Assembly: GCA_027858835.1 (NCBI GenBank)
Contig: JAQIBY010000095.1
Coordinates: forward strand, 1-56,354
Source: Bacteroidales bacterium
GTDB lineage: Bacteria > Bacteroidota > Bacteroidia > Bacteroidales > ML635J-15
Direction: 5' to 3'
DNA: 56,354 nucleotides
How positions within the stretch are numbered: the first letter of the stretch is position 1; each line of letters starts with the position of its first letter. Of this stretch, positions 1-56,354 are shown piece after piece. A program made the position numbers and the translations under genes. The notes under the pieces were generated by a model that was not told the DNA's origin, searched no databases, and saw only the letters and a list, made by a program, of their open reading frames with translations.

Positions 1-55
1 TTAGGGATATTCAATGCTTTTTCCTAATTTTATGCTAAAATAAAAATGATGTATT

Positions 56-1447
56 ATGTTTAAAAGAGAAGTTTACATAAACCGCAGAGCAAAACTAAAA
101 AAGCTCGTGAAAGACGGAATTATTCTAATCCTTGGTAACAATGAATCCCCAATGAATTATCCGGCAAACGGATATCATTTCCGTCAGGATTCTGACTTTC
201 TGTATTTCTTTGGTCATGATCATGCCGGAATGGCAGGAGTTATAGATGTTGACAGTGGTGATGAATTTCTATTTGCAGATGATGTCAGTATGGATGACAT
301 TATTTGGATGGGACCTCAACCAAGTGTAAAATCACTGGCATCAGAAGTTGGCATAGAAAAAACAGCTCCTTTCGGTGATTTAGCAAATTTGCTTGTAAAA
401 GCTACAGACTCAGGGCGTAACGTGCATATTTTGCCACAGTACCGACATGACAATATGATTTATCTCAACCAGGTGCTTGGTATTCCTTTCGATAAAATGA
501 AAGATGCGGTATCTGTTGAGTTGATTAAAGCAATTGTCGCCTTGCGCAGCATTAAAGATGAATATGAAATTGCAGAAATTGATAAAGCATGTGACATCGG
601 TTATATCATGCACACCGAAGCAATGAAAAAAGCTGCTCCCGGAGTTATAGAACGCGAAGTAGCCGGATTAATGGAAGGCATTTCCCTTTCACGCGGCGGT
701 GTTCCCTCTTTCCCGATTATTCTTTCTGTGAACGGGCAAACATTGCATAATCACTATCATGGAAATGTCATGAAAGAAGGTGATTTGATGTTGGCAGATG
801 CTGGTTGCGAAACTACTTTACATTATGCTTCTGACAACACACGCACAAGTCCGGTAAGTGGGAAATTTACCGCAAAACAGCGTGAGGTTTATGAGATTGT
901 TATGAATGCAAACAATCATGCAATGTCACTGATTAAACCGGGAATTACTTACCGCGAAGTGCATCTTGCTGTAGCGAAAGTGCTTGCAAGCGGATTGACA
1001 GAATTAGGAATTATGAAAGGTAATCCGGATGATGCTGTCCGTGAAGGTGCTCATGCATTATTCCAACCACACGGATTGGGTCATATGATGGGACTTGATG
1101 TACACGACATGGAAGGCCTCGGTGAAAATTATGTCGGTTACGATGATAAAATAAAACGTGCAAGCCAGTTTGGTCTTTCAGGATTACGTTTAGGGCGTGA
1201 ACTGAAACCAGGATTTGTATTGACAAATGAACCGGGATGCTATTTCATTCCTGAATTAATTGATTCATGGAAATCCGATAAAAAATTCATGGATTTCATT
1301 AATTATGAAAAATTAGAATCGTATAGAGACTTTGGCGGCATTCGTTTAGAAGACGATATTCTTGTGACACCTGATGGAAATCGTTTATTGGGAAGTAAAC
1401 GCATTCCGATTACACCAGAAGAGGTTGAAGATTGTATGAGATCATAA
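56..1447 (+). CDS. pepP: Xaa-Pro aminopeptidase (M24 metallopeptidase)
   Basis: Predicted cytosolic aminopeptidase P, which removes an N-terminal residue preceding proline. The first ~170 residues fit the aminopeptidase P N-terminal domain and the rest a pita-bread M24 fold. The five expected metal ligands are visible: Asp in LADAGCE, Asp in HYASDNTRT, His in HGLGHMMGLDVHD, Glu in LTNEPG and Glu in IRLEDDILV. At 463 residues it has normal family length. The ATG at 56 is the first in frame and the N-terminus (MFKREVYINRRAKL) matches the usual family start. It stands alone, with a strong terminator directly behind it. The assignment to the family is secure; substrate preference is family knowledge. 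Confidence 0.93.
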   Translation: MFKREVYINRRAKLKKLVKDGIILILGNNESPMNYPANGYHFRQDSDFLYFFGHDHAGMAGVIDVDSGDEFLFADDVSMDDIIWMGPQPSVKSLASEVGIEKTAPFGDLANLLVKATDSGRNVHILPQYRHDNMIYLNQVLGIPFDKMKDAVSVELIKAIVALRSIKDEYEIAEIDKACDIGYIMHTEAMKKAAPGVIEREVAGLMEGISLSRGGVPSFPIILSVNGQTLHNHYHGNVMKEGDLMLADAGCETTLHYASDNTRTSPVSGKFTAKQREVYEIVMNANNHAMSLIKPGITYREVHLAVAKVLASGLTELGIMKGNPDDAVREGAHALFQPHGLGHMMGLDVHDMEGLGENYVGYDDKIKRASQFGLSGLRLGRELKPGFVLTNEPGCYFIPELIDSWKSDKKFMDFINYEKLESYRDFGGIRLEDDILVTPDGNRLLGSKRIPITPEEVEDCMRS

Positions 1448-1465
1448 GAAACAAAAGCAATAAAT

Positions 1466-1503
1466 AAAAAGAGAGTCATGCACGTCATGTCTCTCTTTTT
1501 TTT
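1466..1503 (+). terminator. Intrinsic terminator of the aminopeptidase gene
   Basis: AAAGAGAG pairs with CTCTCTTT, and the inner CATG/CATG arms also pair with one T-T mismatch between. A run of eight or more T follows on the plus strand, 20 bases after the stop codon. Confidence 0.85.
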
Positions 1504-1536
1504 GCAACCAAAATATCAATAATTTTTCAACTAAAA

Positions 1537-1720
1537 AGAAGTGCGGAACTCAGGAAAGAGGTGAAAAACTTACACTTTACACATGAGCAAATTACAATAA
1601 TTTTGTCAGAATTTATAAGATAAGAAAACGGATTTGAAGAAGTACCAAAACTAAACGATGAAGAAATAAAATTAATTGGACAGAATGATTGGGAACTCAA
1701 TTTATCATACGTCAAGCTAA
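1537..1720 (+). pseudogene. Possible short gene remnant, unidentified
   Basis: A plus-strand frame reads about 29 sense codons (RSAELRKEVKNLHF and on), then an in-frame TAA, then about 40 more sense codons (ENGFEEVPKLNDEEIKLI and on) up to the neighbouring gene. The composition is protein-like with many Lys and Glu, but there is no good start and I do not recognise a family. It may be a decayed gene fragment or chance. Confidence 0.2.
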
Positions 1721-1721
1721 A

Positions 1722-4700
1722 TTATTCTTTTTCAATTACTTTTTGATAAGATTTGTTGCCTGATAATATATTCAAAACATAAATACCTGAAGTCAAGTTG
1801 CCAATATCTATTGAAAACCTATCAATTTCAAGTATGTTTTTAGATAAGATAAGTTTTCCATTAATGGTGTAGATTTTCGCTTCAGTGTTATCTGAAAATT
1901 TCGTTTTTGCTTCAATAAATAAATTTCCATTTGTTGGGATAGGATATACACTAAATGCATCATCAAAACTTAAGTCTGAAACGGAAGATGATAATTGGAT
2001 CGTTGCATTTTGTTGTACAACACAATTGTTGTTATCAACCAATGTGGCAATATATTCACCGGCAAGCAAATTAATGGCTGTAATACCCGACTGATTGAAA
2101 GGGTCATTCCAAGTGATTGAGTATGGCGTAACGCCTCCATATGCATTTAAGGTCGCTGAACCCTCACCATAAGCTGTTTCGGAATTATCTGGCGTTGTAG
2201 TTACAGTCGTTACTATTTCATCAGGAGAAGTAATTTCGAATTCAAATTCAGCACTACACCCATTATTATCAACGACAGAAAGCGAATAATTCCCTGCTCC
2301 CAAATTTGTGACCAATTGCGAGTTTTGGCCAATTCCCCAATCATAATTGATTGGTTCTTCCCCTTCAATAATATAGGCCTGTGCTGAACCACTTGGATCA
2401 TTAAAACACAAGGAAGGAGAATGCGTTATGTACATATTCAAGGTATCTTTGTCAACAAACACTGTTTGAATATCAATACAATTAGCAGCATCAGAGACAG
2501 TTACAGAGTAATTTCCAGATTGCAAATTACTTAATGTATCTTCATTAGAGGAGTTACTCCATGAAAAATCATAGGGAGGATTTCCATGAATAATTTCCAA
2601 TGAAGCTTCTCCGTCGTTTCCCGGATTACAACTTTCGATGGTTTGTATTGGGGTTGTTTCCAGATATGCCTGGTTAATATTGTAAGTTTCTGATATGACA
2701 CAACCGTCATTGCCTGTAACTGTCAAACTATATTCTCCAATTTCTAAATTATCAATGATTAAATCATTTGATCCATTACTCCAATTGATAGAATAAGGTG
2801 GTGTGCCACCTGAGATATCAAGGCTTATCATTCCATCATTCTCTCCTCCACAACTTATATCATTAACTACTGGATTGAATGAATACCAGAGACAAGAAAA
2901 ATATGAATTTCCAATTTGTACAATTCCATTTGGTGTTCCAACAAATATCTCTTTTTCTCCATCATCATCAACATCTCGTATGATTAAGGAATTGTATTTA
3001 CCTGCCATATGTCCAAATTGTTGCGTTTGAATCTGGAATTCCTCACTTGCATAAATACCTAATCGTCCTTCAATAGTATAGATATATTCAATTTCTCCAT
3101 CATTATTCAGATCATCAATGGCTACTCCCTGAATTGATTCATTTCCAATAACTATACTGTCAATCAGCTGATATGTGTTGCCATCGAGCACTTCAATTGT
3201 ACCATGATTGGTTCCAGCTACAATGTCCGACACATTGTCTCCATTAACGTCTCCCAGACTCAAACTTGTATAATAATCCTCAGTGCTTATCCAATCATCA
3301 TACGTTATCCCATCATACACACAGATATTAGCTTTGCAAATTACTATTTCGGGATTAGCATCTGAATCGATGTTTTTTACACGAATAACAGGAGTTTGAT
3401 AACCAATTGGAAACTCTGTAGAACTCCAAATAATACTGCCGTCAAGAGGGTTGATTATATAAGCATTGTCTTCATTAGCGGTAATAATTTCGAGCATATT
3501 ATCATCATCAATGTCGTAAAGTTTTCCGGCATAAAACTCATTTAAATCTTCATCTTGAAATAAATAGGAATTTTCAATTGTCTTTGTAGTTCCATCTATA
3601 ATCCAATACTTTCCTGTATAGGTATTTCCTGCAGAAACTAAAATTTCAATATCTCCATCATTATCAACATCCCCTAAAGACAAATCAAATACTCCAGTCC
3701 AGACACTTCCCAAAAACAATCCATCCGACTGCCATTCAACCTGATGCGTTTCTGAGTTAAATACTGTAATTATACCACTTTCATACCCGCTCGCGGATTC
3801 ATATGAAATGGCAACTAATTCTTTCACATCATCATTATCAATATCACCCAGTTCTATTGCATAAATAGGACCATCAATATGAACGCTCCTCCACTGAATT
3901 TCTTGCTGTTGAATGTCTGCAATTGATAAAACATCTTCTCCAGAACTTGAAAAACCTGCACCCCAACATATTTCTAATGATGCATCGTTATCAAAATTTC
4001 CAATTCGGATTTCTGCTACACCATGATGTGGATTATCAAGGCTCCACAACAAGGTTTCTGTATTTGCATCATAACACTTGACTTCACCCCATTGTCCTTC
4101 ACCGATAATAATTTCATCTATCCCATCTCCTGTTACATCCTGAAGATATAGAACATCAATATCTCCATTAATATTCAGTTCATATTTTACAGCCTGCAAA
4201 TCGGCATCAAAAACATCAACAAAATCCCATGATCTGGCTCTGATAATTTCATCTTTTCCATCACTATCAATATCAGAGAGCCCTAACATGCAGTACTGAC
4301 TTGATATTTCTTCAAAAAACCATTCTTGTATAATGTTCGCACCATCAAATGATAAAACATCACCATGGGAAGTAACAAGCTCTATGTCAGCGTCATTATC
4401 AACGTTGCCAAGCTTTAAATCAAAAGCACCATAATTCAAACTTGCTTCCTGTTCTAATGTTTCTTTATTAAACAGAAATATATGATCGTCATCACATACA
4501 ATAATTTCGTCTTCACCATCATTATCTGCATCACCAAATTCAATGTCATTTAAATCAGTCGTAGAGACGGAGATTTCAGATAGTATTTCTTTGGTTTGTG
4601 AGTTGTAAACATCAATATCTCCGGATTCAAATCCCACAAATATTTCTTTATCTCCATCATCGTTAATATCAAATAATTTTATCCGATTAATATCAGCCTG

Positions 4701-5150
4701 ATATGCATCACTTGACCATAGGATATCATAATTATTAGTTGAGTTATTGTATTTTAAAATGTACCAGTAAGACCACTGATAATTGGAAGTATTCCTTGCT
4801 GCGCAAACAATCTCATCAATACCATCTCCATTGAAATCATATACTGCCATTGTTCGATCACCCGGGGATGCTCCAATTATTGTGTGTTTCCAGTCAGGAG
4901 TACAATGCTCAATGATTTCATTACTCTGCATTGTGTTTTTAGCGTTCACTAAAAGATTTTCAATTTGATTATCTGAAAAACCAGAAAGCTCTTCTTCAGT
5001 ATAGTTGATTTTGGTTCCATGTTCGTTGAGAACAATGTTACCATAATTATCATAAGCTCGTGAGCGATTCTCATGTGTGATTGGATTCGTTTGCGCTATG
5101 CTAGAGTACAGAACTAAGTACAAAATAACTGATAATAGACTTTTTTTCAT
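1722..5150 (-). CDS. Large secreted FG-GAP/VCBS and SprB-repeat protein, T9SS type A cargo
   Basis: Predicted cell-surface or secreted protein of 1142 residues. A signal peptide (MKKSLLSVILYLVLYSSIAQ) is followed, from about residue 100 to 740, by roughly fourteen FG-GAP/VCBS-type repeats carrying acidic DxDxDGxxEI loops of the calcium-binding kind (DFNGDGIDEI, DINDDGDKEI, DVDDDGEKEI), expected to form beta-propellers. From about 760 to 1050 there are four SprB-like modules (SCGGENDGMIS; pattern GGTPPYSINWSNG). The last ~75 residues are a T9SS type A sorting domain (VYPIPTNGNLFIEA to the lysine-rich end). No neighbour shares its transcript. The role is unknown; adhesion or polymer binding is an inference from the repeats. 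The combination of propeller and SprB modules on a type A signal is less usual than SprB with type B. Confidence 0.85.
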   Translation of the reverse strand: MKKSLLSVILYLVLYSSIAQTNPITHENRSRAYDNYGNIVLNEHGTKINYTEEELSGFSDNQIENLLVNAKNTMQSNEIIEHCTPDWKHTIIGASPGDRTMAVYDFNGDGIDEIVCAARNTSNYQWSYWYILKYNNSTNNYDILWSSDAYQADINRIKLFDINDDGDKEIFVGFESGDIDVYNSQTKEILSEISVSTTDLNDIEFGDADNDGEDEIIVCDDDHIFLFNKETLEQEASLNYGAFDLKLGNVDNDADIELVTSHGDVLSFDGANIIQEWFFEEISSQYCMLGLSDIDSDGKDEIIRARSWDFVDVFDADLQAVKYELNINGDIDVLYLQDVTGDGIDEIIIGEGQWGEVKCYDANTETLLWSLDNPHHGVAEIRIGNFDNDASLEICWGAGFSSSGEDVLSIADIQQQEIQWRSVHIDGPIYAIELGDIDNDDVKELVAISYESASGYESGIITVFNSETHQVEWQSDGLFLGSVWTGVFDLSLGDVDNDGDIEILVSAGNTYTGKYWIIDGTTKTIENSYLFQDEDLNEFYAGKLYDIDDDNMLEIITANEDNAYIINPLDGSIIWSSTEFPIGYQTPVIRVKNIDSDANPEIVICKANICVYDGITYDDWISTEDYYTSLSLGDVNGDNVSDIVAGTNHGTIEVLDGNTYQLIDSIVIGNESIQGVAIDDLNNDGEIEYIYTIEGRLGIYASEEFQIQTQQFGHMAGKYNSLIIRDVDDDGEKEIFVGTPNGIVQIGNSYFSCLWYSFNPVVNDISCGGENDGMISLDISGGTPPYSINWSNGSNDLIIDNLEIGEYSLTVTGNDGCVISETYNINQAYLETTPIQTIESCNPGNDGEASLEIIHGNPPYDFSWSNSSNEDTLSNLQSGNYSVTVSDAANCIDIQTVFVDKDTLNMYITHSPSLCFNDPSGSAQAYIIEGEEPINYDWGIGQNSQLVTNLGAGNYSLSVVDNNGCSAEFEFEITSPDEIVTTVTTTPDNSETAYGEGSATLNAYGGVTPYSITWNDPFNQSGITAINLLAGEYIATLVDNNNCVVQQNATIQLSSSVSDLSFDDAFSVYPIPTNGNLFIEAKTKFSDNTEAKIYTINGKLILSKNILEIDRFSIDIGNLTSGIYVLNILSGNKSYQKVIEKE

Positions 5151-5556
5151 ATTGTTTTAAACTAAGTGGACGGTTCTTATGATTAACTACCTCGTACAAA
5201 TTGCATTCTACAATTATACAAATAATGAATTGACATACCAAACATTTCCCACGCTTTAGTTTCGACTTCTTCTCTAATGTTATTCTCAATCAAATGCTTG
5301 CCTGAGTATGCTAAGAATTGACTTGAAAAACCTGTCTTACATTTTTTTATAGGTTTAACTATTTCATAGAAAATAATGGGGTTTTATAGAAATAAGCAAT
5401 ATGTATATTGATTGAAATAAATCATTGTTTGATTTCATCACTAATTAAAATGTGATGTTTGGTTTATTACAAGGATTGTCCCCGAAAAAGTTGTTTAGTG
5501 ATAGATAATGTTGTGGGAATAAAAATGAATTTTTCATTTGTGCCGGAATGAAATAC
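5151..5556. other. Intergenic stretch, AT-rich
   Basis: About 400 bases between the start of the FG-GAP protein gene and the transposase remnant. I see no ORF with coding character, no clear TAnnTTTG promoter for the minus-strand gene and no convincing hairpin. Confidence 0.5.
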
Positions 5557-6195
5557 TCACTTGACAGCTGTCTGATAAAATTGACACATTTGTATTGGCA
5601 TCTCATTGAATGATTTTATTAGGCCTCTTCTTCCATCACACACAATCGCTAATATCTCAAATCCACGTGATTTTAATTCATTTATGCCTTTTTTTATACA
5701 GCGCATTAGTCTCATGTTTTATACCGATTAAACATCAAAATGGCGCATACTTTCACTTCGTTCTGTATGCTTGTTTTGCTGTAATATCGGCATTAACCTT
5801 CCGAAATGAATTCGGAATAAGAATTGGTATTACATAATACTTTAAATGGTTTTCCTTACTAATTGAGTCCTTAGAAAGCTTTACTCCAAAGCTCATTCCC
5901 CAGTAGGCTGTGTCCATTATAACTATGACTTCTCTAGGAATTTTTGTCGTCTTTTGTAGTCTATATGAATCAAACCTTCGCTCTATCGTTTTCGTACTGC
6001 ATTTGTACTTCGCTGATAGTTGTTTGTAAGTTTGTTTGCCCGTAGTATATTCTTCCCATATTTGGGCTGATGATACATAAAATCCGCCTGTGAAATGTTG
6101 ACCACATGCCATGCATTTATAACCTTGTTTACCGTTTTGAAAACCATATTTTTGTACGATTATACTCCCACAGCTTATGCATTTTTTTTATTCAT
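5557..6195 (-). pseudogene. Broken IS256-like transposase (zinc-ribbon variant), interrupted by a MITE-like repeat
   Basis: Remnant of a DDE transposase of the type annotated as IS256 family, variant Zn-binding. Reading on the minus strand: an N-terminal zinc ribbon (CISCG then KCMACG), an HTH-like region (YKQLSAKYKCSTKTIERR), the first catalytic Asp (VIMDTAYWG), then SISKENHLKYYV. Here a 112-bp foreign repeat (5718-5829) enters. Beyond it the protein resumes as KHETNALYK, then after one extra A in an A-tract as KGINELKSRGFEILAIVCDGRRGL (second Asp) and MPIQMCQF, and stops at 5557. A further A-tract shift separates an upstream ATG (6193-6195) from the zinc ribbon. So it has an insertion, two frameshifts and a 3' truncation, and is dead. 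No terminal inverted repeats of the parent IS were identified. Confidence 0.85.
5718..5829. mobile_element. MITE-like 112-bp repeat, copy A
   Basis: Identical by eye over 112 bp to 29279-29390. The ends form an imperfect inverted repeat (TTATACCgATT at the left, AATtGGTAT at the right). An internal inverted repeat TTCCGAA/TTCGGAA lies near the right end. It encodes no transposase. It is inserted in the transposase remnant between the codons for YYV and KHETN; the flanks suggest only a 2-3 base target duplication. The short ORFs across it are by-products of the repeat. Confidence 0.75.
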
Positions 6196-6374
6196 AAGCT
6201 TTCATTTGGTGCAAACCTAATAAATTCAAGGGCTATAGAACTTTTTACCAACTATTTTGTCCATTAACCCCCAATTATGTTTAAAAATGAGAAATTAATT
6301 GAGATTGATGACAAGCGATTTAAAATAATTAACTCAGAAAAATTACAGCAAATCAGCAATCACTGATAAATAGA

Positions 6375-8234
6375 TTATTTCCACTGCATTTCTACCCGAC
6401 GGTTTGGCGCATAGAATAATTCGTTAAGCCGTTTTCCTTTTTGAGATGCAATAACAATTCCGCTAAAATCCGTTTCAGATTCAATTGTTTTGCGGTAACT
6501 TTCTGCCTGAGATTTTGCGGCAAAATCTCCAACTGCATAAACATAATATGCATCAGCTTTAAAAGAATGAATTGTTTTGGAAGTGTTCAACTGCTTTTTA
6601 AACCATGCTTCTGCATTTTCGTTTTTTACACAAGCAATTTGCACATGATAAATTAAGCCCTTCACGTCACGGTCTTTTGTAATTCCCGCTGATTGAGTGA
6701 TAATTTGGGTTTCATTCACTCCTAAATCGCTTAAATATTGTTTTACTTCCAACGCACGTTCTTCAGCAAGTTTTGCGCTATATTTACTTGCTCCTCTTGC
6801 ATCAGAATGTCCAATTAGCTGTATTTTTAACTTAGGATAAGCTTTCAGTGTATCAGCAATTTGTTTTAATCCGTCTGCATAGATTTCCTCAACTGCTTTA
6901 TTTTCGCTGTCGAAAAACACCGGATTAAGCGTTAAACTTTCCGGTTTGAATTTCCATGGTTCAGGCTCGGGAGTTTCGGGCTCCGGATCTTTTGGTTGTT
7001 CCGGAACCGGGAGATTCCATTGAAAAATATCTATCCCGCCAAGGCTTGCATTTGATCGATTTGAAGCAAAATATCCCTGATACGGGTTGTCAATTTGGAA
7101 TGAAAAATCATTTCCGATGGAATTTATCGGGGCTTTCATGTTTATGGGATTTGACCACTCAACACCACGTTTTACACTTAAAAACACATCCAGATTTCCA
7201 TATCCGGGGAAACCATCACTGGAATAATAAAGACTGTCGTTATGAATTACGGGAAACAATTCTTTTCCGGCAGTATTCAGCTTTTCTCCTGCATTTACAG
7301 GATTCTGCCAAACTCCATTCACTTTATCTGAGTACCAGATATCGCTTTCACCATAACCACCCTTCATGTCTGAAGCAAAATATAATCGTTTTCCTTGGTT
7401 TGCAAATGCCGGGTGTGCAACATTAATATCCTCCGGTATTTTATCCCATACGAATTGCTCAAGCATTTCAGGATTTCCGGTTTTACCAAAATAAATTGCT
7501 GCATTTGACAAACCGGTTTCATACATAAACTTGGTTTTTTTACGTAAAGTAAATGCATACATATTGGTTTCAGAACAATAATCCAAAGCCTCACACAAAT
7601 AGCTGTCAGACAATTCTGGGAACAAAGCCTCCGGCACTTTTTTGCCAATCATGTAAACGGAGTTTGACGCTTCAGCATTCTGTGTGGAATCCAAGAAATA
7701 AGTTGTCACAAAAACTAATTTTTTGTTAATCAGTTTTGGTGATTTTTCTTCCTTCTCGCTATTAACTGACTTCAGATTTTTAACATTATAATCAGTTGCG
7801 ATATTATTCCATTTTGGGATGGAATCACAGGCAGCAATTTTTAATTGTAATTTAAAACTATCAGGATCATGCTCTTTATAAGTAATAAAATTTTGTTTTG
7901 CCTGATTGTACTTTTTGTTGATCAGCTGCAATTCACCGAGATATAAATAATTAACGGGATCGGGCTTATTGCGGCTCAATAGCGCTTCATAAACAGGTTC
8001 GGCATCCGTAAACTGTTTAAGCATAATGTAACAATAACCCAAATTATCCAAGCTTTCAACAGGCAATTTGTCTAAAGCTTGTTCATCTGCAGTAATCAAA
8101 GAAACAGCCTGATTGTATTTTCCTGAATTCATTAGCTCTAGAATCCTTGCATTTTGAGCAAATGAATGGGAATAAAGCCCGGTAATAAGCAAGCATAATA
8201 TTATATAACGAAAGATTTTACGCATCATAAACAA
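6375..8234 (-). CDS. OmpA-family protein with TPR and PD40 repeats (PorE-like), with an unusual SPOR-like insert
   Basis: Predicted periplasmic/outer-membrane-associated peptidoglycan-binding protein, last gene of the surface operon. A signal peptide ends near HSFAQ, with no lipobox Cys. TPR-like helices occupy about 25-140. PD40/WD40-like blades follow at about 270-405 (RLYFASDMKGGYGESDIW, LYYSSDGFPGYGNLDVF). A Pro/Glu-rich linker sits near 411-426, and an OmpA C-terminal domain starts near 433 (IQLIGHSDARG). After ITQSAG the chain departs into a SPOR-like segment (~526-600: VYHVQIACV-type strand, then YYVYAVGDFAAKSQAESYR) before the closing OmpA strand NRRVEMQWK. T9SS PorE shares the TPR-PD40-OmpA order, but this protein lacks the carboxypeptidase-regulatory-like domain. 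It follows the SprF gene by 19 bp. Start may be any of three Met near the 5' end (8234, 8228, 8225). Confidence 0.82.
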   Translation of the reverse strand: MFMMRKIFRYIILCLLITGLYSHSFAQNARILELMNSGKYNQAVSLITADEQALDKLPVESLDNLGYCYIMLKQFTDAEPVYEALLSRNKPDPVNYLYLGELQLINKKYNQAKQNFITYKEHDPDSFKLQLKIAACDSIPKWNNIATDYNVKNLKSVNSEKEEKSPKLINKKLVFVTTYFLDSTQNAEASNSVYMIGKKVPEALFPELSDSYLCEALDYCSETNMYAFTLRKKTKFMYETGLSNAAIYFGKTGNPEMLEQFVWDKIPEDINVAHPAFANQGKRLYFASDMKGGYGESDIWYSDKVNGVWQNPVNAGEKLNTAGKELFPVIHNDSLYYSSDGFPGYGNLDVFLSVKRGVEWSNPINMKAPINSIGNDFSFQIDNPYQGYFASNRSNASLGGIDIFQWNLPVPEQPKDPEPETPEPEPWKFKPESLTLNPVFFDSENKAVEEIYADGLKQIADTLKAYPKLKIQLIGHSDARGASKYSAKLAEERALEVKQYLSDLGVNETQIITQSAGITKDRDVKGLIYHVQIACVKNENAEAWFKKQLNTSKTIHSFKADAYYVYAVGDFAAKSQAESYRKTIESETDFSGIVIASQKGKRLNELFYAPNRRVEMQWK

Positions 8235-8253
8235 TTTTACTTAAAGCGACTGA

Positions 8254-9189
8254 TTAAAAAAACATTGGGCTACTGCCACCTGCACTGCCACCTTTTTTGT
8301 TTCGAGGAATGCGATAAGTTACATGAAATTCATGAGAACCCAGGGAATATGCTTTCATGTCAGACATTGTCATATCATAAGAATATATGATACGAAGTTT
8401 TCCCAAATCGACAGACAACATGTACGCAAGTGCATCATTATACCGATAGGAAACGCCAATACCGATGAGTTTATCATAAATCCCGCGTAGAGCAAACTCA
8501 CCCTGAATCGGTGAATTCATTTGGTACTGCCCGTGGGCTGCAGCCTGTAGATCAAATTGATCGTTTATTTCGTAGGTATATCCTCCGGTTAAGTAAAAAG
8601 TTCTTCGTATTGGATTTTCATTCCCATCCATGCTTTGGAATAAATCAGTACGGATTTCTAACAAATTAAAAGCAGATACACCGACAAAATAAGTATCGCT
8701 TTCAGAAAACATCATTCCGAAATTCACATCGGGTGAAAGTTTACTTTCAAAGCCGTTTTGAATCACTGGGTCGCTTTCCTGATCGGTTGTCAGCATAGCA
8801 GTATTAATTGAATGCTGATAAAAAACAGGCGATAATCCAAAGCTAAGTTTTTTGGAGAAATCTTTAGACAAAGGTAGGTGATATGCAAGTGACACTGTGA
8901 ATCCCGTGCGCCTTGAAGGACCTGCCAATTCATTAAAAAACGCAGCACCCATACCAACATTGTTTCCGATATATGCATGGCTACTAATAGCCTGGGACGC
9001 AGGAGCGCCATCAAATCCGACCCATTGTTGTCTTACACTCAGATTTACCGGAATATAATCATAACTACCGGCAACTGCAGGATTTAACAAATAATAATCC
9101 ATCATAAATTGGCTGCGCAACGGTAATTGTTGTGCTGCAAGATGGAAAGAAGCAACGAGCCCTAAAACAAGGATTACATATTTTTTCAT
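8254..9189 (-). CDS. PorP/SprF-family type IX secretion membrane protein
   Basis: Predicted outer-membrane beta-barrel of the PorP/SprF family. The start at 9189 is chosen because it gives a clean signal peptide (MKKYVILVLGLVASFHLAAQ) followed directly by the family hallmark PLRSQFMMDYYLLNPAVAG; an in-frame Met 36 bases upstream (9225) would add a non-signal leader. The remainder alternates as expected for barrel strands (RQQWVGFDGAP, FGLSPVFYQ, AYMLSVDLGKLRIIYSYD). In known systems SprF-like proteins are needed for surface delivery of SprB-type adhesins carrying a type B signal. Here it sits right behind two such adhesins, so it is very likely their dedicated partner. Confidence 0.93.
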   Translation of the reverse strand: MKKYVILVLGLVASFHLAAQQLPLRSQFMMDYYLLNPAVAGSYDYIPVNLSVRQQWVGFDGAPASQAISSHAYIGNNVGMGAAFFNELAGPSRRTGFTVSLAYHLPLSKDFSKKLSFGLSPVFYQHSINTAMLTTDQESDPVIQNGFESKLSPDVNFGMMFSESDTYFVGVSAFNLLEIRTDLFQSMDGNENPIRRTFYLTGGYTYEINDQFDLQAAAHGQYQMNSPIQGEFALRGIYDKLIGIGVSYRYNDALAYMLSVDLGKLRIIYSYDMTMSDMKAYSLGSHEFHVTYRIPRNKKGGSAGGSSPMFF

Positions 9190-9231
9190 ACCCTTAATAT
9201 TTTCTTGTAACATATTGTCTTTCATTATTTT

Positions 9232-11661
9232 CTATTTCAAAATTGTCACTGTTCCTGTACGTTCCTGATGTTCAGGTGATACCCGGAAAATGTAATAATA
9301 CGTTCCTGAAGGGAGTATTTCATTATTAAAAGTTCCATCCCAAGCTTGTGAATATCCGGTGGATTCAAAAACGAGACTTCCCCATTGATTCAATACTTGA
9401 AGGTGACATTCCGGGAACAATTCGGAATTTCGAATTATCCATGTATCATTGTATCCGTCGCCATTCGGTGTGAAAGATGAAGGAATATTGATACAATCCA
9501 CATCGTTTTTCTCAACATAGGTTGAATCTGAGGCTTCACATTCAAAAATATCAGTTACTGTTAAGGAATAAACCCCCTCCGTCAAATTTTCGATATCTTC
9601 AGTATTCGCACCTGTACTCCATGCATAATTGTATGCCCCGGCTCCACCAACAACAAAGCTTTCAATACTTCCGTCATATTGAGCCTCACAGCTTACTTCT
9701 GTTGGGATTAAAGTAATTTCAATTGGATCAGGTTCAGTAATTATTGCTTCTGCAAAGACCTCACAATCATTAGCATCACTGACTGTTACAGAATATTCAC
9801 CGGCAGGAAGATTATTAATATTTTCAGTTTCATCTCCGTTAGACCATGAATAGGAATAATCGGGTGTTCCTCCGGAAACTGTAGTTTGTATCCAAGCTTC
9901 AATTCCGTTGTAACATACATTATCTTCAGTTGTCAAACTTAGTTGAATCATTTCGGGTTCATCAATCTGAATTGTTAGTGTATTTTGACAATCATTGGTA
10001 TCCTTAACAACAATTGTATATGTTCCTGCTCTTACAGTTTCTAAATCTTGTGTAATGCCGGCCAGCGCATAATCCGGATCATACCATTGGTATTGATAAG
10101 GCGATGTTCCTCCCTCAACAGTGAGATCAATATTTCCGTTTTCCAAACCGAAGCAAGTCGGGTCATTGGAAGCATAAGTCAAACTGATTGGATCAGGCTG
10201 TGTTACAATGATTGAATCGACATAAGTAATTTCATTCGCATCGGTTAATGTGCAATAATATGTTCCTGCTGAAAGATTATTCAGATAAGTCGTTGTACTA
10301 CCGGTTGACCAGTCGATTTCATATGGTTGTACTCCTCCTTTCGGGAAAATTTGTATTGTTCCGTCATCAGAATTCGCACAAGACAGATTGGTATGTACTT
10401 TATCAAAACCTAATGGTTCTAATGGTTCAGTAATTTCTATTTCTGTTGAGATGCTACAGCCATTTTCATCTGTTACCAAAATTTGATATGTACCGGCTTC
10501 TATGTTTGACAGATCTTCGGTTGTTTCTCCGCTATCCCAGGAAAAGCCATACGCACCCGTTCCGCCTGTAACAGTGATGTTAATTTCACCATCATTACCA
10601 CCAAGTTGTGATACATTAACCGTTTCATAGGAAATCTGCAATGCATCAGGGCTTGTAACTACAAAACTTTCAGTAAATGAACATCCATTCGCATCAGATA
10701 CTGTGACAGAAAATTCATTAGCTGCAAGATTTTCAAGCATGGGCTGATTTGCACTCAGCATGTGTTGAGAATTCGCCCATTGATAAGTATATGGTTCTGT
10801 TCCTCCACTAAGCTCAACGGAGACGAAGCCATCTGTATCTCCTGCACAATCATTATTTCCGCTAGCTGTTGTATAAGTTATTTCTGTCGGATTATCAATA
10901 CTGACTGCTTCTGTAGTGCTGCATCCTAGGGCATCGGAAATGGTTACCGAATAATCTCCTGATGGGATATTGTGCAAATCCTGAGAATTTGCACCGGTAT
11001 TCCACTGATAGTAATAAGGACTATTTCCACCCCATGCATCAACATCAATGGCAGCATTTGCATCATTATAACACAAAACTTCAGCAGAAATCTCACTTGA
11101 TGCGCCCAAGGCTTGGACGGGCTGATTAATTGTCGTTCCAATTTCAGCAGTACAGCCATTGCCATCGGTCACTGTCACCTGATAATCACCTGAGGGGATA
11201 TTTTGCAAATCCTGAGTAGTTTGACCAGATGACCATGCATATTCGTAATCCGTAGTTCCTCCGCTTACTGTCAAGTCAATACTTCCAGTTGCATCACCAT
11301 AACAATTTACATTTCCCTTCGTCAATGATACAATTAAATTACTCGGCTGATTAATAGTAATAATTGCAGGCACTGAGCATCCGGTGATATTATCGAGCAC
11401 CTGAACAGAATATGCTCCGGCAGTTAAATTATCGATGCTCAATTCATCCACCACTCCGGTTGACCATGTTATTGTATAATCGCCACTTCCTCCGCTGATT
11501 GTAATTTCAGCAGATCCGTTAGTGTCTCCGTAACACAGCACATCAACTCCGGAAATGTCAATAGAATGACAAGGAGGAGGTGTTTCAGCAGCAATTGCTA
11601 AAACGCTGATTGCTGTTGTGATGAAAAATAAAAGACTCAGTTTCTTAATCATATGTTTCAT
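9232..11661 (-). CDS. SprB-repeat adhesin with gliding-motility (type B) C-terminal domain
   Basis: Predicted surface protein of 809 residues. After a signal peptide (FFITTAISVLAIAA) come nine SprB modules of about 75-80 residues, each built as CYGDxxGSxxI, then GGSGDYTITWSTG, then LTAGxYSVxVxDxxGC. The fifth lacks the leading Cys. From about residue 720 to the end is a CHU_C/gliding-motility-associated domain (INIPSSFTPNGDGYNDTW to the RTGTVTILK end), the type B T9SS signal. It lies 12 bp behind the 1277-residue adhesin and just before the SprF-like gene. Start may be Met1 or Met4. The ligand or function is not visible; adhesion is an inference from SprB. Confidence 0.92.
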   Translation of the reverse strand: MKHMIKKLSLLFFITTAISVLAIAAETPPPCHSIDISGVDVLCYGDTNGSAEITISGGSGDYTITWSTGVVDELSIDNLTAGAYSVQVLDNITGCSVPAIITINQPSNLIVSLTKGNVNCYGDATGSIDLTVSGGTTDYEYAWSSGQTTQDLQNIPSGDYQVTVTDGNGCTAEIGTTINQPVQALGASSEISAEVLCYNDANAAIDVDAWGGNSPYYYQWNTGANSQDLHNIPSGDYSVTISDALGCSTTEAVSIDNPTEITYTTASGNNDCAGDTDGFVSVELSGGTEPYTYQWANSQHMLSANQPMLENLAANEFSVTVSDANGCSFTESFVVTSPDALQISYETVNVSQLGGNDGEINITVTGGTGAYGFSWDSGETTEDLSNIEAGTYQILVTDENGCSISTEIEITEPLEPLGFDKVHTNLSCANSDDGTIQIFPKGGVQPYEIDWSTGSTTTYLNNLSAGTYYCTLTDANEITYVDSIIVTQPDPISLTYASNDPTCFGLENGNIDLTVEGGTSPYQYQWYDPDYALAGITQDLETVRAGTYTIVVKDTNDCQNTLTIQIDEPEMIQLSLTTEDNVCYNGIEAWIQTTVSGGTPDYSYSWSNGDETENINNLPAGEYSVTVSDANDCEVFAEAIITEPDPIEITLIPTEVSCEAQYDGSIESFVVGGAGAYNYAWSTGANTEDIENLTEGVYSLTVTDIFECEASDSTYVEKNDVDCINIPSSFTPNGDGYNDTWIIRNSELFPECHLQVLNQWGSLVFESTGYSQAWDGTFNNEILPSGTYYYIFRVSPEHQERTGTVTILK

Positions 11662-11673
11662 TTCTTCAATAAA

Positions 11674-14600
11674 TTATCTGAGAATTGTTAAAGACCCGGT
11701 TTTCACTTCGCTTCCATCTTTTAAATCAATGATAAAATAATATACGGTAGCGGGTATTTGATTTCCATTAAATTTTCCGTCCCACGCTTGATATGAGCCT
11801 GTGCTTTCGAACACCATGCGACCGGTTTGTTCAAAAACCTGAACATGAGCTTCAGGATACGCCTCAATATTTCTCAAAACCCATGTGTCATTGTATCCGT
11901 CACCATTAGGCGTGAACGAACTAGGAATATTTAAACATTCGTTGGTACTTTGCGGCATATAAACATCAATAAATTCCTCACATTGATTTCCGTCTGTAAT
12001 TGTTAAGCTATAATCTCCTGCAGGCAATTCAGAAATATCTTCTGTAACTGTCCCGTTTGACCACACGAATATAAATTCATCGGTTCCACCGGAAACAGTC
12101 ATATCAATTGCAGCATCATCAACATCCTGACAAGTCATTTCTGTGATAGTATAGTCAACAATAATTTCCGGCCAGGAATTAATTTCCACATCAGATTGAT
12201 ATTCACAATCTTGCGCATCAGAAACTGTTAATTGATAATTTCCGGCAGTGACATTTAATAATTCCGATTGAGTTTGTCCGTTACTCCACATGTATGTGTA
12301 AGGAGTCGTCCCGCCATTGACTTCTGCAATTGCATATCCATCACTACCTTCAAAACAGGAAACCAATTCTGAACTAATTGTAATTTCCACATCATCAGGT
12401 TGATCAATGAAAAATGAATCACTCAGTTTACAATTATTTGCATCTAAAATGGAAATATTGTATTGTCCGGTAGTAAGTGCTCTTAATGCGTAGAGATTAT
12501 TGTTTATCAGATACTCATCATTGTCCCACTGAATGCGAAATGGTAAAGTTCCACCTTCAATGCTGAGTTCAATGAGTCCGTTATTTCCACCGTAACAAGA
12601 CACGTCAAATGTACTTGATGTCAATGATAATGGTGCATCCGGTTGTCTGATTTCTCCACCGGTATAATGCTCACATCCATGATTATCAGTGACTGTCACA
12701 GCATAAATACCTGCAGGAAGATTTGTTAGATTTGCCTCAGTGGCATCATTTGACCACAAATAAGTATAAGGTGGGGTACCACCGCTCGTGTTTACTGAAA
12801 TTGCCCCTGTTTCATCGCCATAACAAGCAACACTTTCAGTGGAAACTGTGCTTACAAGCGGATTTTCAGGTTGCTCAACTTCTGCATCTATGACATACTC
12901 ACATGCATTATTATCTGTAATTGTCAATGAATAAGTTCCTGCAGAAATATCCGTAAGGTCTAAATCACTGCTTCCATTTGACCATAAATACATATATGGT
13001 GGAGTTCCCCCGCTTGGTAACACTTCTATTGCGCCCGTACTTTCTCCATAACATAATACATGAGTAATATCAATTGTGTATTCAAATACATCGGGTTCTT
13101 CAATTGTCATGTGAACCGTCTCTACACATCCATTCGCATCCGTAACTTGTGCCATATAAGCACCGGCCGAAATATTTTCGAGTGCATCTCCATCGTAATT
13201 CAACCAATTTCCTTCATTATCATACCACATATAATTATATGGTTCAGAACCTCCGGTAACTGTCAAATAAATATTTCCACTTGCATCACCATTACAAAGC
13301 GCATCTTCTGTGCTTACCTCAACATTAAGTGGTTCTGTAGGTTCGTGAATTTCTGTTGATGCACTAATTGTACATCCATTTTCATCCATTACAGTCACAG
13401 TATATGTTCCGGCAGAGACATCATCCAAACTTGCTGTTAACTCCCCGCTGCTCCACGCATATTCATAAGGGGTTACTCCACCGGAAACTTGGGTTTCAAT
13501 GCTTCCGGAAGCACCACCACTGCAACTCACGTCATTGGTGATCAAATTTAAAGTCAAGGCATCAGGTTCTGTCAAAGTGTATGATTCGGTAAAGTTGCAC
13601 AAATTGTCATCTGTAATCGTCAGCGTATATGTTCCTGCGACTAAACCGGAAATATTTTGAGTCGTTTCTCCGTTTGACCATTGATATGAATAAAGTGGAG
13701 TTCCTCCGCTGGTTGTTAGTGAAATTTCGCCATCTGTCCCACCATTACAAAGCGGATTTGTCAATTCAGCTTCCGCAGATAATGGAGCGTTAGGTTCTTC
13801 AACAATAAACGATGCGAATACGATGCATCCGTTGTTATCAGTCACTTCCACATAATGTGTTCCGGCACTTAAATTTGATACAGTTGCAGAAGTTTGATGT
13901 GAAAAGCTACTTTCTCCTGTACTCCATTCATAAGTGTAAGGAGGCTTTCCGTTAGATACAAAAGCTGTCGCTTCGCCGGTGTTTTCACCATGACACAAGA
14001 CATCAACATGCGTGGTAGAGACGGAAAATTTAGACGGTTCTATTCGAATCGGAGTAAGATTTTCAAATTCATTAAAGCCCTGCATTTCCCATGAATCATT
14101 CACCCAATTATAGGATGTATTATAAAGATTTGGCTGCCAATGAACTAATGGTCCAAAACCAGCATTATATCCATTGAACGTTACTGCCGGCGTACAAATA
14201 TCACCATCATGACACCAATCACAAACCGGACAATACCAAGGGCCACACGGGACATAAATTGGAATACAAATTTCAGGTATAACTGTTGCAGCCTGCACTC
14301 CAACATTAAACGCAAGCATATCAAATACAAAATCAAATGCGATGCTATCATACGTATGATTTGTGAATTCATTTTCCATATGATAAGACGGTACAACGTC
14401 CATAAAGTCGTATTCACAAGGAAAATCGATTCGAACTTCCTGACCCGGCTGATAATTAATTACTGAATCTAAACCTGCTGCTAGAACAGCACCATTTGCC
14501 GGATTAATAATTCGATAATCAACCAATGCAGGAAAATCTAATTTCCCATACATCTCCGGATCAAAACTTAAGCGCTGATTATTATAAAGACCTAAATCAA

Positions 14601-15507
14601 AACCGGCATCCATAATGGTATAATTTAAATAAAACGGACCAGTTGTCCATGAATTACTCAAATTTCCAAAAACAGCAGAAACATATGGAATATTCAAAGC
14701 ACCTATCATTTTCGGAATGGAAAGGTGCATATTAAAATAATGGAATGTAGAATTGTATTTTAAAATTTCGCTGCTAAAATGAGAACTGGAAGCGCCACCG
14801 GTATTATGGGGCATATCCAGATTAAGGCTTATAATTCCTGTTGGATCAGAATAGATAATAGGGAAAAAATTCAAAGGATAATCACCACTCGGTGGAATAT
14901 TCACTAAATCATTTAATAAACTTAAACCATTGGAACTGCTTAATTCAATTAAATCAATTTGCATGGTATTCATATTCAAATCAATAAAGTCATAATCATC
15001 ACAACCAAAGGCACATAATTCCGCACTCAAATCAATACCCATTCCCATTCTCAACCACAATCCAATATTCATATCGTATGAGTCAGGCAAAATTGAGCTA
15101 CCGCTATTAATCGGTTGCCAATCGGTATTTAAAACAATTTCATCCCCTGCTTGAAAACTCTGAATACTTGGATAATCGATTTCCATGTCTGCGTTATAAT
15201 TTATATCAACGCGTTCTGATCCAAAATTAATGGTTAAGCCGGAGCCAATTTCGCCCCAGGTTCCTGCAGTTACTTCAGCGCCAAAACTTTGTCCGCCGAT
15301 GGTGTAGATATCACCAAACGTTCCGTCTGAATCCCAATCAAATCCAAAAAGCTCCTGATTAACCTCAAAGATACCAGTTGTCCCGGGCTGCCATAACGGC
15401 TGATTTTCAGTTTGGTACAATGTATTATAGGTCGCTGTTGATATTTGGGCTTTTACACTAAAAACACAAAGCATCAACAGAAAGAATATGACTAGTTTGC
15501 TTCTCAT
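11674..15507 (-). CDS. Giant SprB-repeat adhesin with novel N-terminal domain and type B C-terminal domain
   Basis: Predicted surface protein of 1277 residues. Signal peptide to VKAQ (~20), then about 470 residues I do not recognise, beta-rich and poor in repeats, containing a Cys-dense patch at about 412-441 (IPIYVPCGPWYCPVCDWCHD). From about 500 to 1185 there are nine SprB modules (pattern CYGESTGAIEV, GGTPPYMYLWSNG, ISAGTYSLTITDNNAC). The end (from ~1187, LNIPSSFTPNGDGYNDTW to GSLTILR) is a type B T9SS domain nearly matching that of the next gene. It begins 1 base after the 179-residue gene stops, so translation is probably coupled. It is likely the main filamentous adhesin of the operon. 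The N-terminal domain is the part with potential specific function. Confidence 0.9.
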   Translation of the reverse strand: MRSKLVIFFLLMLCVFSVKAQISTATYNTLYQTENQPLWQPGTTGIFEVNQELFGFDWDSDGTFGDIYTIGGQSFGAEVTAGTWGEIGSGLTINFGSERVDINYNADMEIDYPSIQSFQAGDEIVLNTDWQPINSGSSILPDSYDMNIGLWLRMGMGIDLSAELCAFGCDDYDFIDLNMNTMQIDLIELSSSNGLSLLNDLVNIPPSGDYPLNFFPIIYSDPTGIISLNLDMPHNTGGASSSHFSSEILKYNSTFHYFNMHLSIPKMIGALNIPYVSAVFGNLSNSWTTGPFYLNYTIMDAGFDLGLYNNQRLSFDPEMYGKLDFPALVDYRIINPANGAVLAAGLDSVINYQPGQEVRIDFPCEYDFMDVVPSYHMENEFTNHTYDSIAFDFVFDMLAFNVGVQAATVIPEICIPIYVPCGPWYCPVCDWCHDGDICTPAVTFNGYNAGFGPLVHWQPNLYNTSYNWVNDSWEMQGFNEFENLTPIRIEPSKFSVSTTHVDVLCHGENTGEATAFVSNGKPPYTYEWSTGESSFSHQTSATVSNLSAGTHYVEVTDNNGCIVFASFIVEEPNAPLSAEAELTNPLCNGGTDGEISLTTSGGTPLYSYQWSNGETTQNISGLVAGTYTLTITDDNLCNFTESYTLTEPDALTLNLITNDVSCSGGASGSIETQVSGGVTPYEYAWSSGELTASLDDVSAGTYTVTVMDENGCTISASTEIHEPTEPLNVEVSTEDALCNGDASGNIYLTVTGGSEPYNYMWYDNEGNWLNYDGDALENISAGAYMAQVTDANGCVETVHMTIEEPDVFEYTIDITHVLCYGESTGAIEVLPSGGTPPYMYLWSNGSSDLDLTDISAGTYSLTITDNNACEYVIDAEVEQPENPLVSTVSTESVACYGDETGAISVNTSGGTPPYTYLWSNDATEANLTNLPAGIYAVTVTDNHGCEHYTGGEIRQPDAPLSLTSSTFDVSCYGGNNGLIELSIEGGTLPFRIQWDNDEYLINNNLYALRALTTGQYNISILDANNCKLSDSFFIDQPDDVEITISSELVSCFEGSDGYAIAEVNGGTTPYTYMWSNGQTQSELLNVTAGNYQLTVSDAQDCEYQSDVEINSWPEIIVDYTITEMTCQDVDDAAIDMTVSGGTDEFIFVWSNGTVTEDISELPAGDYSLTITDGNQCEEFIDVYMPQSTNECLNIPSSFTPNGDGYNDTWVLRNIEAYPEAHVQVFEQTGRMVFESTGSYQAWDGKFNGNQIPATVYYFIIDLKDGSEVKTGSLTILR

Positions 15508-15508
15508 C

Positions 15509-16048
15509 TTAATCGAATTTTACGGTTCGGAAACTTTCCATTATCACCTTGCGCAACAAATTATCAAATGCCAAGGGATAATTTGCTTGCAAATGCACTG
15601 TCTTATAATAAGTTCCAGTAAAAAACATAACGCGAATAATATCTACATTATCAACTTGAAATTTTACAAAATAAAATTTGCAAGCTAAGCCCTCATAAGT
15701 TTTTGACGACTCTACATTCACAAGTGTAACACCTTGTGAAGTAAAACTATCTTGAGTTAAAGTGTCATTTTGTATCACATAAGGACTTTTCGGATATTCA
15801 AATCCGACTATACTTGCAGCAGTCCCTTTATTCATAAAACCACCAAAACTCTCTGAAGTGAATTCTTCAAAATGCTTAGGTGTACGCAAAGAAATCTCTG
15901 TTAAGGGAATAACACTGTATTCTGAATTAATGTCTTTATATAGCGTTTCGTATCTTGTACTGTCAACATCCCTCACTTGACTCAACAAAATTGGACTTGC
16001 TATAATAGCCACAAGATTTAGCGCTAGAATTAAAAGAAGCTTCCGCAT
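15509..16048 (-). CDS. Small secreted protein, first gene of the adhesin operon
   Basis: A 179-residue protein with an N-terminal signal peptide or anchor (MRKLLLILALNLVAIIASPI). The rest looks like one compact alpha/beta domain: a strand SVIPLTEISLRTPKHF, a loop FGGFMNKGTAASIVGFEYP, then VTLVNVESSKTYEGLACKFY and a final LLRKVIMESFRTVKF. The layout recalls PsbP/DcrB-like folds, but that is a weak impression. It stops 1 base before the giant adhesin starts, so it is translationally linked to it. A chaperone or assembly role in adhesin export is only an inference from position. Confidence 0.7.
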   Translation of the reverse strand: MRKLLLILALNLVAIIASPILLSQVRDVDSTRYETLYKDINSEYSVIPLTEISLRTPKHFEEFTSESFGGFMNKGTAASIVGFEYPKSPYVIQNDTLTQDSFTSQGVTLVNVESSKTYEGLACKFYFVKFQVDNVDIIRVMFFTGTYYKTVHLQANYPLAFDNLLRKVIMESFRTVKFD

Positions 16049-16074
16049 ATCTATCCTTTTTCAATAATTTGTGA

Positions 16075-16107
16075 CAAAAATAAGCAATTTTTTTGAGTTA
16101 TTTCCAA
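16075..16107 (-). promoter_or_regulatory. Promoter of the five-gene surface operon
   Basis: On the minus strand TATTTTTG (16082-16075) matches TAnnTTTG, with TTG (16107-16105) 22 bp upstream, the Bacteroidota -33/-7 arrangement. The start codon is 26 bp further on. It interleaves with the opposite promoter. Confidence 0.7.
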
Positions 16108-16124
16108 ATTTATCACTATTTTTG
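16093..16124 (+). promoter_or_regulatory. Promoter of the 2657-residue protein gene
   Basis: TATTTTTG at 16117-16124 matches TAnnTTTG, with TTG at 16093-16095, 21 bp upstream. The ATG follows at 16139, so the leader would be very short. Confidence 0.7.
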
Positions 16125-16138
16125 AGAAAATTTTCCAT

Positions 16139-19100
16139 ATGAAACAGGCATTACTTTTTGTTATCGGACTTATATTTGCAACATCCATTTTTGCAGACGA
16201 TTTTTATTGGGTAGGAAATAGTGGGGATTGGACTGAATACGACACTCATTGGGCAACAAGCTCAGGCGGAAGCATTATGCATAACCGGATTCCGGATGAA
16301 AACGATATTATCTATTTTGATGCGAATTCCTTTTCGGAAGCTGGTGCAGTTGTATCTGTTGACACAAGTTTCATTGCTTGTCAGGAAATGATTTGGAGTG
16401 CGGTTACAAGCAATCCTGAAATTATTTTTCAAAGCACTGACAGTTTGTTTATCCAATCCCAACTCATTTTATCGGATAATATGAGTTTTAATCATTTTGG
16501 ATTGCTGCGATTTGAAAATGCAAGCCCAGGACAAACCCTTACTTTTGATGCAGCTTCACATCAGATTTCTGCACGAATTGAAATTGAAATCCCCAATGGA
16601 AGCCTCCAAATGTTATCCAATTTAAATGCACCCCAAAAACAGATTTTGATAATGCAAGGTGCGCTTAACATGAATAACCACAACTTGAGTTTCAAACATC
16701 TTAATACCGATATTGATACACCTATCGAACCCACCGGAAATGCATCGCTTGCGAATGTGGACACAATTTACTCAAGTCAAAGCCTCTATTTTCACGACAT
16801 TTTGGATGTTTCAACGCTAAACACAGTCTTATTTGTTCAATTACAGTCTAATGACAACAATTATATCTCTTTCGGAAACCAAACCCCTGATGTCGAAATC
16901 AATATCAGTGGCTCAAAAATATGTTCACTTCTTGGTCCGTTACAAACAAGCGGAAACATAAATCTGGATTTCAACGGCGAATTTTACAGTAATGATTTCC
17001 CCATTTCCTGTCAAAGCTTTATCTCAAATAACTCATTTGCAAGAACGATTGATTTGGGAAGCTCAGATCTGGAAACTGTATCATTTATTATCAGCGGCAC
17101 AGCACTGAATTTGAACAGTAGCGCCGCAAACCTGACATTCTCGGGTAGCAATGAGTTACTATATCAAAGCAGCAATCTCACGAAAAGTTTTTCATCCATT
17201 ACGATTGTCGACAACGCAAATATGATTTTCAGTTCCGGGGTTGACGCCGGACAGCTAAATATCGGCAATGCTTCCAATCTATTTATAAAAGACAACCGAA
17301 TTATTGAAATTTCTGCTCTGACTACAAATGGAGATTGCGGAAGCTTTTCACTAATACGCGGATATTGTGGAAATGACCCCTACACTTGGCCAACTGAAAC
17401 TTGTTTTGTCAGCATTCCGAAAATCAATGCATCAACTGATATCACAGCAGATTATTTAAAATTGGCATTTATTGAAGGAATTGGTGCAAATTTCACTGCA
17501 ACAAATTCATACGACCAAGGAAGTGTAAGCAACTGGAATATCTCAGAACCCCTACAAACAGACATTTTGTATTGGATTGGAGGACAAGGAAACTGGAACA
17601 ATCCGCAGAACTGGTCATTCAACTCGGGCGGAACTGCCCAAACATGCTTGCCAACTCGCGAAAACTCAGTTGTATTTGATGCAAATAGTTTTTCTGCAGG
17701 AGACAGTATCTTTGTTGATGAAGCTGCTTATTGTAAAAATATGCTTTGGGAAAACATCCCCGCAAATGTTATTCTCACAGGAGACGCTGAATTACTTGTT
17801 AGCGGAAACATGACTCTGCATGAAAATCTACAAGCTGACTTTACCGGGACAATTCACTTTCAAAACGAAGATATTGCCGGAGAAGACAGCATATACACCA
17901 ATCATGTCATTTTGAACTCCGAACTAATATTTTCCGGACAAAGTGCTTATGATTTTGCCGATTCACTGAGACTTAATGAAAAAATAATCCATGAAACTGG
18001 GGGTTTAAGTTTTAGCGGAGGCTATGCAATGATTGCAGGTTTTGAAAGCATGGCAGATGGAAATAGAAATCTGAACATCAAAAAATCAGAAATCATTTTA
18101 ACCGGCGAAAATACCTGCTGGGCAATCAACCCGACAAATCTAACTTTCGTTTCAGATACCTCGCAAATTATTCTAAATGCAATTGAACATGATTTGCAGA
18201 ATTTCTATGGAGGAAATCTGATATATGATAGTGTAAAACTCATGACTCAAACTTGTCAAGTATTTGGCGATAACAGCTTTGGATATTTGGGCTTATTTCC
18301 CGGAAAATCAGTAGTATTCGAAGCCCTCAGCATTACCACTCTTGATTCCATTTCTGCAAACGGTAGTTGTGACATGCCAATCAGTTTAAGCAGTGAAAAC
18401 TCTACGGATACCGCTCAAATTGTTAAAAGCGGCTTTCCACAAGTTGATATCAATGGCATACATATTTCAAACCTTACTGCCGATATAAACGGAGGCATCG
18501 TTTACAATGCGACTAACAGCACAGTAAGTGGCAACACTAACGGCTGGACAATTACCGGTTCTCCTACAGGACAAGCATTTTATTGGCTTGGAAATACAAA
18601 ATACTGGAATGATTTATCAAACTGGGAAAACGACGGAGGACCTGCAACTTGTTTACCCGGCATTATGGACACGGTTATTTTTGAAAAAACAAGATTGGCT
18701 ACGGTCATTACCGACACAGTTTTCATCAATAATAAACAATATTGTAAAAGCTTAGATGCCTCAGATACAGATGGTATCCCACTTTACTTTGTCATGGATG
18801 CAAGTTTGGAAATTGCTCAAAACATAAATCTCCATGATAGTGTAAGTTTTGAATATGAATCTCCAATTACAATTAATGAACTATTTGATATTAATGAAGG
18901 AATTATTCTTGCACCAAATGGAGAAGATGCAGAAATAATCACAAATGATGCGGATTTAGCAGTTAACTTTTTTATGCGCGCTTTCCACGAAGACGATAGC
19001 ATAATGCTTAACTCGAATATTAAATTGCATGATTTAGCCGGCATCATACATATGTCCGGTACGTTTGTCACGAATGAAAACAATATTTCTACGGATGTAA

Positions 19101-22100
19101 TTCGTAGCTCAAGCGATGAGATGAAGCATTTATTATTGGATAAATCCACATTAGAAATTGGGTTTTATGCTGAATTTCAAGATGCATCAACACAAAGCGT
19201 TTCTGCAGATTCATCCTTAATTGTCATTGCAGAAAACACATACAATAACGCGATTTTCAATGGCGGGGATCAACAGTATTATGATATTGAACTCAACATG
19301 AGCGAAAACGGGGGAAATGTGGATGGCTATTCAATTAGCATCATAGGCTCCAATCATTTTAACCAATTCACAGTGAATCCGGGAGGAACCGTTCAGTTCC
19401 AAGGAGGATCAACGACAACATTAGACAGTACACTCACTGTTTCAGGAACTTGTCTTGACAAAATTCGATTCAAATCGGACCTTTCCGGTACGGTTTATAA
19501 TTTCACAAAAACAAATACTTATCAGGATACTGTGTATTCTTTGCTTGTATCTGACATGAATATTTCGCAATCAACAATCGCTATGTTGAGCACAGACCAA
19601 GGCGGAAATTCAGGAATTACTTTTGACCCGACAGAAGCAGCTGTTGCACAATTTGACCTTCCGTATCCTGCCTGCATCGGCGACGCATTGACATTTAACA
19701 ATCAATCTCAAAGTATTTGGGGCGGAATGGACAATTTGGAATTTGAGTGGACAATTGTAAACATTGACACAACAAATACTGTCGATTTAATTGAAACCTT
19801 TAATACCCAAGGCGAATATATTATTCATCTTTTGGCAACCGACACATTGACACATTGTTTTGATCAATACACGGATACAATCCAAATGGTCAATCATTCG
19901 GCAAATATTTCAGCCAGCCCGGCATCTCTGATAATTTGTGACGGCGAAAATCTCGAATTTACCGGAAGCAGCAGTCAAACAGTTGATTACGAATTCTATT
20001 TGAATGAAAATCCACTCGGATTAGGAGGCAGTGTCTCAAATTACAGTGCAACAGACTTTTCCGACGGCGATGAAGTTTTTGTGGAAACTATTTTTGAAGG
20101 ATGTTCAAAATTTAGTGACACATTAACTATTACCGTAAATCCATTGCCGAATGTAGTATTTACATCCGATCCGGCAGATGCAACAATTTGCGACGGAGAA
20201 TCCATCACTTTTACAGCAAGCGGAGCAGACTTGTATCATTTTTACATTGACGGAAATCCGGTTACGGGAATGACAAGTACAAACCAATTTACAAGCTCTG
20301 TCTTGACGGACGGCGCAGTTGTTAGTGTTGAAACACAAATGTTAACAACAGCTTGTACAGCATGGAATGATACAGATATCACCGTCACCGTTAATGACAA
20401 TCCCACAGTCAGTCTTACGGCAGATATTAGTCCGGCAATTATTTGTGCTGGAGAAACAATTGAATTTACAGGCAGCGGCGCAGATGTCTATGAATTTTTC
20501 GTCAACGGAACATCACAAGGAGCTGCAAGCACAGATAACATCTGGACAAGCTCCACGCTTGAGGACGGAGACATTATCACAGTTGAGGGAAGTTCAACTG
20601 CCGGATGCAGCAGCTTAAGCTCATTCATCAATGTCACAGTTAATCCCGCACCTGAATTAGCAATAAGCTCTGATGTTGCCGGAAATGAAATTTGCGCAGG
20701 AGAAACGCTCAACTTCACTGCCACAGGAGCTGCAGAATATTTATTCTTTCTTGACGGAAATCCCGAAGGCGATTTTGCTGCCGGCTCAGAATACGGTAGT
20801 TCAAGTTTTACTGACGGACAAACATTGCAAGTTGCAGGACGTATCGGCGATTGTTATGATACCTTAACACCTGCTGAAAACATCATTGTTCATCCTAACA
20901 TTGAACTTTCTGCAAGTATCGAAGCAATTTGTCCCGGCGAAACCATTGAATTTACCGCATCAGGCGACAGCCAGTATCAATTTTATATTAACGGAACTGA
21001 AGCAGGAAGTTTATCACCGAATCCGATTTTTTCAAGTGACGAATTAAACAACGGAGATATTGTAAGCCTTACAGGAACAGCCGGTGCCTGCCTACCTGAG
21101 CCAATTGAGATTACAGTATATGATTTACCGATTCCCGTTTTTACAAGTTCAGATGCTGACAGCAGCATTTGTGACGGAGACGAAATCATTTTCACGGCAT
21201 CAGGTGCCGACGAATATGAATTCTTTGTTAATGGTGTAAGTAACGGAGTTTCAGTAGTAAATACAATCAGCAGTACAGATTATGATGATGAAAGCTTAAT
21301 AACGCTCAGCGGATACAGTCCTGAAGGTTGTTTTGCACAATCAGAAGACAGCATCACCATTGAAGTACGTCCGCTTCCGAACGTAAGTCTGACAAGCAGC
21401 GACCCAACCAGCATTTGTTTTGGTGATGAAGTTAGTATTCAGGCATCCGGTGCTGATACGTATGAGTTTTTCAACAATGGAGTGTCACTTGGAGCACCAT
21501 CGGTACAAAACGAAATCACACTTAATAATCTTGAAAATAACGATGAAATTACTTTAATTGGGACAAGTTTGGCTTGTAGCGCCGAAGCTCCGGAATCATT
21601 AAATTATACTGTTTTCAATATCCCTGTTGTCAGTTTGCAAGCCATTAGCGAAACTTCTGTTTGTCTCGGTGACGAAATCAGCATTGAAGCAAGCGGAGCA
21701 ACAGAATATGAATTTTTTGTCAATGAAATTTCCCAGGGCAGTGCAAACAGTAACCCAATTTTCAGCTCGGAAACCCTTTCAGACGGGGATCTTATTACAG
21801 TTGTTGGTTATCAAAACATATGTGCCGATACGGCAGATAACTCAGTTAGCGTCAATGTTAATCCGATTCCCGATATGGATTTGATTACGGATATCCCGGC
21901 AAACGGACTTTGTTTTGGTGATACAATCCATATCAGCGCAAGCGGAGCAGCAGAATATGAATTCATATTGGACGGATATCCGATAAGTACAATTTCTGAA
22001 ACCAACGAACTTTTACTGTCTGAATACTTTAACGGACAAATTATTTCGGTAAGAGGTTACAATAATTCCTGCATGCGAGAGGTAAATCAACCCGATACAA

Positions 22101-24112
22101 TTATTTTAAATCGTGTCTTCACAAGCATCAGTACAAATACTTCAGGTGCTGCACTATGTGACGGAACCACTGTAACAGCAAATGCTGAGGGCGCCGATGA
22201 ATATGAATTTTTCCTTGACGGGACATCCGTTTCAGACCAAAGCAGCGAATCATCCCTTACTTACAGTCCGATTACTGACGGACAAGTGATGTGGGTAGTC
22301 GGAACTGACTTGAACACAGGATGTTCAGAGCCAAGCTCGGAAATTACTTTTAGCGTCCAGGACAATCCGGAAATCATCGTTGATCCGTCAGAAAGTTTCT
22401 GTCAAAATGATTCTGTGCTTTTAAGTGTATTTCACGATAACGGACATGTGCGCTGGTATCACAACGACATAATGATTGATGCATCAGGATCTGAAATTTA
22501 TGTTAATCAGGGCGGAGCTTATCAGGCAGAAATTATCAGAGGACATGAAAATACCGTTTATACAGCCGGAAACAATGAATCCGGACAATTAGGAGTCGGA
22601 AATACTACACAATCCGAACAACCGATTGCAAGCATACTATCAGACGAAATGACAGACATAGCGGCAGGGCAAGCATTTATGTTGGCACTAGACCAATCAG
22701 GACAAGTTTTTGCCTGGGGCGATAATTCCTACGGCGCTATTGGAAACGGCAGTTATTCAGATGCCTATACTCCTGTCAACTTACCAATCGCAGAGTCAGT
22801 TACTGCAATCGCTGCCGGACATTATCACAGTTTGGCAATATTGAGCGATTCAACGCTGATTGCATGGGGTAAAAACGACATGGGACAACTTGGATACGGC
22901 AATTTAGCAGCCAGTAATTTTCCAAATCCTGTCTTAAATCTTAGCCAGATTATTGCTGTTTCGGCAGGAAAAAATCATAGCCTTGCTTTGGATGCAGACG
23001 GAAATGTTTATGCATGGGGAAATAATGCGCAAGGACAGTTGGGAACCGGAGATTTTGAAACACAACACACACCTGTACAAATTGATGCCTTAAGCAATAT
23101 TCAGGAAATTATCTGTGGTGGAAATCACAACCTAGCCCTTGATATCAATGGAAGAGTTTGGGTTTGGGGTGCGAATGAAAGCGGACAATTAGGATTGGGA
23201 GACCAAAATAACCGAACTACTCCCGTTATGATTCAAAATTTCCATGAAATTAATTTAATTGCCGCCGGATTACAACACTCGCTTGCTTACAACACACAAG
23301 GGAAAACCTATGCATGGGGAAGCAATGCCAATAGTCAGTTAGGAATTCCTTCACTGACAGAAGCAAACTCCCCGAGAGAAGTTGATATTACCGGCATTAA
23401 AGCGCTTTATGCAGGAACGGCCAATTCATTTGCAATACGTAATGACAACAGTGTTTGGGCCTGGGGACAAAACAATGCAGCACAATTGACACTCGGACAC
23501 AACAATACAGTTGTTAGCCCCGAACAATCATCCAATGTGTTCGGCATTCAAAAAATTGCTGCAGGAAATGAGTTTACAGGCATGTTATGGCAAGACGGAT
23601 TGGTTTGCAATTCTGAAACAATCAATTTAACAATGCTTAATATTCCTGAGGTCGCAATTCTGCAAAACGAAAATATACTGAGTGTTACTGAAGGTGTCAC
23701 ATGGCAATGGTTCCTGAATAATTCGGAAATTCCCGGAGCAAACGAATCCCAAATTACGGTTTCGGCTGAAGGAAACTATTCAGTACTGATTGATTTTGCC
23801 AATGGCTGTTCATTACATACTGACGCGATCAGTATTGGAAATGCGATTGCAAGCATTATCAATGAAAATGCGATTGAAATTGCACCAAATCCAGCAAGTG
23901 ATTGCCTCAATATTTATGTCATAAGCGATGTCGCAAAACAGCTTCAATCGTGGGAAATCATCAACACACAAAGTGAAATTGTGATGAAATCAAACACAGC
24001 AGAACTAAGCGACGAAATGAAACTCGATGTTTCTGAATTAGCACCTGCGGTTTATTACATCCGTATGTACTTTGAAAAACAAAGTGTTGTGAAAAAATTA
24101 GTGATACAATAA
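16139..24112 (+). CDS. Giant T9SS type A surface protein with Ig-like repeats and an RCC1 propeller
   Basis: A 2657-residue secreted protein. Signal peptide (MKQALLFVIGLIFATSIFA). Three large N-terminal modules begin near residues 21, 476 and 812, each opening with YWxGxxGxWNxxxxW and followed by a beta-helix-like stretch (TDSLFIQSQLILSDNMSF). A PKD-like domain lies at about 1167-1255. Ten Ig-like repeats of about 80 residues follow to ~2080 (ICDGESITFTASGADLYHF, DGNPVTG). An eleventh Ig-like unit surrounds seven RCC1 blades at about 2139-2485 (AGNNESGQLGVGNTT; AAGxxHSLAL). A last Ig-like unit and a type A sorting domain (~2579 on, IEIAPNPASDC to VVKKLVIQ) close it. It is divergent from the adhesin operon. 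Likely an extended surface fibre or adhesin; the ligand is unknown. Confidence 0.9.
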   Translation: MKQALLFVIGLIFATSIFADDFYWVGNSGDWTEYDTHWATSSGGSIMHNRIPDENDIIYFDANSFSEAGAVVSVDTSFIACQEMIWSAVTSNPEIIFQSTDSLFIQSQLILSDNMSFNHFGLLRFENASPGQTLTFDAASHQISARIEIEIPNGSLQMLSNLNAPQKQILIMQGALNMNNHNLSFKHLNTDIDTPIEPTGNASLANVDTIYSSQSLYFHDILDVSTLNTVLFVQLQSNDNNYISFGNQTPDVEINISGSKICSLLGPLQTSGNINLDFNGEFYSNDFPISCQSFISNNSFARTIDLGSSDLETVSFIISGTALNLNSSAANLTFSGSNELLYQSSNLTKSFSSITIVDNANMIFSSGVDAGQLNIGNASNLFIKDNRIIEISALTTNGDCGSFSLIRGYCGNDPYTWPTETCFVSIPKINASTDITADYLKLAFIEGIGANFTATNSYDQGSVSNWNISEPLQTDILYWIGGQGNWNNPQNWSFNSGGTAQTCLPTRENSVVFDANSFSAGDSIFVDEAAYCKNMLWENIPANVILTGDAELLVSGNMTLHENLQADFTGTIHFQNEDIAGEDSIYTNHVILNSELIFSGQSAYDFADSLRLNEKIIHETGGLSFSGGYAMIAGFESMADGNRNLNIKKSEIILTGENTCWAINPTNLTFVSDTSQIILNAIEHDLQNFYGGNLIYDSVKLMTQTCQVFGDNSFGYLGLFPGKSVVFEALSITTLDSISANGSCDMPISLSSENSTDTAQIVKSGFPQVDINGIHISNLTADINGGIVYNATNSTVSGNTNGWTITGSPTGQAFYWLGNTKYWNDLSNWENDGGPATCLPGIMDTVIFEKTRLATVITDTVFINNKQYCKSLDASDTDGIPLYFVMDASLEIAQNINLHDSVSFEYESPITINELFDINEGIILAPNGEDAEIITNDADLAVNFFMRAFHEDDSIMLNSNIKLHDLAGIIHMSGTFVTNENNISTDVIRSSSDEMKHLLLDKSTLEIGFYAEFQDASTQSVSADSSLIVIAENTYNNAIFNGGDQQYYDIELNMSENGGNVDGYSISIIGSNHFNQFTVNPGGTVQFQGGSTTTLDSTLTVSGTCLDKIRFKSDLSGTVYNFTKTNTYQDTVYSLLVSDMNISQSTIAMLSTDQGGNSGITFDPTEAAVAQFDLPYPACIGDALTFNNQSQSIWGGMDNLEFEWTIVNIDTTNTVDLIETFNTQGEYIIHLLATDTLTHCFDQYTDTIQMVNHSANISASPASLIICDGENLEFTGSSSQTVDYEFYLNENPLGLGGSVSNYSATDFSDGDEVFVETIFEGCSKFSDTLTITVNPLPNVVFTSDPADATICDGESITFTASGADLYHFYIDGNPVTGMTSTNQFTSSVLTDGAVVSVETQMLTTACTAWNDTDITVTVNDNPTVSLTADISPAIICAGETIEFTGSGADVYEFFVNGTSQGAASTDNIWTSSTLEDGDIITVEGSSTAGCSSLSSFINVTVNPAPELAISSDVAGNEICAGETLNFTATGAAEYLFFLDGNPEGDFAAGSEYGSSSFTDGQTLQVAGRIGDCYDTLTPAENIIVHPNIELSASIEAICPGETIEFTASGDSQYQFYINGTEAGSLSPNPIFSSDELNNGDIVSLTGTAGACLPEPIEITVYDLPIPVFTSSDADSSICDGDEIIFTASGADEYEFFVNGVSNGVSVVNTISSTDYDDESLITLSGYSPEGCFAQSEDSITIEVRPLPNVSLTSSDPTSICFGDEVSIQASGADTYEFFNNGVSLGAPSVQNEITLNNLENNDEITLIGTSLACSAEAPESLNYTVFNIPVVSLQAISETSVCLGDEISIEASGATEYEFFVNEISQGSANSNPIFSSETLSDGDLITVVGYQNICADTADNSVSVNVNPIPDMDLITDIPANGLCFGDTIHISASGAAEYEFILDGYPISTISETNELLLSEYFNGQIISVRGYNNSCMREVNQPDTIILNRVFTSISTNTSGAALCDGTTVTANAEGADEYEFFLDGTSVSDQSSESSLTYSPITDGQVMWVVGTDLNTGCSEPSSEITFSVQDNPEIIVDPSESFCQNDSVLLSVFHDNGHVRWYHNDIMIDASGSEIYVNQGGAYQAEIIRGHENTVYTAGNNESGQLGVGNTTQSEQPIASILSDEMTDIAAGQAFMLALDQSGQVFAWGDNSYGAIGNGSYSDAYTPVNLPIAESVTAIAAGHYHSLAILSDSTLIAWGKNDMGQLGYGNLAASNFPNPVLNLSQIIAVSAGKNHSLALDADGNVYAWGNNAQGQLGTGDFETQHTPVQIDALSNIQEIICGGNHNLALDINGRVWVWGANESGQLGLGDQNNRTTPVMIQNFHEINLIAAGLQHSLAYNTQGKTYAWGSNANSQLGIPSLTEANSPREVDITGIKALYAGTANSFAIRNDNSVWAWGQNNAAQLTLGHNNTVVSPEQSSNVFGIQKIAAGNEFTGMLWQDGLVCNSETINLTMLNIPEVAILQNENILSVTEGVTWQWFLNNSEIPGANESQITVSAEGNYSVLIDFANGCSLHTDAISIGNAIASIINENAIEIAPNPASDCLNIYVISDVAKQLQSWEIINTQSEIVMKSNTAELSDEMKLDVSELAPAVYYIRMYFEKQSVVKKLVIQ

Positions 24113-24120
24113 ATACAGAC

Positions 24121-24189
24121 TCACCTGTCAAGTTTACGATAGAGCGTTTGCTAGCGCAGTAATTGATTTAGTGCCGACTTGACAGGTGA
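24121..24189. repeat. 13-bp perfect inverted repeat behind the giant surface protein gene
   Basis: TCACCTGTCAAGT (24121-24133) pairs perfectly with ACTTGACAGGTGA (24177-24189), nine bases after the stop codon. No T-tract follows, so it may stabilise or end the transcript without being a canonical terminator. Confidence 0.6.
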
Positions 24190-24267
24190 GAACTGATGTT
24201 CTAGGCAGAAGTCAGGAGCTACTTGCCAGCCATGCCAAATGGGCACGCAGGCGGCAGGCTGGGGTGT

Positions 24268-24524
24268 TAAGTAAACTGTGCTAATCAATAAACTGTCTGC
24301 TGAATTCTTACAGATTTCTCTCCCCTTCTTTCATCGGGGTTCGAAATGACATTTTTTTGGAATTTTTGAGAGGAAAAAGGGCGATGACAATAACTTTTAA
24401 CTTTCAAACTTTCAACTAATTATTTGTCATCGCCCTTTTTCCCAGTCCCGCAAGGTGATGCGGTCATTTCGAAGGAGGTTCGACTGAGAAATCTGAAAAC
24501 TTGTCCGTCTAAGACGGATCACAA
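24268..24524. repeat. Long nested palindromic repeat, copy 1
   Basis: About 257 bp, repeated at 24738-24986. It is a nested palindrome: CAGATTTCTC (24311) with GAGAAATCTG (24486); TTCGAAATGAC (24340) with GTCATTTCGAA (24463); and a perfect 19-bp arm GGAAAAAGGGCGATGACAA (24372-24390) with its complement at 24424-24442. The transcript would fold into one long hairpin of about 185 nt. No gene is inside. Likely a MITE/REP-type element. Confidence 0.75.
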
Positions 24525-24737
24525 GCATCAAATAACAAAAAAGCTCCAAAAAACAAAACTGAAATCTCAAACGAAAACACTGTTTGTAATTTGGTGCTTG
24601 GTGCTAATGTCAGGTGCTTGGGAAAAGGTGCTAAACGGCAAGCTGTCTGCTAATTTCTAATTTCCCCCTTCGACACTCGATATTCGGTGTTCTGCGGGTC
24701 GAGTCAGGAGTCAGGGTTTATGTGTTGCTGGGGGGGG

Positions 24738-24986
24738 TAAGTAAACTGTGCTAATCAATAAACTATCTGCTGAAATCCTACAGATTTCTCACCCCTTCTT
24801 TCATCGGGGTTCGAAATGACATTTTTTTGGAATTTTTGGGAGGAAAAAAGGCGATGACAATAACTTTCAACTTTCAACTAATTATTTGTCATCGCCCTTT
24901 TTCCCAGTCCCGCAAGGTGATGCGGTCATTTCGAAGGAGGTTCGACTGAGAAATCTCAAAACTTGTCCGTCTAAGACGGATCACAA
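24738..24986. repeat. Long nested palindromic repeat, copy 2
   Basis: Direct repeat of copy 1 in the same orientation, a few bases shorter in the loop (one AACTTTCAA-type unit missing). The 19-bp arm has one mismatch here (24842-24860 with 24886-24904). The same TTCGAAATGAC/GTCATTTCGAA arms are kept. Confidence 0.75.
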
Positions 24987-25206
24987 TGAAGCACCAAAAA
25001 ACAAATCTCAAAAAACAAATAAATTCCAAAACTCAAAATTCAAATTCCAAACAAAACGCGTGTTTGTCTTTTGTGATTTTCCAATCGAATAACAATCGTT
25101 TTCCCTACTTTACACTTTCTACTTTTAACTTTTAACTTTTCCACTTTTAACTTTCAACTCCAAACAATGTTTCTCAACAGGTTAAAGAATCAATATGACA
25201 TAAGTT

Positions 25207-25238
25207 TTGCTAAGATTCAATAAAAACCTGTACTTTTG
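25207..25238 (+). promoter_or_regulatory. Promoter of the methylmalonyl-CoA mutase genes
   Basis: TACTTTTG at 25231-25238 matches TAnnTTTG, with TTG at 25207-25209, 21 bp upstream. This puts transcription start near 25245 and argues for the ATG at 25266 rather than the in-frame ATG at 25236. Confidence 0.75.
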
Positions 25239-25265
25239 CAGCTGAAAACAACGATTAGAGTTATT

Positions 25266-27116
25266 ATGGCTGAAAACCAAAATCTTTTTGCCGATTTCCC
25301 CGAAATATCACGGGAAGCATGGCAGGGAAAAATTGAAGCAGACCTTAAAGGAGCTGATTTTGAAAAAAAACTGGTCTGGAGAACGATGGAAGGCTTCAAA
25401 CTAATGCCTTACTACAGAACTGACGACCTGAAAGACAAGGATTACCTCAACAGTTTGCCGGGAGAATTCCCCTATTTGCGGGGCACAGAACTTACTAATG
25501 ACTGGGAAATCCGTCAGGATATTCTCGTAAAAAATGTAAGTGATGCCAATGCAAAAGCGCTGGACGTACTCAACAAAGGGGTAACTGCACTCGGGTTTAT
25601 TATTCCAAAAGCATTGAGCCCTGACGATTTCGAGCAATTACTTGAAGGAATTGTACTTGAATCGCTGCCGGTATATTTCATATCCGATGACAACACCGGA
25701 TTATACTCACGCTTACTCGCGGATTATGTTGAGAAAAAAAGTTTGGATAAAACAAAAATCCAAGGGTCGGAAAACTTTGATGTACTTGCTTTTCTTGCAA
25801 AAAACGGCTTTATGCCTTGCGGAAAAAGCAATTGCGATTGTTCGGCAAAATTATTTTCAGAGATTAAAGATAGATTGCCTGCATTTCGCCCCATAGCGAT
25901 TGAAGCGAAATACTTTCAAAATTCAGGATCAAATCTCACACAAGAGCTCGGTTTTGCACTCTCTGAAGCCGTTTACTATCTTGATAAGCTGACAGATGCC
26001 GGTTTCGACATTGATGATATCGCAAAGCGAATTCAATTTAATTATGCAGTCGGTCCGAATTATTTCATAGAAATTGCAAAATTACGTGCAGCCCGCATGT
26101 TATGGGCAAAACTTACCGATGCATACGGAATCAAAGACAAAAATGCTGCAAAAATCCACATGCATGTAGAAACCGCAAAATGGAATATGTCGGTATATGA
26201 TCCTTATGTCAATATGCTAAGAGCAACTACTGAATGCATGTCAGGAATTTTGGGTGGAGCAAACAGCATCAATGTGCTACCGTTTAGCACACCATACGGT
26301 GATCCGACCGTATTCTCAGAACGAATTGCCAGAAATGTTCAATTAATTTTGAAAGAAGAATCTCATTTCGGTAAAGTACAAGATCCTGCAGCCGGCTCAT
26401 ATTACATTGAGACATTAACCGATACACTGGCTGAAAATGCATGGAAACTCTTCCTGGAAATTGAAGATGCCGGAGGCTTCATTCCTGCATTTAAAGAAAA
26501 TATAATTCAAGACAAGATTGACGGCAGCCTGAATGAACGTCTGAAACGCATGGCTATGCGCAAAGAAACTATTCTCGGCACCAATCAATATCCTAACGCT
26601 GAAGAGTTTTTGGATGAAGACATTGATATAAATCGTTTATTTGCCGTTCAACTGAAAGATTCAGGAAACGGACGTCCACTTCGTGAAAATCGTGTTGCCG
26701 AAGCATTTGAAGCAATGCGTATTAAAACAGACCGCAGTAAATCCAGATCGAAAGTCTTTCTGTTAACCATCGGACACCGGGCAATGCGAAGTGCAAGAGC
26801 ACAATTTGCAGCAAACTTTTTTGCAGTTGCAGGTTTCGAAATTGTAAATAATCTCGGATTTGACGACATAGAAGCCGGTGTAAAAGCCGCCCATGAAATG
26901 AATGCCGGCATGATTGTTCTTTGTAGCTCAGATGATGAATATACTGAATATGGAAAACAACTTGTTGAGCTGAACGGAGGAAAATCTATCCTCGCTGTGG
27001 CAGGAAATCCTGCATGCAAAAATGAGTTGGAAAAAGCAGGAATCAAATATTTCATTCATGTAAAAACCGATATTCTTGCAAGTCTGCAGGCATTTCAATC
27101 CATGTTAGGAATTTAA
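25266..27116 (+). CDS. mutA: Methylmalonyl-CoA mutase small (beta) subunit
   Basis: Non-catalytic subunit of the heterodimeric cobalamin-dependent mutase that interconverts (R)-methylmalonyl-CoA and succinyl-CoA in the cytosol. From the start [19 protein letters not shown] it has the TIM-barrel half ([35 protein letters not shown]) and a C-terminal Rossmann half. There, the cobalamin-ligating DxHxxG is absent ([14 protein letters not shown] in its place), as expected for the small subunit. The start at 25266 is set by the promoter just upstream; the earlier in-frame ATG overlaps the -7 element. The large subunit gene starts 11 bases downstream, so the two are co-transcribed. Length (616 residues) fits the family. 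Confidence 0.95.
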
Positions 27117-27127
27117 AAATTGCAATT

Positions 27128-29272
27128 ATGAAACCAGATTTTAAATCAATAGATATTCGCGATGCCCGTCAAGAAACCAATGTTGCCGATTGGGAAACAT
27201 CGCATCACATAGAGAAAACCTGGGAAACCCCGGAAAAAATTCTCGTAAAACCGGTTTACACCAAAGAAGATATTACATCTTTTACACATTTGGAATATGC
27301 AGCCGGATTACCGCCATTCTTGCGCGGGCCTTATTCAGCAATGTATGCAATGCGCCCTTGGACAGTTCGCCAATATGCTGGATTTTCAACTGCAGAAGCA
27401 TCAAATGCATTTTATCGCAGAAACTTAGCTGCCGGACAAAAAGGATTGTCTGTTGCATTTGACCTTGCAACTCACCGCGGTTATGATTCTGATCACGAAC
27501 GCGTTGTTGGTGATGTCGGGAAAGCAGGTGTAGCAATTGATTCCATCGAGGATATGAAAATCCTTTTTGATGAAATTCCGCTCGACAAAATGTCTGTTTC
27601 CATGACAATGAACGGAGCCGTACTTCCGATTATGGCATTTTATATTGTCGCAGGATTGGAACAAGGTGCCAAACTGGAACAATTGTCAGGAACAATTCAA
27701 AATGATATCCTGAAAGAGTTCATGGTGAGAAACACCTACATTTATCCGCCGGAATTTTCAATGCGTATCATTTCTGATATTTTCGAGTTTACATCACAGA
27801 AGATGCCAAAATTCAATTCAATTTCCATTTCTGGATATCACATGCAGGAAGCCGGTGCAACCAACGACATTGAGTTGGCTTACACACTGGCAGACGGCTT
27901 GGATTACATCAGAACCGGAATAAAATCGGGTTTGGATATTGATGCATTTGCACCACGATTATCATTTTTCTGGGGGATTGGGATGAATCATTTTATGGAA
28001 ATCGCTAAAATGCGTGCTGCACGTATGCTTTGGGCAAAAATGGTAAAACAATTTAACCCAAAAAATCCGAAATCAATGGCATTGCGTACTCACTCGCAAA
28101 CGTCGGGATGGTCATTGACAGAACAAGATCCGTTTAACAACGTGGCTCGTACTTGTATTGAAGCAATGGGAGCTGCATTGGGACACACACAATCCTTACA
28201 CACGAATGCATTAGACGAAGCAATTGCTTTACCAACCGATTTTTCTGCACGAATTGCACGTAACACGCAGATTTTTATTCAGGAAGAAACGCATATTTGT
28301 AAACATGTTGATCCATGGGCTGGTAGCTATTATGTGGAAACACTCACAAAAGAAATTGCAGACCGTGCCTGGGAGCATATTGAGGAAATTGAGAGTTTAG
28401 GCGGAATGGCAAAAGCCATTGAAACTGGGATTCCAAAAATGCGTATTGAAGAAGCTGCGGCAAGAGCTCAGGCAAAAATTGATTCCGGGAAACAAACCAT
28501 TGTCGGAATTAATAAATATAGATTAGATAAAGAAGACCCGATTGACATTTTAGATGTTGACAACACCGCAGTACGGGATTCTCAAATAAAGCGTCTAGAA
28601 ACACTGCGTGCAAACCGTAACGAAGCAGAAGTTCAAACAGCACTCGAAGCAATTACTAAAGCGGCGGAAACTGGAAAAGGTAATTTACTCGAATTAGCGA
28701 TAGATGCAGCGCAAAAACGCGCAACACTCGGTGAAATTTCTACTGCTTGCGAAAAAATTGCAGGAAGATATCAGGCTGTCATTCGTTCAATTAGCGGCGT
28801 TTATTCCTCAGAAAGTATGAACAACGATAAATTTAAAAAAGCACAGGAATTGTGTCAGGTGTTTGCTGAAAAAGAAGGCAGACAACCACGTATTATGATT
28901 GCCAAAATGGGACAGGACGGACACGATCGCGGCGCCAAAGTTGTTTCCACAGGCTATGCGGATATCGGCTTCGACGTGGATATTGGTCCATTATTCCAAA
29001 CTCCAGCTGAAGCAGCAAAACAAGCAGTGGAAAATGATGTACATATTCTCGGCGTTAGTTCTTTGGCAGCAGGGCATAAAACACTGGTTCCATCTGTTAT
29101 TGCTGAACTCAAAAAACTCGGACGTGAGGACATTATGATTGTTGCAGGAGGTGTTATCCCTCATCAGGATTATGATTTCTTGTATGATGCAGGCGTTGCT
29201 GCAATTTTTGGTCCCGGTTCACCGGTTTCTGAAGCTGCAATAAAAATGCTAGAAATATTACTGCAAGACTAA
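27128..29272 (+). CDS. mutB: Methylmalonyl-CoA mutase large (alpha) subunit
   Basis: Catalytic subunit; binds adenosylcobalamin and the acyl-CoA. The TIM barrel carries the conserved [19 protein letters not shown] segment near residue 77 and [13 protein letters not shown] near 290. The C-terminal B12-binding domain has [19 protein letters not shown] near residue 596, the DxHxxG motif whose His coordinates cobalt, plus the IVAGGVIP and GPGSP loops. At 714 residues it is full length. It forms an operon with the small subunit. No epimerase or MeaB-type chaperone gene is beside it in this window. A terminator lies 185 bp downstream, beyond a MITE-like repeat. Confidence 0.97.
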
Positions 29273-29278
29273 TTGCAG

Positions 29279-29436
29279 TTTATACCGATTAAACATCAAA
29301 ATGGCGCATACTTTCACTTCGTTCTGTATGCTTGTTTTGCTGTAATATCGGCATTAACCTTCCGAAATGAATTCGGAATAAGAATTGGTAGTTTCAAAAT
29401 TTCTTTGTCAATCATTTGGAAACACAATTGGTATAA
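29279..29436. mobile_element. MITE-like repeat, copy B
   Basis: 29279-29390 is the same 112 bp as at 5718-5829. The sequence continues to a second terminal motif AATTGGTATAA at 29426-29436 that pairs with TTATACCgATT at 29280-29290 (one mismatch in 11). The complete element may therefore be about 157 bp and copy A an end-shortened derivative. GTTT occurs on both sides of the 109-bp core (29278-29281 and 29391-29394), a possible target duplication. It lies just behind mutB. Confidence 0.65.
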
Positions 29437-29457
29437 CTTTAATGCTATGGTAAAATA

Positions 29458-29488
29458 AACCATCTTCTTCTTGAAGGTGGTTTTTTTT
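29458..29488 (+). terminator. Intrinsic terminator of the mutase operon
   Basis: AACCATCTTC pairs with GAAGGTGGTT (one T-G wobble) around a 5-base loop, followed by eight T. Confidence 0.8.
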
Positions 29489-29495
29489 GTAAGCC

Positions 29496-29527
29496 AAAAA
29501 AAAGAGGCACAGCACTGTACCTCTTTT
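29496..29527 (-). terminator. Intrinsic terminator of atpDC
   Basis: On the minus strand AAAAGAGG (29527-29520) pairs with CCTCTTTT (29507-29500) and the run of T continues, 20 bases after the atpC stop. It faces the mutase terminator. Confidence 0.85.
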
Positions 29528-29547
29528 AGAAATAAATATTATATGAA

Positions 29548-29787
29548 TTACTTTTCAATTAAGATTTGGATAATATCATCAGTGCATTCAACAACTCCGG
29601 ATTCTACGGAATACATTTTTTCTTCACCTGCAGTTGAAACAACGCGGATTTCGCCGGCTTCCAAAGTAGAAATAATTGGCGCATGGTGAGTTAATATTTG
29701 AAACTCACCTTTTTTCCCGGGTACTTGTACAAGTTTAACCTCGCCCTCAAACAATTTAGATTCCGGTGTAATAATTTCAAGTTTCAT
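29548..29787 (-). CDS. atpC: ATP synthase F1 epsilon subunit
   Basis: Central-stalk subunit coupling rotation of the c-ring to F1 catalysis. It contains the N-terminal beta-sandwich (MKLEIITPESKLFEGEVKLVQVPGKKGEF, HAPIISTLEAGEIRV). At 79 residues it is short: the C-terminal helical hairpin that inhibits ATP hydrolysis in many bacteria is missing, which is common in Bacteroidota. It follows atpD by 11 bases and has a terminator behind it. Confidence 0.95.
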   Translation of the reverse strand: MKLEIITPESKLFEGEVKLVQVPGKKGEFQILTHHAPIISTLEAGEIRVVSTAGEEKMYSVESGVVECTDDIIQILIEK

Positions 29788-29798
29788 CTAACAATCAT

Positions 29799-31322
<1,524 letters not shown>

Positions 31323-31348
31323 CTAAAATTTTAAAACATGTCGTTGTA

Positions 31349-31356
31349 CAAATGTA
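31349..31356 (-). promoter_or_regulatory. Possible -7 element for atpDC
   Basis: TACATTTG on the minus strand matches TAnnTTTG, 30 bp before the atpD ATG. No clear TTG is seen at the -33 position. The gap to the prenyl synthase gene is 109 bp, so an own promoter is plausible. Confidence 0.45.
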
Positions 31357-31428
31357 AAAAAAAATCTGATTTCACCTAGCCTAGTATGCTCTAAAAAAGA
31401 TAAAATCATCCTAATAAAGGCATGTGTT

Positions 31429-32400
31429 TTAAAAAGACCGCCCTTTTAAATAATTTAAGACCTTATACAATTCCTCTTTTCTTGCTTCATCCACCTGAAT
31501 TGCTTTTAAAGCAGCAGCAGCGTCATCAAAATAAGCATCGGATTTTTGTTTTATCAATTCATCCAATCCCAATTGCCTATACACATCTAAAACAAATTGT
31601 ATTTTATCGTCGGCAGGCAAATCATGGGTTTTGAATGCATGATCAAGTGCATTTTGCTGTGCATTATCTGCTAATTCATAAGCCTTTATAAAGAGGTAAG
31701 TTTTTTTCTCGCTAAGAATATCTTCACCAATGATTTTTCCGAGCTTGGATTCATCACCAAAGCAATCGAGCCAATCGTCTTGTAATTGAAATCCGATTCC
31801 CATTTTCATACCAAAATCATATAATTTTCGGATATCATCTACAGGAGCATCGGCAACAATTCCTCCCATTTCGAGTGCTGCAGCAAGTAAGGCGCCTGTT
31901 TTCAGGGATATCATTTTAATGTATTCGTCTTCAGAAATGGTTTTCAGTTGTTCAAAATCCATATCATATTGCTGCCCTTCACACACATCAATTGCAGCCT
32001 GATTAAATCGTTCCAGCAATAATTGACAATTTTTTTTAGCCTTTAAAACATATTGAGAAGCCAAAATGCTCATCACATCACCGGAAAGAATTGCGACATT
32101 ATCATTCCACTTTGAATGCACGGTTGGATGTCCTCGTCGCATCGCAGATTTATCCATGATATCATCATGTAAAAGGGTGTAATTATGAAACATCTCCAGA
32201 CCCAAAGCCGGACTCATTGCATTATCAATATCTTCGTGATACAGTTGATATGCCATTAGCAGCAAAACCGGACGAATGCGTTTACCACCACTATCCAGCG
32301 CATATTCAACCGGCTCGTATAGTTGTGACGGATTTTTAATGAGTTGCTGTGCTTTCAAAAAGCGATTAAAGGCTTCTTGTAATTCAGTTCTATGGTACAT
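31429..32400 (-). CDS. Polyprenyl (FPP/GGPP-type) diphosphate synthase
   Basis: Trans-prenyltransferase that condenses isopentenyl diphosphate onto allylic diphosphates. The two aspartate-rich motifs are HDDIMDKSAMRRG (first DDxxD) and FQLQDDWLDCFGD (second), with GGKRIRPVLLLMAY near residue 35. The first motif has no two-residue insert and a Tyr lies at position -5 before it. In archaeal-type enzymes an aromatic there limits the product to about C20, so a GGPP/FPP-like product is my inference. The gene starts 2 bases after the epimerase gene ends, so the two are co-transcribed. Length 323 is typical. Confidence 0.9.
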   Translation of the reverse strand: MYHRTELQEAFNRFLKAQQLIKNPSQLYEPVEYALDSGGKRIRPVLLLMAYQLYHEDIDNAMSPALGLEMFHNYTLLHDDIMDKSAMRRGHPTVHSKWNDNVAILSGDVMSILASQYVLKAKKNCQLLLERFNQAAIDVCEGQQYDMDFEQLKTISEDEYIKMISLKTGALLAAALEMGGIVADAPVDDIRKLYDFGMKMGIGFQLQDDWLDCFGDESKLGKIIGEDILSEKKTYLFIKAYELADNAQQNALDHAFKTHDLPADDKIQFVLDVYRQLGLDELIKQKSDAYFDDAAAALKAIQVDEARKEELYKVLNYLKGRSF

Positions 32401-32402
32401 GT

Positions 32403-33365
32403 TTAATCATTATTGAGTTCAAACAAGCCTTCTTTGAGAATTTTATTAATCCCATCCTCGAGGCTTAACAAAGGTCGTTTAATAATTTCTCTCATCATGC
32501 TGTTGTCTGGACATCTGCGTTTCATATCACCATCCTGTAATGGCGGCAGAAACACAAGTTTAGATTTTGATTTCGTTAATTGAATAATCGTTTCAGCAAG
32601 TTCTTTGATTGTTGTTTCGTTGGATTGTCCAATATTAACAACATCATTGACCAACAAATCATCATATGCAATTTTCACACAGGCCTCAATATTATCATCA
32701 ACATAACAAAATGTACGGGTTTGGGAGCCATCACCGTAAATCGTAATGTCCTGATTATCCAATGCCATAGTAATGAATTTACTAATTACAAAATCTCGAC
32801 TCTGTTTTGGTCCATAGGTATTAAAAAAACGGAAAATGGTAAATTCAAGTCCGTATTCTTTTTGATAAGAACGCAAATACGCTTCTCCAAGATTTTTCAC
32901 GATAGCATATGGCAATCTAGAGTTGAGAGGTGTAGTATGAACATTTTGTGGAATTTCAACCGGCTCGCCATACACTTCAGATGAAGAGGCAAAGAAAACT
33001 CGCTTGACCCCAATGTTTTTGGATATGGATAAAATATTGTCAATCCCATGAATATCTCTAAGTACTTTAACAGGATGCTCTTGAGTTCGCTTCACGCCAA
33101 CAACAGCTGCATAATGGAAAACATAATCAAAACGGAAAGCGAGCATGATTTCCACCATTTCATCCTTATCGTTGACATCACTTTTAATGAAATGATAATT
33201 GTCAGCAGCTTCAGGGAGCTTTCCCGCGTGACCGGTACTTAGGTTATCAACGACAACCACATAGTTTTCCTTATCTTGAATTAATCTGTCGGCAAGTGCA
33301 CTGCCAATAAAACCTGCTCCACCTGTGACGAGTATTTTCCGTTTATACTTGCTAATATCTTCCAT
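32403..33365 (-). CDS. NAD-dependent nucleotide-sugar epimerase/dehydratase (extended SDR)
   Basis: Cytosolic extended short-chain dehydrogenase acting on a nucleotide sugar. The NAD-binding TGGAGFIGSALADRL is at about residues 14-28. The catalytic Ser region is FFASSSEVYGEP and the Tyr-Lys pair lies in PYAIVKNLGE. Substrate-binding RFFNTYGP and the FCYVDDNIEA signature follow. It resembles UDP-glucuronate decarboxylases and UDP-glucose 4-epimerases, but I cannot assign the substrate. It probably serves envelope polysaccharide synthesis. Transcribed together with the prenyl synthase downstream. Confidence 0.88.
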   Translation of the reverse strand: MEDISKYKRKILVTGGAGFIGSALADRLIQDKENYVVVVDNLSTGHAGKLPEAADNYHFIKSDVNDKDEMVEIMLAFRFDYVFHYAAVVGVKRTQEHPVKVLRDIHGIDNILSISKNIGVKRVFFASSSEVYGEPVEIPQNVHTTPLNSRLPYAIVKNLGEAYLRSYQKEYGLEFTIFRFFNTYGPKQSRDFVISKFITMALDNQDITIYGDGSQTRTFCYVDDNIEACVKIAYDDLLVNDVVNIGQSNETTIKELAETIIQLTKSKSKLVFLPPLQDGDMKRRCPDNSMMREIIKRPLLSLEDGINKILKEGLFELNND

Positions 33366-33455
33366 AATGATAAAATTTGCGTCAGCTTATGCAATCAGAA
33401 GCTCGCCGAAAGATACATATTTCCTCTCAAAAATCAGAATAAAATCTCTGCAGAA

Positions 33456-35675
33456 TTAATTTGTCATAAAATCTCGATAAGATTTCAAGACATTAACTAC
33501 ACCGATTGACATTAAGGTCGTCTCTTGTAATACATCTATAAACAAGACACTCGCTTTCGTTGAGTCTTTTCCTTTTTTGATCCGCTTAAGCTGTTCTTTT
33601 TTCAAGCGTCCCATTTCCTCATACAGATAATCTTGTTGCTCTTTGACATGGTCTATTGCAGAAAATTCGCCGCGCATAATCATATCTCGACACGCTTGGT
33701 GTAATGGTGTATATACTTGAATAAGGTGCTGAATTGCTTCTTGTTGTGCCTTGGAAAATGGCTTGTGATTATTTGCAATATGTTCATAAACTGGTTCTGC
33801 AATAAATCTTAGGCTGTGGGTACTTTCTCTGAGATAATCAATTACCTGTACATAATACATGCTGGCATTTACATCTTCCTCATCTAACTTTCTAATTATC
33901 TGATATATATTATCTTTCAAAGCTTTTGATGATTTGTTAATTACCTTGGTATTTTTCAATGATTTTTTGGCTTTTTTACGATCGAAATCACTCGCAGCTT
34001 TTAAACTAGCAGTAAATTGTTCAAGGATGTCGGCGAGACTAATACTAACATTATCACGACATTCTACTTTAAACGTACGGTCGGTTTTATACAATTTTTT
34101 TGCATCACTTTCTTTCTTGTCTTTATTTTTTTGTGCCCGATAGGTTCTGTAAATCACGAAAGCAGCTACAAAGACCAATATTGCGATACCCACAGCACCC
34201 CCAAAATTAATAATCAGAAGCAAAATAAATGCAACTGTAAAGGCTAAGAATGCAGTAAGGAACCAGCCTCCAATAACAGAAATCACACCGTTAATTCGAT
34301 AAACAGCACTTTCTCTGCCCCAAGCACGATCAGCAAGCGATGTCCCCATTGCGACCATAAAGGTTACATAAGTTGTAGATAATGGGAGTTTTAATGATGT
34401 GCCGATTGCAATTAGAACACTGGCGACAACTAAATTTACCGAAGCCCTGATCATATCAAATGCCGGACGATCCTTTGGTGCCATGGCCTCAATTGCCGGA
34501 TTTGGCTCAAATTGCTTGCTGACTATCCGCTTTAAGCCTGCAGGTAAAAATTTTGAAGTCACACTTGTAATTGAAACACTTGCTCTTACCATTCCCCTTG
34601 CAAGTTTAGATGCCTGGAAACGCTCTTCTCCTTCATCTTGACGAGCTAAATCAACAGAGGTTTTCACAACACGTCTGGCTTTTCTTGAAAACCAAAGCGT
34701 AACTGCCATAACAACCCCTGCAATAATTAAAAGATAGGTTTGAGCTTGTACCGGTTCGGTTAAGAAATCAGATCGCAATAGGGAAGGGTCACTTCCGGAT
34801 GCAATGAAATTCTGATAAGAATCTAAACCGGCAAGTGGTACTCCGATAAAGTTTACCAAATCGTTTGACGCAAAAGCCATTGCCAGCCCCATTGTTCCGG
34901 CCAACACAATAAATTTGAGAATATTTAATTTAAAAAGACTGTGAAGAACCTGCAAAAATATTGTCCAAAACACAAAACTCCCGCCAAGTATTACCATTGT
35001 ATTTCCTGCCACCCAGGTTTTCACTTCGGGGGTCATAAATGGTGCGTTTTTTATTCCTTTTGCAATCATGAAAAAACTAATTGCAGTTAGTGCCAGTCCA
35101 CCAAAAATGCCACCAAAATATTTTATTCGCTTTTCATAATTAAAGGAGAATAGAAGTCTGGAGAAATACTGAACAATTGCCCCAATGGTAAATGCGACAA
35201 CCACCGAGAGCAATATTCCGAGAATAATTGCTAGTGCTTTTTGTGTGTTGATATACTCTCCAAGGCTTAATGCATCAGCATCCTGACTGATTTTTATTAA
35301 TGACATCGCGACAGCCGCCCCTAATAATTCAAAGACAATTGAAACGGTTGTTGAAGTTGGCATTCCGAGACTATTGAACGTATCAAGTAAAATAATGTCG
35401 GTAAGCATTACTGCCAAAAACATAAACATGATTTCATCAAAGAAAAAATGCTCAGGATGGAATATCCCCTTTCTTGCGACCTCCATCATTCCCCCAGAAA
35501 AAACTGCACCAAGTATAATTCCAATTGATGTAATAATCATTAAATTCCTAAACCGGGCAGTTCTTGAGCCGATCGCAGAGTTAAGAAAGTTCACCGCATC
35601 ATTGCTCACCCCGACGATTAAGTCAGTGATAGCCAATGCAAAAAGGACAACAATTATGATCAGAAAAACATTCAT
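33456..35675 (-). CDS. PiT-family inorganic phosphate transporter with C-terminal helical (PhoU-like) domain
   Basis: Inner-membrane phosphate permease of 739 residues. It has the two PiT signatures: GVSNDAVNFLNSAIGSR near residue 23 and FASNDLVNFIGVPLAG near 270, with about ten or more membrane segments up to residue ~520. The C-terminal ~210 residues are soluble, charged and helical (ADILEQFTASLKAASDFDRKKAK, LRFIAEPVYEHI). They resemble PhoU/DUF47-type domains that tune transport, though this is a weak fold-level impression. It is divergent from a Na/Pi cotransporter gene 169 bp away. Confidence 0.88.
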   Translation of the reverse strand: MNVFLIIIVVLFALAITDLIVGVSNDAVNFLNSAIGSRTARFRNLMIITSIGIILGAVFSGGMMEVARKGIFHPEHFFFDEIMFMFLAVMLTDIILLDTFNSLGMPTSTTVSIVFELLGAAVAMSLIKISQDADALSLGEYINTQKALAIILGILLSVVVAFTIGAIVQYFSRLLFSFNYEKRIKYFGGIFGGLALTAISFFMIAKGIKNAPFMTPEVKTWVAGNTMVILGGSFVFWTIFLQVLHSLFKLNILKFIVLAGTMGLAMAFASNDLVNFIGVPLAGLDSYQNFIASGSDPSLLRSDFLTEPVQAQTYLLIIAGVVMAVTLWFSRKARRVVKTSVDLARQDEGEERFQASKLARGMVRASVSITSVTSKFLPAGLKRIVSKQFEPNPAIEAMAPKDRPAFDMIRASVNLVVASVLIAIGTSLKLPLSTTYVTFMVAMGTSLADRAWGRESAVYRINGVISVIGGWFLTAFLAFTVAFILLLIINFGGAVGIAILVFVAAFVIYRTYRAQKNKDKKESDAKKLYKTDRTFKVECRDNVSISLADILEQFTASLKAASDFDRKKAKKSLKNTKVINKSSKALKDNIYQIIRKLDEEDVNASMYYVQVIDYLRESTHSLRFIAEPVYEHIANNHKPFSKAQQEAIQHLIQVYTPLHQACRDMIMRGEFSAIDHVKEQQDYLYEEMGRLKKEQLKRIKKGKDSTKASVLFIDVLQETTLMSIGVVNVLKSYRDFMTN

Positions 35676-35765
35676 ACTCCATGCACTTTATTAGACATCA
35701 AACTTAATAAACCATTATTGGACCAATGTTAAGCGAATATTAAATTTATGTCCGTATTATCGCTT

Positions 35766-35773
35766 CAAATTTA
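35766..35773 (-). promoter_or_regulatory. Possible -7 element for the PiT transporter gene
   Basis: TAAATTTG on the minus strand fits TAnnTTTG, about 90 bp before the start. The -33 partner is not clear. No obvious Pho-box-like direct repeats are seen in 35676-35844. Confidence 0.35.
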
Positions 35774-35844
35774 CAATATCTTAACTTGATATCTATTTAT
35801 TATCGAGGCTTATTTATTAACATTGCAGTCATTTTTGGATTTTT

Positions 35845-37524
35845 ATGCAGTTTGGATTACTTGAAATACTTCGATTAGTCGGGTCTTTGGTTTTGTTTCT
35901 TTTCGGAATGCGCATGATGAGTGAGGCATTACAAAAAGCTGCAGGGCATGGTATGCGTAACATCCTAAGAAAAATGACTAAAAATCATTTTACCGGTATA
36001 GTATCCGGATTTTTCCTTACCGCATTAATTCAATCATCCTCGGCAAGTACTGTCATGTTTATAAGCTTCGTCAATGCCGGGCTGCTTAGCTTTACGGAAA
36101 GTATTTCATTAATTATCGGTGCAAACATCGGGACAACCATTACCAGTTGGTTAGTAGCTATTTTAGGATTCAAATTTGATATTGTAATGCTTTGTCTTCC
36201 ATTGATTGCTGTAAGTTTTCCTTTCATTTTTTCAAAAAAGAACAAATGGCGTACATGGGGAGAGGTAATTGTGGGATTTAGTTTATTATTTCTCGCTTTA
36301 GATTTTCTTAAAGCAGCGGTTCCTGATATTAATAATAATCCACATTTATTAGAATTCCTTTCAAATTATCAAATGGAAGGTTTGGGCAGCATTTTAATTT
36401 TCGTTTTAGCAGGCTTTATCTTAACCCTTATCATCCAATCGTCAAGTGCAACACTGGCATTAATTGTAGTTATGTGCGGTGAAGGTTGGATTGGTTTTGA
36501 ACTGGGTGTTGCTATGGTGATTGGGGTAAATATCGGAACCACAATTACCGCAAATATTGCTGCACTTATTGCAAACCGGGATGCAAGAAAATCGGCAATG
36601 GCACATAGCATTTTCAATGTTTTCGGGGCAATTATTGCGGTGGTTTTCTTTTCACAAATAGTTAGCTTAAGCGATTGGTTTACAATTAAGATTGACTCAA
36701 AATCTGCCCTTGAAAACACGGCTGCGATTCCAATGGGACTAGCAGTATTTCACACAATGTTTAATGTGATATCTGCCTTACTATTTGCCTGGTTTATTGA
36801 AGGATTTGCAAAAAGTTTCAATAAAATTTACCCATCACAGCAAACAAAACGAGGGCTTAGATACATAAACACTGGTTTACTAGCGACCTCTGAGCTATCA
36901 CTTCTGCAAGCAAGGAAAGAAATACTCAACTTCGGGAGTCAATCACGACAAATGTTTAATCTAGCAAAACGCGCATTCCACAGCTCTGATAAAGCAGACA
37001 TTGAGGCTTTATTCAACTCTATTGAAACGCAAGAAAATGCGATGGATGAACACGAAATTGAAATTGCAAAATATCTCTCAAAAGTTTCAGAAAATGATTT
37101 ATCACTAAATTCTGCGAAACAAGTTCGTTCCTTAATGAAAATCAATGATAATATTGAGAGTATTGCTGATGATGCATACAATATGGGCAGATTAATCCAC
37201 CGAAAATCGGAACAACGGATTTGGTTTACTCCAGAATTGCGTCAATCTGTAAATGAAATGTTTTCATTGTTAGATCAAGCATTTTCTCTTATGCTTGCAA
37301 ACCTTCAAAATGCATTGCGCAGCAAGGAAATCCAACTGGATGAAGCTTACGAAATCGAACACGAAATAAATTCAGTACGAAACTTTCTGAAACAGGAAAA
37401 CATTCAAAATATCAACAAAAAGGAATACCGTTATCAAGCCGGTGTCATGTTCTTAGACCTTGTTTCAATCAGCGAAACCATGGCAGATCACTTAATTAAT
37501 ATTTCGGAATCCTTGAAAGATTGA
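35845..37524 (+). CDS. Na+/phosphate cotransporter (NptA/PNaS family) with PhoU-like domain
   Basis: Inner-membrane sodium-dependent phosphate transporter of 559 residues. The duplicated QSSS signatures of the family are present (LIQSSSASTVMF near residue 62; IIQSSSATLALI near 199), each followed by a GANIGTTIT/GVNIGTTIT loop. About eight to ten membrane segments extend to ~residue 330. A C-terminal PhoU-like four-helix part follows (MKINDNIESIADDAYNMGR). It starts opposite the PiT gene and runs convergently into atpG, with only 8 bases between the two stop codons and no visible terminator. Confidence 0.92.
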   Translation: MQFGLLEILRLVGSLVLFLFGMRMMSEALQKAAGHGMRNILRKMTKNHFTGIVSGFFLTALIQSSSASTVMFISFVNAGLLSFTESISLIIGANIGTTITSWLVAILGFKFDIVMLCLPLIAVSFPFIFSKKNKWRTWGEVIVGFSLLFLALDFLKAAVPDINNNPHLLEFLSNYQMEGLGSILIFVLAGFILTLIIQSSSATLALIVVMCGEGWIGFELGVAMVIGVNIGTTITANIAALIANRDARKSAMAHSIFNVFGAIIAVVFFSQIVSLSDWFTIKIDSKSALENTAAIPMGLAVFHTMFNVISALLFAWFIEGFAKSFNKIYPSQQTKRGLRYINTGLLATSELSLLQARKEILNFGSQSRQMFNLAKRAFHSSDKADIEALFNSIETQENAMDEHEIEIAKYLSKVSENDLSLNSAKQVRSLMKINDNIESIADDAYNMGRLIHRKSEQRIWFTPELRQSVNEMFSLLDQAFSLMLANLQNALRSKEIQLDEAYEIEHEINSVRNFLKQENIQNINKKEYRYQAGVMFLDLVSISETMADHLINISESLKD

Positions 37525-37532
37525 ATCAACGA

Positions 37533-38396
37533 TTAAGAACTTAGGGCTTCTGCTCCACTAACAATTTCCATAATTTCATTGGTAATCGAGGACTGACGAG
37601 CTTTGTTATACTGCAAGGTTAATTCGTGCAGCAAGTCGGTTGCATTATCAGTTGCCTGATGCATTGCAGTCATTCTGGCACCGTGTTCAGCAGCATTGGA
37701 ATCGAGTAAGGCTTTAAAAAACATAATTTTTAACATTTTCGGCACCAATTCTTTTCCGATTTCCTTTTTTTCGGGCTCAAAAATATAATCTTTTGAATCC
37801 TGCAGCTCATCCGCTTTTATTTCAAGTGGTAAGAAAGTTTCGGCAAGCACCTCTTGACTGGCAGCATTTCTATAACTGTTGTAAACAACACGGACAGCAT
37901 CATATTTTCCGCTTTCAAATTCGGCAATTAATTGATTTGCCATTTCAGATGCCGCTTCGAAAGTCAAATCGTCAAAAATATCTGTTTCCTTACGGACAAT
38001 TGAATAGGGATATTTCTTAGCGATATCGGCAGCTTTTCTTCCGACACACATCAAATCAACCGCTTTATCATCATAATTTTCCTTGATAAAAGCCATTGCT
38101 CCTTTCACTGCATTAGCATTAAATGCACCACACAAACCACGATTCGATGTAATGATCACAACCAAAACCTTTTCGATTGGACGGGATTGAATTAATTTAA
38201 AGCTTTTATCTTCAGCCAAACTAGGTACAATTTGCCCAATAATAAAATGTAGCTTGTCAGCATATGGTCTGAGCTGAGTTACTTTATTTTGCGCCTTTCT
38301 CAACTTAGCTGCAGAAACGAGTTTCATGGCACTAGTTATCTGCCTTGTCGATTTGACGGAGGTAATACGGGTTCGTATTTCTTTCAGGTTTGCCAT
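37533..38396 (-). CDS. atpG: ATP synthase F1 gamma subunit
   Basis: Rotor subunit of F1. The N-terminal helix (LKEIRTRITSVKSTRQITSAMKLVS-type start) and C-terminal helix (QATDNATDLLHELTLQYNKARQ, ITNEIMEIVSGAEAL) are conserved, and ITSNRGLCGAFNANA marks the Rossmann-like middle. 287 residues, normal length. Last gene of the atp operon, 9 bases behind atpA. Confidence 0.97.
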   Translation of the reverse strand: MANLKEIRTRITSVKSTRQITSAMKLVSAAKLRKAQNKVTQLRPYADKLHFIIGQIVPSLAEDKSFKLIQSRPIEKVLVVIITSNRGLCGAFNANAVKGAMAFIKENYDDKAVDLMCVGRKAADIAKKYPYSIVRKETDIFDDLTFEAASEMANQLIAEFESGKYDAVRVVYNSYRNAASQEVLAETFLPLEIKADELQDSKDYIFEPEKKEIGKELVPKMLKIMFFKALLDSNAAEHGARMTAMHQATDNATDLLHELTLQYNKARQSSITNEIMEIVSGAEALSS

Positions 38397-38405
38397 GCTG
38401 TGTGA

Positions 38406-39986
38406 TTATTTTTTAAATTGCGATGCCACTTCTTTGGCAGCATTTTCAAGTGTTGATTTAATCTCATCTGTTAATGCACCCTGAGCCAATTCAGTCATAA
38501 CATCTTCATGTTTGGTATTCATATACTCCAAATAGGCTTGTTCAAATGCCTTCACTTTATTTTCAGGAACATCTCTTAATAATGCTTTTGTCCCGCAATA
38601 AATGATGGCAACCTGATCGGATACTTTTACCGGAGCATATTGTGGCTGTTTCAAAATTTGCACATTTTTCCTTCCGGCGTCAATTATTGCAAGCGTTGCT
38701 TTATCGAGGTCTGAACCAAATTTCGAGAATGCTTCGAGCTCCCGGAATTGCGCTTGTGCAGTTTTCAGCGGGCTAGCAACTTTTTTCATGGATTTCACCT
38801 GTGCATTACCACCCACACGAGATACAGAAATACCAACATTTACTGCAGGACGAATTCCGGCATTAAACAAATCGGACTCAAGGAAAATCTGCCCATCAGT
38901 AATAGAAATTACATTGGTCGGAATGTAGGCGGAAACGTCCCCCGCCTGCGTTTCAATAATTGGCAATGCGGTCAAAGACCCGCCACCTTTTACTTTATCT
39001 TTAATTGATTCCGGAACATCATTCATTTGCTGTGCAATCTCATCTGAGCTGATAATTTTTGCTGCTCTTTCCAACAAGCGTGAGTGTAAGTAGAAAACAT
39101 CTCCCGGATATGCTTCACGTCCTGGTGGACGACGGAGCAACAAAGAAACTTCACGATATGAAACCGCCTGTTTTGAAAGATCATCATAAACGATTAATGC
39201 AGGGCGACCTGTATCCCTGAAATATTCGCCGATTGCTGCTCCGGCATAAGGGGCATAAAACTGTTGTGCTGCAGGATCGGATGCATTGGCTGCTACGATA
39301 ATGGTATAATCCATCGCTCCGTGTTTCTCAAGCGTGTTTGCAATAGATGCAACGGTTGATCCTTTTTGTCCGACTGCTACATAAATACAAATAACTGGTT
39401 CACCTTTCTCAAAATTCTCACGTTGACTAATAATAGTATCAATTGCAATAGCCGTTTTCCCGGTTTGACGGTCCCCAATAATCAACTCACGTTGACCACG
39501 ACCAATCGGAGTCATAGCATCAATCGCTTTAATTCCGGTTTGTAGTGGCTCAGTTACTGGCTCTCTATAGATTACTCCCGGTGCTTTGCGTTCCAAAGGC
39601 ATTTCGTAAAATGGACCATCTAATTCTCCTTTCCCGTCAATCGGATTTCCGAGCGTATCCAGTACACGGCCGAGCATTTTTTCACTGACATTAATGGAAG
39701 AAATCCGCTTTGTCCGTTTAACGGAAGAGCCTTCTTTAATCTCCTCTGAATGTCCAAGCATAACTGCTCCAACATTGTCTTCTTCAATATTCAGAACGAC
39801 CCCCATATCTCCATTTTCAAATTCAATCAATTCATTTGATTGAACTTTTGTCAATCCATAAATGCGGACAATACCATCACCAACTTGTAAGACGCTACCG
39901 ACTTCTTGAAGTTCTGCTTCTGCGTTGAAACCACTCAGTTGTTTTTTCAGTATTTCTGATACTTCTACCGGATTAATTTGAGCCAT
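38406..39986 (-). CDS. atpA: ATP synthase F1 alpha subunit
   Basis: Non-catalytic nucleotide-binding F1 subunit. The P-loop [14 protein letters not shown] lies near residues 170-183, with the alpha-specific [22 protein letters not shown] and the [11 protein letters not shown] motif. 526 residues. It follows atpH by 26 bases and precedes atpG by 9. Confidence 0.98.
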
Positions 39987-40012
39987 ATTCTATGTTTTAA
40001 TTTATTAGATTC

Positions 40013-40552
40013 CTATTTTACAAAACTATTTCTCAACTTTGCAATTTGCAATTTCACACTTGCATCATAGCGTAAGTCATCCATATCAAGCACAAAACCA
40101 CCAATTAAATCGGGATTAATTTCAGTACTTACTTCGAGTGATTTCGCATTTAAAGCAGCTTTTACAGTTTTTTCGATTTGCTCTTGTATGGATTGATTTA
40201 ATTCAATAACAGAAATTAATTTCAGTTGGCGAATTCCGAATTTCTCGCGATACATTGCCTCCACTCGACGACACATTGCAATTAAATGCTCCTCACGCCT
40301 ATGCTGAATAACCAATTTCAAAAAATCAACACTGATTTTATGAAATTGACCGGAATAAACAGCTTCCACCAATTTTCCTTTTTCAGACATTTTGACAACC
40401 GGGCTGCTAAGAAAACGCATCAACTCCTGATTTTTATTCAGATTTTCAAACAATACACGCATATTCCCGACAATAACATCCGTCAAGTTTTGCTCTTCGG
40501 CGTATTGGAAGAGGGCTTTTGCATATCGTACTCCGATTTTACTGTAATCCAT
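40013..40552 (-). CDS. atpH: ATP synthase delta subunit (OSCP-like)
   Basis: Peripheral stalk subunit joining F1 to the b dimer. N-terminal helical domain (IGVRYAKALFQYAEEQN) and the C-terminal family signature (INPDLIGGFVLDMDDLRYDASV) are present. 179 residues. It lies between atpF (9-base gap) and atpA. Confidence 0.95.
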   Translation of the reverse strand: MDYSKIGVRYAKALFQYAEEQNLTDVIVGNMRVLFENLNKNQELMRFLSSPVVKMSEKGKLVEAVYSGQFHKISVDFLKLVIQHRREEHLIAMCRRVEAMYREKFGIRQLKLISVIELNQSIQEQIEKTVKAALNAKSLEVSTEINPDLIGGFVLDMDDLRYDASVKLQIAKLRNSFVK

Positions 40553-40561
40553 ATGCTTTGC

Positions 40562-41056
40562 TTAATTTAATTCCACTTCTTTGAGAAGCTGATTTACCAT
40601 TGCTTCTTGTTTTTTCTTATCCTCAAGCTCGGATTTCAGAATCTTCTCAGCAATATCAATTGAAATTTCAGCAACTTGCTGTTTTAATTCATTGATTGCA
40701 GCCTGCTTTTGTCCTTCAATTTCTGCTTTTGCATCGGCCTTCATTTTTGTAACCATTTTATCGGTTTCATCTTTGGCTTTTTGCATAAGCTGTTCTTTCA
40801 TTTCGCGGGCTTCAGCAAAAATCTTATCACGCTCTTGTTTCGCCTGCTCCATCATTAATTCATGGTCAGTTTGAAGCTTCTTCATATCTTCACGTGCAAT
40901 TTCTGCCTGTTTCAGTGCATTCTCAATGGAATCATTTCGTTTGTTTACCATTGTTAAAATTGGTTTCCATGCAAAAACACGCAACAAAATCATGAGTATG
41001 ATAAAAACAAGACTTGTCCAAAAAATCAGACCGATACCGGGACTTACAAGATCCAT
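40562..41056 (-). CDS. atpF: ATP synthase F0 b subunit
   Basis: Peripheral stalk subunit. One N-terminal membrane helix (GLIFWTSLVFIILMILLRVF) followed by a long charged helix rich in Lys/Glu/Gln, as expected for the dimeric b stalk. 164 residues. It is separated from atpE by 77 bases that hold a strong hairpin. Confidence 0.95.
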   Translation of the reverse strand: MDLVSPGIGLIFWTSLVFIILMILLRVFAWKPILTMVNKRNDSIENALKQAEIAREDMKKLQTDHELMMEQAKQERDKIFAEAREMKEQLMQKAKDETDKMVTKMKADAKAEIEGQKQAAINELKQQVAEISIDIAEKILKSELEDKKKQEAMVNQLLKEVELN

Positions 41057-41082
41057 ATTATTAATGTTTAAATTTTCAAATT

Positions 41083-41125
41083 AAAAACACTGTTTTTTCG
41101 CAGCCTATCGCTGCGAAAAAACAGT
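41083..41125 (-). terminator. Strong hairpin with U-tract between atpE and atpF (attenuator or processing stem)
   Basis: A perfect 16-bp stem (ACTGTTTTTTCGCAGC at 41089-41104 with its complement at 41110-41125) has a 5-base loop. On the transcribed minus strand it is followed by five T. It sits 8 bases after the atpE stop, inside the operon. It looks like an intrinsic terminator but cannot be complete, because atpF-H-A-G lie downstream with no other visible promoter. It could raise c-subunit mRNA relative to the rest. Confidence 0.8.
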
Positions 41126-41133
41126 TGAAAAAT

Positions 41134-41355
<222 letters not shown>

Positions 41356-41375
41356 TTAAACAAAATCCTTTATTA

Positions 41376-42479
41376 TTAATGATCACTTTGCACCGCCAAT
41401 CCAATGAAAAGGCAAGACAAAAGTGTAAATATATACGCTTGAATAAAAGCAACCAAAATTTCTAGCACATCAATAAACAGTACGAATGGTACTGAAATAG
41501 CGCTCATTCCGATTGCTTTGAAAATAAAAATTACTGCAACTAAGCTCATTACGATGATATGACCTGCAGTGATGTTTGCAAACAAACGAATCATCAGAGC
41601 AAAGGGTTTTGACAAAATGCCAATAAACTCAACAACAGGCATAATCGGAATTGGAAATTTCAACCACCAAGGTACACCCGGTGCATTAAAAATGTGTTTC
41701 CAATACGCTTTTGAACCGCTGATATTTGTTGCAATCATTGTAAATAATGCTAATGTCAGGGTGACGGAAATATTACCGGTAATGTTGGCTCCTCCCGGGA
41801 AGAAAGGAACTAAACCCAAAAGGTTATTAATTAAAATAAAGAAAAATACGGTTAATATATAAGGCAAATATCTTTCGTATTTTTCACCGATATTCGGCTT
41901 CGCAATATCATCTCTAACAAATAAAATGAGGGGTTCCATAAAACCCTGCAAGCCAGCTGGTCTTCCGGGACGTTTTTTATATGCTCTTGCAACAGAGATA
42001 AATACAAGAAGCATAATCAATGCAGTAACGAACATTCCGGCAACATTTTTAGTGATAGAAAAATCCATTGGTTTTTCATTGACAATTACCGTTGCCTCTT
42101 TCTCTTCATCGTATGATTCTTCGATTGTACCATTCTCATCTGTCACATAAATTGTTCCTTCATGCAAGAAATAATGATTTCCGTTTTTAGTTACAACAGC
42201 ATGTCCATGATGAAATTTTGAAGACATAAAACAAACCGGCTTACCTTCGTGAATTAAGATCACAGGCAAAGGTATGGAGACTGCATGTGCTTTTCCCGTC
42301 TTGTCTGTATACTCTAAGATATGCCAATTGTGACTATCCTTGATATGATTCATCACGAAATCTGTCACATTAAAATCCTCATCCTGAGCTTCATTTTCAT
42401 GAGGTTCGCTCGCAAAAAGCATCCCTGAAGCAAGCAATAAGCCAAAAAAAACCAATATTTTCCCCTTCATAAAGATCAT
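41376..42479 (-). CDS. atpB: ATP synthase F0 a subunit with extended N-terminus
   Basis: Proton-channel subunit. The essential Arg lies in MIRLFANITAGH (near residue 294), and the C-terminal helices (LVAFIQAYIFTLLSCLFIGLA) are conserved. At 367 residues it carries about 130 extra N-terminal residues, starting with a signal-like stretch (KILVFFGLLLASGMLFA) and a His-rich soluble part (KFHHGHAVVTKNGNHYFLHEG). This extension is usual in Bacteroidota. Start may be Met1 or Met4. 35 bases separate it from atpE. Confidence 0.95.
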   Translation of the reverse strand: MIFMKGKILVFFGLLLASGMLFASEPHENEAQDEDFNVTDFVMNHIKDSHNWHILEYTDKTGKAHAVSIPLPVILIHEGKPVCFMSSKFHHGHAVVTKNGNHYFLHEGTIYVTDENGTIEESYDEEKEATVIVNEKPMDFSITKNVAGMFVTALIMLLVFISVARAYKKRPGRPAGLQGFMEPLILFVRDDIAKPNIGEKYERYLPYILTVFFFILINNLLGLVPFFPGGANITGNISVTLTLALFTMIATNISGSKAYWKHIFNAPGVPWWLKFPIPIMPVVEFIGILSKPFALMIRLFANITAGHIIVMSLVAVIFIFKAIGMSAISVPFVLFIDVLEILVAFIQAYIFTLLSCLFIGLAVQSDH

Positions 42480-42534
42480 GAATCAAAGTTGATAAAAATA
42501 TTTATAAAAAAAAAGTCCCCGCCTGTTTTTTCAT

Positions 42535-42939
42535 TTAAACATCAGGGTCATCTTTTAGCAAAATCAATAAACTACGGACTTCAATCGCTAAGTAAATCAT
42601 ATATATTATCAGGAATTGTAGCACAAAAAACACATCTCTGGATTCCGATTTTAACAAAATCGGCAACAAGTAAATTGCTGCTAACAACATTTTTAGCATG
42701 CTAATTCCGCCAAAAATTAATCCAGAAAGGGACAAGTGTTTTTTCCTTAACTTTACAAAAACCATAAAGCCTAAACCAGTTAATGAAAACACAAAAACAT
42801 GTCCAAAAACATGTCGCCATTCAGGTAAAGCCGATTGAATAAGATATGATGAGAGAAATTGTAATCCGAGGATGACAAGAGCTGCCACACTCAAAATTAA
42901 CCAAAACGAAATTATTTTATTTCTTTTCCCCATTTTCAT
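42535..42939 (-). CDS. Small four-helix membrane protein, AtpI-like
   Basis: A 134-residue integral membrane protein with four hydrophobic segments (FWLILSVAALVILGLQFL, VFVFSLTGLGFMVFV, LSGLIFGGISMLKMLLAAIYLLPILL, FLIIYMIYLAIEV). It lies between atpZ and atpB, overlapping the end of atpZ by 23 bases. Position and topology match the AtpI/UncI-type accessory proteins that help c-ring assembly or ion supply. The sequence alone does not prove this. Confidence 0.65.
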   Translation of the reverse strand: MKMGKRNKIISFWLILSVAALVILGLQFLSSYLIQSALPEWRHVFGHVFVFSLTGLGFMVFVKLRKKHLSLSGLIFGGISMLKMLLAAIYLLPILLKSESRDVFFVLQFLIIYMIYLAIEVRSLLILLKDDPDV

Positions 42940-43156
42940 GTTGATTTACTTGACTAATAACCAGATAAAGCGCCAAAGCAATTGCAAGTAAGGACAAAAT
43001 AATAGTAAATACCGGAATTTCACGTGCTGCATTTTGATCTATCCTGTGTCCCAACCATGCACCTCCTCCAATAATCGCAAGCATTTCGATAACGATACCA
43101 GAGAATTTTGCATAGGATTTTATCCCATCTGTATCCTTACTATTTTTCTTTTCCAT
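42917..43156 (-). CDS. atpZ: AtpZ/AtpI-family ATP synthase accessory protein
   Basis: A 79-residue protein with two membrane helices: FSGIVIEMLAIIGGGAWLG, a polar loop HRIDQNAAREIPVF, then TIILSLLAIALALYLVISQV, the classic AtpZ hairpin. The start at 43156 (MEKKNSKDTDG) is preferred over an in-frame Met 60 bases upstream, which would lie deep inside the bactofilin gene. Even so it overlaps the bactofilin stop by 17 bases. Likely translationally coupled to its neighbours at the head of the atp operon. Confidence 0.85.
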   Translation of the reverse strand: MEKKNSKDTDGIKSYAKFSGIVIEMLAIIGGGAWLGHRIDQNAAREIPVFTIILSLLAIALALYLVISQVNQHENGEKK

Positions 43157-43520
43157 GTTTTGATGCAACTCCCGGTTGACCAGTATCCATTTGACAGGTT
43201 CCGGTGAAAATTGCATTAGGCTCTATCGCTAATTTTTTTGTAATTATATCTCCCTGAACTGTTGCACTTGATTTTAATGTGAGCAATTCGTTAACGGTAA
43301 TTTTTCCATCAATGCTACCACTTAACTCGGCGTTTTTGCATTGAATTTCTCCTTGAATTTTCCCATTTCCACCAATAACAAGCTTGCCTTGAGTCGTCAA
43401 ATTTCCTTTGAGCACTCCATCAATTCTGATGTCACCATTGGATTGAATGTCTCCCTGAATGGAAGTTCCTTCTCCGATTACATTTAAGCGATTGTGCTCG
43501 ACTTCCTGTGTTTTAGCCAT
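43140..43520 (-). CDS. Bactofilin family cytoskeletal protein
   Basis: A 126-residue protein that should form a right-handed beta-helix and polymerise. The repeat pattern is GTSIQGDIQSNGDIRIDGVL, KGNLTTQGKLVIGGNGKIQG, EIQCKNAELSGSIDGKI with short disordered ends. It is the first gene of the atp operon transcript, 24 bases from a good promoter. Bactofilins scaffold envelope enzymes in other bacteria; a link to ATP synthase is only positional. Confidence 0.92.
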   Translation of the reverse strand: MAKTQEVEHNRLNVIGEGTSIQGDIQSNGDIRIDGVLKGNLTTQGKLVIGGNGKIQGEIQCKNAELSGSIDGKITVNELLTLKSSATVQGDIITKKLAIEPNAIFTGTCQMDTGQPGVASKHGKEK

Positions 43521-43543
43521 AATCTTATTTTTTTCAACTTATG

Positions 43544-43576
43544 CAAAGATAATAATCTAATTTGCATTTTAAACAA
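43544..43576 (-). promoter_or_regulatory. Promoter of the bactofilin-atp operon
   Basis: TATCTTTG (43551-43544 on the minus strand) matches TAnnTTTG, with TTG (43576-43574) 22 bp upstream. Start codon 24 bases downstream. The only clear promoter found for the atpZ-to-atpG genes. Confidence 0.75.
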
Positions 43577-43717
43577 AATTCAAACAAAACCGCCTAAACA
43601 GCTACAAGCCAAATAAAATTAGCTGTTTCAATTATAAGGAATCGAGTAGATTATATACTCATCATGTAAGTTACATTACAATAAAATCAAGGTAACTTCA
43701 TCAATATTTAAAATTAT

Positions 43718-43748
43718 TTGGAATAATTAAAATTGAATCATAAATTTG
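43718..43748 (+). promoter_or_regulatory. Promoter of metK
   Basis: TAAATTTG at 43741-43748 matches TAnnTTTG, with TTG at 43718-43720, 20 bp upstream. The leader would be about 29 nt, too short for a SAM riboswitch. Confidence 0.8.
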
Positions 43749-43783
43749 TACGCAATATTTATTTTTAATTAAAAGTCAAAAAA

Positions 43784-45079
43784 ATGTCTTATATATTTAC
43801 ATCCGAATCCGTTTCAGAAGGACATCCTGACAAAGTAGCAGATCAGATTTCTGATGCAATTTTAGATGAGTTTCTTGCCTTCGACAATCAGTCGAAAGTT
43901 GCTTGTGAAACCTTAGTTACAACCGGACAAGTTGTTGTTGCCGGCGAAGTAAAATCAAACACCTATGTTGATATTCAGGAAACGGTGCGAAATGTTGTGA
44001 ACAACATCGGTTATACCAAAGGAGAATATCGTTTTGACGGAAATTCTTGCGGTGTACTTACTGCATTGCACGAGCAGTCACCAGATATCAATCGCGGAGT
44101 TGACAGGGTTTCACCTGAAGAACAAGGTGCCGGTGACCAGGGAATGATGTTTGGATATGCTTGTCGAGAAACTGATGATTATATGCCATTACCACTGGAA
44201 TTATCGCACAGATTATTGCAGGAAATGGCAGCAATTCGCCGTGAAGGTAAAGTTATGACATATTTGCGCCCCGATTCAAAGTCACAAGTGAGTGTTGAAT
44301 ATGACGATCAACATCAGGCAATTAAAATTGATACAATTGTTGTTTCAACCCAACATGATGATTTTGTAAAACCGGCATCCGTGCAAGTTCAAGACATTAT
44401 GAAAGCCGACAAAGAAATGCTGACCAAAATACACGATGATGTTCGTGACATTTTGATTCCGCGGGTAATAAAAGCAATGCCAGAACGTGTACAGAAATTC
44501 TTTAATGAAGATTATACCTTATACGTTAATCCGACAGGAAAATTTGTAATAGGAGGCCCTCACGGGGATACCGGACTAACAGGACGTAAAATTATTGTTG
44601 ACACATATGGCGGTCGTGGAGCACACGGTGGCGGTGCATTTTCAGGGAAAGACCCTTCAAAAGTCGATCGATCAGCAGCTTATGCATCACGACACATTGC
44701 GAAAAACATGGTAGCGGCAGGAGTTGCTGATGAAATGCTTGTGCAATTATCATACGCCATAGGCATTGCAGAACCAGTCAGTATTTTTGTTGACACCTAC
44801 GGAAGTGCTAAGGTAAATTTATCTGATGGAGAAATTGCAAAGAAAATTCGTGAAATTTTCTCACTTTCACCTTATGCCATTGAGCAAAGATTAAAACTGC
44901 GAAATCCAATTTATTTTGAAACTGCTTCATACGGTCACATGGGACGCACACCGCGCACGGCAACAAAAAGTTACCACAAAATGAATGAACCAAATAACAT
45001 TAAAACAATTGAGGTTGAACTTTTCACATGGGAGAAATTAGACTTTGTGGATGTCGTTAAAAAAGCATTTAATCTCTAA
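43784..45079 (+). CDS. metK: S-adenosylmethionine synthetase
   Basis: Makes S-adenosylmethionine from methionine and ATP in the cytosol. Family motifs: [16 protein letters not shown] near residue 13, [12 protein letters not shown] near 117, [21 protein letters not shown] near 256 and [19 protein letters not shown] after it. 431 residues, longer than the E. coli enzyme but usual in Bacteroidota. Single gene behind its own promoter. Confidence 0.98.
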
Positions 45080-45097
45080 ACATTAGCATAAAGATTT

Positions 45098-45125
45098 TTG
45101 TTTTAAAAAAATATTATTACCTTCG
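45098..45125 (+). promoter_or_regulatory. Possible promoter of lpxK
   Basis: TTG (45098-45100), 17 bp, then TACCTTCG (45118-45125), one mismatch from TAnnTTTG. Transcription would start close to the ATG at 45132, so a nearly leaderless message is implied. Confidence 0.35.
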
Positions 45126-45131
45126 GGCTAT

Positions 45132-46253
45132 ATGTCCGGAGGTTTTAATTTTTTCAAGCTTTTGTTATATCCAATTTCCTTGCTTTATGGGGCAATTATG
45201 GGTATTCGCAACTTTTTATATGAGACAAAAATCTTGAAGTCCAAATCATATAATATTCCAATTATTAGCATCGGTAACCTTGCCGTGGGCGGAACAGGAA
45301 AAACTCCACATGTTGAATACATTATTTCTTTGTTAAAAAACGATTTCCGTATTGCAATGTTAAGTCGTGGATACAAACGAAAAACAAAAGGATTTCGACT
45401 TGCCGGAGAAAATGACAATGCCTCAACAATTGGCGATGAGCCATATCAAATAGAACAAAAATTTGGCGATGATATTTGTGTTGCAGTCGATGCAAATCGC
45501 CAAAGAGGAATAGAAAATTTATTGAAGGAAGAAACGCTCAAAGCAATAATTTTGGATGATGCATTTCAACATCGAAAAGTGCATGCCGGGCTCAATATCT
45601 TATTAACAGAATTTCACAGACCATTTACAAAAGACCATTTTTTACCGTACGGGAGATTACGAGAACACCCACATGAACATCGAAGGGCACACATTATTAT
45701 TGTCACAAAATGTCCAAGAGACATGAAACCCATCGAAAAGCGGCTAATTGACAAAGAAATAAAAATTTATCCGTTTCAATATTTATTTTTCACATCACTC
45801 GAATATGGTGAGTTAACTAATGTTTTTGATTCCACAGATAAATTAAAACTATCGGATGTTTCTCAAAAACATGCTGTCGGCGTATCCGGAATTGCGAATA
45901 ACAAACATTTCAAATCAAAAATTCAAGCAGACACACTTTCTCTGAAACATATGAGCTATATGGATCACCATAATTACTCTGCTCGCGACGTTCAGAAAAT
46001 ACAAGCAAATTTCGATCAAATTCGAGACGAAAATAAAATCATAATCACAACGGAAAAAGATGCTGTCAAATTAAAAAATAATGACAATTGGGATGATTCT
46101 GTGAAAAAATTTGTATATTACCTTCCCATTAAAGTTGTCTTTTTAGGCAATGAAAAACAGGAAGAAGAATTTAAACAACAAATTACGAAATATGTTAAAA
46201 CAAATCGAAGGTACAGTAAACTTTATAAAGGGCAAAACCTCAATTCAACCTGA
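45132..46253 (+). CDS. lpxK: Tetraacyldisaccharide 4'-kinase
   Basis: Inner-membrane-associated kinase that phosphorylates the 4' position of the lipid A disaccharide. An N-terminal amphipathic/hydrophobic helix (FFKLLLYPISLLYGAIMGI) precedes the P-loop GNLAVGGTGKTPHVEY near residue 46. LSRGYKRKTKGF and LDDAFQHRKV are the further family motifs. 373 residues. Its 3' end overlaps the next gene by 62 bases, so the final ~20 residues (TNRRYSKLYKGQNLNST) share DNA with the phosphorylase N-terminus. Confidence 0.95.
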   Translation: MSGGFNFFKLLLYPISLLYGAIMGIRNFLYETKILKSKSYNIPIISIGNLAVGGTGKTPHVEYIISLLKNDFRIAMLSRGYKRKTKGFRLAGENDNASTIGDEPYQIEQKFGDDICVAVDANRQRGIENLLKEETLKAIILDDAFQHRKVHAGLNILLTEFHRPFTKDHFLPYGRLREHPHEHRRAHIIIVTKCPRDMKPIEKRLIDKEIKIYPFQYLFFTSLEYGELTNVFDSTDKLKLSDVSQKHAVGVSGIANNKHFKSKIQADTLSLKHMSYMDHHNYSARDVQKIQANFDQIRDENKIIITTEKDAVKLKNNDNWDDSVKKFVYYLPIKVVFLGNEKQEEEFKQQITKYVKTNRRYSKLYKGQNLNST

Positions 46254-47001
46254 GGTTGGAATAATATTGGGCACCGGTCTAGGCGGCTTGGTTGACGAAA
46301 TTGATATCACAGATTCATTATCTTATGAAGATATCCCGAACTTCCCGGTAAGTACGGTTGAAGGGCACTCAGGACGTTTGATTTTTGGTCATCTAAACGG
46401 AAAAGCTATCGTTGCAATGCAAGGTCGCTTTCATTATTATGAAGGTTATGACATGAAAATGCTGACTTTCCCGGTTCGCATTATGAAATTCTTGGGAATC
46501 AAATATTTGTTTGTAAGCAATGCCAGCGGAGGTGTTAATCCCGACTTTGAAATCGGCGATTTGATGCTTATCAATGACCATATCAATTTATTGCCAAATC
46601 CGTTAATCGGTAAAAATGAAAATGATTTGGGACCACGTTTCCCTGACATGAGTAAGGCTTATGACCAAAGTCTGATTGAAAAAGCAAAATCAATTGCAAA
46701 TCAACACGGTATAAAACTACAGGAAGGTGTTTACACCGCAACCAGCGGCCCAACTTTTGAAACTCCCTCTGAATACAAATATTTTCGCATTATAGGGTCT
46801 GATACCGTTGGTATGAGCACTGTTCCGGAAGTAATTATTGCAAGACACATGGGAGTCCCGGTGTTTGCAATCTCGATTATTACAGATTTGGGTGTGCCCG
46901 GGAAAATTGTGGAAATTTCTCATGAAGAAGTGCAAAAAGTTGCCGTAAAAGCCGAAAAGAAAATGACTTTATTGATGAAATCAATGATGGGATCTTTATA
47001 A
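46192..47001 (+). CDS. Purine nucleoside phosphorylase (type I, trimeric class)
   Basis: Cleaves purine nucleosides with phosphate to base and ribose-1-phosphate. Motifs: GIILGTGLGGLVDEI (phosphate loop), VEGHSGRLIFG, ASGGVNPDFEIGDLMLINDHINL and the purine-site TFETPSEYKYFR, then VGMSTVPEVIIARHMG. The start at 46192 (MLKQIEGTVNFIKGK) is preferred over an in-frame Met 42 bases upstream because it gives the normal N-terminus. It still overlaps lpxK by 62 bases in another frame. 269 residues, normal length. Confidence 0.93.
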   Translation: MLKQIEGTVNFIKGKTSIQPEVGIILGTGLGGLVDEIDITDSLSYEDIPNFPVSTVEGHSGRLIFGHLNGKAIVAMQGRFHYYEGYDMKMLTFPVRIMKFLGIKYLFVSNASGGVNPDFEIGDLMLINDHINLLPNPLIGKNENDLGPRFPDMSKAYDQSLIEKAKSIANQHGIKLQEGVYTATSGPTFETPSEYKYFRIIGSDTVGMSTVPEVIIARHMGVPVFAISIITDLGVPGKIVEISHEEVQKVAVKAEKKMTLLMKSMMGSL

Positions 47002-47002
47002 A

Positions 47003-47317
47003 ATGAAAAAACATGTATTTGTTTTCGCAGCGATTATCATACTAATCGCCGGCTCGTGCACAACAAAAGAAATTCTTACAGAAACCCCATGTACTAATGG
47101 CGTAAACACTACTATTGTTGACATGCGAGGCTTAGACGCATGTACATTTGCTTTGCAACTTGAAAATGGGAAGAAACTTGAGCCAATCAATCTCAAAGCA
47201 TTTGACGTGGAAATTATAGACGGACAAAAAGTTTGTATTACCTATCACTCGGTGGAAATGGTAAGCATTTGTATGGTGGGGGAAATTGTTGAACTGGACT
47301 CTATGACGGAACGATAA
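47003..47317 (+). CDS. Small lipoprotein, cysteine-containing
   Basis: A 104-residue predicted lipoprotein: signal peptide with lipobox (IILIAGSC, Cys near residue 19). The mature part has paired Cys (TPCTNG, DACTFAL, VCITYH, SICMVGE) and a small beta-rich look. It starts 1 base after the phosphorylase stop, so it is co-transcribed. I do not recognise a named family. Confidence 0.75.
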   Translation: MKKHVFVFAAIIILIAGSCTTKEILTETPCTNGVNTTIVDMRGLDACTFALQLENGKKLEPINLKAFDVEIIDGQKVCITYHSVEMVSICMVGEIVELDSMTER

Positions 47318-47337
47318 GGAAAAATAAACGCATTAAT

Positions 47338-47374
47338 AAAGCCCAATCCGATGTGTCGAATTGGGCTTTAATTT
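47338..47374 (+). terminator. Intrinsic terminator behind the lpxK-phosphorylase-lipoprotein genes
   Basis: AAAGCCCAAT pairs with ATTGGGCTTT around a short loop with an inner CG/CG pair, followed by AATTTT. It lies just before the 3' end of the opposing tRNA gene. Confidence 0.8.
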
Positions 47375-47376
47375 TG

Positions 47377-47447
47377 AGGTACCTGGCGGAGTCGAACCGC
47401 CGTGCATGGTTTTGCAGACCACTGCCTAACCACTCGGCCAAGGTACC
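47377..47447 (-). tRNA. tRNA-Cys (GCA)
   Basis: On the minus strand: acceptor GGTACCT (47447-47441) pairs with AGGTACC (47384-47378). The D-arm is GCCGAGTGGTTAGGC, the anticodon loop CTGCAAA gives anticodon GCA, and the T-arm is GGCGGTTCGACTCCGCC. The discriminator base is U (47377), which is the cysteine identity base. 71 nt, CCA not encoded. Confidence 0.95.
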
Positions 47448-47460
47448 GTTTCAAGATTGG

Positions 47461-47491
47461 CAAAGGTAAAAAACTTTTTTATAATCCCCAA
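47461..47491 (-). promoter_or_regulatory. Promoter of tRNA-Cys
   Basis: TACCTTTG (47468-47461 on the minus strand) matches TAnnTTTG, with TTG (47491-47489) 20 bp upstream. This places transcription start about 7 bases before the mature tRNA. Confidence 0.7.
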
Positions 47492-47499
47492 AACAAAGT

Positions 47500-47700
47500 T
47501 TATTCTTCATTTGATTGCATCTCTTTCCCTCCCATTTCAAGCAAACATAGCTTACATAAGCAATCGGAATATTCGGTACGGATTTCAGCTTTAATGGTAT
47601 CCGGCAAATAAAACCCAATACAATAGCAGCTTTCATCCTGATGGCAGAAAAATTCCGTCTTGCATCTCGGGCATATTTTTTTAATTTTCCCCATCATCAA
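47500..47700 (-). CDS. Cysteine-rich CWC-type small protein
   Basis: A 66-residue protein with a zinc-binding-like Cys pattern: ICPRCKTEFFC, ESCYCIGFYL, then DCLCKLCLLEM. This fits the cysteine-rich CWC family, which has no established function. It overlaps the end of folB by 20 bases if the first Met is used (Met1-3 are consecutive, the last at 47694), so the two genes are coupled. Confidence 0.78.
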   Translation of the reverse strand: MMMGKIKKICPRCKTEFFCHQDESCYCIGFYLPDTIKAEIRTEYSDCLCKLCLLEMGGKEMQSNEE

Positions 47701-48046
47701 ATAAACTTAAACTGACAGATTGAATTTGACCTCCCATCGGGGGATGCATTTTTTTTATTTTAAGACGCACGGATTCTATCCCCGAAATTTCTTGCTTCAA
47801 ACGATCAATAATTCGTCGTCCGATATGCTCTAGCAAATGCGAACGGGTTTGTTCCATTTCATCTTTTATCAATACATACACATGTTGGTAATTCAACGCA
47901 TCCTCAATGCGGTCTGACAACTCTGCCGCACCCGTATCAGACTCGATGGCAATATCCAACAGAAAGCGATTTCCGACATATCGCTCTTCTTCATAATGCC
48001 CGTGATAAGCATAAAACTCCATGCCCTCAATTTCAATTAATCCCAT
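47681..48046 (-). CDS. folB: Dihydroneopterin aldolase
   Basis: Folate-pathway enzyme cleaving dihydroneopterin to 6-hydroxymethyl-dihydropterin and glycolaldehyde. Family features are visible: IEIEGMEFYAYHGHYEEER near the start, LNYQHVYVLI and LLEHIGRRIIDRL in the middle, and KIKKMHPPMGGQI near the end. 121 residues. Pairs with the CWC gene downstream. Confidence 0.92.
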   Translation of the reverse strand: MGLIEIEGMEFYAYHGHYEEERYVGNRFLLDIAIESDTGAAELSDRIEDALNYQHVYVLIKDEMEQTRSHLLEHIGRRIIDRLKQEISGIESVRLKIKKMHPPMGGQIQSVSLSLFDDGEN

Positions 48047-48105
48047 ATTTCAATCTTTTTTGCTAAATTAACACCCTTTCTTTTCATTACAATAATAATT
48101 CAATG

Positions 48106-48113
48106 TATTTTTG
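48106..48113 (+). promoter_or_regulatory. Probable -7 element of glnS
   Basis: TATTTTTG matches TAnnTTTG, 53 bp before the glnS ATG. No TTG lies at the expected -33 distance, only TTTTC. Confidence 0.45.
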
Positions 48114-48166
48114 TCAAAGACGATTGAAATTACATCTCAAAATGTCCAAAGTAAAAGAAACATAAT

Positions 48167-49858
48167 ATGATGAAACAAAATCAGGAAACCGAATCAACGA
48201 AATCAAAAAATTTCATTGAACAAATTATAGAGGAAGATCTCGCCTCAGGAAAACATGAAAGCATTTATACTCGATTTCCTCCCGAACCAAACGGCTATCT
48301 TCATATTGGACATGCCAAAGCAATATGCCTGAGTTTTGGAATAAAAGCCGATTATAATGGTAAAACAAATCTTCGTTTTGATGATACTAATCCAATCAAA
48401 GAAGAGGAAGAATACATTGACAGCATAAAACGCGATGTTTCCTGGCTTGGTTTTGAGTGGGATAAATTGTGCTATGCATCTGACTATTTCGATCAACTTT
48501 ACGATTGGGCAATGATGCTGATTAAAGACGGCAAGGCGTATATTGATGAACAGCCGGGTGAAGAAATTTCCAAACAACGGACAACACCACGTGAACCGGG
48601 AATTGAATCTCCGTTTAGAAATCGTCCGGTTAAAGAAAGCTTGAAATTATTTGAAGGCATGAAAAAAGGTGAGTATGACGAGGGTAGCATGGTTTTACGT
48701 GCCAAAATTGACATGAACTCTCCAAATATGCACATGCGCGATCCGATTATGTATCGCATACTGAAACGTCCGCATTTACGCACAGGCGACAAATGGAATA
48801 TTTATCCGAATTACGATTACGCACACGGACAATCTGATTTCATTGAAGGCATTACACATTCACTTTGCACCTTGGAGTTTGAAGTGCACAGGCCTCTATA
48901 CAACTGGTTTTTAGACCAGATTGCAAAACCAGAAGAACCCAGACCACGACAAATTGAATTTGCACGTCTGAACTTGACATACACCGTAATGAGCAAACGC
49001 AAATTGTTGGAATTAGTACAGGGCGGACTTGTGAACGGCTGGGATGATCCCCGCATGCCAACAATTTCCGGTTTAAGACGCCGTGGATTTACCCCTGCAT
49101 CCATTCGCTTGTTTTCTGAGCGTGTTGGATTAGCAAAACGGGAAAACACCATTGATGTCGGGCTGTTGGAATGGGCTGTTCGGGAAGACCTCAACAAAAC
49201 CGCCGAACGAAGAATGGCAGTGCTTGATCCGTTGAAAGTTGTGATTACCAATTATCCAGAAGGCAAAATTGAAGAAATAGAAGGCACAAACAATCCGGAA
49301 GATGAATCTGCCGGAAAACGCATGATTCCTTTCGGACGCGAGTTATACATTGAACGCAGCGATTTTATGGAAGATGCGCCTCGGAAATTTTTCCGACTGG
49401 CTCCCGGACGCGAAGTTCGTTTGAGATACGGTTATTTCATTACCTGTAATGATGTTATTAAAGATGATGAGGGCAATGTGACAGAATTGCATTGTAGCTA
49501 TGACCCTGAATCTCGCGGAGGTAACTCTCCCGACGGACGAAAAGTCAAAGGAACCATTCATTGGGTAGCAAAAGAAACTGCAGAAAAAGCGGAAATCCGC
49601 ATTTACGACAGGCTTTTCTCTGTAGAAGACCCAACCGATGTGCCTGAAGGTGGAGATTTTAAGGACAATTTGAATCCCGAATCCCTTTCAAAAACCATTG
49701 CTCTAATTGAGCCCTCTTTGAAAGACACAACAGCCGGCGATCATTTTCAATTTGAACGCACTGGATATTTTTGTGTTGACAAAGATAGTACTGATGAAAT
49801 GATTGTCTTTAACAGAACAGTTCCATTAAGAGATTCATGGGCAAAGAAAAATAAATAA
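48167..49858 (+). CDS. glnS: Glutaminyl-tRNA synthetase
   Basis: Class I synthetase charging tRNA-Gln. The HIGH-type motif is [13 protein letters not shown] (about residues 38-50) and the KMSKS-type motif is VMSKRK near 274. LRFDDTNP and [21 protein letters not shown] are further landmarks, and the C-terminal beta-barrel anticodon region follows. 563 residues. Start could be Met1 or Met2. coaD follows after 2 bases. Confidence 0.97.
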
Positions 49859-49860
49859 TT

Positions 49861-50325
49861 ATGGAAAAAATTGCCTTATTCCCCGGATCATTTGACCCCT
49901 TTACCGTAGGACATAAATCCCTTATGGACAGAGCGCTCCCTTTATTTGATAAAATCATTATCGGCGTTGGGATTAATCATGAAAAAGCCAATTTTTTCCC
50001 GCTTGAAAAGCGCATTCAGTGGATTAATGATTTGTTTAAGGATGAGCCCAGAATTGAGGTGATGACATACGAAGGCCTAACCGTTAACTTCTGTGATCAT
50101 GTCAATGCAACGTATATATTACGAGGGCTGAGAACCTCAGCCGATTTTGAATTTGAACGCGCAATCGGACAAACAAACAAAGCAATTCATCCGAAAATTG
50201 AAACCATCTTTTTGTTAACACATCCAGAACACACATTTATCTCCAGTTCAATTGTACGAGATGTGTATAAACACGGCGGAGATATTCAAGGTTTCCTTCC
50301 AAAAGGAATGAATTTGGATTTGTAA
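49861..50325 (+). CDS. coaD: Phosphopantetheine adenylyltransferase
   Basis: Penultimate step of coenzyme A synthesis. The nucleotidyltransferase motif GSFDPFTVGHKSL is at about residues 8-20 (T/HxGH), with RGLRTSADFEFE in the middle and FISSSIVRDVYKHGGD at the end. 154 residues. Two bases behind glnS, co-transcribed. Confidence 0.97.
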   Translation: MEKIALFPGSFDPFTVGHKSLMDRALPLFDKIIIGVGINHEKANFFPLEKRIQWINDLFKDEPRIEVMTYEGLTVNFCDHVNATYILRGLRTSADFEFERAIGQTNKAIHPKIETIFLLTHPEHTFISSSIVRDVYKHGGDIQGFLPKGMNLDL

Positions 50326-50354
50326 GGAAAAAGCCATATTTGGTATTTTATACT

Positions 50355-50662
50355 CTAAAAGATAAATGTCGTCCCGGTAATTCCTCTCCCAGTCCTTATG
50401 CTGGTGATGAATCCGGGTTTTTTGTTGTAAAATTCCCACTTGTTTTTATATTCAGTTATGTCGTAACAAGAACCAATATAGCCCAAAAATATATTATCTA
50501 AATCGTAAAACGGTCTGCCAAAATCTCTTATCCAACGATATTCACCGAATTTATTTTTCATTCGGTATTCCATTAGAAATGCTTCTCTTTTATCAAAAGC
50601 CGTTACAAAAATTCGTAAACAAAAATCTCATTTTCAAGTTCTTTTATTTTATTCTGATATTC
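50355..50662 (-). pseudogene. PAS-domain protein fragment
   Basis: The minus strand reads RIFVTAFDKREAFLMEYR, then MKNKFGEYRWIRDFGRPFYD and GYIGSCYDITEYK, the C-terminal half and PAC motif of a PAS domain. Upstream, in another frame, is a coiled linker EYQNKIKELENEIFVY like those between PAS domains and kinase or GGDEF outputs. The following residues lose similarity and no output domain is present. Remnant of a sensor protein. Confidence 0.65.
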
Positions 50663-50710
50663 AATTCATTATTGTCCGATAAAAATGATAAAATATATTT
50701 TGTAGCAACA

Positions 50711-50745
50711 AGATTCCTCACCGCTGGCTAGCGGTTCGGAATGAC
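50711..50745. repeat. Short palindromic repeat
   Basis: AGATTCCTCACCGCT, a GGCT loop, then AGCGGTTCGGAATGAC: ACCGCT pairs with AGCGGT and the outer GATTCC-type and GGAATG-type arms resemble those of the 24268 repeat family. Common intergenic palindrome type; no gene. Confidence 0.45.
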
Positions 50746-50839
50746 AAGTAGTTACGTTGTTGAGGGCGGGGCTTGGCTAATGACCCAAAATCGCCTTCTC
50801 GAACAGCTTTAAACACATGGTTTACGGACTTCGTTACTA

Positions 50840-50991
50840 TTATCGTGCTGGGAATGAGCAAAAAAGCAATTGCCCTACCATCATTAAAACGAGATACTAA
50901 ACTCCCGATTATCCTAAATCGCTCGGAGTTAAAGGAATTTTTTGCCACTCCAAAGCTGTTAGTTTATCCAACAAAGTATGTTTATTCATGA
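50840..50991 (+). pseudogene. Tyrosine recombinase (integrase) fragment
   Basis: About 45 codons reading SLKRDTKLPIILNRSELKEF and FATPKLL resemble the linker just before the catalytic domain of tyrosine recombinases (typical form PRPKRxKKLPxVLSxxEV). The catalytic Arg, His and Tyr parts are absent. The piece before it (FTDFVTIIVLGMSKKAIALP) is a weak match. Truncated relic. Confidence 0.5.
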
Positions 50992-51060
50992 CTTAAAGTT
51001 TTAGAAATGGTGATTGTACTAATCTAATAAATTTACTCATGTTTTCAATTTAAAAATGTG

Positions 51061-51192
51061 TGCTAACGTATTGTGGCTTCGCGTTCGGGTGGGTTTCGGA
51101 GCACAAAACTGTCTGCAAGCACTGCACTTGATACGAAGAATAAATGTTCATTTAACCACGGAATCGCCAATTTCTTAAACCCGCTATTAGCA
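51061..51192. repeat. Cassette-border-like unit 1
   Basis: A 132-bp non-coding unit starting TGCTAACG and ending TTAGCA (TGCTAA/TTAGCA inverted), with AAAACTGTCTGC at offset 45. It ends 8 bases before the methyltransferase stop codon. Its size and landmarks match unit 2 at 51907-52040. Confidence 0.5.
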
Positions 51193-51199
51193 GCAGCAT

Positions 51200-51883
51200 C
51201 TATTTCTCTGCAATTCCATAACTGATATATTTCCAATTGTCAGGGCAAACTTTATTTAAAATTAATTTGTCAATTGTTGAAAGAAAATTTCGTTGACTTT
51301 CATTTCTTCCAAATGTTGCAAGGACACCAGTAGTCTTTATGTTGTAAGTTGAAAAGTCCTTAAGAAATTCTTTCATTTCTTTTACAGAAACATATCTCCA
51401 AGAACTTCCCCAGTTGACAAATCGATTTCTCAGTCGTTGGTGAAAAGGAGAAGCAATAAGATTTTCAGCAAATAAAAGTTTCCCTCCAGGTTTTAATGCT
51501 TTGTAAATTTCTTTGAAAACTTTTTGTTGAATTTCATAATTGTCGTTTCTCCCAATTCCTCCAATAATTGATTTGAATACTATAATGTCAAAATAATTTT
51601 CATACGGAATGTTCGTTGCGTCAATGTCTTGGTATTTTACAAACGAAGATATATTATATCGCAAGTGAAGCTGCTCCGCTGTATTTTTAACATCTTTCAG
51701 GTCAGAGCAAACTGCCGTTTTGCCTTTTAATGCTAGCCAGAGAGAGAGTCCGCCTTCTCGTCCACCAAGCTCAAGTCCGTTTTGAATTTTATCCCATTCA
51801 ATATTGCTTTCCCAATATGAGAGTGCTTTTGACCAAGATTTTATGTCCCATTGTATAATGTCTTTCGTTAATTCTTTTGTCAT
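51200..51883 (-). CDS. Class I SAM-dependent methyltransferase (accessory)
   Basis: A 227-residue cytosolic protein with a SAM-binding motif I NGLELGGREGGLSLWLA (about 36-52), then AVCSDLKD (motif II acid), FDIIVFKSIIGGIG (motif IV) and LKPGGKLLFAENL (motif VI). The acceptor is unknown; small-molecule type enzymes look like this. Its composition is more AT-rich than the housekeeping neighbours. It is closely bracketed by two similar ~133-bp units and stands among gene relics, so it was probably acquired. No partner gene is adjacent. Confidence 0.82.
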   Translation of the reverse strand: MTKELTKDIIQWDIKSWSKALSYWESNIEWDKIQNGLELGGREGGLSLWLALKGKTAVCSDLKDVKNTAEQLHLRYNISSFVKYQDIDATNIPYENYFDIIVFKSIIGGIGRNDNYEIQQKVFKEIYKALKPGGKLLFAENLIASPFHQRLRNRFVNWGSSWRYVSVKEMKEFLKDFSTYNIKTTGVLATFGRNESQRNFLSTIDKLILNKVCPDNWKYISYGIAEK

Positions 51884-51906
51884 TGTGTAGTGTCTGTTAT
51901 TATTTC

Positions 51907-52040
51907 TGCTAAGGTTGGGCGTGTAAGTTGCATACCACTTTCCACTACCCCGCCGAAAACTGTTTCCCTCGCAAGATAATCAAAATATTTGTTCGAAAAA
52001 AGCACTTTACTGCGGCATGAAACTTACACGCTGTTACAGC
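51907..52040. repeat. Cassette-border-like unit 2 with long inverted arms
   Basis: A 134-bp non-coding unit starting TGCTAAGG and ending GTTACAGC, with AAAACTGTTTCC at offset 50. It contains the inverted pair GCGTGTAAGTTGCAT (51919-51933) and ATGAAACTTACACGC (52017-52031), 14 of 15 matched. It begins 24 bases before the methyltransferase ATG. Confidence 0.55.
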
Positions 52041-52047
52041 CTAGTAT

Positions 52048-52240
52048 TTATGCTTCCGACTTTATATTCTGATCCTCAGTTTCAAAAAACGCTTCCCTGC
52101 CCAGATGGTTTTTCACTTCATTTTTATCGAGTTTGCTTTTATAATATTTCGGAATTGGCTCAGATTTAACCAATCTGCAGATGACTGGCAATTCTCAATC
52201 CGTTTAAAATATTCACAGTTTTCACTTTCATGCAGATGCT
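52048..52240 (-). pseudogene. Unidentified gene fragment
   Basis: The minus strand reads KHLHESENCEYFKRIENC, SSADWLNLSQFRN, then after a one-base shift YYKSKLDKNEVKNHLGREAF and FETEDQNIKSEA with a stop at 52048. It looks like protein sequence with a frameshift. It follows the YhcG relic but I do not recognise the family. Confidence 0.35.
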
Positions 52241-52640
52241 TTACTTATTCCGATTCAGGAATGCCGAAGCGCAGCCAAAAACAGCTCGCAATCCATATTG
52301 ATTTTCCAATTCACGAACCGACCAATTATTGTTTACAGCTTCAATTTCATAGAAATTTCGTTCCTTTTCGTTTTCTATTTTTATTAATTGAAGGTAGTGT
52401 GTCCAACTTAAATTAGAAGGTGATTCAATTCATGAAAACAAGATAAAAATTACGCATTCGTTCCAAGTTGTAAACTGAAAATCCTTTACCAAATTCTTCA
52501 GAGAGTTTTTGTGAAAGTTCCTTTAAAAGAGATTTTCAATATTCAGCTCGTACTTTATCTTGTTGTTCATCTTCAACTATTAATCGACCAACTTCGAAAT
52601 AAGTAAGAACGATCGTTTGGTTTACACTTTTTAGTTCTTA
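52241..52640 (-). pseudogene. YhcG/DUF1016 (PDDEXK-type nuclease) N-terminal remnant
   Basis: The minus strand reads VNQTIVLTYFEVGRLIVEDE, QQDKVRAEY, a TGA where the family has Gly, KSLLKELSQKLSEEFGKGF, SVYNLERMRNFYLVF; then after a frameshift LSWTHYLQLIKIENEKERNF, YEIEAVNNNWSVRELENQ and a stop. This is the conserved N-terminal domain of DUF1016/YhcG proteins. It is inactivated by a nonsense codon and a frameshift, and the nuclease half is missing. Confidence 0.75.
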
Positions 52641-52692
52641 ATCCTGTTACAAATTTACACTTTGTTTTTAATCTAATTTATGATTCCCTGAG

Positions 52693-52885
52693 TTAATTAT
52701 TGCAAGATATGTATTTTACAAACATCCGATATTTTTTTGTCAAGGAAGTATTACGGTCTAACATTGTCAAGTTCTTTTCTCTGTCTGTCAGAGTGCTTTC
52801 GAAGTGTGCCTGTAATGCATCTAACGGTTGTAGGTTGATTTCGTACTGTATCGGACTTTTGTTATGCAGGAGGATTTGTAACTAA
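52693..52885 (-). other. Open frame without a start, possible relic
   Basis: About 62 sense codons on the minus strand (LQILLHNKSPIQYEINLQPL, DALQAHFESTLTDREKN, then MLDRNTSLTKKYRMFVKY) end at 52693. An in-frame TAG lies just upstream and no start is available. The composition is protein-like, so it may be the tail of a decayed gene; family not recognised. The flanking 52641-52692 and 52886-52950 hold nothing I can support. Confidence 0.2.
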
Positions 52886-52951
52886 GCTTATCGAATTATT
52901 TCTAGATATATATCAATCCTATTTAGATCTTTAGCTATCATGGTTTTTTGT

Positions 52952-52996
52952 AATATATAAAAAGCAATGCCCAAATAAATGACAGGCATTGCTTTT
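52952..52996 (-). terminator. Intrinsic terminator behind the 166-residue lipoprotein gene
   Basis: On the minus strand AAAAGCAATGCC pairs with GGCATTGCTTTT around a 13-base loop and the T-run continues (52960 downwards). It lies 43 bases after the stop codon. Confidence 0.85.
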
Positions 52997-53038
52997 AAAG
53001 TGAACTATTTTTGTTCAGATATTTGTGATATGTTTTCC

Positions 53039-53539
53039 CTAGTTTACTTTATACGCATCAGATTCAATATTTCCACTAAATGTATGTGTGATAGTGGCTG
53101 AAGCATCAGCCTTAACGATCCCTTGGAAACTAATTTTACTTGCTGAGGTTCTTGTAACTGTTCCGCTCTTTCCCCAATACATTTCGTCTGCTCCATTGTC
53201 GAGTAAATTATTCCCGGAAATTGTAAGTTGACATCTATCTCCATTTTCACCAGAACTCTCACTGATAGTAATATCAGCACCAATAGTTACAGGAACATTG
53301 GTAATAGTTATCACAAAATCTGAACCCGCACCTCCTAAGTTAACAGTATTGGCAGACATTAAAACTTTTTGTGAACTTGTCCCCTCGGCAACAATATTGC
53401 CATCCATTACTAATTGATAAGTCCCACTATTGTCTTTGGTTCCTGTAGCGGAATTATTATTATTATTATTATTGCATGAACTTGTTACTACAGTAAAGAG
53501 ACTTAATAAGATTGCAATTGCAAAAAATGATTTTTTCAT
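53039..53539 (-). CDS. Lipoprotein with poly-Asn linker
   Basis: A 166-residue predicted lipoprotein: signal peptide and lipobox (LFTVVTSSC) followed directly by seven Asn encoded by a pure ATT/AAT repeat. The mature domain is beta-rich (YQLVMDGNIVAEGTSS, VITITNVPVTIGADITISES, TVTRTSASKISFQGIVKADA), looking like a small beta-sandwich. I do not recognise a named family. Own promoter region with the ACCCTTAAGGGT palindrome and a terminator behind, so it is a single-gene unit. Confidence 0.75.
   Translation of the reverse strand: MKKSFFAIAILLSLFTVVTSSCNNNNNNNSATGTKDNSGTYQLVMDGNIVAEGTSSQKVLMSANTVNLGGAGSDFVITITNVPVTIGADITISESSGENGDRCQLTISGNNLLDNGADEMYWGKSGTVTRTSASKISFQGIVKADASATITHTFSGNIESDAYKVN
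53453..53473. repeat. Trinucleotide microsatellite (ATT)7
   Basis: Seven perfect ATT units (AAT on the coding strand) giving the Asn run after the lipid-modified Cys. Length changes would stay in frame and only vary the linker. Confidence 0.9.
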
Positions 53540-53578
53540 ATGAGATTAATTTATATTTGTTATTAGATTAATTATGTG

Positions 53579-53623
53579 CAAAAGAACAATGAAATTTTTT
53601 ATTGTTTCTCACCCTTAAGGGTG
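53579..53623 (-). promoter_or_regulatory. Palindromic operator plus -7-like element, upstream of the lipoprotein gene
   Basis: CACCCTTAAGGGTG (53610-53623) is a perfect 14-bp palindrome. Twenty-three bases separate it from CAAAAGAA (53579-53586), that is TTCTTTTG on the minus strand, a near match to TAnnTTTG. The same layout occurs at 56163-56207. The palindrome occupies the -33 position, as an activator site would. Confidence 0.65.
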
Positions 53624-53726
53624 ATTTTTATTGTTTTTCAATATTAATTTATGAGTATATTTTTATATAATTCTAAAAATAAGTATGTTGTTTGCAATCG
53701 AACGAATGCGGTCAAGTTGGCTTTTA

Positions 53727-54941
53727 TTATTGTTTAATAATTTTTATTAGTTTTTGGTTTTTGTTTTCGTCATTAAGTTTTATAAAATACGTAGCAGATT
53801 TTAACGAACTTAAATTTATTGTATTTTCGCCATTATATTTTTTCGATAATACTTCTTTACCAGAAATATCGTATATCGAAATATCGGAAATTGTATTTTT
53901 ATCGGCATTTATTAAATTTATTTTATCGATAAATGGATTTGGGTAAACTGATATATTAAGCTTTGATATTTCTGAAATTGCATCTAAACTTGTCGGACGC
54001 AGATAAGGATAACTTACACCTTCGTCTATTCCCCAAATAGTATCAAAATCCCAATTGTTGAAATTAGCTTCTTGTTTCATTTCGGCAGTGGTACGAGACG
54101 TTACTGTTTGGTCGCTGCCATTTCCAATACCAGAATATTGATTAGATGTTTCGCTATCGTAATAACAATCTTCAATAGTTGAAGAATCCACAAACCCTAC
54201 AAAACCGCCAACATTTTGATCTCCCGACACAACACCTGTTGAATAGCAATTCACAATAGTTGTAGAAGAAATTATTCCTACAAGACCGCCAACTCTGGAA
54301 TAACTTCCCGATACTGCACCTGTTGAATAGCAATTTGCAATAGTTACAGAAGAAGAATTATATCCTATAAGACCGCCAACTTGAAATACTCCCGTAACAG
54401 AAGCTGTTGAATAGCAATTTCCAACAATTGCATTAGATAAACAACATCCTATAAGACCGCCAACATCTTCATTTCCTGACACAACACCTGTTGAATAGCA
54501 GTTTTCAATAGTTGAACCATCTCTATGTCCTATAAGACCGCCAACTTTATTATTTCCCGACACATTACAATTAATAAGACCAAGGTCGTATATTACTGCA
54601 TTAAAGGTATATCCAAATAGTCCTATATAATCGGTAGAACTTCTGTTGATAAATAAATCACTAATTGTGTGGTTGTTTCCGTTAAAACTACCCATAAAGC
54701 CGTCACTATAGTCATTTATTGGCAACCAACCTTCACCACTTTGATATTCCGAGCCATTAAAATCGAGGTCGTTATTTAGTATAAAATGCATGTTAAATTG
54801 GTTTCTCACTTCGTTAAGTTCTGTAATTGTTGTAATTTGGTATGGGTTTTCTTCCGAGCCATCTCCACCTGCAAATTGTGCATTTACACTTGTTGTTGCA
54901 AGTATTATTGCCGCGATTGTAAGGACTAAATTTATTTTCAT
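53727..54941 (-). CDS. GLUG-repeat surface protein, T9SS type A cargo
   Basis: A 404-residue secreted protein. Signal peptide (LTIAAIILATTSVNA), then an N-terminal piece GGDGSEENPYQITTITEL. From about residue 60 to 250 come GLUG-type repeats (VGGLIGHRDGSTIENCYSTG; five to six clear copies, also visible as DNA repeats around CACCTGTTGAATAGCAAT) expected to form a beta-solenoid. From ~324 to the end is a type A sorting domain (ISVYPNPFIDKINLI to KLIKIIKQ). It begins 28 bases behind the lipoprotein gene, so the two form an operon. Likely an adhesin. Confidence 0.88.
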   Translation of the reverse strand: MKINLVLTIAAIILATTSVNAQFAGGDGSEENPYQITTITELNEVRNQFNMHFILNNDLDFNGSEYQSGEGWLPINDYSDGFMGSFNGNNHTISDLFINRSSTDYIGLFGYTFNAVIYDLGLINCNVSGNNKVGGLIGHRDGSTIENCYSTGVVSGNEDVGGLIGCCLSNAIVGNCYSTASVTGVFQVGGLIGYNSSSVTIANCYSTGAVSGSYSRVGGLVGIISSTTIVNCYSTGVVSGDQNVGGFVGFVDSSTIEDCYYDSETSNQYSGIGNGSDQTVTSRTTAEMKQEANFNNWDFDTIWGIDEGVSYPYLRPTSLDAISEISKLNISVYPNPFIDKINLINADKNTISDISIYDISGKEVLSKKYNGENTINLSSLKSATYFIKLNDENKNQKLIKIIKQ

Positions 54942-54969
54942 AACTTTTTGTTTTATTAATTATTTTAAT

Positions 54970-56118
54970 CTATTCTTCTTCGTAAATAACAAATTCTGTA
55001 TAAGTTTCATCTCCATCAGAGACATATCTGCTTGTGGGCGCATACCATTTATCTAAACTAACATAAGCTATTCCTCTAGTTGAATGGTAATCAGAATCGT
55101 TAAAACAGGAAACTGCTGTCCAAGTTTCTCCACCATTTGTAGTTTTGTAAATATCAGATGCTCCTACTCCTAAACCATTTTGAGCATCGAAAAAGTTAAT
55201 GTAATATAAATCAGGACCAGAATAGTTTGCAGATAGAGGTTTTTTAGTCCATGTAATTCCCCCATCGGTAGTTTTAAATATGGTGTTATTGATTTGGTCC
55301 TGTTCGGGAGCAAGAACATACCCTGTATTATTAGTTGGGAAATTGACGTCATAAATCCCACTTGTTTCTAATGCAGTATATGTCCATGTTAGACCGAAAT
55401 CTGCAGATCTTGCCATATATATATCTGCATCACCACTCAACATTTTTATAGGCAGATTAATAACTCCATCTTCAGAAAGACTCATATCTACTTCAGCATT
55501 GAATTCTAAACTTACAGGCAATTCTATTGTCTGAGTAATTTCATGTGTTGTATTTGATACTCTATATAAAACACTAAGATTACTCTCGTGCCCATAAATA
55601 TCATGTCCAATAAATACCGCGTCTGTACTATTTACCGCAAGCACATCCCATGTGCCAAATGCAGCATCAGTTATTTCTGTCCATGTTTGTCCTTTATCTG
55701 TAGTGTGTTTTATCCTATTAGCATTACCCATACCAGTGATCCAAGCACTTTTTTCTATCATATATCCACCAGTAGAGTTATGGAAATCAAAATATGGTTC
55801 TGATGTACCACCCCATGTTTGCACTTTAAAATCTGTATTCATTACGCTCCAAGTTAAGCCTCCATCTTCAGTATGTAGAAGCGTTGTTTCGCTACTTTCA
55901 TCGACACCTCTTCCGAATAACCAACCCTCTGTTGGATTTATAAAATTTATAGATCTCGCATAATCTATAGTATTTGAGATATCTATTGCGTTAAAACAAT
56001 TTTCGGTTTCAATTGGATTAGGATCTATTGGATCAGGATCGTCCAAATCTTTTTCGCAGGCTGTTAGAAATAAACTGAATGCAAGAATGGTTGTAATAAA
56101 TTGAATTTTTTTAGTCAT
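54970..56118 (-). CDS. Surface lipoprotein with YCF48/BNR-like propeller repeats
   Basis: A 382-residue predicted lipoprotein: lipobox LFLTAC followed by EKDLDDPDPIDPNP, an acidic Lys-Asp stretch like the lipoprotein export signal that sends Bacteroidota lipoproteins to the cell surface. The body has YCF48/BNR-type blades, each with an Asp-box-like turn (TEDGGLTWSV, TTDKGQTWTEI, SADFGLTWTYT, TTDGGITWTKK, TTNGGETWTAV). It should fold as a beta-propeller. First gene of an operon with the GLUG protein; the palindromic operator lies 76-89 bases upstream. Confidence 0.85.
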   Translation of the reverse strand: MTKKIQFITTILAFSLFLTACEKDLDDPDPIDPNPIETENCFNAIDISNTIDYARSINFINPTEGWLFGRGVDESSETTLLHTEDGGLTWSVMNTDFKVQTWGGTSEPYFDFHNSTGGYMIEKSAWITGMGNANRIKHTTDKGQTWTEITDAAFGTWDVLAVNSTDAVFIGHDIYGHESNLSVLYRVSNTTHEITQTIELPVSLEFNAEVDMSLSEDGVINLPIKMLSGDADIYMARSADFGLTWTYTALETSGIYDVNFPTNNTGYVLAPEQDQINNTIFKTTDGGITWTKKPLSANYSGPDLYYINFFDAQNGLGVGASDIYKTTNGGETWTAVSCFNDSDYHSTRGIAYVSLDKWYAPTSRYVSDGDETYTEFVIYEEE

Positions 56119-56162
56119 TAGAAATCATCTTTAAATTTATAATTAAACATTTGAATTAACTG

Positions 56163-56207
56163 CAAATTAACAGTTAAATGATGGGATTTCTCTTACCCTA
56201 AAGGGTA
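56163..56207 (-). promoter_or_regulatory. Palindromic operator plus -7-like element, upstream of the surface lipoprotein operon
   Basis: TACCCTAAAGGGTA (56194-56207; one central mismatch from a perfect palindrome), then 23 bases to CAAATTAA (56163-56170), that is TTAATTTG on the minus strand. The spacing is identical to that of the 53579-53623 site. Confidence 0.65.
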
Positions 56208-56256
56208 GTATTTAAATAAATATCAAATTCCCGAAACATCTAATAAAACTGTAAGT

Positions 56257-56280
56257 GTCACACAGTCTGACGATTGTGAC
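56257..56280 (-). terminator. Weak hairpin behind the edge regulator gene
   Basis: GTCACA pairs with TGTGAC around a 12-base loop; on the minus strand a broken T-rich stretch follows. Possible weak terminator for the gene ending at 56295. Confidence 0.25.
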
Positions 56281-56294
56281 TTTATGGGTGATTT

Positions 56295-56354
56295 CTAAAA
56301 AATGTCAATTCTTTTTAAGGCTTCCACACGATTTCTTACATCGAGTTTTATATA
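56295..56354 (-). CDS. Partial gene: C-terminus of a probable LuxR-type HTH regulator
   Basis: Only the last ~18 codons are in the window: IKLDVRNRVEALKRIDIF and a stop. This resembles the final helix of LuxR/NarL-type DNA-binding domains (typical form YxKLGVxNRVEAVxxA). The gene runs on beyond the right edge. It is transcribed toward the operator-bearing lipoprotein operon, so it is a candidate regulator of it. Confidence 0.45.
   Translation of the reverse strand, partial: YIKLDVRNRVEALKRIDIF

Follow-up and report, generated by a model that had tools for sequence, protein, structure and literature searches.

Recurring palindromes as predicted operators of a truncated LuxR-type regulator at two surface-protein transcription units of a Bacteroidales bacterium

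The window, by which we mean the whole 56,354-nucleotide stretch of Bacteroidales DNA that was analysed, carries two transcription units at its right end, both read from the minus strand. Unit 1 contains the gene for a small lipoprotein of 166 aa (53039 to 53539, start codon at 53539). Unit 2 opens with the gene for a 382-aa lipoprotein with BNR/YCF48-type repeats, whose lipobox was read from the sequence (54970 to 56118, start codon at 56118), and continues after a gap of 28 bp with the gene for a 404-aa GLUG-repeat protein that carries a type A T9SS sorting domain (53727 to 54941). This content agrees with the first-pass annotation, which had proposed two lipoproteins and a GLUG T9SS protein as the targets of one regulator. 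In BLASTP the 166-aa lipoprotein matches, at 27% over 158 aa, a lipoprotein encoded downstream of the same kind of palindrome in the related genome G080; both are sub-threshold matches to the Riean_0653 family, and the G080 protein is probably a relative of the window protein. Single-sequence structure prediction of the 166-aa lipoprotein was poor (mean pLDDT 37), and the BNR lipoprotein used as a query returned no useful orthologs.

The contig ends at 56354, inside a LuxR-type regulator gene on the minus strand, of which the C-terminal 19 codons and the stop codon are present (YIKLDVRNRVEALKRIDIF and stop, 56295 to 56354). The fragment is identical at 14 of 18 residues to the end of a TPR-LuxR protein from genome G063, which bears out the earlier assignment of this edge reading frame to the LuxR type. 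It also resembles the end of a GerE HTH domain, and its 19 residues are too short for a domain call. We sought the rest of the gene in the whole assembly and found no other piece. A sequence beginning ACTCTATAAGGTTTTGACC occurs near the ends of five G000 contigs (C38, C42, C86, C92 and C160; loci L008, L009, L019, L021 and L029) and probably represents a repeat that has been collapsed and at which the assembly breaks.

Each unit is preceded by a dyad, with an A-rich stretch immediately 5′ of it, that we predict to be an operator. Dyad 1 (53609 to 53624, minus strand) is a perfect 16-bp palindrome, TCACCCTTAAGGGTGA, with the inner 14-mer CACCCTTAAGGGTG at 53610 to 53623. Dyad 2 (56193 to 56208, minus strand) reads CTACCCTTTAGGGTAA over 16 bp; its inner 14-mer, TACCCTAAAGGGTA at 56194 to 56207, has a single central mismatch, and its CTACCC..GGGTAA form deviates from the TCACCC form. 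Both palindromes thus lie where the first reading had placed them. The 3.6-Mb genome holds two copies of ACCCTWAAGGGT, which are the two window sites, and two exact copies of ACCCTnnAGGGT, both at the window promoters, so the motif is not scattered at random, as the earlier proposal required. Among the loci checked, all one-mismatch copies of ACCCTnnAGGGT fall within ORFs except the one at L080. A dinucleotide model gives an expectation of 0.27 copies of ACCCTWWAGGGT per genome, and of 0.0006 per genome for the dyad followed by N24 and TTnnTTTG, which was observed twice; as the motif was defined after being seen in the window, these expectations are descriptive, and the independent test is conservation elsewhere.

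Promoters of Bacteroidota do not have the usual -10 and -35 boxes, and to our knowledge little has been established about how activators act on them. Promoters used by the sigma factor sigma-ABfr carry a -7 element, TAnnTTTG, and a second element near -33 (PMC7366714). On the minus strand both window sites read GGGT-N24-TTnnTTTGCA, with TT in place of the TA of TAnnTTTG. Box 1, TTCTTTTG followed by CA (53579 to 53586, minus strand), and box 2, TTAATTTG followed by CA (56163 to 56170, minus strand), each lie 22 bp downstream of their dyads; together with the CA, the 10-base stretches are TTCTTTTGCA at site 1 and TTAATTTGCA at site 2. Measured from the 14-mer instead of the 16-mer the gap is 23 bases, the distance that had been claimed between palindrome and TTnnTTTG element at both sites. 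Transcription is predicted to start near 53575 for unit 1 and near 56159 for unit 2. The first-pass annotation had set the palindrome at -33; because we take the box as a -7 element starting at -11, the centre of the dyad moves to near -41.5, a correction that holds provided the box is indeed the -7 element. Class II activators bind near -41.5, and the dyads would occupy this position if the boxes are sigma-ABfr -7 elements. The A-rich sequence before the dyad could then be a candidate contact for the polymerase alpha subunit.

We searched 393 genomes of the same order for TCACCCnnnnGGGTGA-N22-TAnnTTTG, allowing no more than one mismatch, and obtained 19 matches in 14 genomes, against 0 for a reversed control that preserves the symmetry of the dyad but not its local base context. 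Of these 19, nine have a LuxR gene as their immediate neighbour (2e-12 against a generous LuxR gene density, with related genomes that are not independent samples). Seven matches lie in MalT-like LuxR loci, and we set these aside as support, since the T-runs that follow their dyads look terminator-like; with them removed, 12 matches are left, of which 4 lie next to a LuxR gene (2e-5 at the same generous density). MalT-like genes at L192, L193, L200, L203, L206 and L208 have TCACCCnnnnGGGTGA and a T-run downstream, also N22 from a -7-like box, and these dyads may be terminators, operators or both. Loci L098, L104 and L114, which carry long hairpins, were judged to be chance or terminators and were rejected. 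In G080, G276 and G191 a TPR-LuxR gene is followed by TCACCCnnnnGGGTGA, N22, a TAnnTTTG-like box and a lipoprotein gene, the same arrangement as at window site 2; the proposal that the LuxR-type neighbour is the candidate regulator is strengthened by this recurrence of the same kind of regulator directly upstream of dyad, spacing and lipoprotein gene. G063 encodes one TPR-LuxR protein and has three sites, each before a lipoprotein or secreted-protein gene, with no dyad directly downstream of the regulator gene. Genomes with the regulator coincide with those that have non-terminator-like sites (Fisher 2e-6).

A search that started from the regulator, with a profile of its C-terminal 190 residues and E below 1e-30, found 14 genes in 13 genomes. 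Among the genes that the DNA pattern had missed, the region downstream of the regulator has TCACAC..GTGTGA in G270 and G365, CTACCC..GGGTAG in G189 and G238, and an imperfect CTACCTCTTGGGGTAG in G033; the G178 sequence stops within AATCACCC. The regulator is present in G071 (first copy) and G361, and no dyad lies right downstream of it in either. For G270, G365, G189 and G238, 37 offsets were tested, and in each the strongest -7-like box came at offset 22; such agreement has a probability of about 2e-5 if G270 and G365 are treated as one case. The G238 box is weak (4/6). In these relatives the dyad has changed on both sides, with the box still 22 bp away. G005, from the window's own family, has the regulator, then CTACCCCTTAGGGTAG-N22-TACTTTTG, then a gene for an OmpA-type protein; this locus was found through a DNA pattern and not the protein search. 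The outer bases of the dyad follow the recognition helix, with KTH accompanying TCAC dyads and KFH or KYH accompanying CTAC dyads (Fisher 0.005-0.008, with relatedness ignored). A second TPR-LuxR subfamily of the KFH/KYH kind with CTACCC-type dyads was seen at L123, L218, L220 and L219. It adjoins OmpA-like genes at L123, L219 and L220, and at L218 a stand-alone LuxR HTH ORF of 66 aa lies between the regulator and the OmpA-like gene.

Because the window gene is truncated by the contig end, the architecture of the regulator is taken from its relatives, which the window protein would share. Full-length relatives are 506-523 aa long and consist of a signal sequence, mostly with a lipobox, a TPR region, a coiled coil, one transmembrane helix and a LuxR HTH; a lipobox is found at the N-terminus of most KTH-type relatives, and both it and the transmembrane helix were read by eye. 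The G080 regulator has TPR and GerE domains only (PF00196 GerE HTH, Pfam 3e-18), with the receiver domain absent, and similar solved structures exist for the regulator's HTH domain. In the G063 regulator the TPR-TM half scores E 3e-35 against NF053520, under the family cut-off; the match is limited to that part, and the C-terminal half is a LuxR HTH with no histidine kinase domain. The full-length relatives carry no ATPase module ahead of the TPR region. From the order lipobox, TPR, transmembrane helix and HTH we predict that the TPR domain is periplasmic and that the signal is probably periplasmic as well. Among the papers searched we found no study of this type of regulator.

We consider it likely that the window dyads are operators of the truncated, membrane-anchored LuxR-type regulator, which would activate both surface-protein units as a class II activator. 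The dyad is the probable landing site of such a regulator because dyad, distance and neighbouring regulator gene recur in distant relatives. The regulator would be a one-component protein with a predicted periplasmic TPR domain, one transmembrane helix and a cytoplasmic LuxR HTH. We envisage the HTH bound as a dimer to the 16-bp dyad, centred near -41.5, and touching the primary sigma factor at promoters that lack a good -33 element; it would activate the small lipoprotein of unit 1 and the BNR lipoprotein and T9SS-secreted GLUG protein of unit 2. We count against this reading that 19 residues of the window regulator are available, that G071 and G361 have no adjoining dyad, and that the dyad at site 2 does not follow the TCACCC form.

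LuxR-type proteins can also repress from sites that overlap a promoter, and the same regulator on the same operator might block RNA polymerase near the sigma contact region until a signal releases it. The comparative evidence for regulator and operator fits repression too, but a centre near -41.5, a fixed spacing and TT for TA in the boxes are the expected look of a class II activator site, and we regard repression as unlikely. That the dyads are instead transcription terminators or other RNA hairpins is suggested by site 1, called terminator-like on the plus strand, and by the TCACCC..GGGTGA dyads that precede T-runs in the MalT-like loci. Yet no plus-strand gene terminates at site 1, no T-run follows either window dyad on the minus (transcribed) strand or the dyads of G063, G080, G276, G191, G270, G365 and G005, and a constant distance from dyad to -7-like box would be unexpected of terminators, so that we judge this highly improbable.

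In G223 (L090, around 1501-1512) a ACCCTAAAGGGT dyad and a TATATTTG box stand directly before a HipB-like gene in a hipBA-like locus. This site, and the G063 sites that do not adjoin their regulator, would fit a dyad bound by a different, unrelated protein, with the LuxR neighbour a coincidence. We think this highly improbable, given the share of non-terminator-like sites that adjoin a LuxR gene (4 of 12), the recovery of the dyad in the regulator-first search, and the tracking of the HTH helix by the outer bases of the dyad.

The activator proposed here, by prediction a one-component regulator of the LuxR type whose operator and promoter geometry are likewise predicted, can be set beside several known systems. 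Like the NarL/FixJ-LuxR (GerE, PF00196) regulators NarL, DosR/DevR and VraR, it combines this HTH domain with a short palindromic operator, which here is a prediction. The half-site TACCC of the dyad resembles the NarL heptamer TACYYMT (PMC4886647). Unlike that group, the relatives have TPR and one transmembrane helix instead of a receiver domain, and the predicted operator ACCCnnnnGGGT stands at a fixed N24 from a Bacteroidota -7 box. The TPR-TM half of the G063 regulator is like that of the FimS-type TPR sensor histidine kinase of Porphyromonas, but an HTH domain replaces the kinase, which makes it a one-component rather than a two-component system. MalT-like LuxR regulators also fuse a helical-repeat sensor to a LuxR HTH, with the helix motif NTVKTHLKN; they differ in their length of about 900 aa and in an ATPase-like region at the N-terminus. 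Neither a signal sequence nor a membrane anchor was noted in them, and the dyads near them look like terminators. DadR, CadR and HcdR of Eggerthella lenta are membrane-spanning LuxR regulators with 10-12 transmembrane helices (PMC9734109). They are similar in being membrane-bound one-component LuxR regulators beside their targets, where they act as activators, as we infer here; they differ from the TPR-LuxR relatives in their number of helices, in having no TPR domain and in belonging to another phylum.

We offer more tentatively, as a possibility that we hold at somewhat less than even, that membrane-anchored TPR-LuxR regulators form a widespread Bacteroidota family in which every member has a surface-protein gene next to it as its partner, and that they act from class II sites on sigma-ABfr promoters, with one recognition-helix residue specifying the operator (KTH for TCACCC..GGGTGA, KFH or KYH for CTACCC..GGGTAG). 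In such a family the predicted periplasmic TPR domain might monitor the condition of whichever surface protein it controls. What the window and its relatives present is a compact, conserved unit of regulator, operator and promoter, with a fixed geometry and a readable difference in specificity, and such a unit would allow targets to be predicted from sequence and the working of an activator with sigma-ABfr to be probed.
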